Source: Clostridiaceae bacterium
GTDB lineage: Bacteria > Bacillota > Clostridia > DSM-8532
Assembly (NCBI GenBank): GCA_012520615.1
Contig: JAAYNX010000038.1
Location: forward strand, 1-41,240
Length of the DNA stretch: 41,240 bases
Direction of reading: 5' to 3'
The translations under genes and the position numbers were made by a program. Positions 1 through 41,240 of this stretch are shown here, piece after piece. Within the stretch, counting starts at the first letter, position 1. Each line of letters begins with the position of its first letter. Below the pieces are notes generated by a model. That model was not told the origin of the DNA. It made no database searches and saw only the letters and a list, made by a program, of their open reading frames with translations.

Positions 1-25
1 TATTAATTTATTAGGAGGTAGAAAC

Positions 26-457
26 ATGGAGATTATGTATAAAACCACTGCTGTTTCAACTAGAGGAAGAAGCGGAAAAGTAGAAGTGAAAAATAGTTCA
101 TTGGAATTCGAAATGGCAGCACCAGTCGAGATGGGTGGAGCACAAGATGCACAAAATAGCAAAGTTAACCCCGAACAATTATTTGCAGCTGGGTATGCCG
201 CTTGCTTTGGCAGTGCTCTGCAACATGTAATTAGAGAAAAGAAACTGCCTATTCCAACCCCAAGCGTAGAAGCTACTGTCGGCATCGGCAAAAACGAAGC
301 CGGAGGATTCCAACTGGAGGTTGAAATTGTAGCACTAATTACCGGGCTAGATCAGGCTGCTGCCGATGCTGTTATAAATGAAGCCCATTATGTTTGTCCA
401 TATTCTAATGCAACTAGGGGAAACATAGACGTTAGTGTTACGGCAAAAATAATCTAG
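26..457 (+). CDS. ohr: Ohr/OsmC-family organic hydroperoxide resistance protein
   Basis: A 143-residue thiol peroxidase of the Ohr branch of the OsmC family, expected to reduce organic and lipid hydroperoxides in the cytoplasm. The two catalytic cysteines are visible: C60 in the block NPEQLFAAGYAACF and C124 in VCPYSNATRGNIDV, with the nearby Glu50 and Arg16 that fit the family's active-site pair. Length is normal for Ohr (about 140). The start ATG at 26 is chosen because an AGGAGGT site lies at 13-19; an in-frame ATG three codons on is closer to the usual Ohr N-terminus but too far from that site. No OhrR-type regulator is seen, but upstream sequence lies outside the window. It sits 62 nt before gnd and could be cotranscribed with it. 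Confidence 0.93.
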   Translation: MEIMYKTTAVSTRGRSGKVEVKNSSLEFEMAAPVEMGGAQDAQNSKVNPEQLFAAGYAACFGSALQHVIREKKLPIPTPSVEATVGIGKNEAGGFQLEVEIVALITGLDQAAADAVINEAHYVCPYSNATRGNIDVSVTAKII

Positions 458-519
458 TATGAAAGAATAAGAATTGACATAATTTTTTTGGAAAACATTT
501 ATGCAAGGAGCTTCTTGTT

Positions 520-1950
520 ATGAAAAAAGCAGATATTGGTCTTATCGGATTGGCGGTTATGGGCGAGAACTTGGTTATGAACATGGAAAGCAAGGGCTTC
601 ACAGTTGCCGTTTTTAACCGCAGTACAGACAAAGTGACGAAGTTTATCGAAGGCCGAGCAAAAGGAAAGAACATTATAGGCACTTATTCGATCAAAGAAT
701 TTACCGCCAGTTTAATGTCTCCAAAAAAAATTATGATGATGGTAAAAGCCGGCCAGCCTGTTGATGACTTTATCGAACTGATTATTCCTTACCTTGATAA
801 GGGTGATATTATAATTGATGGCGGAAACTCACATTTTTCTGACACCATCAGACGCGCGAAATATGTAGAGAGCAAGGGTTTACTGTATATCGGAGCCGGA
901 GTATCAGGCGGTGAAGAGGGAGCCTTTAAAGGACCGAGCATTATGCCCGGGGGCTCATTTGAAGCATGGCAGCATGTTAAACCGATATTTCAAAGAATAT
1001 CAGCTAAGGTAGAAGACGGAACTCCTTGCTGTGACTGGGTAGGCAGTGACGGTGCAGGTCATTTTGTAAAGATGGTTCATAATGGAATCGAATATGGTGA
1101 CATGCAGCTGATTTGTGAAGCATATCAGCTTATGAAGGATTATTTAGGCATGTCGGCTCAAGAAATGCATGAAGCTTTCAAAGACTGGAATGAAGGGGTG
1201 CTCGATAGCTATCTTATCGAAATTACCCGGGATATTCTCGCATATAAAGATACTGATGGGGAGCCGATTGTAGATAAAATTCTTGATACTGCAGGCCAAA
1301 AAGGCACCGGAAAATGGACCTCTATTTCTTCACTGGATGAAGGAATACCTCTAACATTGATAAGTGAAGCTGTTTATTCTAGGTACTTGTCTGCAATCAA
1401 ACAAGAGAGAGTTGCAGCATCAAAAGTACTAATCGGGCCAAAACCTGTATTTAAAGGCGATAGAAAAGACTTTGTTGATGCAATCAAAGATGCTTTGTAC
1501 GCTTCTAAGATAGTATCATATGCACAGGGTTATACTCTGCTTCAGGCAGCTGCCAGAACTTATGGCTGGGACTTAAAATATGGCGAAATTGCTCTGATGT
1601 GGCGTGGCGGATGCATTATTAGATCAGTATTTCTAAGAAATATAAAAGAAGCCTTTGATAAAAACCCTGCTTTGCCTAATCTTTTATTAGATCCCTTCTT
1701 TAAAGACAAGGTAGAAAAGGCACAGGCAAACTGGAGAAAGGTTGTGGCTGAGGCAATTATAAGTGGAATTCCGGTTCCTGCTTTTGCTTCGGCATTGAGC
1801 TATTACGATGGTTATAGATGTGAAAGACTTCCGGCTAATTTATTACAAGCACAGCGGGATTATTTTGGTGCCCACACTTACGAAAGAGTGGATAGACCTC
1901 GCGGTGAGTTCTTCCACACTAATTGGTTGAGCCTGGAAGACGATGGATGA
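520..1950 (+). CDS. gnd: 6-phosphogluconate dehydrogenase, decarboxylating
   Basis: Full-length 476-residue enzyme of the oxidative pentose phosphate pathway: 6-phosphogluconate + NADP+ to ribulose 5-phosphate + CO2 + NADPH. An N-terminal Rossmann domain carries GLAVMGENLVMNM and NRS. The substrate-binding signature GAGVSGGEEGA is near residue 128, and the catalytic Lys/Asn block KMVHNGIEYGDMQ is around 185-197. The all-helical C-terminal domain is present with GTGKWTS and the tail YERVDRPRGEFFHTNW. An AAGGAG site at 505-510 supports the ATG. TTGACA at 474-479 could be a -35 box but only a poor -10 (ATTTAT) follows, so promoter assignment is uncertain. A terminator follows. Confidence 0.97.
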   Translation: MKKADIGLIGLAVMGENLVMNMESKGFTVAVFNRSTDKVTKFIEGRAKGKNIIGTYSIKEFTASLMSPKKIMMMVKAGQPVDDFIELIIPYLDKGDIIIDGGNSHFSDTIRRAKYVESKGLLYIGAGVSGGEEGAFKGPSIMPGGSFEAWQHVKPIFQRISAKVEDGTPCCDWVGSDGAGHFVKMVHNGIEYGDMQLICEAYQLMKDYLGMSAQEMHEAFKDWNEGVLDSYLIEITRDILAYKDTDGEPIVDKILDTAGQKGTGKWTSISSLDEGIPLTLISEAVYSRYLSAIKQERVAASKVLIGPKPVFKGDRKDFVDAIKDALYASKIVSYAQGYTLLQAAARTYGWDLKYGEIALMWRGGCIIRSVFLRNIKEAFDKNPALPNLLLDPFFKDKVEKAQANWRKVVAEAIISGIPVPAFASALSYYDGYRCERLPANLLQAQRDYFGAHTYERVDRPRGEFFHTNWLSLEDDG

Positions 1951-2028
1951 GCTAAAGGGGTACTAACTTTGGTTCACTAAATTCGACAAAGTAATACAGA
2001 AGAAATCAAAATTTAATATAAGAAGTGA

Positions 2029-2063
2029 AAGAGGGTGAGTAGGGAAATATTCACCCTCTTTTT
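2029..2063 (+). terminator. Intrinsic terminator after gnd
   Basis: Perfect 10-bp stem AAGAGGGTGA / TCACCCTCTT (2029-2038 and 2051-2060) with a 12-nt loop, running into a T-rich tail. It closes the ohr-gnd region and separates it from the histidine kinase gene. Confidence 0.85.
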
Positions 2064-2070
2064 AATTTTA

Positions 2071-2098
2071 TTGACAACCTTCAAATCCTTATTATAAG
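2071..2098 (+). promoter_or_regulatory. Candidate distal sigma-A promoter for the histidine kinase
   Basis: TTGACA (2071-2076), 16-bp spacer, TATAAG (2093-2098), directly downstream of the gnd terminator. It would give a leader of about 160 nt. Confidence 0.45.
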
Positions 2099-2131
2099 AT
2101 GTTTTGCAATTTCCTTATAAAAAAAGAAGTT

Positions 2132-2160
2132 TTGGGATAATACATATTTGCTGTTATAAT
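2132..2160 (+). promoter_or_regulatory. Candidate proximal sigma-A promoter for the histidine kinase
   Basis: TTGGGA (2132-2137), 17-bp spacer, TATAAT (2155-2160) with an extended -10 TG at 2152-2153. The perfect -10 and exact spacing make it a good candidate, about 100 nt before the start codon. Confidence 0.6.
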
Positions 2161-2263
2161 TATATAATAATTGATAATACTGTTTGAGTTAATATATATT
2201 TTTTCCGATAATATATTAGGAACTATTCCAAGCGTATATGTTAGCTGGATTTTAGGAGGATCA

Positions 2264-3502
2264 ATGATTAAAAGATGTAGTATCAAAGCTAAGTTTTTTA
2301 TTATGATTCTGGTTATTATAGCTCCCTTTGTGCTTTCTAGAATTTTATATGCGTGTGTTAGTTTTCATAGTCTTGATATTATGCGGATTTATCAATCAGA
2401 TAGTTTAATTTTAAGAGCATATCATCGCCGTCTTACTATAGAACTTGTCGTAGTTGGATTTATTACTCTGCTAACGTTAGCTTTAGCATATGCTTTAGGA
2501 AATTGTTTTTTAAAACCTATATTAGACTTGCAGAAGGCGGCAAAGAACATGATTGAAGGGGAGTACTCTGACAGAATAGTTATTTATAATGATGACGAAA
2601 TCGGCTTGATGGCTGAAGCCTTTAACAAAATGGCTGATACTATTGAAACCCATAATAGAATACATAAGAATTTCTTTACTCATATATTCCATGAGTCAAA
2701 AACACCTCTGAATGTAATCTTTTCTTCAGTCCAACTTATTGATAGTTATAAGGATAATCTGAATTATGAGCAGTATAAGGGAAAAGTATCAAAACAAATG
2801 TGCATTATCCGCCAAAATTGTTTCAGGATCATGCGCTTGACTAATAATCTCATCGATATTAATCGCCATGATAACGGTTTTCTGAGAACAAAGCTAGATA
2901 ATTATGATATTGTAAAGCTAATAAGGGATGTAACCCTTTCAGTAAAAAAATATACAGAATCAAGAGGTATTAATTTAGAATTCGAATCTTCTTTAAATTC
3001 CAAAATAACGGCTTGCGACCCTGATATGATAGAAAGAATCATCTTAAATCTTATTTCAAATGCAATTAAATTTACCGACAAAGACGGATTAATTAATGTC
3101 AAATTGGCTGAAAAAAATAATAATATTATACTTTCGGTTTCCGATACAGGCATGGGAATCCCAGAAAAAAACCTGAATCAAATATTTGAGTTATTTAAGC
3201 AGGTTGACGGGTATACTTCGCGCAATAAAGAAGGAAGCGGAATAGGTCTATATCTAGTCAAAGCCTTTGTGGAAGCCCATAACGGAACAATTCAGGCTTC
3301 GAGTGTAGAATCTGTAGGCACAACTTTCGAGATTACAATACCAATACGGGTATTGGATAAAGAAACATGTTCGACTTCAAATAAATTATCTGGGAAATGT
3401 GAGTTGCCATCAAAATCAGAAAAACTAGTAAGCAGAATAAATATTGAATTCTCTGATATATATTCTTGCTGTGATGTTGTCAATCATAATAATATTTTGT
3501 AA
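2264..3502 (+). CDS. Orphan membrane sensor histidine kinase (HAMP-HisKA-HATPase)
   Basis: A 412-residue transmembrane sensor kinase. Order: TM1 about residues 11-34, a short external loop of only about 25 residues, TM2 about 60-83, HAMP about 84-135, HisKA with phospho-acceptor H143 in HIFHESKTPLN, and a HATPase_c domain with N-box NLISNAIKF (about 262-270), G1 DTGMGIP (294-300) and G2 EGSGIGLYLV (323-332). A tail of about 50 residues follows. The ATG at 2264 is chosen for its AGGAGGA site (2254-2260); an upstream in-frame TTG at 2171 has no such site. No response regulator lies next to it, so its partner is unknown, and the very short external loop suggests sensing in or near the membrane. 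The H-box departs from the usual SHELRTP form (HESKTP) but keeps the His and the Pro. Confidence 0.88.
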   Translation: MIKRCSIKAKFFIMILVIIAPFVLSRILYACVSFHSLDIMRIYQSDSLILRAYHRRLTIELVVVGFITLLTLALAYALGNCFLKPILDLQKAAKNMIEGEYSDRIVIYNDDEIGLMAEAFNKMADTIETHNRIHKNFFTHIFHESKTPLNVIFSSVQLIDSYKDNLNYEQYKGKVSKQMCIIRQNCFRIMRLTNNLIDINRHDNGFLRTKLDNYDIVKLIRDVTLSVKKYTESRGINLEFESSLNSKITACDPDMIERIILNLISNAIKFTDKDGLINVKLAEKNNNIILSVSDTGMGIPEKNLNQIFELFKQVDGYTSRNKEGSGIGLYLVKAFVEAHNGTIQASSVESVGTTFEITIPIRVLDKETCSTSNKLSGKCELPSKSEKLVSRINIEFSDIYSCCDVVNHNNIL

Positions 3503-3515
3503 GTGGTATAAAAAA

Positions 3516-3544
3516 TTGATTCCAGGTAATATATCTGGTATAAT
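3516..3544 (+). promoter_or_regulatory. Sigma-A promoter for the EF-G-like gene
   Basis: TTGATT (3516-3521), 17-bp spacer, TATAAT (3539-3544), plus an extended -10 TG at 3536-3537. It begins just after the kinase stop codon and would give a structured leader of about 90 nt. Confidence 0.8.
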
Positions 3545-3565
3545 ACTTCTAAAATTATTAAAACT

Positions 3566-3616
3566 CAAACCTTTAATTTGTGGAAAATGCACAAATACAT
3601 CATAAAGGTTTGTGCA
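3566..3616 (+). promoter_or_regulatory. Structured leader with two mutually exclusive folds before the EF-G-like gene
   Basis: Fold A: a perfect 10-bp stem CAAACCTTTA (3566-3575) / TAAAGGTTTG (3603-3612) encloses, with no unpaired base on the 5' side, a perfect 7-bp hairpin ATTTGTG (3576-3582) / CACAAAT (3590-3596) with a 7-nt loop. Fold B: TGCACAAA (3588-3595) pairs perfectly over 8 bp with TTTGTGCA (3609-3616), using bases from both fold A stems. The ribosome site (about 3627-3634) starts 10 nt downstream. The pairing is direct from sequence; a switching role is inference. Confidence 0.6.
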
Positions 3617-3641
3617 GTTTAACCGAAGAGGGGGAATTGAT

Positions 3642-5720
3642 ATGAAAGACTATAGTTGTGAAAATATCCGCAACGTATGTCTGCTAGGTCATGGCAATGC
3701 GGGAAAGACAACGCTTGTCGAGGCAATGCTGAATATTACTGGAGCAACGGATCGTTTCGGTAGCGTTGTCGATGGAAATACCGTTATGGACTATGATCCT
3801 GAAGAAATTAAAAGAAAATTCTCAATTTCAACAGCTCTTGCACCCGTTGAATGGAAGGACATAAAAATCAACATTATTGATACTCCCGGATATTTTGACT
3901 TTGTGGGAGAAATGCTCGAAGGCCTTAGTGTGGCAGATGGTGCGGCTATACTAGTCGGAGCAAAGGACGGACTCCAGGTAGGTACGGAAAAGGCCTGGAA
4001 AGCTGTTAATGATAAAAAAATTCCCAGAATGTTTGTAATAAGCAAGCTGGACGAAGAACATGCAGATTTCTCAAAAGTATTTAACGATTTAAAGGATAAA
4101 TTCGGAAACTCAGTCGTTGTAATTCAATTTCCAATTATTGAGGATGGCAAGGTTAAGGGAATTGTTGATGTTCCCCATATGAAAGCTATTTATTTTAATG
4201 GAAAGGAAAGAACCGAAGGTGAAGTTCCCGCAAATTTAATGAGTGAAGCCGAAAGCTATAAAGAAGGCATAGCCGAAGCAGTGGCAGAAACTGATGAAGA
4301 TCTCATGGAAAAATATTTTTCCGGGGAACCTTTCACTGAAGATGAGATAAAAAAAGGTATTAGGAGCGGTGCTAAATCAGGAGACATTACCCCTGTTCTT
4401 TGTGTATCTTCTATACAAAAAGCAGGAGTAGTTCTTTTCCTGGATGCGATTACAAAATACATGCCGGCACACTGCGAGCATGAAACATATAAAGGGTTAA
4501 ATGCTTCTACTAAAGAGCCGGTTGATATTAAAGTCGGAGAAAAAGAACCGTTAGTAGCCCATGTATTTAAGACCATCGCCGACCCGTTTGTAGGCAAAAT
4601 ATCACTAATGAAGGTTGTTTCGGGAACCCTTACACCCGACACTGTTGTATATAATGTAAATAAGGAAAAAACAGAAAAGATCGGTAACCTTTTTGCTATG
4701 AAGGGCAAGCAGCAGATTAGTATTAAAAAACTTGTAACCGGAGACATCGGTGCAGTTGCTAAGCTTTCATCAACAGATACTAATGATACTCTGGCGACCA
4801 AGGAAAAGCCTGTATTGGTTGAACCTATTACATTCCCCGAACCAATGCTAGGTATGGCAATTGTCCCTAAGGCAAAAGGAGACGAAGATAAAATCGGAGC
4901 AGGGTTAAGCAGGCTTTTAGAAGAAGATCCAACTTTCAAAATGATGCTTAACACCGAGACTAAGCAGACTCTTGTTTATGGTGTAGGTGACCAACACCTT
5001 GACATTATAACAAGTAAACTGAAGAATAAATTTAAGGTAGATGTGGATCTAATTAATCCAATTATCCCTTATAGAGAAACAATCAAAAAGAAGGTTAAGG
5101 TTGAAGGCAAGCACAAGAAACAAAGCGGCGGCCATGGACAATTCGGTGATGTTTGGATTGAATTTGAGCCAGGTCCCACAGAAGACCTTGTATTCGAAGA
5201 AAAGATATTTGGCGGAGCTGTTCCGAAGCAGTATTTCCCTGCTGTTGAAAAGGGTTTGAGAGAGAGTATGCAAAAGGGTGTACTGGCAGGCTATCCGGTT
5301 GTGAATCTGAAAGCTACACTAGTTGATGGTAAATACCACGATGTAGACTCCTCGGAGATGGCCTTTAAGATTGCTGCAAGCCTTGCATACAAGGAAGGTG
5401 TAAAACAGGCAAACCCGGTTATCTTAGAGCCCATTTGCCGCGTTGAAGTATATATCCCTGATGATTATATGGGTGACATAATAGGAGATCTTAACAAACG
5501 CCGCGGACGTGTTCTTGGCATGAATCCTTATGAGCAAGGAATTCAACAGGTTGTTGCCGAGGTACCTCAGGCTGAGTTGTTCCGATATGCTACCGATCTT
5601 CGCTCAATGACTCAGGGAAGAGGCTCCTTTAACATGAAGTTTGAGCGCTATGAGGAAGCTCCTCCAATGGTTGCTGAAAAGGTTATTGCAGAAGCTGCCC
5701 GTAATAACGCAGAAGAGTAA
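3642..5720 (+). CDS. EF-G-like translational GTPase paralogue (FusA2 type)
   Basis: A 692-residue five-domain EF-G paralogue. G1 is GHGNAGKTT (16-24). G3 is DTPGY (80-84), where canonical EF-G has DTPGH, so the catalytic His is Tyr. G4 is SKLD (134-137) instead of NKxD. Domain IV (GGHGQFGDVWIEFEP) and domain V (GDLNKRRGRVLGM) are intact. These traits match the EF-G-like family found beside canonical EF-G in many bacteria, whose members are reported to be poor or altered ribosome-dependent GTPases. The exact role is unsettled, so I give no symbol. Canonical fusA starts at 41188. ATG 3642 is chosen over an in-frame GTG at 3612 because GAGGGGG (about 3628-3634) lies at proper distance and the family N-terminus aligns there. 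It has its own promoter and terminator. Confidence 0.9.
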   Translation: MKDYSCENIRNVCLLGHGNAGKTTLVEAMLNITGATDRFGSVVDGNTVMDYDPEEIKRKFSISTALAPVEWKDIKINIIDTPGYFDFVGEMLEGLSVADGAAILVGAKDGLQVGTEKAWKAVNDKKIPRMFVISKLDEEHADFSKVFNDLKDKFGNSVVVIQFPIIEDGKVKGIVDVPHMKAIYFNGKERTEGEVPANLMSEAESYKEGIAEAVAETDEDLMEKYFSGEPFTEDEIKKGIRSGAKSGDITPVLCVSSIQKAGVVLFLDAITKYMPAHCEHETYKGLNASTKEPVDIKVGEKEPLVAHVFKTIADPFVGKISLMKVVSGTLTPDTVVYNVNKEKTEKIGNLFAMKGKQQISIKKLVTGDIGAVAKLSSTDTNDTLATKEKPVLVEPITFPEPMLGMAIVPKAKGDEDKIGAGLSRLLEEDPTFKMMLNTETKQTLVYGVGDQHLDIITSKLKNKFKVDVDLINPIIPYRETIKKKVKVEGKHKKQSGGHGQFGDVWIEFEPGPTEDLVFEEKIFGGAVPKQYFPAVEKGLRESMQKGVLAGYPVVNLKATLVDGKYHDVDSSEMAFKIAASLAYKEGVKQANPVILEPICRVEVYIPDDYMGDIIGDLNKRRGRVLGMNPYEQGIQQVVAEVPQAELFRYATDLRSMTQGRGSFNMKFERYEEAPPMVAEKVIAEAARNNAEE

Positions 5721-5753
5721 AATAGTATTATATAAGCATAATATATCTATGTG

Positions 5754-5782
5754 GCACCCTGTCGATTGACAGGGTGCTTTTT
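5754..5782 (+). terminator. Intrinsic terminator after the EF-G-like gene
   Basis: Perfect 10-bp GC-rich stem GCACCCTGTC / GACAGGGTGC with a GATT loop, followed at once by TTTTT (5778-5782). Confidence 0.95.
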
Positions 5783-5790
5783 AAGTTTTG

Positions 5791-5819
5791 TTGCACAAGT
5801 TTAAAAAATAGTTTATAAT
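5791..5819 (+). promoter_or_regulatory. Sigma-A promoter of the ctsR-clpC operon
   Basis: TTGCAC (5791-5796), 17-bp spacer, TATAAT (5814-5819). The CtsR operator starts at the next base, so repressor binding would cover the transcription start. Confidence 0.85.
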
Positions 5820-5836
5820 AGTCAGAGAAAGTCAGA
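5820..5836 (+). promoter_or_regulatory. CtsR operator (tandem heptad)
   Basis: Direct heptad repeat AGTCAGA-GAA-AGTCAGA (5820-5826 and 5830-5836). The arrangement of two (A/G)GTCAAA-like heptads separated by 3 nt is the known CtsR recognition site. It abuts the -10 box, which implies autoregulation of the operon. Confidence 0.85.
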
Positions 5837-5853
5837 ATCGTTGAGGTGATATT

Positions 5854-6315
5854 ATGGCAAGACTAAGCGATATTATAGAAAACTTTTTGAAAGGATTAAT
5901 AATAGAGGAAGAAGGAGCTGTAGAAATACAGAGAAATGAGCTTGCAAGCAAGTTCAATTGTGTGCCTTCGCAGATTAATTATGTAATCTCTACACGTTTT
6001 ACCGCAGAGAAGGGTTATTACGTTGAAAGCCGCCGGGGCGGAGGAGGGTATATAAGTATCAAAAGGCTGAATCTTGATTCGGCAGGAGATTATTTAATGC
6101 ATATAATAACCTCAATAGGTGATAGAATTACACAGTTCACTTCGGAGGTATTTATCAACAACTTTGTTGATTATAATATTATAGAAGTTCGTGAAGCTAT
6201 GATAATGAAAGCAGCCACATCAGACAAAGTACTGGCTGATGTTCCCACAGAAAAGCGGGATGATGTGAGAGCGGCAATTCTGAAAAATATGCTCATGAGC
6301 TTGACTGTGCTTTAA
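5854..6315 (+). CDS. ctsR: CtsR, repressor of class III heat-shock genes
   Basis: A 153-residue dimeric winged-helix repressor of clp genes, normal length. The HTH region spans about residues 20-50 (ELASKFNCVPSQINYVISTRF), followed by the glycine-rich beta-wing RRGGGGYI (about 60-67), the heat-sensing element and the place where McsB can phosphorylate arginine. The C-terminal helical dimerisation domain ends in EKRDDVRAAILKNML. GAGGTG at about 5843-5848 supports the ATG. It is first of four genes (ctsR-mcsA-mcsB-clpC) and its own operator overlaps the promoter. Confidence 0.97.
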   Translation: MARLSDIIENFLKGLIIEEEGAVEIQRNELASKFNCVPSQINYVISTRFTAEKGYYVESRRGGGGYISIKRLNLDSAGDYLMHIITSIGDRITQFTSEVFINNFVDYNIIEVREAMIMKAATSDKVLADVPTEKRDDVRAAILKNMLMSLTVL

Positions 6316-6329
6316 CGGAGGCGATATGT

Positions 6330-6827
6330 ATGTCACTTTGTCAGATTTGCATGCAAAGGCAGGCAACCGTACACTTTACGAGAATTATTAATGGTGTAAA
6401 AACAAAAATGTCCGTATGCAGCAAATGTGCGGGCGCCGACGGGATAAAAATTGACCTTAATTCTCTGATTTCAGGTCTTTTGAGTATACAAAATCAAGAA
6501 ATAGAAGATGAAGGAAGAGCACTGCAGTGCGATAGATGCGGATTAACCATAGAGGAATTTAACAACACCGGCAAGATGGGCTGTACCAAATGCTACGAGA
6601 CATTTTCCGAGCCTGCACATCGTCTGTTAAATAGGATACACGGTAACACCCGCCATCGTGGAAAGGTTCCCCACAAACTTGCATCTAAGCAATTGGCCGA
6701 TGTTCAGATTGATGAGCTAAGGCGGGAACTTTCGGAATGTATAAAAAATGAGGCTTATGAACGTGCTGCTGAAATACGTGACCGCATTAAAGAGCTTACT
6801 GGTCAATTAGGAGGTCATGTGGAATGA
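6330..6827 (+). CDS. mcsA: McsA, zinc-binding activator of the McsB arginine kinase
   Basis: A 165-residue protein with four CxxC pairs (C4/C7, C30/C33, C67/C70, C85/C88) for metal binding and a C-terminal UVR motif at about 130-160 (IDELRRELSECIKNEAYERAAEIRDRI in part). In Bacillus it activates McsB and modulates CtsR. A CGGAGG site at about 6316-6321 sets the ATG at 6330; an ATG at 6326 is out of frame. Its last codon overlaps the mcsB start by 4 nt (ATGA), so the two are likely translationally coupled. Confidence 0.95.
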   Translation: MSLCQICMQRQATVHFTRIINGVKTKMSVCSKCAGADGIKIDLNSLISGLLSIQNQEIEDEGRALQCDRCGLTIEEFNNTGKMGCTKCYETFSEPAHRLLNRIHGNTRHRGKVPHKLASKQLADVQIDELRRELSECIKNEAYERAAEIRDRIKELTGQLGGHVE

Positions 6828-7855
6828 GTAAATGGTATATAGATGCAGGACCGGATTCTGATATTGTTATGTCAAGCAGAGTTCGGCTCGCAAGAAATTT
6901 TGAGGCATATCCTTTTCCACAAAGGAGTTCGATAGAGGTTCAGAAAAGCATAATAAACGAGACCTGTAATGCTTTGTTTAAAGGGCGTCCAGAGTTTAGA
7001 GACAGTCTCTTTTTGTTTCGCTTTAAAGACTTACAGCCAATTCAGCGACAAATTTTAGTAGAAAAACATCTGGTCAGTAAAGAACTTGCAGAGAGCAGTC
7101 TTGAAACAGGGGCGATTATCAGCGAAGATGAGCAAATAAGCATAATGATTAACGAAGAAGACCATTTAAGAATTCAATGTCTGGCAGCGGGAATGCAGCT
7201 TGATAAGGCTTTTGAATTATGTAATTCTATAGATGACACTATCTCGGAAAAGATCGACTATGCATTTAATGATAAAATAGGGTATCTGACTAGCTGCCCA
7301 ACCAATGTGGGAACAGCCATCAGAGTGTCTATAATGTTACATCTTCCGGCATTAACAATGACAGGTTATATACGTGCGTTTCTGGAATCCTGCGGTAAGC
7401 TGGGGCTGGCTGTAAGAGGGCTTTACGGCGAGAATACCGAGGCACATGGCAGCATGTACCAGCTTTCTAATCAGATTACCTTGGGAAAAAGTGAGAAAGA
7501 TATCGTAGAAAGTATAAAAAGCATCGGATATCAGATTATCGAACAGGAAAGATTGCTGAGGCAGGAATTGTTAAAGAAGAATAAGAAAAAATTTGAGGAC
7601 CGTATTATGCGTTCTTACGGAATACTTAAGTTTTCAAGGATTCTGACCTCTGAGGAAGCTTTAAAGAGGCTTTCTGATATACGTTTAGGTATAAATCTTG
7701 GCATTATAAAGGATTTATCAGAAATGGATGTTAATGAAATGATACTAAAAATACAGCCGGGAAGTTTGCAGGAATATGCAGGGAGGCTGTTGAAATCAGA
7801 TGATAGAGATAGCATCAGGGCTGATTACGTCAGAAATAAAATGAATAGAAAATAA
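6824..7855 (+). CDS. mcsB: McsB, protein-arginine kinase
   Basis: A 343-residue phosphagen-kinase-fold enzyme that phosphorylates arginine in proteins and so marks them for ClpC-ClpP. Visible motifs: SSRVRLARN (17-25), NEEDH (110-114), the catalytic CPTNVGT block with C158, and GENTEAHGS (about 202-210). Near the C-terminus RDSIRA (328-333) matches the RDxxRA allosteric phosphoarginine-binding motif described for Bacillus McsB. Start overlaps the mcsA stop; GGAGG at 6810-6814 is the ribosome site. Confidence 0.96.
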
Positions 7856-7881
7856 GCGAAAGCTATTTTGAGGTGAAAAGT

Positions 7882-10311
7882 ATGATATACGGAAAGTTTA
7901 CAAAAAAAGCAGAAGCAGCATTAATTTTAGCAAAAGAATGTGCCGTAGCTTTCGGTCATTCCTATATTGGGACAGAACATATTTTGTGGGGGCTTGCCAA
8001 GGAGGGAACTGCTATTGCGGCCAGTGTTCTATCTTCTAATGGAATAAATGAGGAACGTGTCAAAGAAAAGATTTTGGAGCTTATTGGTGGTGGAGATGGT
8101 ACTACTTCTACTTTGACATATACCCCAAGAACTAAACGTGTTCTAGAACTTAGTTATGCTGAAGCAAGGCGTATGGGACAAAATTTTATCGGAACAGAAC
8201 ATTTACTGATTGCTATTTTGCGTGAGGGTGAAAGTGTTGCTGTAAGAATTCTAACTGATTTGGGCGGAGATATTAGAAAACTGTATGAGAGTATTTTATC
8301 CATGTTGAGCGAGGATACTCCCTTGGCAGCTTCTCAGTCTAAACCACAGGCAACTGATTTAGAGACTCCTACCCTAGATCAGTTTGGCCGGGACTTAACC
8401 GCTATGGTTCGTGAAGGCAAAATTGATCCTGTGATTGGGCGAGACAAAGAAATTGAGCGAGTAATTCAAATTTTAAGCAGAAGAACTAAAAACAATCCTT
8501 GCCTGATTGGTGAGCCTGGAGTGGGTAAAACAGCTATTAGTGAAGGCCTTGCACATAAAATTATTGATGGGAATGTGCCTGAAACCCTGAAGGATAAACG
8601 TGTTGTTACTCTGGATCTGTCTTCTATGGTTGCCGGTGCAAAATATAGAGGAGAATTTGAGGACAGGCTGAAAAAGTCCATAGAAGAGATAAGAAACGTC
8701 GGAAATGTGGTGCTTTTCATTGATGAATTGCACACCATAGTAGGGGCAGGTGCAGCAGAAGGAGCAATTGATGCAGCTAACATTCTAAAACCACTTCTGG
8801 CTAGAGGTGAAATTCAGATAATCGGTGCAACAACCCTTGACGAATACCGTAAGCATATTGAAAAGGATGCTGCTCTAGAGCGCCGATTCCAGCCTATTAC
8901 CGTTGATGAGCCGACTCAGGAGGAAGCCATAGAAATTTTGATGGGTATCAGGGATAAATATGAAGCACATCACAAGGTTGAAATAACTGATAAGGCCATA
9001 GAAGCGGCAGTAAAATTATCTTCCAGATATATAAACGACAGGTATTTGCCGGATAAAGCTATTGATCTTATAGATGAGGCGTCCAGTAAAGTACGATTGA
9101 TGAGCTTTACCGCACCGCCGGATTTACAGGACTTGGAACGAAAAATTGAAGACTTGCACAAAATGAAGGAAGATGCCATTGTAAGTCAGGAATTTGAAAA
9201 AGCGGCATCACTGCGTGATGAGGAAAACAAGCTGAAGGAAGAACTGGCAGCTAAAAAAGATGCTTGGCAGATGGAAAACTCGAAAAACACTCAAATTGTA
9301 ACCGAGGAAGAGATTGCCGGGATTATTGGTTCATGGACAGGTATACCTGTGAGCCGGCTTGCCCAAGAAGAAACTGAGCGTCTTAAAAATATGGAATCGG
9401 TTCTTCATAATAGGGTTATTGGTCAAGAGGACGCTGTAAGTGCGGTTTCACGAGCAATAAGAAGAGGCAGAGTAGGATTGAAAGATCCTAAACGTCCTGT
9501 AGGCTCATTCATTTTTTCTGGACCAACCGGCGTGGGAAAAACTGAACTTTCAAAGGCCCTTGCAGAAGCGCTCTTTGGCGATGAAAGCCTGATGATTCGT
9601 ATTGATATGTCCGAATATATGGAAAAGCATAGTGTATCCAGACTTGTAGGTTCACCTCCCGGATATGTAGGCTATGATGAGGGAGGCCAGTTAACCGAAA
9701 AGGTTAGAAGAAAACCATATTCGGTAATTCTCTTTGACGAGATTGAAAAGGCGCATCCCGATGTGTTTAATATGCTTCTTCAGATTCTAGATGATGGAAG
9801 ATTGACTGATTCCACAGGAAGGGCCGTAGACTTTAGAAATACCGTAATCATTATGACTTCCAATGTGGGAGCTCGTGATATTGTTGAACCTAAACGGCTT
9901 GGCTTCGGATCAATGGAGGAGAACTCCAAACGTGATTACGAAGACATGAAAAAGAATGTAATGACTGAGCTTAAAAAAACCTTCCGTCCGGAATTTATTA
10001 ACCGTATAGACGAGATTATAGTATTCCATCCGTTAAGCCGTGATGAGATAAAGAAAATTGGCGAGCTGATGCTCAATGAAACCGCCAAGCGAATGGCGCA
10101 GAACAACATTAGCATTACCTTTACCGATGAGGTAAAAGAATTTCTTGCCGAGAAGGGTTATGACAAAGTTTATGGGGCAAGACCGCTAAAGCGGACTATT
10201 CAGGAGCATATAGAAGATAAGCTTGCTGAAGCTATTTTGGACAATAAAGTCAAGGAAGGCGATAATGTAACTATATCCTATGCGGACGGAAAAATCACAA
10301 TAAATAAGTAA
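7882..10311 (+). CDS. clpC: ClpC, AAA+ unfoldase of the Clp protease
   Basis: An 809-residue HSP100 ATPase that unfolds substrates, including arginine-phosphorylated proteins, for ClpP. Order: two Clp_N repeats (about 2-140), AAA1 with Walker A GEPGVGKT (about 210-217) and Walker B VVLFIDE, a middle coiled region with a UVR motif (about 415-450), AAA2 with GPTGVGKT and VILFDEIEK, and a C-terminal D2-small domain ([12 protein letters not shown]). RLGFGS in AAA2 fits the ClpP-docking LGF loop. ATG 7882 is preferred over an in-frame GTG at 7873, which itself lies in the GAGGTG ribosome site (7870-7875). It is the last gene of the CtsR operon; clpP is not in the window. Confidence 0.96.
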
Positions 10312-10378
10312 GTAAGTATGAGAAACCTTGCGATGCTATCACTCAGCAGGCACCTTTTCTATGGGCGGTATAGTGTTA

Positions 10379-10406
10379 CGTCCGCCGCAAAATGGGACGG
10401 CGGACG
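10379..10406. repeat. GC-rich 9-bp hairpin downstream of clpC
   Basis: Perfect inverted repeat CGTCCGCCG / CGGCGGACG with a 10-nt spacer, unusually GC-rich for this window and without a T-tract on either strand. It may end the clpC transcript by processing or be a short palindromic element. The rest of 10312-10485 shows nothing else I can assign. Confidence 0.5.
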
Positions 10407-10485
10407 AAATAAAGAGAGAAAACGAGATAAAAAGAGCAAATAAATGAGCTAGAGAGATGTATTTTAAATTTAACGGATTTTCATC

Positions 10486-10515
10486 TTGACACCTTAACAA
10501 TATCTGTATTAAAAT
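10486..10515 (+). promoter_or_regulatory. Sigma-A promoter of rplM-rpsI
   Basis: TTGACA (10486-10491), 18-bp spacer, TAAAAT (10510-10515). It lies about 90 nt upstream of rplM, leaving room for a structured leader. Confidence 0.75.
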
Positions 10516-10516
10516 G

Positions 10517-10578
10517 AATAACGCTGCACTGTGCGGCGTTATTTTATTGTTTATGTCAGTTTATCGGGAAATATCCCG
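10517..10578 (+). promoter_or_regulatory. Candidate ribosomal protein L13 leader
   Basis: AATAACGC (10517-10524) pairs perfectly with GCGTTATT (10536-10543), with an inner GCA/TGC helix, and is followed by a T-rich stretch. A second hairpin CGGGA / TCCCG (10565-10569 and 10574-10578) sits before the ribosome site at 10591. The location directly upstream of rplM matches the known Firmicutes L13 leader family; I could not run a covariance-model match. Confidence 0.5.
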
Positions 10579-10604
10579 TAAAGCATATTAAAGGAGGTTA
10601 CCTA

Positions 10605-11039
10605 ATGAAGACGTTTATGGCTAAGGCAGAAGAAGTCGATAGAAAATGGTATGTTATTGACGTTGAGGGTAAGGTTCTTGGACGTGCGGCAAGTGAAGTT
10701 GCCAAAATACTCCGTGGCAAGAACAAACCTATTTATACACCTCATACTGATACAGGTGATTTTGTTATTATTATTAACGCAGACAAAATTGTGTTAACAG
10801 GTAATAAGCTTGATCAGAAGATGTACAGACGTCACACCGGTTGGATTGGTCACTTGAAGGAAGTTAAATATAGACACTTCCTTGAAAAGCAACCAGAGAA
10901 AGTATTTGAGCTTGCTGTGAAGAGAATGCTTCCCGGCAACAGATTAGGACGTGCTATGTTAAAAAAGCTCAAGGTTTATGCAGGCTCAGAACACAATCAT
11001 CAGGCTCAAAAACCTGAAGTTCTAGAGCTGAATATTTAA
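10605..11039 (+). CDS. rplM: 50S ribosomal protein L13
   Basis: A 144-residue ribosomal protein of the large subunit with the typical start [25 protein letters not shown] (abridged), the [18 protein letters not shown] core and the [21 protein letters not shown] signature. AAGGAGGT at 10591-10598 supports the ATG. It forms the conserved pair with rpsI 20 nt downstream, behind its own promoter and leader. Confidence 0.98.
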
Positions 11040-11059
11040 GTGGAGGGGAGGATACGAAA

Positions 11060-11452
11060 ATGGCAAAGGTACAGTATTACGGTACAGGTAGAAGAAAGAA
11101 ATCCATTGCAAGGTGCAGATTAGTACCCGGAAATGGCAATATAACAATAAATGACAGGACTATTGACGACTATTTTGGTCTGGAAACCCTAAAGGTTATC
11201 TGTAGATCACCTATGGTTCTAACAGATACCATCGGGAAGTTTAATGCTATTATTAATGTAAGAGGCGGCGGGTTTACAGGTCAGGCCGGTGCAATCCGTC
11301 ACGGTATTTCAAGAGCTTTATTAAAGGCTGACGATGCTTTTAGAACTCCCCTTAAGAAGGCTGGCTTCTTAACTCGTGATCCAAGAATGAAGGAAAGAAA
11401 GAAGTACGGTTTAAAGGGAGCACGTCGTGCGCCACAGTTCTCAAAGAGATAA
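11060..11452 (+). CDS. rpsI: 30S ribosomal protein S9
   Basis: A 130-residue small-subunit protein whose basic C-terminal tail reaches the decoding site. The signature [20 protein letters not shown] is complete, and the tail ends RRAPQFSKR as in other bacteria. TGGAGGGGAGG at 11041-11051 is its ribosome site. It is the second gene of the rplM operon and is followed by a terminator. Confidence 0.98.
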
Positions 11453-11513
11453 TATTAGTCAACATACACTTGTGTTTGTTCAGACTTACAAAGTTTGTTT
11501 ATTGCAAGCGTAC

Positions 11514-11550
11514 AACCGTCATTGGTTTAAATACCTTTGGCGGTTTTTTT
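11514..11550 (+). terminator. Intrinsic terminator after rpsI
   Basis: AACCGTCA (11514-11521) pairs with TGGCGGTT (11538-11545) through one G-T wobble, an inner GGT/ACC helix follows, and the tail has seven T (11544-11550). Confidence 0.88.
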
Positions 11551-11652
11551 ATGTGTAAAATTTGAAAAACGTTTGTGTAGATAGGCTTTTTTGGCCCAAG
11601 AACTCCAAAATGTAAGATTTTATTAGATCAGGCCAAAGGTGAAGGGGTTGCC

Positions 11653-11718
11653 TTTAATTAAGTATTGACTTAAACAAAAGGCGGATGTATGATTTAATTA
11701 AGCATACACTTAATTAAA
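11653..11718 (+). promoter_or_regulatory. arsR promoter framed by two palindromic operators
   Basis: Operator 1 is TTTAATTAAG-tattga-CTTAA (11653-11673). Operator 2 is a perfect 10-bp inverted repeat, TTTAATTAAG-cataca-CTTAATTAAA (11693-11718). The -35 TTGACT (11665-11670) lies inside operator 1, and the -10 TATGAT (11688-11693) touches operator 2, with a 17-bp spacer. Both operators use the same 6-nt centre spacing. The layout predicts tight autorepression, presumably by the adjacent ArsR-family protein. Confidence 0.8.
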
Positions 11719-11735
11719 TGAGATGGAGGGTATAT

Positions 11736-12104
11736 ATGGAGATAACAAGCGTACTTAAAGCCATAGCCGATGAAACGAGATTTAAAATGCTTAAATTACT
11801 ATTACAACATAATTATTGCGTAAGGGCATTGTCAAGAAATCTTGAGTTGTCGGAGTCGGCAATATCACAGCACATAAAAGTTTTAAGGGAAGCAGGTCTG
11901 CTTATAGGAGTGAAAAAGGGTTACTATATGCATTATGAGGTAGACCGAAACACCTTGCGTAAACTTTCTTCTAAAATTGAGGAACTTGCTGCAATTGATA
12001 GGGAGGTTTGTAATCCTGAAAATGTAGGGTGTGAGTCTTCTGAGCGGAAAATGTGTCATGTACAAAGAAGGGGTCATAAGTGTTCTAATGAAGCACAGCC
12101 CTAA
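11736..12104 (+). CDS. ArsR/SmtB-family transcriptional regulator with Cys-rich tail
   Basis: A 122-residue winged-helix repressor. The HTH runs through VRALSRNLELSESAISQHIKVL (about 29-50 in part), with the wing near KKGYYMHYEV. The usual alpha-3 metal site (CVCDL) is reduced to one Cys, C28 in NYCVRAL. A tail of about 30 residues carries C92, C99, C107 and C116 plus H108 and H114, which could bind a metal or a thiol-reactive ligand; that is inference. ATG 11736 is preferred over an in-frame ATG at 11718 because the TGGAGGG site (11724-11730) serves it and 11718 lies in the operator. It heads a probable operon with the ABC exporter genes. Confidence 0.88.
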   Translation: MEITSVLKAIADETRFKMLKLLLQHNYCVRALSRNLELSESAISQHIKVLREAGLLIGVKKGYYMHYEVDRNTLRKLSSKIEELAAIDREVCNPENVGCESSERKMCHVQRRGHKCSNEAQP

Positions 12105-12144
12105 TATTATGCTGAAGATAAAGAGGAAGGATGTGTAGACAATC

Positions 12145-13104
12145 ATGGAAATTGTCAATGTCACAAATCTAAAAAAAGTATATGGAGAAACTCAAGCAGT
12201 TAATGAAGTTTCTTTTAGTATTAAAAAGGGTGAAGTTTTTGGTTTCTTAGGTCCCAATGGAGCAGGAAAAACCTCAACAATTAATATGATGATTGGGTTG
12301 TCCAAGCCTACCAACGGCCACATTGTGATAGATGGAATTGATGCCATAAAACACATTAAAAAAGTCCAGAAAATTATAGGAATTATTCCTGATGAAAATA
12401 ATTTATATGATGAAATGGATGGCTTCGATAACCTTTGCTTTTGTGCTTCGCTATATGGGATGCGTAAAGCAGAGCGTGAAAAAAGAGCGATGGAGTTGTT
12501 GGAACAATTTGATTTAACTAAAGCAGGGAAACGCCCTTTCAAAACGTATTCAAAAGGAATGAAACGAAAACTTACAATAGCCGCCGGGATTATACATAAT
12601 CCTAAAATATTATTTTTAGATGAACCTACAACAGGCATAGATATTGAAAGTGCAAGACAAATAAGAGAACTAATATTGGACTTAAAAAAACAAGATAAAA
12701 CTATTTTTATTACTACACATTATATTGAAGAGGCTGAACGAATCTGTGATAGGATTGCTTTTATTGTAAATGGTAAGATTGTAAAAGTTGATACAGTAAC
12801 TGAATTGATGGAAAGCGTAGAACAAGAACATAAAATTAGGTTGCAACTTGACAGCAGTATAAAAGAGATGAAACAAGAAGTAGAAAATAATCTTGTAAAT
12901 TGCAGGATAGATATTCTAGATGAAAATTCTTGCCTAATTATCTCTAAAGAACGTATTGCCTTATCGCCTATTTTACAACTACTTGACAGTAAAGGAATTT
13001 CCGTTTACGAGGCAAAAGAAATAAAACCATCATTAGAAGATGTGTTTGTTAAAATAACGGGTATTGATGCCTCAAAACTAAAAAATGAAAAGGTGGGGAA
13101 CTAG
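12145..13104 (+). CDS. ABC transporter ATP-binding protein (ABC-2 exporter type)
   Basis: A 319-residue nucleotide-binding subunit of the CcmA/DrrA type. Walker A GPNGAGKTS (about 35-43), signature YSKGMKRKL (about 133-141), Walker B ILFLDEPTTGID and H-loop TTHYIEEAE are all present. The Q-loop position reads IPDENNLYD, with Asp where Gln is usual. A C-terminal accessory domain of about 90 residues follows, as in drug and lipid exporters. Substrate unknown. AGGAAGG (12123-12129) is a rather distant ribosome site. It sits 40 nt after the ArsR gene and abuts the permease, so regulation by the ArsR protein is likely. Confidence 0.92.
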   Translation: MEIVNVTNLKKVYGETQAVNEVSFSIKKGEVFGFLGPNGAGKTSTINMMIGLSKPTNGHIVIDGIDAIKHIKKVQKIIGIIPDENNLYDEMDGFDNLCFCASLYGMRKAEREKRAMELLEQFDLTKAGKRPFKTYSKGMKRKLTIAAGIIHNPKILFLDEPTTGIDIESARQIRELILDLKKQDKTIFITTHYIEEAERICDRIAFIVNGKIVKVDTVTELMESVEQEHKIRLQLDSSIKEMKQEVENNLVNCRIDILDENSCLIISKERIALSPILQLLDSKGISVYEAKEIKPSLEDVFVKITGIDASKLKNEKVGN

Positions 13105-13839
13105 ATGCAAACTTTAATTGCATTTTGGAATATCCTAAAAAAAGATATAAACAATTACTATTTAAAACCACCTAACATCAGTTGGGGGATTATATTTCCG
13201 CTTTCTTGGACACTAATGCAACTTATCCGTTCACAAGGAGATATTGGAATTGCAGAGTTGCTTCCAGGTTTAATGGCCATGAGCGTATTGTTTGGGACAA
13301 CTTCAATGCTGGCCGTCACAATCACATTTGAGAAAAGAAGCCGCTCATTTGACAGGTTGTTAGTTGCACCGATAAGTATAAGTGTGTTAGTCATTGCTAA
13401 AATTCTAGGAGCTATCTTATTTGGAATTCTAAATGCATTTGCACCAGTTATCTTTGCAGTATTCTTTATAAATTTAAGGGGAATTAACTGGGGGATTACA
13501 TTAGTTGCAGTAATTTTAATAGCAGTTACTTCTGCTTTACTGGGTTTGTTAATTGCTGTATCTGCAAAGGAAGTATTTGAGGCCCAAACATTTTCAAACT
13601 TTTTTAGATTTCCAATGTTATTTTTATGCGGCCTATTTATACCGATTGATAATTTGCCAGTCATCTTAAAACCAATATCATTTTGTTTACCTCTGACCTA
13701 CGGAACAGATATACTTAATGGCATGATTACAGGTAATTCTATCTTTACTACTACATTTAGTGTTTTTATCATGTTAGGTTTTGTTTCATTATTATTTTAC
13801 TTGTGCTTGAAAAATATTAATAAAAAGTGGATTTATTAA
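13105..13839 (+). CDS. ABC-2 type permease
   Basis: A 244-residue integral membrane protein with about six hydrophobic segments and the ABC-2 signature region near LFLCGLFIPIDNLPVILKPI (about 172-191). It is the membrane partner of the preceding ATPase: its ATG immediately follows the ATPase stop codon, with AAGGTGGGG inside the end of that gene as ribosome site. The substrate cannot be read from sequence; control by an ArsR-family protein hints at a stress-related or toxic ligand. Confidence 0.9.
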   Translation: MQTLIAFWNILKKDINNYYLKPPNISWGIIFPLSWTLMQLIRSQGDIGIAELLPGLMAMSVLFGTTSMLAVTITFEKRSRSFDRLLVAPISISVLVIAKILGAILFGILNAFAPVIFAVFFINLRGINWGITLVAVILIAVTSALLGLLIAVSAKEVFEAQTFSNFFRFPMLFLCGLFIPIDNLPVILKPISFCLPLTYGTDILNGMITGNSIFTTTFSVFIMLGFVSLLFYLCLKNINKKWIY

Positions 13840-13854
13840 TTAGTTTTACTCAAA

Positions 13855-13884
13855 CGCCTTTGGTGTAATCCTACACCAAAGGCG
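13855..13884. terminator. Strong hairpin after the ABC exporter operon
   Basis: Perfect 13-bp stem CGCCTTTGGTGTA / TACACCAAAGGCG with an ATCC loop. No T-tract follows on the plus strand, so it is terminator-like rather than a textbook intrinsic terminator. Confidence 0.6.
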
Positions 13885-13978
13885 CATAACATCGGTAAAG
13901 TAGCCAACCTAGAATAAATATTTATGTGGATATAGATAAAACCGGAGGGGCATATTCTTATTTAGTCATTTCCATATA

Positions 13979-14007
13979 TTGCGCTCCGTACATATGTTCG
14001 GTATAAT
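13979..14007 (+). promoter_or_regulatory. Sigma-A promoter of uvrA
   Basis: TTGCGC (13979-13984), 17-bp spacer, perfect TATAAT (14002-14007). The spacer contains a LexA box. The resulting leader is about 110 nt, in which I see no clear structure. Confidence 0.75.
13987..14000. promoter_or_regulatory. LexA (DinR) SOS box in the uvrA promoter
   Basis: CGTACATATGTTCG differs by one base from the symmetric Gram-positive SOS box CGAACATATGTTCG and sits between -35 and -10, where LexA would block polymerase. uvrA is a known SOS gene. Confidence 0.82.
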
Positions 14008-14122
14008 AGGTATTATTGTTTTGTGAGAGAATACAATACGGTTTACAAAGTAACTATATGAGTATATTATCTCTACATCGGATTAATAATACTATTTCTT
14101 AAGTATGGAAAGAAGAACATAT

Positions 14123-16945
14123 ATGAAAGACAAAATATATATAAAAGGTGCATGCGAACATAATCTTAAAAATGTCGATGTTGTAATTCCACGGGACAAG
14201 CTCGTTGTTATAACAGGTTTAAGCGGTTCAGGCAAATCATCCCTTGCCTTCGATACAATTTATGCTGAGGGGCAAAGGCGATATGTTGAATCTCTCTCGG
14301 CATATGCACGACAATTTTTAGGCCTGATGGAAAAGCCTGAAGTAGAGTTTATTGAAGGGCTTTCCCCGGCCATATCCATTGACCAAAGAACCACCTCGCG
14401 AAATCCTCGCTCTACCGTAGGAACTGTCACAGAAATTTACGATTATTTCAGGTTGATGTTTGCACGAATAGGGGTACCTCATTGCCCCCAATGTGGAAAA
14501 CCTATCACCCAGCAAAGCGTTGATCAGATGGTTGATGCCATTATGGCACTAAAAGAGGGAACCCGTATTCAGGTTCTTGCTCCGGTTATAAGAGGCCGCA
14601 AGGGCGAATATGTAAAACTGATTCAGGAAGCAAAAAAGAACGGTTATGTCCGGGTGCGAATAGATGGCGAAGTCATGGACATAAACGATGAAATCAAGTT
14701 GGAGAAACAGCGCAAACATACAATTGAAATAGTGGTAGACCGCCTGATTGTTAGGCCAGATATTCAGAAACGTCTTACCGACTCTATTGAAACAAGCCTG
14801 AACCTTACCGGAGGGCTATTGACAATAGATGTTATAGGGCAGGAAGAAATGGTTTTTTCTCAGAACTATGCCTGTCCGGACTGTGGTATAAGCATAGAGG
14901 AGCTTACCCCCAGGATGTTCTCCTTTAATAATCCCTATGGAGCCTGCCCAACCTGCGGCGGTTTAGGAACACTTCTTAAAATTGATCCAGATATGGTAAT
15001 TCAGGACAAAACTAAGTCCTTAACCGGAGGAGCCTTGACCATGACAGGCTGGAATTTTACCAACGAGGATGGGTACAGCCGCATGTATCTAGATGCTCTT
15101 GCCAAGCATTATAATTTTGATCCTGATACACCTGTGGAAAAGCTGCCAAAAAGGATTATGGATATTGTACTATATGGAACAGGTAGTGAAAAAATAAAAA
15201 TTGAGTACAATAAAGAAAATGGCAGCGGTACTTTTTTAACAGCCTTTGAAGGTGTTATAAACAGTATGGAAAGGCGTTATAGAGAAACCAAGTCTGATAG
15301 CCAGAAAGATTATTATGAAAGCTTCATGAGTAACATTCCCTGCCATGAATGTGATGGAAAGCGCCTGAAAAAAGAAAGCTTAGCTGTTACAGTTTCCGGT
15401 AAAAACATACATGAGATTAGCTCAATGTCTATAAAAGAAAGTGCAAAGTTCTTTAACAACCTTAAGCTAAACAAAAGAGACAGCCTTATAGCTTCGCAGA
15501 TATTAAAAGAAATCAAAGCCCGTCTAGGTTTTTTAGTGGATGTGGGGCTCAATTATCTTACATTACATCGTGCCGCCGGATCTCTTTCAGGGGGAGAAGC
15601 TCAAAGAATACGCCTTGCAACCCAGATCGGTTCAGGGCTTACTGGTGTGCTTTATGTTTTAGACGAGCCAAGTATAGGTCTTCACCAACGGGATAACGAG
15701 AAGCTTCTTGTGGCACTTAAACGTCTGAGAGACTTGGGCAATTCCCTTATTGTTGTAGAACACGATGAAGATACAATGTATGCTGCCGACCATATTATAG
15801 ATATGGGTCCGGGAGCGGGAGAGTACGGTGGACGAATTATAGCTGAAGGGCCTATTGAGAGCATTAAGGCAAATCCAGAATCTATAACGGGCTTGTATTT
15901 AAGTGGCGCTCGTAAAATAGAAGTTCCACAAAAAAGACGTAAACCCAATGGAAAAATATTGCGTGTTCTTGGAGCCAGGGAAAACAATCTTAAAGATATC
16001 GATGTAGACATACCATTAGGTGTATTCACCTGTGTTACCGGAGTTTCCGGTTCGGGAAAGAGCTCCCTTATTAATGAAATTGTATATAAAAAACTGGCTC
16101 ACAAGCTTAACCGGGCAAAGACAAAAGCAGGTCTGCACAGGGATATATTAGGATTAGAACATCTAGACAAAATTATTAATATTGATCAATCTCCCATAGG
16201 GCGAATGCCAAGCTCCAATGCCGCCACGTATACAGGTCTATTTAATGTTATAAGAGATTTGTTCGCCCAAACTGTAGATGCTAAAACAAAGGGATATAAA
16301 GCAGGGCGGTTTAGCTTCAATGTTCGGGGAGGAAGATGTGAGGCCTGTTCCGGTGACGGTATTATTAAGATTGAAATGCATTTTCTTCCCGACGTGTTTG
16401 TGCCTTGCGAGGTTTGCAAAGGAAAACGCTATAATCGGGAAACTCTTGAGGTAAAATACAAGGGTAAAAATATTGCAGATGTACTAAATATGACAGTAAC
16501 CGAAGCTTTGAAGTTTTTCGAAAATATACCTAAGATACAACGAAAAATTCAGACTCTATATGATGTAGGTCTTGGCTATATTAAACTCGGACAACCGGCT
16601 ACGACTTTGTCCGGTGGCGAGGCTCAGCGCGTGAAGTTGGCTACCGAATTATCAAAGCGGGCTACGGGAAAGACTATGTATATACTGGATGAACCAACAA
16701 CAGGTCTGCATATCGCTGATGTCGACAGGCTGATTGAAGTATTGCACAAGCTTGTAGATGCAGGCAACAGTGTTGTAGTTATAGAGCATAATTTAGAAGT
16801 TATAAAAACAGCGGATTATATTATTGATTTAGGCCCTGAGGGAGGGGATTTAGGAGGCCGAGTAATAGTTAGCGGAACTCCCGAAAAGGTGGCTTTATCA
16901 GAAGAATCACACACTGCACAATTTTTAAGAAAGATACTTGGATAG
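14123..16945 (+). CDS. uvrA: Excinuclease ABC subunit A
   Basis: A 940-residue damage-recognition ATPase of nucleotide excision repair, full length. ABC domain 1 has Walker [10 protein letters not shown] (about 31-39) and the UvrB-interaction zone with zinc cysteines CPQCGKP. The second zinc module is CPDC...CPTCGG. ABC signature 1 is [16 protein letters not shown] with [15 protein letters not shown] domain 2 has GVSGSGKSS, a zinc finger CEAC...CEVCKGKR and a second [18 protein letters not shown] 14123 is chosen because the family starts near [10 protein letters not shown]; an ATG at 14105 has no ribosome site, and even the preferred start has only a weak GGAAAGAAG. uvrB and uvrC are not in the window. 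Confidence 0.96.
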
Positions 16946-17069
16946 AATTGATATTAAGGTATAAATAAAGCGGTGTGGTGCTACGCTAATTAAAATTATA
17001 TAAATGTTGGATATAATTATATGTAGTTGGGTAAGTAAAAAACATACACAAAAAAATGGAGGTGTAAAC

Positions 17070-18251
17070 ATGATACAGGTAAAAGATCAAATATACCATT
17101 TAGGGCTTAAAGATTGGGAATTGAGAAGCTTTCATGGGCATGAACTATCAACCTTTAACGGCTCAAGCTATAATTCTTATCTTATTAAAGACGAAAAAAC
17201 GGTTTTAGTGGATGCAGTGTGGGAACCACACTCAAAACAATTCATGGATATATTGGATAAGGAAGTAGGTATAGATAATATAGACTATATTATTGTTAAC
17301 CACTCCGAACCTGACCATTCCGGGGCATTAGTTGATATTCTAGAAAGACGGCCTGATATTCCTATATATTGCACAGCTAAGGGCGCCGAAATAATGCGGA
17401 AGCAATTTCACAAGGATTGGAACTTCAGGGCTGTTAAAACAGGTGACACCCTTAATATCGGGAAATATGAGCTTATCTTTGTGGAAATGACTATGATACA
17501 TTGGCCTGACAGCATGATGACTTTTGTTAAAGGTCCTAATGTACTGCTTTCTAATGATGCTTTCGGTCAGCATTTTGCTGGGGCATCAATTTTTGAGGAT
17601 GAGAATGATGAATGCGTTGTAATGCAGGAAGCAATTAAATACTATGCAGGAATACTAACCCCTATGTCGGCTCTAATAAAGAAAAAAATTGCTGAGGTTT
17701 TAGCTTTGAATCTTCCTATTGAAATGATTGCACCAAGCCACGGCTCAATATGGAGGAAAAACCCGTTAAGAATCGTTGAAAAATACGCAAAGTGGTCAGA
17801 CAATTATGATGAAGGCTATGTATCAATTATATATGATACAATGTACGATGCCACAAAGAAAATGGCGGATTCCATATCAAGGGGCCTTGAAAGCAAGGGA
17901 GTGCTAACTAAGCAGTTTAACAGCTCTCTTACTGATATGAGCGATTTAATAACTGATATATTCAAGTCCAAGGGAATCATAGTAGGCAGCTGTACTGTTA
18001 ATAACGGATATTTGCGCTCAATTGCGGCTCTTGTTGACGAAATAAAAGGACGCAAGTTCAAAAACAAAGTAGGTGCAGCGTTCGGAAGCTATGGGTGGAG
18101 TGGCGAAGCTCCTAAAAAGATACACAAGGAGCTTGAGGAGGCCGGTATTAAGATGGTTCATGAACCAATTTCGTTCAAATATCAGCCAGATGAGAATGAA
18201 CTTAAAGCTTGCTTCCAACTCGGTCGAGAATTTTCAAGCCATATTAAATAG
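17070..18251 (+). CDS. fprA: Flavodiiron protein (oxygen/NO reductase, class A)
   Basis: A 393-residue cytoplasmic protein with a metallo-beta-lactamase-like diiron domain and a C-terminal flavodoxin domain, expected to reduce O2 to water or NO to N2O to protect an anaerobe. The full diiron ligand set is visible: H78, E80, D82, H83, H144, D163 and H224. The FMN domain begins near residue 250 (SIIYDTMYDATKKMA) and contains GSYGWSGEAP. No fused rubredoxin or NADH module exists, so electrons must come from a separate rubredoxin. GGAGGTG at 17058-17064 sets the ATG; an upstream in-frame ATG at 17004 lacks a ribosome site. A TATAAT at 17012-17017 is a possible -10 with only a weak -35. Confidence 0.94.
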   Translation: MIQVKDQIYHLGLKDWELRSFHGHELSTFNGSSYNSYLIKDEKTVLVDAVWEPHSKQFMDILDKEVGIDNIDYIIVNHSEPDHSGALVDILERRPDIPIYCTAKGAEIMRKQFHKDWNFRAVKTGDTLNIGKYELIFVEMTMIHWPDSMMTFVKGPNVLLSNDAFGQHFAGASIFEDENDECVVMQEAIKYYAGILTPMSALIKKKIAEVLALNLPIEMIAPSHGSIWRKNPLRIVEKYAKWSDNYDEGYVSIIYDTMYDATKKMADSISRGLESKGVLTKQFNSSLTDMSDLITDIFKSKGIIVGSCTVNNGYLRSIAALVDEIKGRKFKNKVGAAFGSYGWSGEAPKKIHKELEEAGIKMVHEPISFKYQPDENELKACFQLGREFSSHIK

Positions 18252-18303
18252 ATATGGAGTATACAACAGGGTATTTGTAATATACAATAATTATGCGAAT
18301 ACA

Positions 18304-18336
18304 AATTAAGGCACCTTTGTTAAGGTGCCTTAATTT
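18304..18336. terminator. Symmetric terminator between the flavodiiron and lipoprotein genes
   Basis: Perfect 14-bp stem AATTAAGGCACCTT / AAGGTGCCTTAATT with a TGTT loop. The A/T ends give short U-runs in both directions. Confidence 0.85.
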
Positions 18337-18368
18337 AGTAATAAGCCCAAAGAATGAGGTGAACAAGT

Positions 18369-20243
18369 ATGTTAAGAAAGATCAAATTATTTTTTCTATT
18401 AGCAATTGTATTTGTTTTGGCTTTTCCCTTAAATGCTTGTCAAAGGCTTGAAGGAAAGATTGAAGATGTAATTGTCGAGGAAGAAGGGAAAAAAGACACG
18501 AAAAAGGACGAGGAAGAACCTGTAGAGCCCAAAAAGCCTGAAGAAAAGGATGCATTACTTATTCCTTTTGCAAAAAACAATGGGTTTGATGCTACTTATG
18601 GTTATATGGACAAATCAGGAAACGTTTTAATTGAACCACGATTTAAACAGGCAGACCTTTTTTATGAAAGCGGAGTTGCGGTGGTAACCGATTCAAATGA
18701 CAAGGTTGGCCTTATAGACAAAAATGGGGAATATCTTATAGAGCCAAAATGGGATTATCTATATTACAATGATGAGATGTTCTTTGGCTACCAGTATGAA
18801 AGAAATATTAGTGCTGGATTTGACCCAAATGGAAAACAATTGTTCCAAAGAGACTCATATATCGGTGATTTCAGTGAAGGGTATGCCGTAGTTTACGGTG
18901 AAGGCTACATAGACAGGACAGGAAAACCAGCACTGATTCTTAAATATGAACTTCTTACGCCTTTTGTTAACGGGATTGCCGAGGTTGCAAAAGATTATTT
19001 GAGTCCCTCATATTATATTGATAAGCAGGGCAATGATTTGACAGAAAAAGTATCCTCAGGGCTAATGATGTACCGGGATGAAGACACAGGTCTTTTCGGC
19101 TTTAAAAATATGCAGGGAGATATTGTTATAAAAGCTGAGTATTACGAGGCAAGCCCTTTTTTAAATGGTTACGCTTTTGTAAATGCAGCATCTGATTCCT
19201 ACAATGGTCTTTATGGGATTATAGATACAGCAGGCAACCAAGTCTTAGAACCAAAATATTGCGGAATTATGAGGATGAATAACGGGCTTATAGCCGTAGG
19301 TGAAGAGATTCAGCCCGATGGGTATAACAGCTATATGTATTTTGAGTTCTGCAAAAAAGCGTTGTATACAGCAGATTTAAAAAAATCCACCGACTTTATA
19401 TATAATCTGGTAGAAAATCTGGATAACGATAATGTTTGTGTTAATGATGATAACTCTGTCTTTTTCCTAAACTCAAATCTCGAGCAATCTGATGAATTGC
19501 CAAAGTTCTCTGGAAGGGGATACTCTATAATTAGGGACGGTAAAGTACTTAGAGGTTATATTAATAATAGACTTACTGTGCTGGATACAAAAGGGAATAT
19601 TATTGCAAAGGATAGCGGCGATATAGACCTTGGCGGAGGAATCATATCTAAAAACCAAGTTGCTCAATCTTTACCGGTAGAAAACATAAACTACCCGGTT
19701 TTGTCAGGTATGAAAGACAGTTCCCTTCAAGAGAAGATAAATGACACGATTTTCATGGAAATGGTTAAATCATACGAGGATTTTGCACGGTTAAATGGGC
19801 CGGAAGATTCTTCTTATATTAACAGTTACTATACCATTACAAAAGAAAAGGACCTTGTTTTAATAGATCAAAGTATTGATACCTATGTCTTTGGAGGCGT
19901 CCACGGGTATTATTTCAGAAATACTCTATATATAGATGCTGTCACAGGTAAGGTTTACACCTTAGGCGATTTGTTTAAACCAGATTCCGGTGTATGGGAT
20001 TATTTAAGCAATGCCATCAGCGCAAAGCTCAATGAGAACATGGATGAGATGGGTTATTTCGACAATAGTATAAAGATTACTGCTGATAATAAATTGGCTC
20101 TTAAAAAGGATGGCCTAGTAATCTATTTTGCCGAGGGAGATATCGCATCATATGCGGCGGGTATGCAAGAGTTTGAATTTACATTCTCTGAATTATCGGA
20201 GTATATAGATAAACAAGGTGAATTCTGGACTTCCTTTAATTAA
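18369..20243 (+). CDS. WG-repeat lipoprotein with C-terminal DUF4163/DUF3298-like region
   Basis: A 624-residue predicted surface lipoprotein. A signal peptide (residues 1-23) ends in the lipobox LNAC with lipid-carrying C24. A charged Lys/Glu/Pro-rich linker covers about 26-60. Several WG (KWG) repeats span about 70-330, recognisable from units such as YGYMDKSGNVLIEPRFKQA and VGLIDKNGEYLIEPKWD. The C-terminal 190 residues (VFGGVHGYYFRNTLYIDAVTG region) resemble DUF4163/DUF3298 domains seen in RsiV- and PdaC-like proteins. Function unknown; WG repeats usually serve binding. GAGGTGA at 18356-18362 supports the ATG. Monocistronic by its flanking hairpins. Confidence 0.82.
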   Translation: MLRKIKLFFLLAIVFVLAFPLNACQRLEGKIEDVIVEEEGKKDTKKDEEEPVEPKKPEEKDALLIPFAKNNGFDATYGYMDKSGNVLIEPRFKQADLFYESGVAVVTDSNDKVGLIDKNGEYLIEPKWDYLYYNDEMFFGYQYERNISAGFDPNGKQLFQRDSYIGDFSEGYAVVYGEGYIDRTGKPALILKYELLTPFVNGIAEVAKDYLSPSYYIDKQGNDLTEKVSSGLMMYRDEDTGLFGFKNMQGDIVIKAEYYEASPFLNGYAFVNAASDSYNGLYGIIDTAGNQVLEPKYCGIMRMNNGLIAVGEEIQPDGYNSYMYFEFCKKALYTADLKKSTDFIYNLVENLDNDNVCVNDDNSVFFLNSNLEQSDELPKFSGRGYSIIRDGKVLRGYINNRLTVLDTKGNIIAKDSGDIDLGGGIISKNQVAQSLPVENINYPVLSGMKDSSLQEKINDTIFMEMVKSYEDFARLNGPEDSSYINSYYTITKEKDLVLIDQSIDTYVFGGVHGYYFRNTLYIDAVTGKVYTLGDLFKPDSGVWDYLSNAISAKLNENMDEMGYFDNSIKITADNKLALKKDGLVIYFAEGDIASYAAGMQEFEFTFSELSEYIDKQGEFWTSFN

Positions 20244-20271
20244 TAGCTCCCTAATGTAAAAGTAACAAAAC

Positions 20272-20378
20272 GAGGTTGTCTCAAAGCATAGGCTTTGCCA
20301 TTGGTATGAATGCAACACCAAAAACAAGTATCCCGTTACACTTGTGTGGGTAACGCGTGGAGCTTTTGAGACAGCCTC
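20272..20378. repeat. 107-bp cloverleaf-like inverted-repeat element
   Basis: An outer stem GAGGTTGTCTC (20272-20282) / GAGACAGCCTC (20368-20378), 11 bp with one G-T wobble, encloses three local hairpins: AAAGC/GCTTT (20283-20296), TTGGT/ACCAA (20301-20321) and CGTTAC/GTAACG (20334-20355). It lies between convergent genes and may act as a two-way terminator, be a MITE-like repeat, or encode a structured RNA. No flanking target duplication is visible. Confidence 0.55.
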
Positions 20379-20406
20379 AATATTAATAAGAATAAAATAA
20401 CCATAT

Positions 20407-21000
20407 TTATTCTGTCAGGTAACCCTCTTCGACAGATTTATCAAGCATTTCGGTAGCAAATTCCCAAAGCTTTGGAGCTCCATCATTTATATGATGGTTA
20501 CGTTGCTCTACCTGCTTTCTGACAATATGATGTTCTGGCCAAGTTCCACCCTTGTTAAGAAAGTTTAACAACATTGGTTGAAGCCTGTCCATGGAAGCGG
20601 CATATTTGGCTTCGGGAGTTTCCATTGCATCAAATTCTTCCCAAAGTTCCATAAGCTCTTTACCTTGATCTTCAGGAAGCAATCCGAAGATACGTTTTGC
20701 AGCCTTTTGTTCTCTTTCTAGTTTATCCATATTTCCAACAGCATCATAGCAGAAGGTATCACCAGCATCAATTTCTACAATATCATGCACAAGACACATC
20801 TTCATTACTTTTAGAATATCTATGTCATCTTCCTTCGAGTACTCACTTAAGAGAAAAGCCATCAGGGCTAAATGCCAAGAGTGCTCCGCATCATTTTCCC
20901 GTCTGGAACCATCGTGTATTTTAGTCATTCTAAAAATATTTTTAATTTTATCCACTTCCAGTATAAACTCAATCTGTTTTTTAAGTCTTTCTGTCGACAT
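20407..21000 (-). CDS. HD-domain hydrolase (YfbR/HDDC2-like)
   Basis: A 197-residue metal-dependent phosphohydrolase of the HD_3 group. The metal ligands are visible in RENDAEHSWHLA (about residues 34-45) and LVHDIVEIDAGD (about 70-81), with a later Asp in MDRLQPMLLNF. E. coli YfbR of this group is a 5'-deoxynucleotidase, so nucleotide hydrolysis is the likely reaction, but the substrate here is not proven. On the minus strand a GAGAGG site precedes the ATG by about 9 nt. It is divergent from the homocysteine operon and convergent with the lipoprotein gene. Confidence 0.88.
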   Translation of the reverse strand: MSTERLKKQIEFILEVDKIKNIFRMTKIHDGSRRENDAEHSWHLALMAFLLSEYSKEDDIDILKVMKMCLVHDIVEIDAGDTFCYDAVGNMDKLEREQKAAKRIFGLLPEDQGKELMELWEEFDAMETPEAKYAASMDRLQPMLLNFLNKGGTWPEHHIVRKQVEQRNHHINDGAPKLWEFATEMLDKSVEEGYLTE

Positions 21001-21030
21001 TTCAAATCATCCTCTCAATTTAATATTAAT

Positions 21031-21039
21031 ATTATAGCA
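21031..21039 (-). promoter_or_regulatory. Candidate extended -10 promoter for the HD hydrolase gene
   Basis: On the minus strand TGC-TATAAT reads at 21039-21031, about 30 nt before the start codon. No good -35 is seen at 17 bp, which an extended -10 can tolerate. Confidence 0.5.
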
Positions 21040-21073
21040 CTTCTAAATATGAATATAATGCAAACTATTAAGA

Positions 21074-21102
21074 TTGAATTATACAACATGTAAGTTTATA
21101 AT
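21074..21102 (+). promoter_or_regulatory. Sigma-A promoter of the sulfide/homocysteine operon
   Basis: TTGAAT (21074-21079), 17-bp spacer, TATAAT (21097-21102). The leader before the ATG at 21141 is only about 30 nt, so there is no room for a SAM or T-box riboswitch. Confidence 0.75.
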
Positions 21103-21140
21103 TGATTCAAATATATTAAAGAATAAATGCGTGGTGTATT

Positions 21141-22292
21141 ATGCAAAAAACTATAGCTGAAATAAACGAAAAAATAAAGAGCGGAAAAGCTACTGTGTTT
21201 ACTGCTGAGGAAATAATATCAGTAGTTGAAGAAAAAGGTGTAAAGAAGGCTTTTGAAGAAGTTGATGTGGTTACTACCGGAACTTTCGGGCCAATGTGCT
21301 CAAGTGGAATGTTTATAAATTTCGGACATTCTAATCCGCCCATACGTATGAGCAAGGTATCATTAAACGATGTACCTGCTTATGCGGGAATTGCCGCAGT
21401 GGATGCCTATATTGGTGCTACTGAGCATTCGGAACGCTTAGGCATGCAATATGGAGGAGCTCATGTAATAGAAGATTTTATTAAGGGCAAAGATATTGTG
21501 CTTTCTGCTGAAAGCTATGGTACCGACTGCTATCCCAGGAAGGATATTAAGACTATAATTAATAAAAATAGTGTTAATCAGGCATATTTATTTAACCCCA
21601 GAAACTGTTATCAGAATTATGCCGCAGCAACCAATTCTACCGATAAAATAATGTATACATATATGGGAACTTTGTTACCGGAATTCGGTAATGTTACATA
21701 TTCAACTTCGGGAGAACTAAGTCCGCTTTTAAATGATCCGGAATACAGAACCATAGGCATCGGAACAAGGGTGTTTATCGGTGGTACCCAAGGGTATGTT
21801 GCCTGGGAAGGAACTCAGCATGATCCCGACCAAGAACGCCTGGAAAACGGGGTTCCAATCGGAGGAGCAGGAACCTTAGCCCTTATAGGCGATGCTAAAA
21901 AGATGTCAAGCCGATATATTAAAGCGGCTATTTACGAAAAATACGGGGTTTCAATGTTTGTAGGTGTAGGAATTCCTATTCCAATACTGGATGAGGATAT
22001 GCTGATGAAAACTGCAGTCAGGAACAGAGATATCCAAACTGTGTTAGTAGACAAAAGCGGTAGAGAGAATCTTAACATAAAGCTGAACTATGAGCAGCTT
22101 AGGAGCGGCTATGTAGAAATTCGGGGCAATAAGGTTCATACAGCTCCGCTATCCAGCCTTAGGCTTGCAAGAGAGATTGCTCACGAATTGAAAAAACAGG
22201 TACAGCAAGGCGAGTTCATGTTAACAGAGCCTGTAGAAAAGTTTAAAACTAAAGGCCATCGGCTTAACAAGCTCGAAGATAGGGAGGTTTAA
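21141..22292 (+). CDS. HcyBio (COG1900/DUF39) homocysteine biosynthesis protein
   Basis: A 383-residue protein of the HcyBio family, which in Methanosarcina (MA1821) was linked genetically to homocysteine formation from aspartate semialdehyde and sulfide. Family blocks include TTGTFGPMCSSGMFINFGH (about 45-63, C53), AESYGTDCYPRKD (about 123-135, C130) and GTRVFIGGTQGYVAWEGTQH. Both cysteines lie in strongly conserved contexts and could carry sulfur. No CBS pair follows, unlike some archaeal members. The ribosome site is weak (GTGGTG). It is first of three tightly spaced genes with a NIL-ferredoxin and a COG2122 protein, the same set implicated in methanogens. That it makes homocysteine here is inference. 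Confidence 0.85.
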   Translation: MQKTIAEINEKIKSGKATVFTAEEIISVVEEKGVKKAFEEVDVVTTGTFGPMCSSGMFINFGHSNPPIRMSKVSLNDVPAYAGIAAVDAYIGATEHSERLGMQYGGAHVIEDFIKGKDIVLSAESYGTDCYPRKDIKTIINKNSVNQAYLFNPRNCYQNYAAATNSTDKIMYTYMGTLLPEFGNVTYSTSGELSPLLNDPEYRTIGIGTRVFIGGTQGYVAWEGTQHDPDQERLENGVPIGGAGTLALIGDAKKMSSRYIKAAIYEKYGVSMFVGVGIPIPILDEDMLMKTAVRNRDIQTVLVDKSGRENLNIKLNYEQLRSGYVEIRGNKVHTAPLSSLRLAREIAHELKKQVQQGEFMLTEPVEKFKTKGHRLNKLEDREV

Positions 22293-22295
22293 TTT

Positions 22296-22706
22296 ATGAA
22301 AACAATAAAGGTAAGCCTTCAATATTCACTTAACAGTATTACAACACCCCTTGTAAGCAACCTTATAAGAAAGTTCAATGTTGAAGTAAATATACTTCAT
22401 GCGAATATCAGCCTTAATAAAATAGGCACTCTCATTGCTGATATTACAGGAAATGACCAGGATATCCAGGATGCTTTGGATTATATAGAAAATCAGGACG
22501 GAATAAGGTATAAGCTCTTTAATAAAAAACTGATATGGCAGGAGGAGGATTGCGTTCATTGCGGAGCTTGTACAGCTGTTTGCCCATCGAACGCCCTTAC
22601 TATGAACAAAGATACTTGGTGTCTGGAATTCAGTAAGGAAAAATGTCTTGTTTGCGGGTTATGCGCAAAGGCTTGTCCCCTTAATGTAATGAGTTTGCAG
22701 GCGTAG
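22296..22706 (+). CDS. NIL-domain protein with two 4Fe-4S clusters
   Basis: A 136-residue fusion: an N-terminal NIL domain (about 1-75), the small ligand-binding fold seen at the end of methionine importers, then a ferredoxin part with two full cluster motifs, C86/C89/C92/C96 and C117/C120/C123/C127, and an extra C109. The same fusion (MA1822 type) accompanies the HcyBio protein in methanogens and probably supplies electrons for sulfide incorporation. The start is 3 nt after the preceding stop, with GGGAGG at about 22282-22287, so translation is probably coupled. Confidence 0.9.
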   Translation: MKTIKVSLQYSLNSITTPLVSNLIRKFNVEVNILHANISLNKIGTLIADITGNDQDIQDALDYIENQDGIRYKLFNKKLIWQEEDCVHCGACTAVCPSNALTMNKDTWCLEFSKEKCLVCGLCAKACPLNVMSLQA

Positions 22707-22708
22707 TT

Positions 22709-23431
22709 ATGGAAAGCAATCGTTTTTACCGGCAAAATATAAAAGCTGAAAACCTTATTTTTTTTAGGGCTTGCGTAGAACAAACCGATCTTTATATAGG
22801 AGCGGAAACAACCCTGGAAGAAAAAGCGAAATCATTTATTAAAGAGTACAGACAGCAAATTACAGCCTATATAAAACATCACCCGGAATTTCTTCATAGC
22901 TTAACCCCGGTTAAACCATTGAAAATTGCACCACCCATTGTCGTGGATATGTGCAATGCTTCAGCACTGGCAGAGGTTGGCCCCATGGCGGCAGTAGCAG
23001 GTGCGGTTTCAAAATTTGTAGGTCAAAGGCTTCTTGAATTTTCTAATGAGGTTATTGTGGAGAATGGCGGAGACATTTATATTAAAACTGATAGAGACCG
23101 AACCATAGGCATTTATGCCGGCCATTCGCCTTTAAGCGGTAAGATTGCTATTAGAATTAACAAAGACAATACACCCTGCGGGATATGCACTTCATCAGGA
23201 ACGGTTGGACATTCTCTAAGTTTTGGCAAGACCGATGCAGCCGTGGTAATACACCCTGATACTTCAGTGGCTGATGCATGTGCTACTGCATTAGGAAACA
23301 GGGTAAAGGCTTCTCGGGATATTGAGTACGCACTCTCATATATAAATGGGATCCCAGAAATTCGGGGGGCATTGGTTATTATAGGTGAATCAATAGGTGC
23401 AATTGGCGATATAGAACTTTGCCGGATATAG
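22709..23431 (+). CDS. UPF0280/COG2122 ApbE-like protein
   Basis: A 240-residue member of the UPF0280 family, distantly related to ApbE. Family features are VDMCNASALAEVGPMAAVAGA (residues 78-98 in part), the NGGDIYIK motif, the GICTSSGTVGHSLSFGKTDA block and the near-C-terminal VIIGESIGAIGDIEL. The Methanosarcina homologue MA1715 was reported to improve sulfide assimilation. The ATG follows the preceding stop by 2 nt with only a weak AGGCG site, so it is likely coupled to the ferredoxin gene. It ends the operon, with a terminator 15 nt on. Confidence 0.88.
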   Translation: MESNRFYRQNIKAENLIFFRACVEQTDLYIGAETTLEEKAKSFIKEYRQQITAYIKHHPEFLHSLTPVKPLKIAPPIVVDMCNASALAEVGPMAAVAGAVSKFVGQRLLEFSNEVIVENGGDIYIKTDRDRTIGIYAGHSPLSGKIAIRINKDNTPCGICTSSGTVGHSLSFGKTDAAVVIHPDTSVADACATALGNRVKASRDIEYALSYINGIPEIRGALVIIGESIGAIGDIELCRI

Positions 23432-23445
23432 AAGAATAAAAAAAA

Positions 23446-23489
23446 GCCAAACCACCGGGGGGTTGGATTCTGGTTTGGCCAAAGTTTTT
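23446..23489 (+). terminator. Terminator of the sulfide/homocysteine operon
   Basis: Perfect 9-bp stem GCCAAACCA / TGGTTTGGC (23446-23454 and 23471-23479) with a 16-nt loop, then CAAAG and five T. The T-run is offset by 5 nt from the stem. Confidence 0.7.
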
Positions 23490-23490
23490 A

Positions 23491-23522
23491 CATAAATAAA
23501 TTAACCGATTAATTTATTTATG
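23491..23522. repeat. Perfect 14-bp AT-rich inverted repeat
   Basis: CATAAATAAATTAA-ccga-TTAATTTATTTATG, perfect over 28 paired bases. It lies just after the preceding terminator and 180 nt before proB. It could be a regulator site or a second hairpin; no T-tract follows. Confidence 0.6.
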
Positions 23523-23637
23523 CATTGCCTATATTAACTTAAAACAGGTGAAGCGGTAAAGAATTCCCCATAAATTTATTATTATATAATTCACATAGGC
23601 CGCATTATAAGATGATTTAACCACCATATAAAAAAAC

Positions 23638-23690
23638 ATTCGTCAAAATAAACGAATTCAAATATTACCCTTGTCGAAATATAACGAATT
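23638..23690 (+). promoter_or_regulatory. Imperfect direct repeats in the proB leader
   Basis: Two related units, ATTCGTCAAAATAAACGAAT (23638-23657) and TGTCGAAATATAACGAATT (23672-23690), lie just before the ribosome site. The first is also an inverted repeat (ATTCGT/ACGAAT). An operator role is possible; no clear promoter was found in 23523-23690. Confidence 0.4.
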
Positions 23691-23703
23691 GAGGAAGGTT
23701 ACT

Positions 23704-24522
23704 ATGGAAATTAATCACAGATTGAGTTTAAAAGATGCCAAAAGAATAGTAGTGAAGGTAGGTTCATCTACTCTAACTCATGAAAACGGCAGAATGAATT
23801 TCACCAGAATGGATCGTCTGGCTATGGTATTATCGGAACTGATGAATGAGGAAAAGGAAGTGATTCTGGTTTCTTCCGGCTGTATTGCCGTAGGCATGGG
23901 AAAATTCAGCTTAAAGAAACGGCCGGCTGCCATGGGGATGAAACAGGCCTTGGCTGCCGTAGGGCAGTGTGAGCTTATGAACATATATAGCCGACTTTTT
24001 GCTACATATAATCAGACCGTGGCACAGATGCTTTTAACAAAACCCGATATAAATGATGAAATAAGAAAGAAAAACGTCCTGAATACCTTTAGAAGTCTTA
24101 TTGACCTCGGTGTTATCCCGATAGTTAATGAAAATGATACTGTATCTGTTGATGAGATAAAAAGTCTTATGATGTACGGAGATAATGATACTCTTTCTGC
24201 TGTGGTAACAAGGCTGGTCGAAGCCGATTTGTTAATTATCCTCTCTGATATCGACGGATTTTACGACTCTAATCCCAAGGAAAACAAGGAGTCAAAGCTA
24301 ATTTCGGTTGTTGATACCATTAACGATGAAATACGTAATTGTGCGGGAGCTGCAGGAACAATGCGTGGAACAGGAGGAATGGTTACAAAGCTTGATGCTG
24401 CGCAGATAGCAACCCAAGCAGGTGCAAACATGGTCATAGCAAACGGTTCGGATCCTATAATAATACAAAAAATATTAAATGGTGATGATGTGGGAACTCT
24501 GTTTGTAAAAAAACAGGTATGA
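23704..24522 (+). CDS. proB: Glutamate 5-kinase without PUA domain
   Basis: A 272-residue amino-acid kinase that makes glutamyl 5-phosphate, the first step of proline synthesis. Motifs: KVGSSTLT (about 18-25), VSSGCIAVGMG, where SSGA is more usual, VNENDTVS (about 141-148), GDNDTLSA and LSDIDGFYDSNP. The C-terminal PUA domain of E. coli ProB is absent, as in other short forms, which may change proline feedback. GAGGAAGG at 23691-23698 sets the ATG at 23704 over an upstream in-frame TTG at 23671. proA is not adjacent. Confidence 0.92.
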   Translation: MEINHRLSLKDAKRIVVKVGSSTLTHENGRMNFTRMDRLAMVLSELMNEEKEVILVSSGCIAVGMGKFSLKKRPAAMGMKQALAAVGQCELMNIYSRLFATYNQTVAQMLLTKPDINDEIRKKNVLNTFRSLIDLGVIPIVNENDTVSVDEIKSLMMYGDNDTLSAVVTRLVEADLLIILSDIDGFYDSNPKENKESKLISVVDTINDEIRNCAGAAGTMRGTGGMVTKLDAAQIATQAGANMVIANGSDPIIIQKILNGDDVGTLFVKKQV

Positions 24523-24550
24523 TTGTAATCATGCCAGAAATTACGACATA

Positions 24551-24587
24551 ATTTAAAGGCGGAGCTTTGTAAGCTCCGCCTTTAAAT
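24551..24587. terminator. Bidirectional terminator between proB and hup
   Basis: Perfect 17-bp stem ATTTAAAGGCGGAGCTT / AAGCTCCGCCTTTAAAT with a TGT loop, between convergent genes. A/T ends give U-runs both ways. Confidence 0.9.
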
Positions 24588-24597
24588 ATAATTAATA

Positions 24598-24873
24598 TTA
24601 ACCGTTCACTTTGTCTTTTAAGGACTTGCCTGCTTTGAAAACAGGAGCTTTAGATGCTGGAATATCAATAGTTTCCTTTGTCTGAGGGTTACGGCCTTTT
24701 CTTGCGGCTCTGTTCTTTGTCTCAAATGTTCCAAAACCTACAAGAACAACCTTTTCTTCTTTTGCCAAGGCCTCTTCGACAACATTTACGAACGCATCAA
24801 TAGCAGCCTCACTATTTTTCTTTGTTAAGCCAGAATGTTCTGCAACAGCACTAATCAGTTCTGCTTTATTCAT
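24598..24873 (-). CDS. hup: HU-family DNA-binding protein
   Basis: A 91-residue nucleoid protein that bends and compacts DNA as a dimer. The N-terminal helices ([16 protein letters not shown]), the core [20 protein letters not shown] with the DNA-binding arm, and the C-terminal [15 protein letters not shown] match HU throughout. On the minus strand an AGGAGGT site lies 7 nt before the ATG, and a good promoter is present. Confidence 0.97.
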
Positions 24874-24907
24874 TAGGGTTTACCTCCTGCACAAAAATTT
24901 CGTCATT

Positions 24908-24936
24908 ATTGTATAACGTGATATGCGTAAAGTCAA
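24908..24936 (-). promoter_or_regulatory. Sigma-A promoter of hup
   Basis: Minus strand TTGACT (24936-24931), 17-bp spacer, TACAAT (24913-24908). Confidence 0.75.
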
Positions 24937-24971
24937 GCTTTAAGGCTGTTTCCCAAAAAAATACACATTAT

Positions 24972-25000
24972 TTGATTATACTTCTAAAAAAGTATATAAT
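24972..25000 (+). promoter_or_regulatory. Sigma-A promoter for the 25040 gene and birA
   Basis: TTGATT (24972-24977), 17-bp spacer, perfect TATAAT (24995-25000), 40 nt before the start codon. Confidence 0.8.
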
Positions 25001-25039
25001 ACTTTATATCAAAGGGTTTGCAAACATGGAGGAGTCCCG

Positions 25040-25657
25040 ATGGCTGATCTCTATTTTTTTGTTCATAAAGACAAAATTGAAGATGTAGTTGATTGTGGTC
25101 TTAAATTATCAGAATGGTATGATCGAGAAATAGCCATTCCCGAAATTGGCGACAACAGAAAGGTTATCAAGACTTTTCTGAATCCCAGAGATGATTTAAA
25201 AAAGCTCAAAGATACACAATTCCGGTGCCTTCGTTTGCAAGTCGAACTCGAGTACTGCTGGGTAGCAGATGCATCTCTCTATCGGATGGGGCAGGAGGAT
25301 TCGGGAATCATGGAGCAATACCTTAATAATATTGTTCCGCTAAAAGACTATTGCTTTGGTACTTTTAAAAATCCCGAGGCACTTGTTTTGACATCTGTTT
25401 TACCTGAGTATATAGAGGTCACAGGGGTAGCTTTAGATATACCGTTATTGTATGAAAACTCTGAAACTTTGTATCTTGTAAATCTGTTGGAGAAGTATGA
25501 GCAACTGCACAACGACTCGGGAAACCACCTTTTATATGCCTTTTTTACATATCTCGAATCTAAAGGAGAAGTTTCTCGATTTGAGGATAAAGAGCATAAA
25601 AATGTTGTTTTCTTTTACAAAGATAGCAAAGAATATACTGTTTTAAGAATCCCATAA
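25040..25657 (+). CDS. Unrecognised 205-residue cytoplasmic protein
   Basis: I do not recognise this family with confidence. It is a soluble, acidic protein with no signal peptide or membrane segment. It begins with a hydrophobic strand and basic turn (LYFFVHKDKIEDVVDCGLKL), followed by LNPRDDLKK, a strand pair RCLRLQVELEYCWVADASLYR and SVLPEYIEVTG. The pattern of an early His, a glycine-leucine turn and strands with YCWVADAS vaguely recalls small ADP-ribosyltransferase-like folds such as DarT, but no catalytic motif can be fixed, so this is only a hint. GGAGGAG precedes the ATG and a strong promoter precedes that. The stop codon overlaps the ribosome site of birA, so it is cotranscribed with it. 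Confidence 0.75.
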   Translation: MADLYFFVHKDKIEDVVDCGLKLSEWYDREIAIPEIGDNRKVIKTFLNPRDDLKKLKDTQFRCLRLQVELEYCWVADASLYRMGQEDSGIMEQYLNNIVPLKDYCFGTFKNPEALVLTSVLPEYIEVTGVALDIPLLYENSETLYLVNLLEKYEQLHNDSGNHLLYAFFTYLESKGEVSRFEDKEHKNVVFFYKDSKEYTVLRIP

Positions 25658-25671
25658 GGAGTGAAAACCGA

Positions 25672-26709
25672 TTGCCTGAGTTGGAGGATCCCTCTGTCAA
25701 AATTCTGAAACAGCTTAAGAAGGCCGGAAATCAATACGTTTCCGGAGAAGAACTAAGCAATACATTGGGAATGAGCCGAACCGCTATATGGAAACGTATA
25801 GATTCCATAAAAGAAGAAGGATTCAACGTTGAAGCCGTTACAAATAAAGGGTACCGCTTGATTAAAGGGGACGATTCCTGCGGTATTGATGCGCCCTATG
25901 GAAGACTTGCTGTTTTAAGCGAAGTAACCGGTTTGGTTTTAGGGCAGAACTTTAAGTTTTTAAAAGAAACAGATTCCACCAATACGGTTTTAAAGAAAAT
26001 GGCTGCTAAAGGCGCCCCCGAAGGTACAGTCGTATTGGCCGATGTTCAAAGTGCCGGTAGAGGAAGAAGAGGGAGAACATGGATGTCTGCTCCTAAAATG
26101 GGTATATGGATGTCAATTCTGCTAAGACCTAATCTTCACCCAAGTTCGGTGCAAACCCTGACACTGGCGGCATCAGTAGCTGTTATGAAAGCTCTGGAAC
26201 CGATGGAAATTGAAGGCTTAGGAATCAAGTGGCCCAATGATATTCTGATAAACCAAAAGAAGGTTTGTGGGATACTGACAGAGCTATCGGCCGAAGCAGA
26301 GAAGGTTGACTGGGTTGTTTTAGGAATAGGTCTCAATGTTAATCATTCTGAGTCGGATTTTTCCAATGATATCGCTGATATAGCCACGTCACTGAGAATG
26401 AATGTAAATAAAAATACCGAGCTTAATCGCAGTGAAATTGCGGCAAATATATTAAATGAAATGGAAAAGGTCTATCAATCTTTCATCGAAAAAGGTTCGT
26501 CCTGGGTTGTGGATGAGTGGAGAAAACGGAATGTTACTTTAGGCAAGATGGTAGATATAATAAGCCAAACAGGCAGTTTCCGTGCAAAGGTACTTGATAT
26601 AACTGCTGACGGTAAACTTATTGTAAAAGATGCAGACAACAAGGTTCATGAAGTGTTGTCCGGTGAGATATCGCTTAGGGAAGCAGAGAATTGGAATAAC
26701 AACATTTAA
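25672..26709 (+). CDS. birA: Biotin-protein ligase / biotin operon repressor
   Basis: A 345-residue bifunctional BirA that activates biotin to biotinyl-AMP, attaches it to carboxylases and can repress biotin genes. An N-terminal winged helix (about 10-65, LSNTLGMSRTAIWKRIDSI) is followed by the ligase domain with the adenylate loop GRGRRGR (129-135), KWPNDILI and KVCGILTEL, and a C-terminal SH3-like domain. The start is TTG at 25672, chosen because AAGGAGTG at 25656-25663 sits at proper spacing. The downstream neighbour coaX is commonly found near birA in clostridia. Confidence 0.94.
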   Translation: MPELEDPSVKILKQLKKAGNQYVSGEELSNTLGMSRTAIWKRIDSIKEEGFNVEAVTNKGYRLIKGDDSCGIDAPYGRLAVLSEVTGLVLGQNFKFLKETDSTNTVLKKMAAKGAPEGTVVLADVQSAGRGRRGRTWMSAPKMGIWMSILLRPNLHPSSVQTLTLAASVAVMKALEPMEIEGLGIKWPNDILINQKKVCGILTELSAEAEKVDWVVLGIGLNVNHSESDFSNDIADIATSLRMNVNKNTELNRSEIAANILNEMEKVYQSFIEKGSSWVVDEWRKRNVTLGKMVDIISQTGSFRAKVLDITADGKLIVKDADNKVHEVLSGEISLREAENWNNNI

Positions 26710-26773
26710 ATTTTATATTATTTAGGTTAGAATAATTAATAATGTATCACGAAGACTAATATCGGAGGATTTT

Positions 26774-27286
26774 ATGGAACAAAACCAAAATTATCAGAAC
26801 AATAATCAACAGCGTCAAAAACAAGGCTATCATAATACCCGAATAAAGGCGGAGAATAGCAGACCTTCAGAAAGAAATAAACGCTATTCAAATGGCAGGA
26901 GCTCTAATATGGATGATGTTATGAAAACCCAGCAAGGTAACAAAGATAAGCTGTTAAATAAGGAGAACTTAAAAGGTCGTGACAATAAGTACGCTGCAAA
27001 AAGCAGAGAACAAAGACTTGTCGAAAAAACAGGCCAAGATTCCAAACAAGCTGTGAAATCGCATCAAAATAAATCATATAAGTCTGATATCAATGTTACT
27101 TCAGGCTCAAATAACCGCTATGGACGTAACGCCTGGAGAAATCCTAATCACAACGAGGTTTTGGGAAGAAGCATTACAACTAAACGAATTGAAACCGTAG
27201 AGGATATTCAGGCAGATATTGAGAGAATAGATAAGGATATTCAATTTGAAATAAAGCAAATCAAAGCTGTAAAACTAGGACTTTGA
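26774..27286 (+). CDS. Basic, disordered Asn/Gln/Lys-rich protein
   Basis: A 170-residue protein of unknown function. Residues 1-130 are low complexity, rich in Asn, Gln, Lys, Arg and Ser, with no hydrophobic core, so probably disordered and able to bind nucleic acid by charge. The last 36 residues (RIETVEDIQADIERIDKDIQ region) form a likely amphipathic helix or coiled coil with alternating acidic and hydrophobic positions. TCGGAGGAT precedes the ATG, and the gene ends 13 nt before coaX, within the probable birA-coaX unit. No known domain is visible. Confidence 0.78.
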   Translation: MEQNQNYQNNNQQRQKQGYHNTRIKAENSRPSERNKRYSNGRSSNMDDVMKTQQGNKDKLLNKENLKGRDNKYAAKSREQRLVEKTGQDSKQAVKSHQNKSYKSDINVTSGSNNRYGRNAWRNPNHNEVLGRSITTKRIETVEDIQADIERIDKDIQFEIKQIKAVKLGL

Positions 27287-27299
27287 TAGAGAGGTTATT

Positions 27300-28073
27300 A
27301 TGCTGCTAGCCATAGATGTGGGGAATACAAATAGTGCAATAGGTGTATATAAGGATGATGCCCTGGTGGGTAACTGGAGAGTTTCAACAACTAGGGAACG
27401 CACCTCTGATGAGACAGGAATGCTTCTGGTTTCATTATTGCAACATGCAGGGATTAGCCCTGAAGATATAAAAGATGCTATTATGTGTTCTGTTGTTCCA
27501 CCTGCAATGCATTCTATAATCAACGCCATAAAAAAGTACTTTAATATAAATCCGATTTTAGTGGGGCCGGGAATAAAGACCGGAATAAACATTAAATATG
27601 AGAATCCCCGGGATGTAGGAACCGATAAAATCATAAATGCTGTCGGGGCTTTGAAGTTATATGGCGGCCCTGTCATTATAGTGGATTTTGGCACGGCGAC
27701 TACCTTTTGTGCAGTAAGCCGCAAAGGTGACTACTTAGGTGGAGTAATCTGCCCGGGTATTAAAATATCTGCAGAGGCTCTTTTTAATAGAGCATCCATG
27801 CTTCCTCGTATAGAAATAACCAAACCTAAGCATATTATTGGAAGAACTACAGTAAACAGCATGCAATCAGGGATAATATATGGGTTTGTAGGGCAGACAG
27901 ATTATATTGTGACATTAATGAAGCAAGAAATGCCCGAAGATAATGTCAAGGTTGTTGCTACGGGAGGTATGGCCAATCTAATTGCAACAGAATCATCTAT
28001 GATAGATGAGGTTAACCCTCTATTGACATTAGAGGGGTTAAAAGCTGTTTATCAAATGAATTCTATTGTATAA
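27300..28073 (+). CDS. coaX: Type III pantothenate kinase
   Basis: A 257-residue ASKHA-fold kinase that starts coenzyme A synthesis by phosphorylating pantothenate; type III enzymes are not feedback-inhibited by CoA. Motifs: phosphate loop AIDVGNTNSA (4-13), RDVGTDKIINAVGA (about 104-117) with the pantothenate-binding Asp109, and VDFGTATTF (128-136) followed by GGVICPGI. GAGAGG at about 27288-27293 supports the ATG. It is the last gene before the groE promoter. Confidence 0.95.
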   Translation: MLLAIDVGNTNSAIGVYKDDALVGNWRVSTTRERTSDETGMLLVSLLQHAGISPEDIKDAIMCSVVPPAMHSIINAIKKYFNINPILVGPGIKTGINIKYENPRDVGTDKIINAVGALKLYGGPVIIVDFGTATTFCAVSRKGDYLGGVICPGIKISAEALFNRASMLPRIEITKPKHIIGRTTVNSMQSGIIYGFVGQTDYIVTLMKQEMPEDNVKVVATGGMANLIATESSMIDEVNPLLTLEGLKAVYQMNSIV

Positions 28074-28190
28074 CCAACTAAAATCAACTAAATAATGAGA
28101 AATAGAAAGGAACTACGAGCTTGAGGGAGCAATTCTATGATTTTGCCCAAAAATATCAAAATATCAGGGAAAATCGTCCACCATACTCGT

Positions 28191-28219
28191 TTGATTCTAT
28201 ATGAGAAATTGTTTAATAT
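28191..28219 (+). promoter_or_regulatory. Promoter of groES-groEL
   Basis: TTGATT (28191-28196), 17-bp spacer, TAATAT (28214-28219), directly before the CIRCE element. The rest of 28074-28190 shows nothing assignable. Confidence 0.65.
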
Positions 28220-28223
28220 TGTA

Positions 28224-28250
28224 TTAGCACTCATTTAAGGTGAGTGCTAA
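28224..28250. promoter_or_regulatory. CIRCE element (HrcA operator)
   Basis: Perfect TTAGCACTC-N9-GAGTGCTAA (28224-28232 and 28242-28250), the known HrcA operator, placed at the transcription start of groES. hrcA itself is not in the window. Confidence 0.98.
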
Positions 28251-28283
28251 CAAGATGACAACCCGTGATGCGGGAAAAAATAA

Positions 28284-28568
<285 letters not shown>

Positions 28569-28578
28569 TAGGAGGTAG

Positions 28579-30219
<1,641 letters not shown>

Positions 30220-30297
30220 CAAGACGAGGTAATAGGGACTTGTCTGAGGACTTGTCTGCTTTTAGATCAAAGTATTTATAACTAATTGAACTCTAAA

Positions 30298-30344
30298 GGG
30301 GCTGTTTGTCAAAAGGATTTGTCATTTTGAAACAGCTCCTTTTT
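30298..30344 (+). terminator. Terminator after groEL
   Basis: GGGGCTGTTT...CAAAA pairs with TTTTGAAACAGCTCC across a short loop, with one small bulge, then TTTTT (30340-30344). The remainder of 30345-30465 has a small hairpin (GTGTTAGATG / CATCTAAACAC) and no gene. Confidence 0.85.
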
Positions 30345-30465
30345 GTTTCCTAATTCGCTTCGTCATTTCCGGCTTATCTCACTGAGAAACCTTGCATACG
30401 CTACATATGGTCAAACGTGTTAGATGTGCATCTAAACACTCAGCTATAGTGCTTCTGGAGGTGGT

Positions 30466-30496
30466 TTGTGAATATTCGCATGAGATATGCTATAGT
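30466..30496 (+). promoter_or_regulatory. Candidate promoter of the PRTase-like gene
   Basis: TATAGT (30491-30496) with extended -10 TGC directly before it, and TTGTGA (30466-30471) at a loose 19-bp spacing. Confidence 0.5.
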
Positions 30497-30558
30497 ATAG
30501 GTAAGAGAAGTTCCGCTGAGAACATATCAACAATTTATGTAAGGAGGATGAAAATAAA

Positions 30559-31194
30559 ATGAAAAATTTCACCATTTCATTAAGTAAAAATCCGACTATT
30601 GTTATGAATGTAATTCCCGGGCATTTTACTACCAGTCATTTTCATCTTACGCATTATCTCGATTTGGACAATTTGAAGACTAATTCGTCCATAGCAAGGG
30701 ATGTTGCTGCTGAATTGGCCTTACCTTATTTATCAACCACACCAATTGATACCATAGTCTGTATGGAAGGAACTGAAGTAATCGGTGCATATATGGCTGA
30801 GGAGCTTTTGCTAGAAGGGACATCTGCTATTAACAGTGGGGGAGAGATTCATGTAGTAACACCAATGAATAACGTAAACAGGCAATTGACATTTCAAAGC
30901 AATATACAGAAATTGATTGATGGAAAAAATATAGTTGTATTAGTCTCCTCCGTATCAAGTGGAAAGACCGTAGAAAGTGCATTGGAATGCCTTTCGTATT
31001 ATAACGGAAAAGTAGTTGGGATATCTGCTTTGTTTAACGCTTTCCCGGATGAATCAGAACAGGAAATTCATTCTCTTTTTACAAGTGAAGATATTCCTGA
31101 ATATAAGATGCTTAGTCCTGACGAATGTGATATGTGTAAGAGCGGCCGCAAGTTGGATGCAATCGTTATGCATGGAGGGTATACAAGAATATAA
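30559..31194 (+). CDS. Orotate-phosphoribosyltransferase-like protein with degenerate PRPP loop
   Basis: A 211-residue protein of the type I phosphoribosyltransferase fold. A strand-loop IDTIVCMEGTEVIGAYMA (about 63-80) precedes NIVVLVSSVSSGKTVESAL (124-142), which aligns with the PRPP-binding motif. The two acidic residues that normally open that loop are Ser130-Ser131 here, so PRPP catalysis is doubtful and a binding or regulatory role is possible. The C-terminus has CDMCKSGRKLDAI, a CxxC that could hold metal. AAGGAGG at about 30541-30547 supports the ATG. No pyrimidine gene is nearby. It lies 24 nt before the mini decarboxylase subunit and is probably cotranscribed with it. Confidence 0.75.
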   Translation: MKNFTISLSKNPTIVMNVIPGHFTTSHFHLTHYLDLDNLKTNSSIARDVAAELALPYLSTTPIDTIVCMEGTEVIGAYMAEELLLEGTSAINSGGEIHVVTPMNNVNRQLTFQSNIQKLIDGKNIVVLVSSVSSGKTVESALECLSYYNGKVVGISALFNAFPDESEQEIHSLFTSEDIPEYKMLSPDECDMCKSGRKLDAIVMHGGYTRI

Positions 31195-31218
31195 AATATA
31201 AATTTAGGAGTTGTTTTT

Positions 31219-31515
31219 TTGACAGCATGGGGACAGTTATTATCGAGCTTTGGATTTATGCAAATTACTTTACCACAAATTATTATGATAGTGGTTGCGC
31301 TGTTATTGGCTTATCTTGCTATAGAAAAAAAGTATGAGCCTTTACTGTTGCTACCGCTGGCCTTTGGTATGTTTATTGCCAATATTCCATTGGCAGGGCC
31401 GTTAATTGCTTCCCCCAAGAGCGCATTGATTGGGTTGGGAGGTCAACTCGGAATTTTTGCGGCTATGGGGGGAGCTTTATTTCAATTTATGTATCTGCCT
31501 CTAATCCCGTATTAA
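31219..31515 (+). CDS. 98-aa internally deleted decarboxylase beta subunit (OadB/GcdB) fragment
   Basis: The 98 residues match parts of the membrane beta subunit of Na+-pumping oxaloacetate/glutaconyl-CoA decarboxylases (normally about 370-430 residues). YLAIEKKYEPLLLLPLAFGMFIANIPLAG (residues 32-60, here abridged by reference) is the family N-terminal hallmark. It is joined directly to PLIASPKSALIGLGGQLGIF (61-80), which in full-length proteins follows after a gap of about 35 residues. The reading frame then ends after MYLPLIPY. About three membrane segments remain, without the ion-binding core. A TTG start at 31219 with AGGAG at about 31206-31210. It is either a decaying remnant or a conserved mini-protein. 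Confidence 0.7.
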   Translation: MTAWGQLLSSFGFMQITLPQIIMIVVALLLAYLAIEKKYEPLLLLPLAFGMFIANIPLAGPLIASPKSALIGLGGQLGIFAAMGGALFQFMYLPLIPY

Positions 31516-31566
31516 CGCTTCAAAAAGATAGTTATATAAAAATTGCACAATAAAAAATACAAAACA

Positions 31567-31595
31567 TTGATAAATTTTTGTCAATGCTCTAGTAT
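31567..31595 (+). promoter_or_regulatory. Candidate adhE promoter
   Basis: TTGATA (31567-31572), 17-bp spacer, TAGTAT (31590-31595). The -35 overlaps a weak third Rex-like palindrome (31567-31584, TTGA...TCAA). The predicted start would precede Rex box 1 by about 10 nt. Confidence 0.4.
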
Positions 31596-31611
31596 ACAAA
31601 GTCCTGATATA

Positions 31612-31629
31612 TTGTTAAAATAATAACAA
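31612..31629. promoter_or_regulatory. Rex-like redox operator 1 upstream of adhE
   Basis: TTGTTAAAATAATAACAA, an 18-bp palindrome one base off the clostridial Rex consensus TTGTTAA-N4-TTAACAA. Rex is released from DNA at high NADH, which would induce adhE. Confidence 0.75.
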
Positions 31630-31684
31630 GGAATAAATAATGATATCGTTAAGATAAAAGAAAACGATTATTTTTTTCTTAAGA

Positions 31685-31702
31685 TTGTTAAAATATTAAC
31701 AT
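31685..31702. promoter_or_regulatory. Rex-like redox operator 2 upstream of adhE
   Basis: TTGTTAAAATATTAACAT matches TTGTTAA-N4-TTAACAA except for the last base. It sits 73 bp after box 1, about seven helical turns. A further AATTGT-tatac-ACAATT palindrome lies at 31715-31731, with a half-site spacing unlike Rex. Confidence 0.75.
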
Positions 31703-31786
31703 GTATATGCTTACAATTGTTATACACAATTAAATGATATGAATAATATGAGGTTGGGTAAAATTTAGTAAGGAGGACAGAAGAGC

Positions 31787-34408
31787 ATGGATACTAACAA
31801 AATCAGAGAACCAATTGACGGAGTTGAAAAACTCGAGAAGGCATTAGTAAGGCTTAAAGAAGCCCAGAAGGTTTTCGCCACATACTCTCAGGAGCAGGTG
31901 GACAAGATCTTTTTGGCTGCCGCATCAGCTGCTAACAAAGAAAGAATTTCTCTTGCTAGAATGGCAGTTGAAGAAACAGGGATGGGAGTAGTTGAGGACA
32001 AGGTTATTAAAAACCATTATGCAGCAGAGTACATTTATAATGCTTACAAAAATGTTAAAACATGTGGAGTACTTGAGGAAGATAAGGCATACGGAATTAA
32101 AAAAATTGCAGAACCTATAGGCGTTATTGCTGCAGTAATTCCTACCACCAATCCTACATCTACTGCCATATTTAAGACGCTTATTGCTCTTAAAACAAGA
32201 AATGGTATTCTAATCAGTCCTCATCCGAGAGCTAAGAAGTGTACTATTGAAGCCGCAAGAATTGTCTTGGAAGCCGCTGTTAAAGCGGGTGCTCCAGAGG
32301 GTATCATTGATTGGATTGATGTTCCTTCCCTGGAAATGAGCAATCTTGTTATGAAAGAGTCGGATATTATCCTTGCTACAGGAGGCCCGGGAATGGTTAC
32401 CGCCGCTTATTCCAGTGGTAAGCCAGCTATCGGAGTAGGCCCTGGCAATACACCGGCTATAATTGATGATTCAGCCGATATTCTTCTTGCCGTTAACTCA
32501 ATTATACATTCAAAAACCTTTGATAACGGCATGATCTGTGCTTCTGAGCAGGCTGTTATTGTAATTGATAAGATATACAAAGAAGTTAAAGAAGAGTTTA
32601 AGGCGAGGGGTTGCTATTTCCTCAATAAAACAGAAATTGAGAAAGTACGTAAAACCATCATTATAAACGGTGCCTTAAATGCTAAAATAGTTGGTCAATC
32701 TGCACATAAGATTGCAACACTCTCAGGAATCACAGTTCCCGAAAATACGAAAATTTTAATTGGTGAAGTAGAAAGTGTGGACCTTTCAGAGGAATTTGCA
32801 CATGAAAAATTATCACCTGTTCTAGCAATGTACAAGGCAAAGACTTTTGCTGATGCACTTGATAAAGCCGAGCGATTGGTAGCAGACGGTGGATATGGTC
32901 ATACAGCATCTGTTTATCTAAATCCTTTAACACAGCAAGCAAAGTATGATGAGTTCGCAGCTAGAATGAAAACCTGCAGAATTCTTTTAAACACACCGTC
33001 ATCCCATGGTGGTATCGGTGACTTGTACAACTTCAAACTGGCTCCGTCTTTGACTCTCGGTTGTGGGTCATGGGGCGGAAACAGCGTATCGGAAAATGTT
33101 GGAGTAAAACATCTTCTAAACATTAAAACGGTAGCTGAGAGGAGAGAAAATATGCTGTGGTTTAGGGCACCTCAAAAGGTATATATTAAAAAGGGCTGTC
33201 TTCCTGTTGCCCTTGATGAGTTAAAAACTGTTATGGGTAAAAAGAAGGTCTTTATTGTGACCGACAAATTCCTTTACAACAATGGCTATACAAAACCTGT
33301 TACAGACAAGCTGGACGAAATAGGAATAACACATACCACATACTATGATGTAGCTCCCGACCCGTCACTTGGATGCGCAAAAGAAGGTGCCAAGCTTATG
33401 AGATCCTTTGAACCCGATTGCATAATCGCAGTGGGCGGAGGCTCGGCAATGGACGCAGCTAAAATCATGTGGGTTATGTATGAGCATCCCGAAGCTGACT
33501 TTATGGATATGGCAATGCGCTTTGTGGATATCAGAAAGCGTGTTTATACATTCCCTAAAATGGGCGAAAAGGCATACTTTATTGCCGTACCTACTACTGC
33601 CGGAACAGGCAGCGAGGTTACTCCTTTTGCAGTAATCACCGATGAAACAACTGGAGTTAAATATCCTCTTGCTGATTATGAGTTAATGCCCAATATGGCT
33701 ATTGTAGATGCTGATATGATGATGAACGCACCTAAGGGCTTAACTGCGGCATCTGGTATAGACGCTGTAACTCATGCCATTGAGGCTTATGTCGCTATGC
33801 TAGCCACAGATTATACCGACAGCCTAGCATTAGGCGCATTGAAAATAATATTCGAATACTTGCCGAGGGCTTATGATAATGGGCCAAATGATGCCATTGC
33901 CAGAGAAAAAATGGCTAATGCAGCTACTATGGCCGGTATGGCATTTGCCAACGCCTTTTTGGGTGTATGTCACTCCATGGCTCACAAGCTCGGTGCTTTC
34001 CATCACTTGCCTCATGGAATAGCAAATGCATTACTGATAAATGAGGTTATTCGCTTTAATGCAGAAGAAGCTCCGACAAAAATGGGTACATTCTCTCAGT
34101 ATGATCACCCTCACACACTTGCAAGATATGCTGAAATCGCTGATTATTTAGGATTAGCTGGAAAAACCGATGAGGAAAAGCTTGAGAATCTAATAAAACA
34201 TATAGATGAATTAAAAGCAAAAATAGGCATCAAGAAAACCATCAGGGATTATGGAATCGAGGAGAAGGATTTCCTTGAATCATTAGACGAGATGGTGGAT
34301 CAGGCCTTTGATGATCAGTGTACTGGTGCAAATCCTCGTTATCCGCTTATGAGCGAGATAAAGCAGATGTACCTTAATGCATATTACGGAACAAACCAAA
34401 AAGTTTAA
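31787..34408 (+). CDS. adhE: Bifunctional acetaldehyde-CoA/alcohol dehydrogenase
   Basis: An 873-residue enzyme that reduces acetyl-CoA to acetaldehyde and on to ethanol, using two NADH: the main ethanol route of fermentative clostridia. The N-terminal aldehyde dehydrogenase half (about 1-440) has the catalytic C251 in FDNGMICASEQ and GVGPGNTPA. The C-terminal iron-dependent alcohol dehydrogenase half has the nucleotide-binding VGGGSAMDAAK, PTTAGTGSEVTPF and the iron ligands in CHSMAHKLGAFHHLPHG. The linker and both halves are intact, as needed for spirosome assembly. AAGGAGG at about 31770-31776 supports the ATG. Two Rex-like boxes lie in its 270-nt upstream region. Confidence 0.98.
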   Translation: MDTNKIREPIDGVEKLEKALVRLKEAQKVFATYSQEQVDKIFLAAASAANKERISLARMAVEETGMGVVEDKVIKNHYAAEYIYNAYKNVKTCGVLEEDKAYGIKKIAEPIGVIAAVIPTTNPTSTAIFKTLIALKTRNGILISPHPRAKKCTIEAARIVLEAAVKAGAPEGIIDWIDVPSLEMSNLVMKESDIILATGGPGMVTAAYSSGKPAIGVGPGNTPAIIDDSADILLAVNSIIHSKTFDNGMICASEQAVIVIDKIYKEVKEEFKARGCYFLNKTEIEKVRKTIIINGALNAKIVGQSAHKIATLSGITVPENTKILIGEVESVDLSEEFAHEKLSPVLAMYKAKTFADALDKAERLVADGGYGHTASVYLNPLTQQAKYDEFAARMKTCRILLNTPSSHGGIGDLYNFKLAPSLTLGCGSWGGNSVSENVGVKHLLNIKTVAERRENMLWFRAPQKVYIKKGCLPVALDELKTVMGKKKVFIVTDKFLYNNGYTKPVTDKLDEIGITHTTYYDVAPDPSLGCAKEGAKLMRSFEPDCIIAVGGGSAMDAAKIMWVMYEHPEADFMDMAMRFVDIRKRVYTFPKMGEKAYFIAVPTTAGTGSEVTPFAVITDETTGVKYPLADYELMPNMAIVDADMMMNAPKGLTAASGIDAVTHAIEAYVAMLATDYTDSLALGALKIIFEYLPRAYDNGPNDAIAREKMANAATMAGMAFANAFLGVCHSMAHKLGAFHHLPHGIANALLINEVIRFNAEEAPTKMGTFSQYDHPHTLARYAEIADYLGLAGKTDEEKLENLIKHIDELKAKIGIKKTIRDYGIEEKDFLESLDEMVDQAFDDQCTGANPRYPLMSEIKQMYLNAYYGTNQKV

Positions 34409-34421
34409 GGAGGGGATTAAT

Positions 34422-35171
34422 ATGAAGCTGGAAAACATTATTGCTGCTAGGACTGACAAAACCATATATCGGGATGGAGATCTTGCAATCAAAGTTTTTG
34501 GCGAAAGTTTTTCAAAAGCAAATATTCTCAATGAAGCACTTAATCATGCAAGGGTTGAGGAAACCGAGCTAAACATCCCTAAGCTTATCGAAGTAAGAAT
34601 GATTGAAGGGAAATGGGCCATTGTTACTGAATTCATAGAAGGTACAACACTGGCGAAACTGATGGAAGATAACCCCGATAAGTATGATGAATACCTGGAG
34701 CTGTTTGTTGATCTGCAAATGAGGACCCATGCTCAAAAAGCTCCTCTACTTAACAAGTTGAAAGATAAAATGCATAGAAAAATTTCCGAAACTACTTTGG
34801 ATGCAACAACCAGATATGAGCTGCATACACGTTTGGAAGCTATGCCCAAACACAAAAAGGTTTGCCACGGCGATTTTAACCCTACTAATATAATTATTAA
34901 CAATGAAGGCGTACCATATATTCTGGACTGGTCTCATGCGACCCAAGGAAATGCCAGTGCCGATGTGGCTAGAACATACCTCTTGTTCTGCCTAGCCGGT
35001 GATACAAAAAATGGTGATAAATATCTGGATTTATTCTGTAAGAAGAGTGATACCGCAAAGCAATACGTTCAAAAATGGTTGCCCATTGTTGCTGCTTCTC
35101 AATCGGTCAAAGGCAAACCAGAAGAAAGGGATTTTTTGCTTCGTTGGGCTGATGTTGTTGAATACGAGTAG
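34422..35171 (+). CDS. APH/choline-kinase-fold phosphotransferase
   Basis: A 249-residue kinase-fold protein of the aminoglycoside-phosphotransferase group. The N-lobe has KVF (24-26) as probable ATP-binding Lys. The catalytic loop is CHGDFNPTNI (148-157) with D151 and N156, and the metal-binding segment is ILDWSHA (167-173) with Asp169. Substrate unknown; such proteins more often act on small metabolites than on antibiotics. It starts 13 nt after adhE with AAGGAGGGG between the genes, so it is likely cotranscribed with adhE and may work in the same metabolic setting. An upstream in-frame ATG at 34377 lies inside adhE and has no ribosome site. Confidence 0.88.
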   Translation: MKLENIIAARTDKTIYRDGDLAIKVFGESFSKANILNEALNHARVEETELNIPKLIEVRMIEGKWAIVTEFIEGTTLAKLMEDNPDKYDEYLELFVDLQMRTHAQKAPLLNKLKDKMHRKISETTLDATTRYELHTRLEAMPKHKKVCHGDFNPTNIIINNEGVPYILDWSHATQGNASADVARTYLLFCLAGDTKNGDKYLDLFCKKSDTAKQYVQKWLPIVAASQSVKGKPEERDFLLRWADVVEYE

Positions 35172-35270
35172 CATTTTAAGAAGATTATCATGAGAATTAC
35201 GTGACCATATTTATAGGTAATAATAGTGCAAAATAAGTAAACCACTGTATACCAAACGGTATTACGGTGG

Positions 35271-35319
35271 TTGGGCAGGATGGAAAAGTATTCAATTTTC
35301 CATCCTGCCCAATTTTTTT
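35271..35319 (+). terminator. Strong intrinsic terminator after the adhE operon
   Basis: Perfect 17-bp stem TTGGGCAGGATGGAAAA / TTTTCCATCCTGCCCAA, 8-nt loop, then seven T (35313-35319). A nested hairpin (AACCAC...GTGGTT around ATACC/GGTAT, 35240-35272) precedes it and shares two bases with the terminator stem. Confidence 0.95.
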
Positions 35320-35323
35320 ATTA

Positions 35324-35475
35324 GGCGCGTCCAGCGAAGCTGGACCGCACTTGTCGTTAAAGTCCGCCCCCAGTAATCGCGGAGCCGGGTAGCTAATCCC
35401 GGTGTGCCACAGTAATGATATTTGACCAATCATTCTTGATATTTTCTTACGGTGGAACGCCGCCATACGGAATCT
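35324..35475. repeat. Hairpin-rich intergenic segment, possible repeat element
   Basis: Between the adhE terminator and the cobalamin promoter lies about 150 nt of GC-richer DNA with several short palindromes: GTCCAGC-gaa-GCTGGAC (35329-35345), CCGGG-tagctaat-CCCGG, and GGTGGAACGCCGCC. A minus-strand open frame of 89 codons runs through it and through the terminator and is unlikely to be a gene. It may be a dispersed palindromic element or an RNA. Confidence 0.4.
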
Positions 35476-35513
35476 TTGCTTGATTGTTTATAACAAGCAA
35501 ATAAAAGAAGGCA

Positions 35514-35542
35514 TTGAATTAAAAAAATAATATGATTATAAT
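35514..35542 (+). promoter_or_regulatory. Sigma-A promoter of the cobalamin-riboswitch operon
   Basis: TTGAAT (35514-35519), 17-bp spacer, perfect TATAAT (35537-35542), about 25 nt before the riboswitch. Confidence 0.8.
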
Positions 35543-35566
35543 TAATATACAATCAAATAGTGCATG

Positions 35567-35735
35567 ACGGTGCATGAAAATGCTCAATAGGGAACCGGGT
35601 GCAACCCCCGGACTGTCCCAGCAACCGTGAAGCTGACGAAACGGCTGATGCCACTGTAACAGGTTTTTGTTAAAATCTTTATGGGAAGGTGCCGCGTAGG
35701 ATGAAGCAAAGTCGGTAGACCTGCCGTGATGTTAT
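35567..35735 (+). promoter_or_regulatory. Cobalamin (B12) riboswitch
   Basis: Conserved parts in order: TGCATGAAAATGC, AATAGGGAACCGGGTG, the junction CCCGGACTGTCCCAGCAACC (here split by motif), GCCACTG at 35650-35656, and the B12 box AGTCGGTAGACCTGCC (35710-35725). It senses adenosyl- or other cobalamins and represses the downstream importer when B12 is plentiful. Boundaries are approximate. Confidence 0.93.
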
Positions 35736-35790
35736 GTTTCTTCTGGGGTTTAAGAGTAAAATTTTTGAATTATGCATCATCCGTACTTTT

Positions 35791-35814
35791 GCCCCGCCCA
35801 AAAAGCGGGGCTTT
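35791..35814 (+). terminator. Expression-platform hairpin of the cobalamin riboswitch
   Basis: Perfect 7-bp GC stem GCCCCGC / GCGGGGC with loop CCAAAAA and a short T-run (TTT) after it. Probably the regulated terminator; the U-tract is short, so efficiency is uncertain. Confidence 0.7.
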
Positions 35815-35877
35815 GTCATATGGAAGAAACCATACTTTGATTGGAAATATACATAAAAGTGAGAGGAGTCTTCCGAA

Positions 35878-36783
35878 ATGAAGAAAGTTTTATTCGTTTT
35901 TATTGCTATTGCAATCATCTTAACATTTTCATCATGCGGATCACAGCAGAATACTAATGAATCACTGGTTGTTATAGACAGCAGAGGTACAGAGGTTACA
36001 TTTGATAAAACTCCTGAGAAAATAGTCTCATTAATGCCTTCTAATACTGAAATACTATTTGCCTTAGATTGCGGTGATAAACTCATTGCTGTCAGTGATT
36101 ACTGCAATTATCCTCAAGAAACTTCCGATATACCAAAACTACCTTCGGGTGAGCAGCTTAGTATTGAATCAATAATAAGTTTGAGCCCCGATGTTGCCAT
36201 TATCGGAAATATGGCGGCTATGGCGGATCAGGTAAATCAACTGGAACAGGCCGGAGTAAAGGTAATAATTACCGAGGCTAATAACCTTACTGATACCTAT
36301 GGAATTATTGAAATGTTAGGTACGGTTATGGGAAAAGAAAAGGAAGCTGAAAACATCGTAAAAGATATGAAAAACGGCTTTGAAAAAATAAAAAAAGAAG
36401 TTGAGAACAAGGATTCACAAAAGGTATATGTAGAGGTTTCCCCACTTGAATATGGGCTTTGGTCATGCGGAGAAAATACCTTTATTCAGGAGCTTATCAA
36501 CATTGTAGGTGCTAAAAATATATTCGATGATATCGAAGGATGGGCCGCAGTTTCGGAAGAACAGGTCATAGCCCGGAATCCTGACGTTATCCTTACCACA
36601 TCAAGCCCTTTGACTGGTATTGAAGACCCTGTGGGAGAAATTTTATCAAGGGAAAACTGGAGCCAGATTGAAGCGGTTAAAAATAGCAAGGTAGTGATGC
36701 TGGACTCGGATATGATAAGCCGTCCCGGTCCAAGGCTTTTGGATGCGGCTAACGAGCTTGTGAAGGCTATTTATGGTGAATAA
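35878..36783 (+). CDS. btuF: Corrinoid ABC transporter substrate-binding lipoprotein
   Basis: A 301-residue lipoprotein with a signal peptide ending FSSC (lipid-bearing C20) and the class III binding-protein fold: KIVSLMPSNTEILFALDCGDKLIAVS (about 42-67 by region), IISLSPDVAI, and a C-terminal lobe with VMLDSDMISRPGPRL. The family binds B12 or siderophores; the cobalamin riboswitch directly upstream points to corrinoids. GAGAGGAG at 35861-35868 supports the ATG. It heads the operon btuF-btuC-btuD-methyltransferase. Confidence 0.92.
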   Translation: MKKVLFVFIAIAIILTFSSCGSQQNTNESLVVIDSRGTEVTFDKTPEKIVSLMPSNTEILFALDCGDKLIAVSDYCNYPQETSDIPKLPSGEQLSIESIISLSPDVAIIGNMAAMADQVNQLEQAGVKVIITEANNLTDTYGIIEMLGTVMGKEKEAENIVKDMKNGFEKIKKEVENKDSQKVYVEVSPLEYGLWSCGENTFIQELINIVGAKNIFDDIEGWAAVSEEQVIARNPDVILTTSSPLTGIEDPVGEILSRENWSQIEAVKNSKVVMLDSDMISRPGPRLLDAANELVKAIYGE

Positions 36784-36801
36784 AATATAGAAGGATAGAT
36801 T

Positions 36802-37869
36802 ATGATAAAGCCCGCATTAATAAATAAAAACAGTGGAAAACACGGTGCAACCGCGCTTACAGGAGTAATTGGAGCGCTGTTGTTCTTTACTACGTTTTTT
36901 TTCGCTATATCGGTAGGAAGTGTGGGATTTTCCTTTTCTGATACCTTAAGAGTATTGTCCAACTATTTGTTAGGTGTTGGAGATACGAGTGATATTCCGG
37001 AAAATCTAATCACAATAATTATAAATGTCCGTCTTCCCAGAGTTATTCTTGCCGCCTTAGTAGGGGCAGCCCTCTCGCTTTCAGGAGCGGCGATGCAAGG
37101 TCTGCTCAAAAACCCGCTGGCTGACGGTTCTACACTAGGAATTACTTCAGGGGGAGCTCTGGGGGCGGTTATTTCTATTGCCACCGGCTTTAATCTTCCT
37201 TTTTTTCCAAACAGCGGGTTAATACTCATGAGTATTTTGTTCTCATTTTTATCTCTGTTATTAATCCTGACTCTTACCTATAAAATAGATTATAACTTGT
37301 CTAATCAGACTATTATATTGACCGGTGTTATCTTTTCCATGCTTGCAAGCAGCATAACCAGCCTTATTGTATCATTGTCGGGTAATAATCTGAAACAGGT
37401 GGTATTCTGGACTATGGGTTCATTTTCTGGAAGAGGCTGGTCCCACGTTGCCCTTATGATGCCGTTTTTTTTAATAACAGCAACGCCGCTATTATGCTTA
37501 AGCCGTGAGCTGGATGCATTTTCGTTAGGCGAGGAGCAGGCTAAATATATTGGAGTCAGTACTAAAAGGGTTAAGCTCATTATTCTTATCTTAGTGTCGG
37601 TATTAATAGGAGTATCTGTCGCAGTCAGCGGTACTATCGGATTTGTGGGTTTGGTCATTCCGCATATAACAAGGTTTATAACAGGTCCCAACCATAAAAA
37701 ACTGCTTCCGTTTTCTGTTCTTTTTGGTGCGAGTTTTCTCATGGCTACCGACTTATTGTCCCGAACCGTTCTGAGCCCAGCGGAATTGCCTATCGGGGTG
37801 GTTACCTCATTAATCGGAGCATTACTATTTATTTATATTTTCTATAGCAAAACCAGAGCGAAAGGATAG
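36802..37869 (+). CDS. btuC: Corrinoid ABC transporter permease (FecCD family)
   Basis: A 355-residue permease with about ten membrane helices. The family marks are visible: VRLPRVILAALVGAALSLSGAAMQGLLKNPLADG (about 75-108 by region), SGGALGA, and the ATPase-coupling segment VAVSGTIGFVGLVIPHITRF near 275-295. It forms the channel of the BtuCDF-type importer, as a dimer. AAGGA about 8 nt before the ATG; it lies 18 nt after the binding-protein gene. The first 20 residues are a polar, basic cytoplasmic tail. Confidence 0.93.
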   Translation: MIKPALINKNSGKHGATALTGVIGALLFFTTFFFAISVGSVGFSFSDTLRVLSNYLLGVGDTSDIPENLITIIINVRLPRVILAALVGAALSLSGAAMQGLLKNPLADGSTLGITSGGALGAVISIATGFNLPFFPNSGLILMSILFSFLSLLLILTLTYKIDYNLSNQTIILTGVIFSMLASSITSLIVSLSGNNLKQVVFWTMGSFSGRGWSHVALMMPFFLITATPLLCLSRELDAFSLGEEQAKYIGVSTKRVKLIILILVSVLIGVSVAVSGTIGFVGLVIPHITRFITGPNHKKLLPFSVLFGASFLMATDLLSRTVLSPAELPIGVVTSLIGALLFIYIFYSKTRAKG

Positions 37870-37878
37870 AATATTCAT

Positions 37879-38640
37879 ATGCTTGAAGTAGATAGCCTGT
37901 CGGTTAAAATAGGGGAAAGAAAAATTGTGGACAATGTTTCCTTTGTATTAAAGGAACATGATATTTTAATTGTTATGGGCCCCAATGGCGCTGGCAAGAC
38001 CACGCTTTTCAAAGCAATTATGGGTATTATTCCACACGAAGGCAAAGCGTTGCTGGATAAATCTGATATAAAGACTTTCAGTACTAGGGAATTGGCAAAA
38101 AAAATAGGGGTTCTGACCCAAAAACATCAACCTCGGTTTGCCCATTCAGTATATGATGTGGTAAGCCTTGGGCGGTATGCATACCAGAAAGGATTATTTG
38201 CAAGTCTCGATAAAAATGACAAAAAGAAAATAGATGATGCTTTAAAACTGACAGGAATATATGACATTAAAAATCAGTCTGTTTTAACCTTGTCAGGTGG
38301 CGAGCTGCAAAGAACATTTTTGGCTCAGCTTTTTGCTCAGGAGCCTAAGATACTGATTCTGGATGAGCCGACAAATCATTTAGATTTGCAATATCAGATT
38401 GCTATTTTTGATATAATAAGAGAATGGGTGAAACAAGATAACAGAGCGGTAATGGCGGCGGTTCATGACATAAATACGGCTTATTCCTATGGGAACAGAG
38501 CTATTTTGATGAACGAGGGAAAAGTGCATGTACAAGGCTCTGTGGAGCAGGTTTTAGACCGGGAACATTTAAAGGCTGTCTATAAGGTAGATGTGGTAGA
38601 CTGGATGCAAAGCCTTCTAAGATACTGGGATTTGCAATAG
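37879..38640 (+). CDS. btuD: Corrinoid ABC transporter ATPase
   Basis: A 253-residue nucleotide-binding subunit. Walker A GPNGAGKTT (about 34-42), Q-loop near LTQKHQP, signature LSGGELQRTF (about 139-148), Walker B ILILDEPTNHLD and the switch His in AAVHDINTA. It powers import by the preceding permease, 9 nt upstream. The ribosome site is weak (AAGGATAGA overlapping the btuC stop), which suggests translational coupling. Confidence 0.93.
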   Translation: MLEVDSLSVKIGERKIVDNVSFVLKEHDILIVMGPNGAGKTTLFKAIMGIIPHEGKALLDKSDIKTFSTRELAKKIGVLTQKHQPRFAHSVYDVVSLGRYAYQKGLFASLDKNDKKKIDDALKLTGIYDIKNQSVLTLSGGELQRTFLAQLFAQEPKILILDEPTNHLDLQYQIAIFDIIREWVKQDNRAVMAAVHDINTAYSYGNRAILMNEGKVHVQGSVEQVLDREHLKAVYKVDVVDWMQSLLRYWDLQ

Positions 38641-38686
38641 AAGGTATGAGGGACTGCAAAAGCATTGAGGCGGAAAGTGAACTAAT

Positions 38687-39286
38687 ATGGAACATTATTA
38701 TAGTGAAAAACCACAATCAGAAATACGGGAGCATAGATTTAGGTATGAAATCAATGGAAAAGAGCTTGAATTCATATCTGTAAGCGGAGTTTTCGCTTTT
38801 AGCGAAAAGATTGATAAAGCATCGGAACTTCTTATTAAAAGCTTCAGACCATCATGCGCAGGAAATTTTCTTCTTGACCTTGGCTGTGGAATAGGGCCTA
38901 TTTCATTATATATTAAGTCGCGTTACCCACATCTGCAGGTTACTGCCGTTGACATTAATGAACGGGCGGTATTTTACACTGAAAAGAATGCTAGGTTAAA
39001 TGATCTTAGTATAGAAGTTCTTAAAAGTGATCTTTACTCACAGCTTGATGGGCGGCTTTTTGGGGATATATTATCCAATCCACCAATTGCTGCTGGAAAA
39101 GCATTGAACTCACGCCTGATTTATGAAGCAAAAAATCATCTGTTAAAAAACGGAGCTCTTTGGCTTGTGGCATATCATAATAAAGGTGGAGAAACTTTAA
39201 AACGAATTATGAATGAAGCCTTTGGCAATGTAGAGGACATTGAGAAAAAGGGCGGAATTCGGGTTTACAGGTCGATAAATCTTTAA
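38687..39286 (+). CDS. RsmC/YbxB-like class I methyltransferase
   Basis: A 199-residue SAM-dependent methyltransferase of the small MTS domain group. Motif I is LLDLGCGIGPIS (62-73), the acidic VDIN is at 88-91, and the catalytic NPPI (131-134) is typical of enzymes that methylate exocyclic amino groups of guanine in rRNA (RsmC, YbxB). The N-terminal GVFAFSEKIDKASELLI also fits that group. It lies 46 nt after btuD with a weak ribosome site, probably in the same transcript. YbxB homologues are often near rpoB and the str genes, and the str cluster begins 450 nt on. The exact target is not proven. Confidence 0.87.
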   Translation: MEHYYSEKPQSEIREHRFRYEINGKELEFISVSGVFAFSEKIDKASELLIKSFRPSCAGNFLLDLGCGIGPISLYIKSRYPHLQVTAVDINERAVFYTEKNARLNDLSIEVLKSDLYSQLDGRLFGDILSNPPIAAGKALNSRLIYEAKNHLLKNGALWLVAYHNKGGETLKRIMNEAFGNVEDIEKKGGIRVYRSINL

Positions 39287-39290
39287 AATA

Positions 39291-39506
39291 TACTATTTAG
39301 GGAGACCAGGTATTTACTTGGAAGATTTATATGTTAAACCTGAAAAGAGAGGGAAGGGTATAGGAAATATTATACTTTCTTTTCTTGCTAATTTGTGTGT
39401 GGAAAGAAGGTGTGGAAGATTAGAATGGTGGTGCTTGGATTGGAATCAGTCATCAATTGAATTTTATAAGTAAATAGGTGCAGTTCCAATGGATGAATGG
39501 ACAGTC
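39291..39506 (+). pseudogene. Acetyltransferase (GNAT, diamine N-acetyltransferase-like) remnant
   Basis: The plus-strand frame through 39306 reads YLGRPGIYLEDLYVKPEKRG, then KGIGNIILSFLANL, RCGRLEWWCLDWNQSSIEFYK, a TAA stop at 39471-39473, and IGAVPMDEWTV. This is the C-terminal half of a GNAT acetyltransferase of the spermidine/diamine type (the acetyl-CoA loop RGKGIG is intact). The N-terminal half and start codon are missing, and the stop interrupts a conserved stretch. The remnant begins 5 nt after the methyltransferase stop, so a deletion probably removed the front half. 39507-39632 shows nothing else. Confidence 0.85.
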
Positions 39507-39632
39507 CCCTTGTCTATTCCGAAGGGAGATTCTTGCGGCCGCGAAAACAGAATAATGCAACTATAATACCATCAGACAAAAACATACAGATAATAGCCTC
39601 TCAGTACATGGAAATTCGTCAGAAATGTAAGC

Positions 39633-39662
39633 TTGACAATATTAAAGCGCCGGTGATACAAT
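39633..39662 (+). promoter_or_regulatory. Sigma-A promoter of the str ribosomal cluster
   Basis: Perfect TTGACA (39633-39638), 18-bp spacer, TACAAT (39657-39662). It gives a leader of about 75 nt with small hairpins (GAACAT/ATGTTT; TTGTGT/ACACAA). Confidence 0.8.
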
Positions 39663-39744
39663 AATTGAGCGTGTGAACATAGCAGTTCGCATGTTTTTGT
39701 GTTGTGTAAATATTAGAGAGCACACAAGGTCCGGAGGATTTACA

Positions 39745-39987
39745 GTGATTGAATTGCTGAAAACGAAAAGAAAAGTTGTGGGCGTGAAACAGACTAAAAA
39801 GGCAGCGGAACAAGATGAGCTGGAGATGGTTTTTATTGCTTCTGATGCAGATCAAAGAGTTGTTGCACCGATAAAACAGCTTTGTGAGAGTAAGGGCATA
39901 AGTGTTCACACCACAAGCACAATGAAGCAGCTTGGCAAAGCAGCAGGCATTGATGTTGGTGCTGCAATTGCTGGCATATTACGCTAA
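39745..39987 (+). CDS. L7Ae/L30e-family kink-turn RNA-binding protein
   Basis: An 80-residue ribosome-associated protein of the L7Ae family (Bacillus YbxF type) that binds kink-turn RNA. The fold is complete: LLKTKRKVVGVKQTKKA (4-20), VFIASDADQRVVAPIKQLC, and the end GKAAGIDVGAAIAGIL. The GTG at 39745 is chosen because GGAGG (39733-39737) is 7 nt upstream and the family N-terminus begins there; an in-frame GTG at 39673 would add 24 unrelated residues. It is the usual first small gene of the str cluster. Confidence 0.93.
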   Translation: MIELLKTKRKVVGVKQTKKAAEQDELEMVFIASDADQRVVAPIKQLCESKGISVHTTSTMKQLGKAAGIDVGAAIAGILR

Positions 39988-39994
39988 TTGAGAA

Positions 39995-40036
39995 ATTAAC
40001 GTAAACGTTATTAGTAATTAACGTTATAACGTTAAT
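39995..40036. promoter_or_regulatory. Paired palindromes between the L7Ae gene and rpsL
   Basis: A near palindrome ATTAACGTAAACGTTATT (39995-40012) is followed by a perfect 20-bp palindrome ATTAACGTTATAACGTTAAT (40017-40036). The half-site TAACGT/ACGTTA occurs four times in 42 nt, just before the rpsL ribosome site (40052). It may be a protein operator or an RNA hairpin that gates rpsL. Confidence 0.6.
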
Positions 40037-40069
40037 ATAAATAATGAAGTTAAGGAGGTGAAAAGCAGA

Positions 40070-40486
40070 ATGCCAACATTTAACCAGTTGGTCAGAAAGG
40101 GCAGAGAGAAAGTTTTGTACAAATCAAATTCTCCGGCTTTACAGACAAGTATGAATACTTTGAAGAAAAAAGCCACTATATTGAACTCTCCACAGAAGAG
40201 AGGCGTTTGTACAGTAGTTAAAACCGTTACTCCTAAAAAACCTAACTCAGCTCTTCGTAAGGTTGCGAGAGTGCGCCTGACAAACGGTATCGAAGTAACC
40301 GCATATATTCCTGGTATCGGACACAACCTACAGGAACACAGTGTTGTTCTTATTAGAGGTGGTCGTATAAAAGACTTGCCTGGCGTAAGATATCATATTG
40401 TACGCGGTACATTGGATACAGCAGGTGTTACTAACCGCAAACAGAGCCGCTCAAAGTATGGCGCAAAACGCGCTAAGAAAAAGTAG
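40070..40486 (+). CDS. rpsL: 30S ribosomal protein S12
   Basis: A 138-residue decoding-centre protein. It carries the short insertion near residues 23-40 typical of Gram-positive S12 (as in Bacillus, also 138), [11 protein letters not shown] with the Lys whose change gives streptomycin resistance in E. coli, and [25 protein letters not shown] (40052-40060) sets the ATG at 40070; an in-frame GTG at 40058 lies within that site. It is followed by rpsG after a structured 180-nt spacer. Confidence 0.98.
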
Positions 40487-40535
40487 AATCTTTGGTTAAG
40501 AGCTACTTTAAAAATTAATAATTTGCAGGACGAAT

Positions 40536-40552
40536 CAACGTGCCAGACGTTG
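40536..40552 (+). promoter_or_regulatory. Hairpin in the rpsL-rpsG spacer
   Basis: CAACGT-gccag-ACGTTG, perfect 6 bp, with a T7 run 10 nt later (40563-40569). Too far from the stem for a standard terminator, but it could cause partial attenuation. Confidence 0.4.
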
Positions 40553-40595
40553 TCAATATATATTTTTTTGATGCGTTTCGCACTGACGAGCCTTA

Positions 40596-40646
40596 GATAA
40601 CTAGGTTCGAGTACCTGTGATACCGGGTGATACACCCGTAGTTATC
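40596..40646 (+). promoter_or_regulatory. Predicted three-way-junction RNA before rpsG
   Basis: P1: GATAACTA (40596-40603) / TAGTTATC (40639-40646), perfect 8 bp. P2: GGT (40604-40606) / ACC (40613-40615). P3: CGGGTG (40624-40629) / CACCCG (40633-40638), perfect 6 bp and abutting P1. The rpsG ribosome site follows within 5 nt. In E. coli S7 binds this intergenic region to control its own synthesis; a similar role here is inference. Confidence 0.6.
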
Positions 40647-40666
40647 ATGCAAAGGAGGGAAGAAAA

Positions 40667-41137
40667 GTGCCAAGAAGAGGACACATTCCAAAAAGAGATG
40701 TTCTGCCGGATCCAATATACAATGATAAGACGGTTTCAAGACTTATTAACAGTATAATGTTGGACGGCAAAAAAGGTATTGCTCAGAAGATTTGTTATGA
40801 TGCCTTTGATATAATCAAGGAAAAGACTGGTAAGAATCCCCTTGAAGTATTTGAAGAAGCTATGAATAACATAATGCCTGTACTCGAGGTTAAAGCCAGA
40901 AGAGTCGGCGGAGCAACCTATCAGGTTCCTATGGAAGTTAGACCTGAAAGAAGGCAAACTCTTGGTTTGCGTTGGCTTACCAGCTATGCTAGGAAAAGAA
41001 GTGAACGCACCATGAAGGAAAGACTTGCCGCAGAAATTATGGACGCAACAAACAACTTGGGTGGAGCCGCTAAGAAAAAGGATGACACCCATAAGATGGC
41101 AGAGGCCAATAAGGCATTTGCACATTACAGGTGGTAA
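40667..41137 (+). CDS. rpsG: 30S ribosomal protein S7
   Basis: A 156-residue head-assembly protein of the small subunit. The start [17 protein letters not shown], the block [20 protein letters not shown] (about 85-104), and the C-terminal [20 protein letters not shown] are typical. The start is GTG at 40667 with AAAGGAGGG at 40651-40659. It is third in the str cluster, ahead of fusA by 50 nt. Confidence 0.98.
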
Positions 41138-41187
41138 AATTATAAATGTAGCAAACATCGCACTACTACATCGGAAGGAGGGTATCG

Positions 41188-41240
41188 ATGCCCAGAGAAT
41201 ACAGCTTAGAAAACACACGTAACATCGGTATTATGGCACA
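41188..41240 (+). CDS. fusA: Elongation factor G, N-terminal fragment (cut by window end)
   Basis: Seventeen codons read MPREYSLENTRNIGIMA, the standard start of canonical EF-G before its HIDAGKTT loop. GGAAGGAGGG at 41173-41182 is the ribosome site, and the position directly after rpsG is the normal str order. This is the housekeeping EF-G, as opposed to the paralogue at 3642. Confidence 0.95.
   Translation, partial: MPREYSLENTRNIGIMA

Follow-up and report, generated by a model that had tools for sequence, protein, structure and literature searches.

In the str operon of Escherichia coli, ribosomal protein uS7 acts in the spacer between rpsL and rpsG (PMC10931766). According to the same review, the structure of this uS7 site is not obviously conserved, and uS7 control of the operon has been studied in E. 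coli and cyanobacteria only. For the cyanobacterial rpsL-rpsG region, control by uS7 was proposed and a resemblance to the S7 site of 16S rRNA was described (Meng et al. 1989, as cited in PMC10931766). Among the 20 ribosomal leaders of Eckert and Weinberg 2020 (PMC7247131), which include the S4 leader of Clostridia, none is for S7 and none lies before rpsG. Thirty further ribosomal-leader candidates were reported elsewhere, one of which (rpsJ) is described in the main text (PMC11109978), and rpsG is not named in the main texts of a small set of structured-RNA discovery papers, whose supplements may list it.

We analyzed a stretch of 41,240 nucleotides of clostridial DNA (hereafter, the window), in which an open frame for rpsL (uS12; 40058-40486, + strand, listed from 40058) is followed by rpsG (uS7; 40667-41137, + strand). 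The spacer was confirmed by the rpsL end at 40486 and the rpsG GTG start at 40667, which is supported by the open frame and by relatives; the rpsG ribosome-binding site, AAAGGAGGG (40651-40659, + strand), is conserved in the window's family. This spacer carries a structured element that extends from about 40540 (perhaps 40525) to 40662. It shares the spacer and operon, and probably also the ligand and the translational level of control, with the E. coli S12-S7 repressor site. However, our model R1 matched nothing in the E. coli region, whose 96-nt spacer lacks the heptamer GAGUACC that marks the clostridial element. The cyanobacterial region, which has the same location and a proposed uS7 control, is set apart by its description as 16S-like, whereas no 16S similarity was detected here. 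The rpsL-leader attenuators (PMC2965389) and rpsL leader candidates are likewise control elements of the str operon; these attenuators, however, are located 5' of rpsL or fusA and close with a terminator, and the clostridial element follows rpsL and is terminator-free. In kind and in evidence it is similar to the leaders of PMC7247131. An Rfam 15 scan of the window gave no match in the spacer at gathering scores, a sensitive scan of the spacer yielded two matches only, both far below these scores, and a scan of 20 relatives yielded none. The suggestion, made in a preliminary description of this DNA, of a separate ribosomal leader class unlike that of E. coli is thus supported by a conserved, covarying RNA directly before rpsG across Clostridia with no match in Rfam or E. 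coli. The best reading is that the element represents a new ribosomal-leader class, which may already be listed in the supplement of PMC11109978.

Hairpin PA (40587-40609, + strand) is formed by CGAGCCU at 40587-40593 and AGGUUCG at 40603-40609 around a loop at 40594-40602, with pairing probabilities of 0.57-0.99. The first G of the invariant heptamer GAGUACC (40609-40615, + strand), identified from class-wide counts, closes this hairpin, and AGUACC follows at 40610-40615. Covariation was analyzed in 45 relatives in which the stem was delimited by a 5' anchor (GCRCUNAC) and a 3' anchor (AGUACC), both set by sequence alone, with no fitting of structure to the sequences. With statistics that ignore kinship, stem position 5 was paired in 45/45 relatives, as CG, AT, GC or TA (shuffled mean 24.0, maximum 33), and positions 2, 3 and 6 were also above all 2000 shuffles. 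RNAalifold found the outer pairs of PA, and those of a second hairpin, PB, unprompted in the window's family. In addition, the 45 nt preceding AGUACC had a mean z of -1.17 relative to shuffles, compared with -0.29 for a control stretch further upstream and -0.68 for the PB region. Two further candidates were rejected. An ACU/AGU pairing around PA, proposed by RNAalifold for the family, is not general because these letters differ in many relatives (for example, GCACAACGG), and the opposite strand does not fit a Loop-E (AGUA/GAA) motif when inspected by eye.

Upstream of PA, hairpin P0 (40540-40583, + strand) pairs GUGC at 40540-40543 with GCAC at 40580-40583 and contains a 3x3 internal loop and an AU-rich terminal loop (probabilities 0.59-1.0). 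Its inner helix (40547-40550 with 40573-40576, + strand) was supported by folding and by pair counts: in 66 relatives with the GUGC and GCRC anchors, 184/330 cells were paired, and shuffling gave 144 (sd 9). Offsets of 2x2 and 4x4 also scored, because both slide along the same helix, and most asymmetric offsets were near chance. P0 is therefore supported, less strongly than PA. An AU-rich, UUUAUAUAGAUU-like sequence in the P0 loop (40553-40569 in the window) recurs in many clostridial spacers; it is possible that it is a protein contact or cleavage site. Long GC-rich inserts, which apparently form further stems, were seen in the distal part of P0 in five family relatives (L094, L096, L100, L104 and L105).

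Hairpin PB (40617-40648, + strand) consists of an outer part, GUGAUAC at 40617-40623 with GUUAUCAU at 40641-40648 (U40642 bulged; probability 0.3-0.5), and an inner part, CGGGU at 40624-40628 with ACCCG at 40634-40638 (probability 0.93-1.0). The outer pairs are retained in 31-34 of the 34 family members and the inner pairs covary with double changes. By eye, PB varies a lot between lineages and is shorter outside the family, and the middle (GUGAUA) strand seems pairable either upstream or downstream in other lineages. A candidate closing helix, P_out (GCAGG at 40525-40529 with CCUGU at 40614-40618, + strand; probability 0.2-0.5), competes with the outer part of PB when the window's spacer is folded. 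As a general helix (ACAGG/CCUGU) P_out was rejected, being conserved only in the window's family and having no compensatory support outside it. Beyond the family, CCNN variants show no clear correspondence with complementary tetramers upstream, and the sole hint there was a slight enrichment of UAGG in the CCUA group (20/55 vs 13/67). Pairing of CCU with the SD was likewise unsupported, since its third letter varies (U, G or A) with no matching change in the SD. One locus, L027, has a spacer of 51 nt in which the PB-like end TGATATCTCAATTATTGTGAAGGAGGG is kept and PA and GAGUACC are missing, as a result of natural deletion or assembly error.

Regions upstream of rpsG were gathered from 80 named contigs, from relatives and from an even sample of the class. 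In the family alignment, the conserved fold was 93.9% paired, compared with 25-49% for slid versions, with double changes in 6 pairs and none of 500 shuffles scoring as high. A larger alignment of 92 sequences, which favours the structure by construction as these were aligned with the model, was 90.8% paired with double changes in 13/18 pairs. In the first set of loci, which includes near-duplicates, AGUACC occurred shortly before rpsG in 127/131; of its 128 matches in total, one (in L010) falls inside rpsL. When non-duplicate loci of the class were considered, 62/77 had AGUACC no more than 110 nt from rpsG (shuffled expectation, 1.7%), all 62 with a preceding G, and two more loci had a one-letter variant. 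About a fifth of the sampled class genomes retain rpsG and lack the element. AGUACC was absent from the 28 phylum loci outside class Clostridia, where spacers are mostly short, and the sole carrier among 29 phylum-level loci belongs to this class; except for that member, model R2 found nothing significant in these loci. Within the sampled phylum, the element is confined to class Clostridia.

Both models were also run at the genome level. R1 had one match in the window's own genome at E values up to 10. For R2, the best genome-wide match was located 3-5 nt before rpsG in 28/30 genomes unused for building it; these are class members, some closely related to sequences used in training, and the SD forms part of the model. 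One exception (L206, genome G321) was a weak match about 214 nt upstream of rpsG (E = 0.035), which is perhaps due to chance or to an element that an insertion has moved away from rpsG; in the G339 genome R2 had no match. Five phylum-level matches of R1 (E = 0.006-0.06) were away from rpsG and were rejected.

The element has two general features of ribosomal leaders, namely, a conserved covarying structure and a consistent place in a ribosomal-protein mRNA, before rpsG. No terminator-like site was found on the + strand of the spacer, which argues for translational control, and this observation, the position of the element at the SD and the uS7 precedent in E. coli together point to translational feedback by uS7. 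We infer, with a probability of roughly 0.65, that the element is a cis-acting ribosomal leader inside the operon that is most likely bound by uS7 and represses translation of rpsG. The RNA would fold into P0, PA with its GAGUACC strand, and PB, finishing at the SD. Free uS7 in excess over 16S rRNA would bind the P0/PA/GAGUACC region, and the bound RNA would block loading of the 30S subunit on the adjacent SD, with repression reaching rpsG and genes translated after it; access to the SD may be set in part by whether the GUGAUA strand pairs within PB or elsewhere. The absence of the element from about a fifth of the sampled class genomes, the lack of a model match to 16S rRNA and the dissimilar uS7 site of E. 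coli speak against this reading. The element is a defined, testable candidate for uS7 control in a whole bacterial class that includes gut and cellulose-degrading species, and if it does bind uS7, it would add another unrelated RNA to those enlisted for the control of this protein.

It is also possible, albeit tentatively, that a different ligand is recognized by the conserved leader, such as another ribosomal protein (for example, uS12, whose gene lies upstream), one of the operon's translation factors or a ribonuclease with a cleavage site in this part of the str mRNA. No 16S mimicry was detected, which would fit such a ligand: R2 gave no meaningful match in a clostridial 16S locus (a three-dimensional resemblance may exist), and a likeness of GAGUAC to GAAUAC of 16S rRNA, seen by eye, was rejected as too short to count and without a model match. 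The recurrent AU-rich, UAUAUAGAU-like loop in P0, which could be a cleavage site, would fit as well. However, the element sits directly before rpsG, and in E. coli the str operon is known to be regulated by uS7 (PMC10931766). A more doubtful reading is a class-wide, two-state leader for uS7 or another operon product, in which GAGUACC with P0 and PA would make up a protein site unlike that for uS7 in 16S rRNA, and switching of the GUGAUA strand between PB and other partners would make the rpsG start accessible or inaccessible.

A ligand-free element that constitutively supports translation or mRNA stability, for example by keeping the SD open or spacing the translation of rpsL and rpsG, would be in keeping with a structure that ends at the SD and with the high variability of PB between lineages, but a covarying hairpin flanked by an unpaired hexamer that does not vary is what one would sooner expect of a protein-binding site, making this explanation improbable. 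Conservation at the DNA level, as a promoter or protein site, in place of RNA, to which the recurrent AU-rich TATA-like stretches in the spacer might be attributed, can practically be dismissed in view of the compensatory changes in PA and the lack of a sigma-70-like site on the + strand.

The preliminary description had placed a compact three-way junction (P1, P2 and P3) at 40596-40646. A structured RNA is indeed present between rpsL and rpsG, but the conserved fold differs from this junction and is larger; the interval is in the right place and leaves out half of the element. The letters of the 8-bp helix P1 are as described (40596-40603 with 40639-40646, eight perfect pairs), P3 (CGGGUG/CACCCG, 40624-40638), adjoining it on the 3' side, is a genuine hairpin that makes up the inner part of PB, and the SD begins about 4-5 nt after the structure. 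As a fold, P1 was neither conserved nor predicted in context. It was paired in 47.1% of cells in the 34 family members, compared with 34-46% in slid controls, and its single pairs were kept in 6-22 of these sequences. In the full spacer (40518-40662), its pairing probability was 0.00, because its 5' strand lies for the most part in the loop of the well supported hairpin PA, and P1 plus P3 reached -12.4 kcal/mol, compared with -26.0 to -28.5 kcal/mol for the conserved folds. Covariation was thus lacking for P1 and present for the whole element, and P2 would take up the conserved GAGUACC strand. The 51 nt are stable when folded in isolation (-16 kcal/mol, z = -1.70), but this stability is not clearly above chance (14/200 shuffles were at least as stable), and comparison refutes the junction as the functional structure, leaving it next to no credence. 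Elsewhere in the window, the Rfam scan detected a Cobalamin riboswitch aptamer (RF00174) at 35551-35742 on the + strand, with 87.7 bits.
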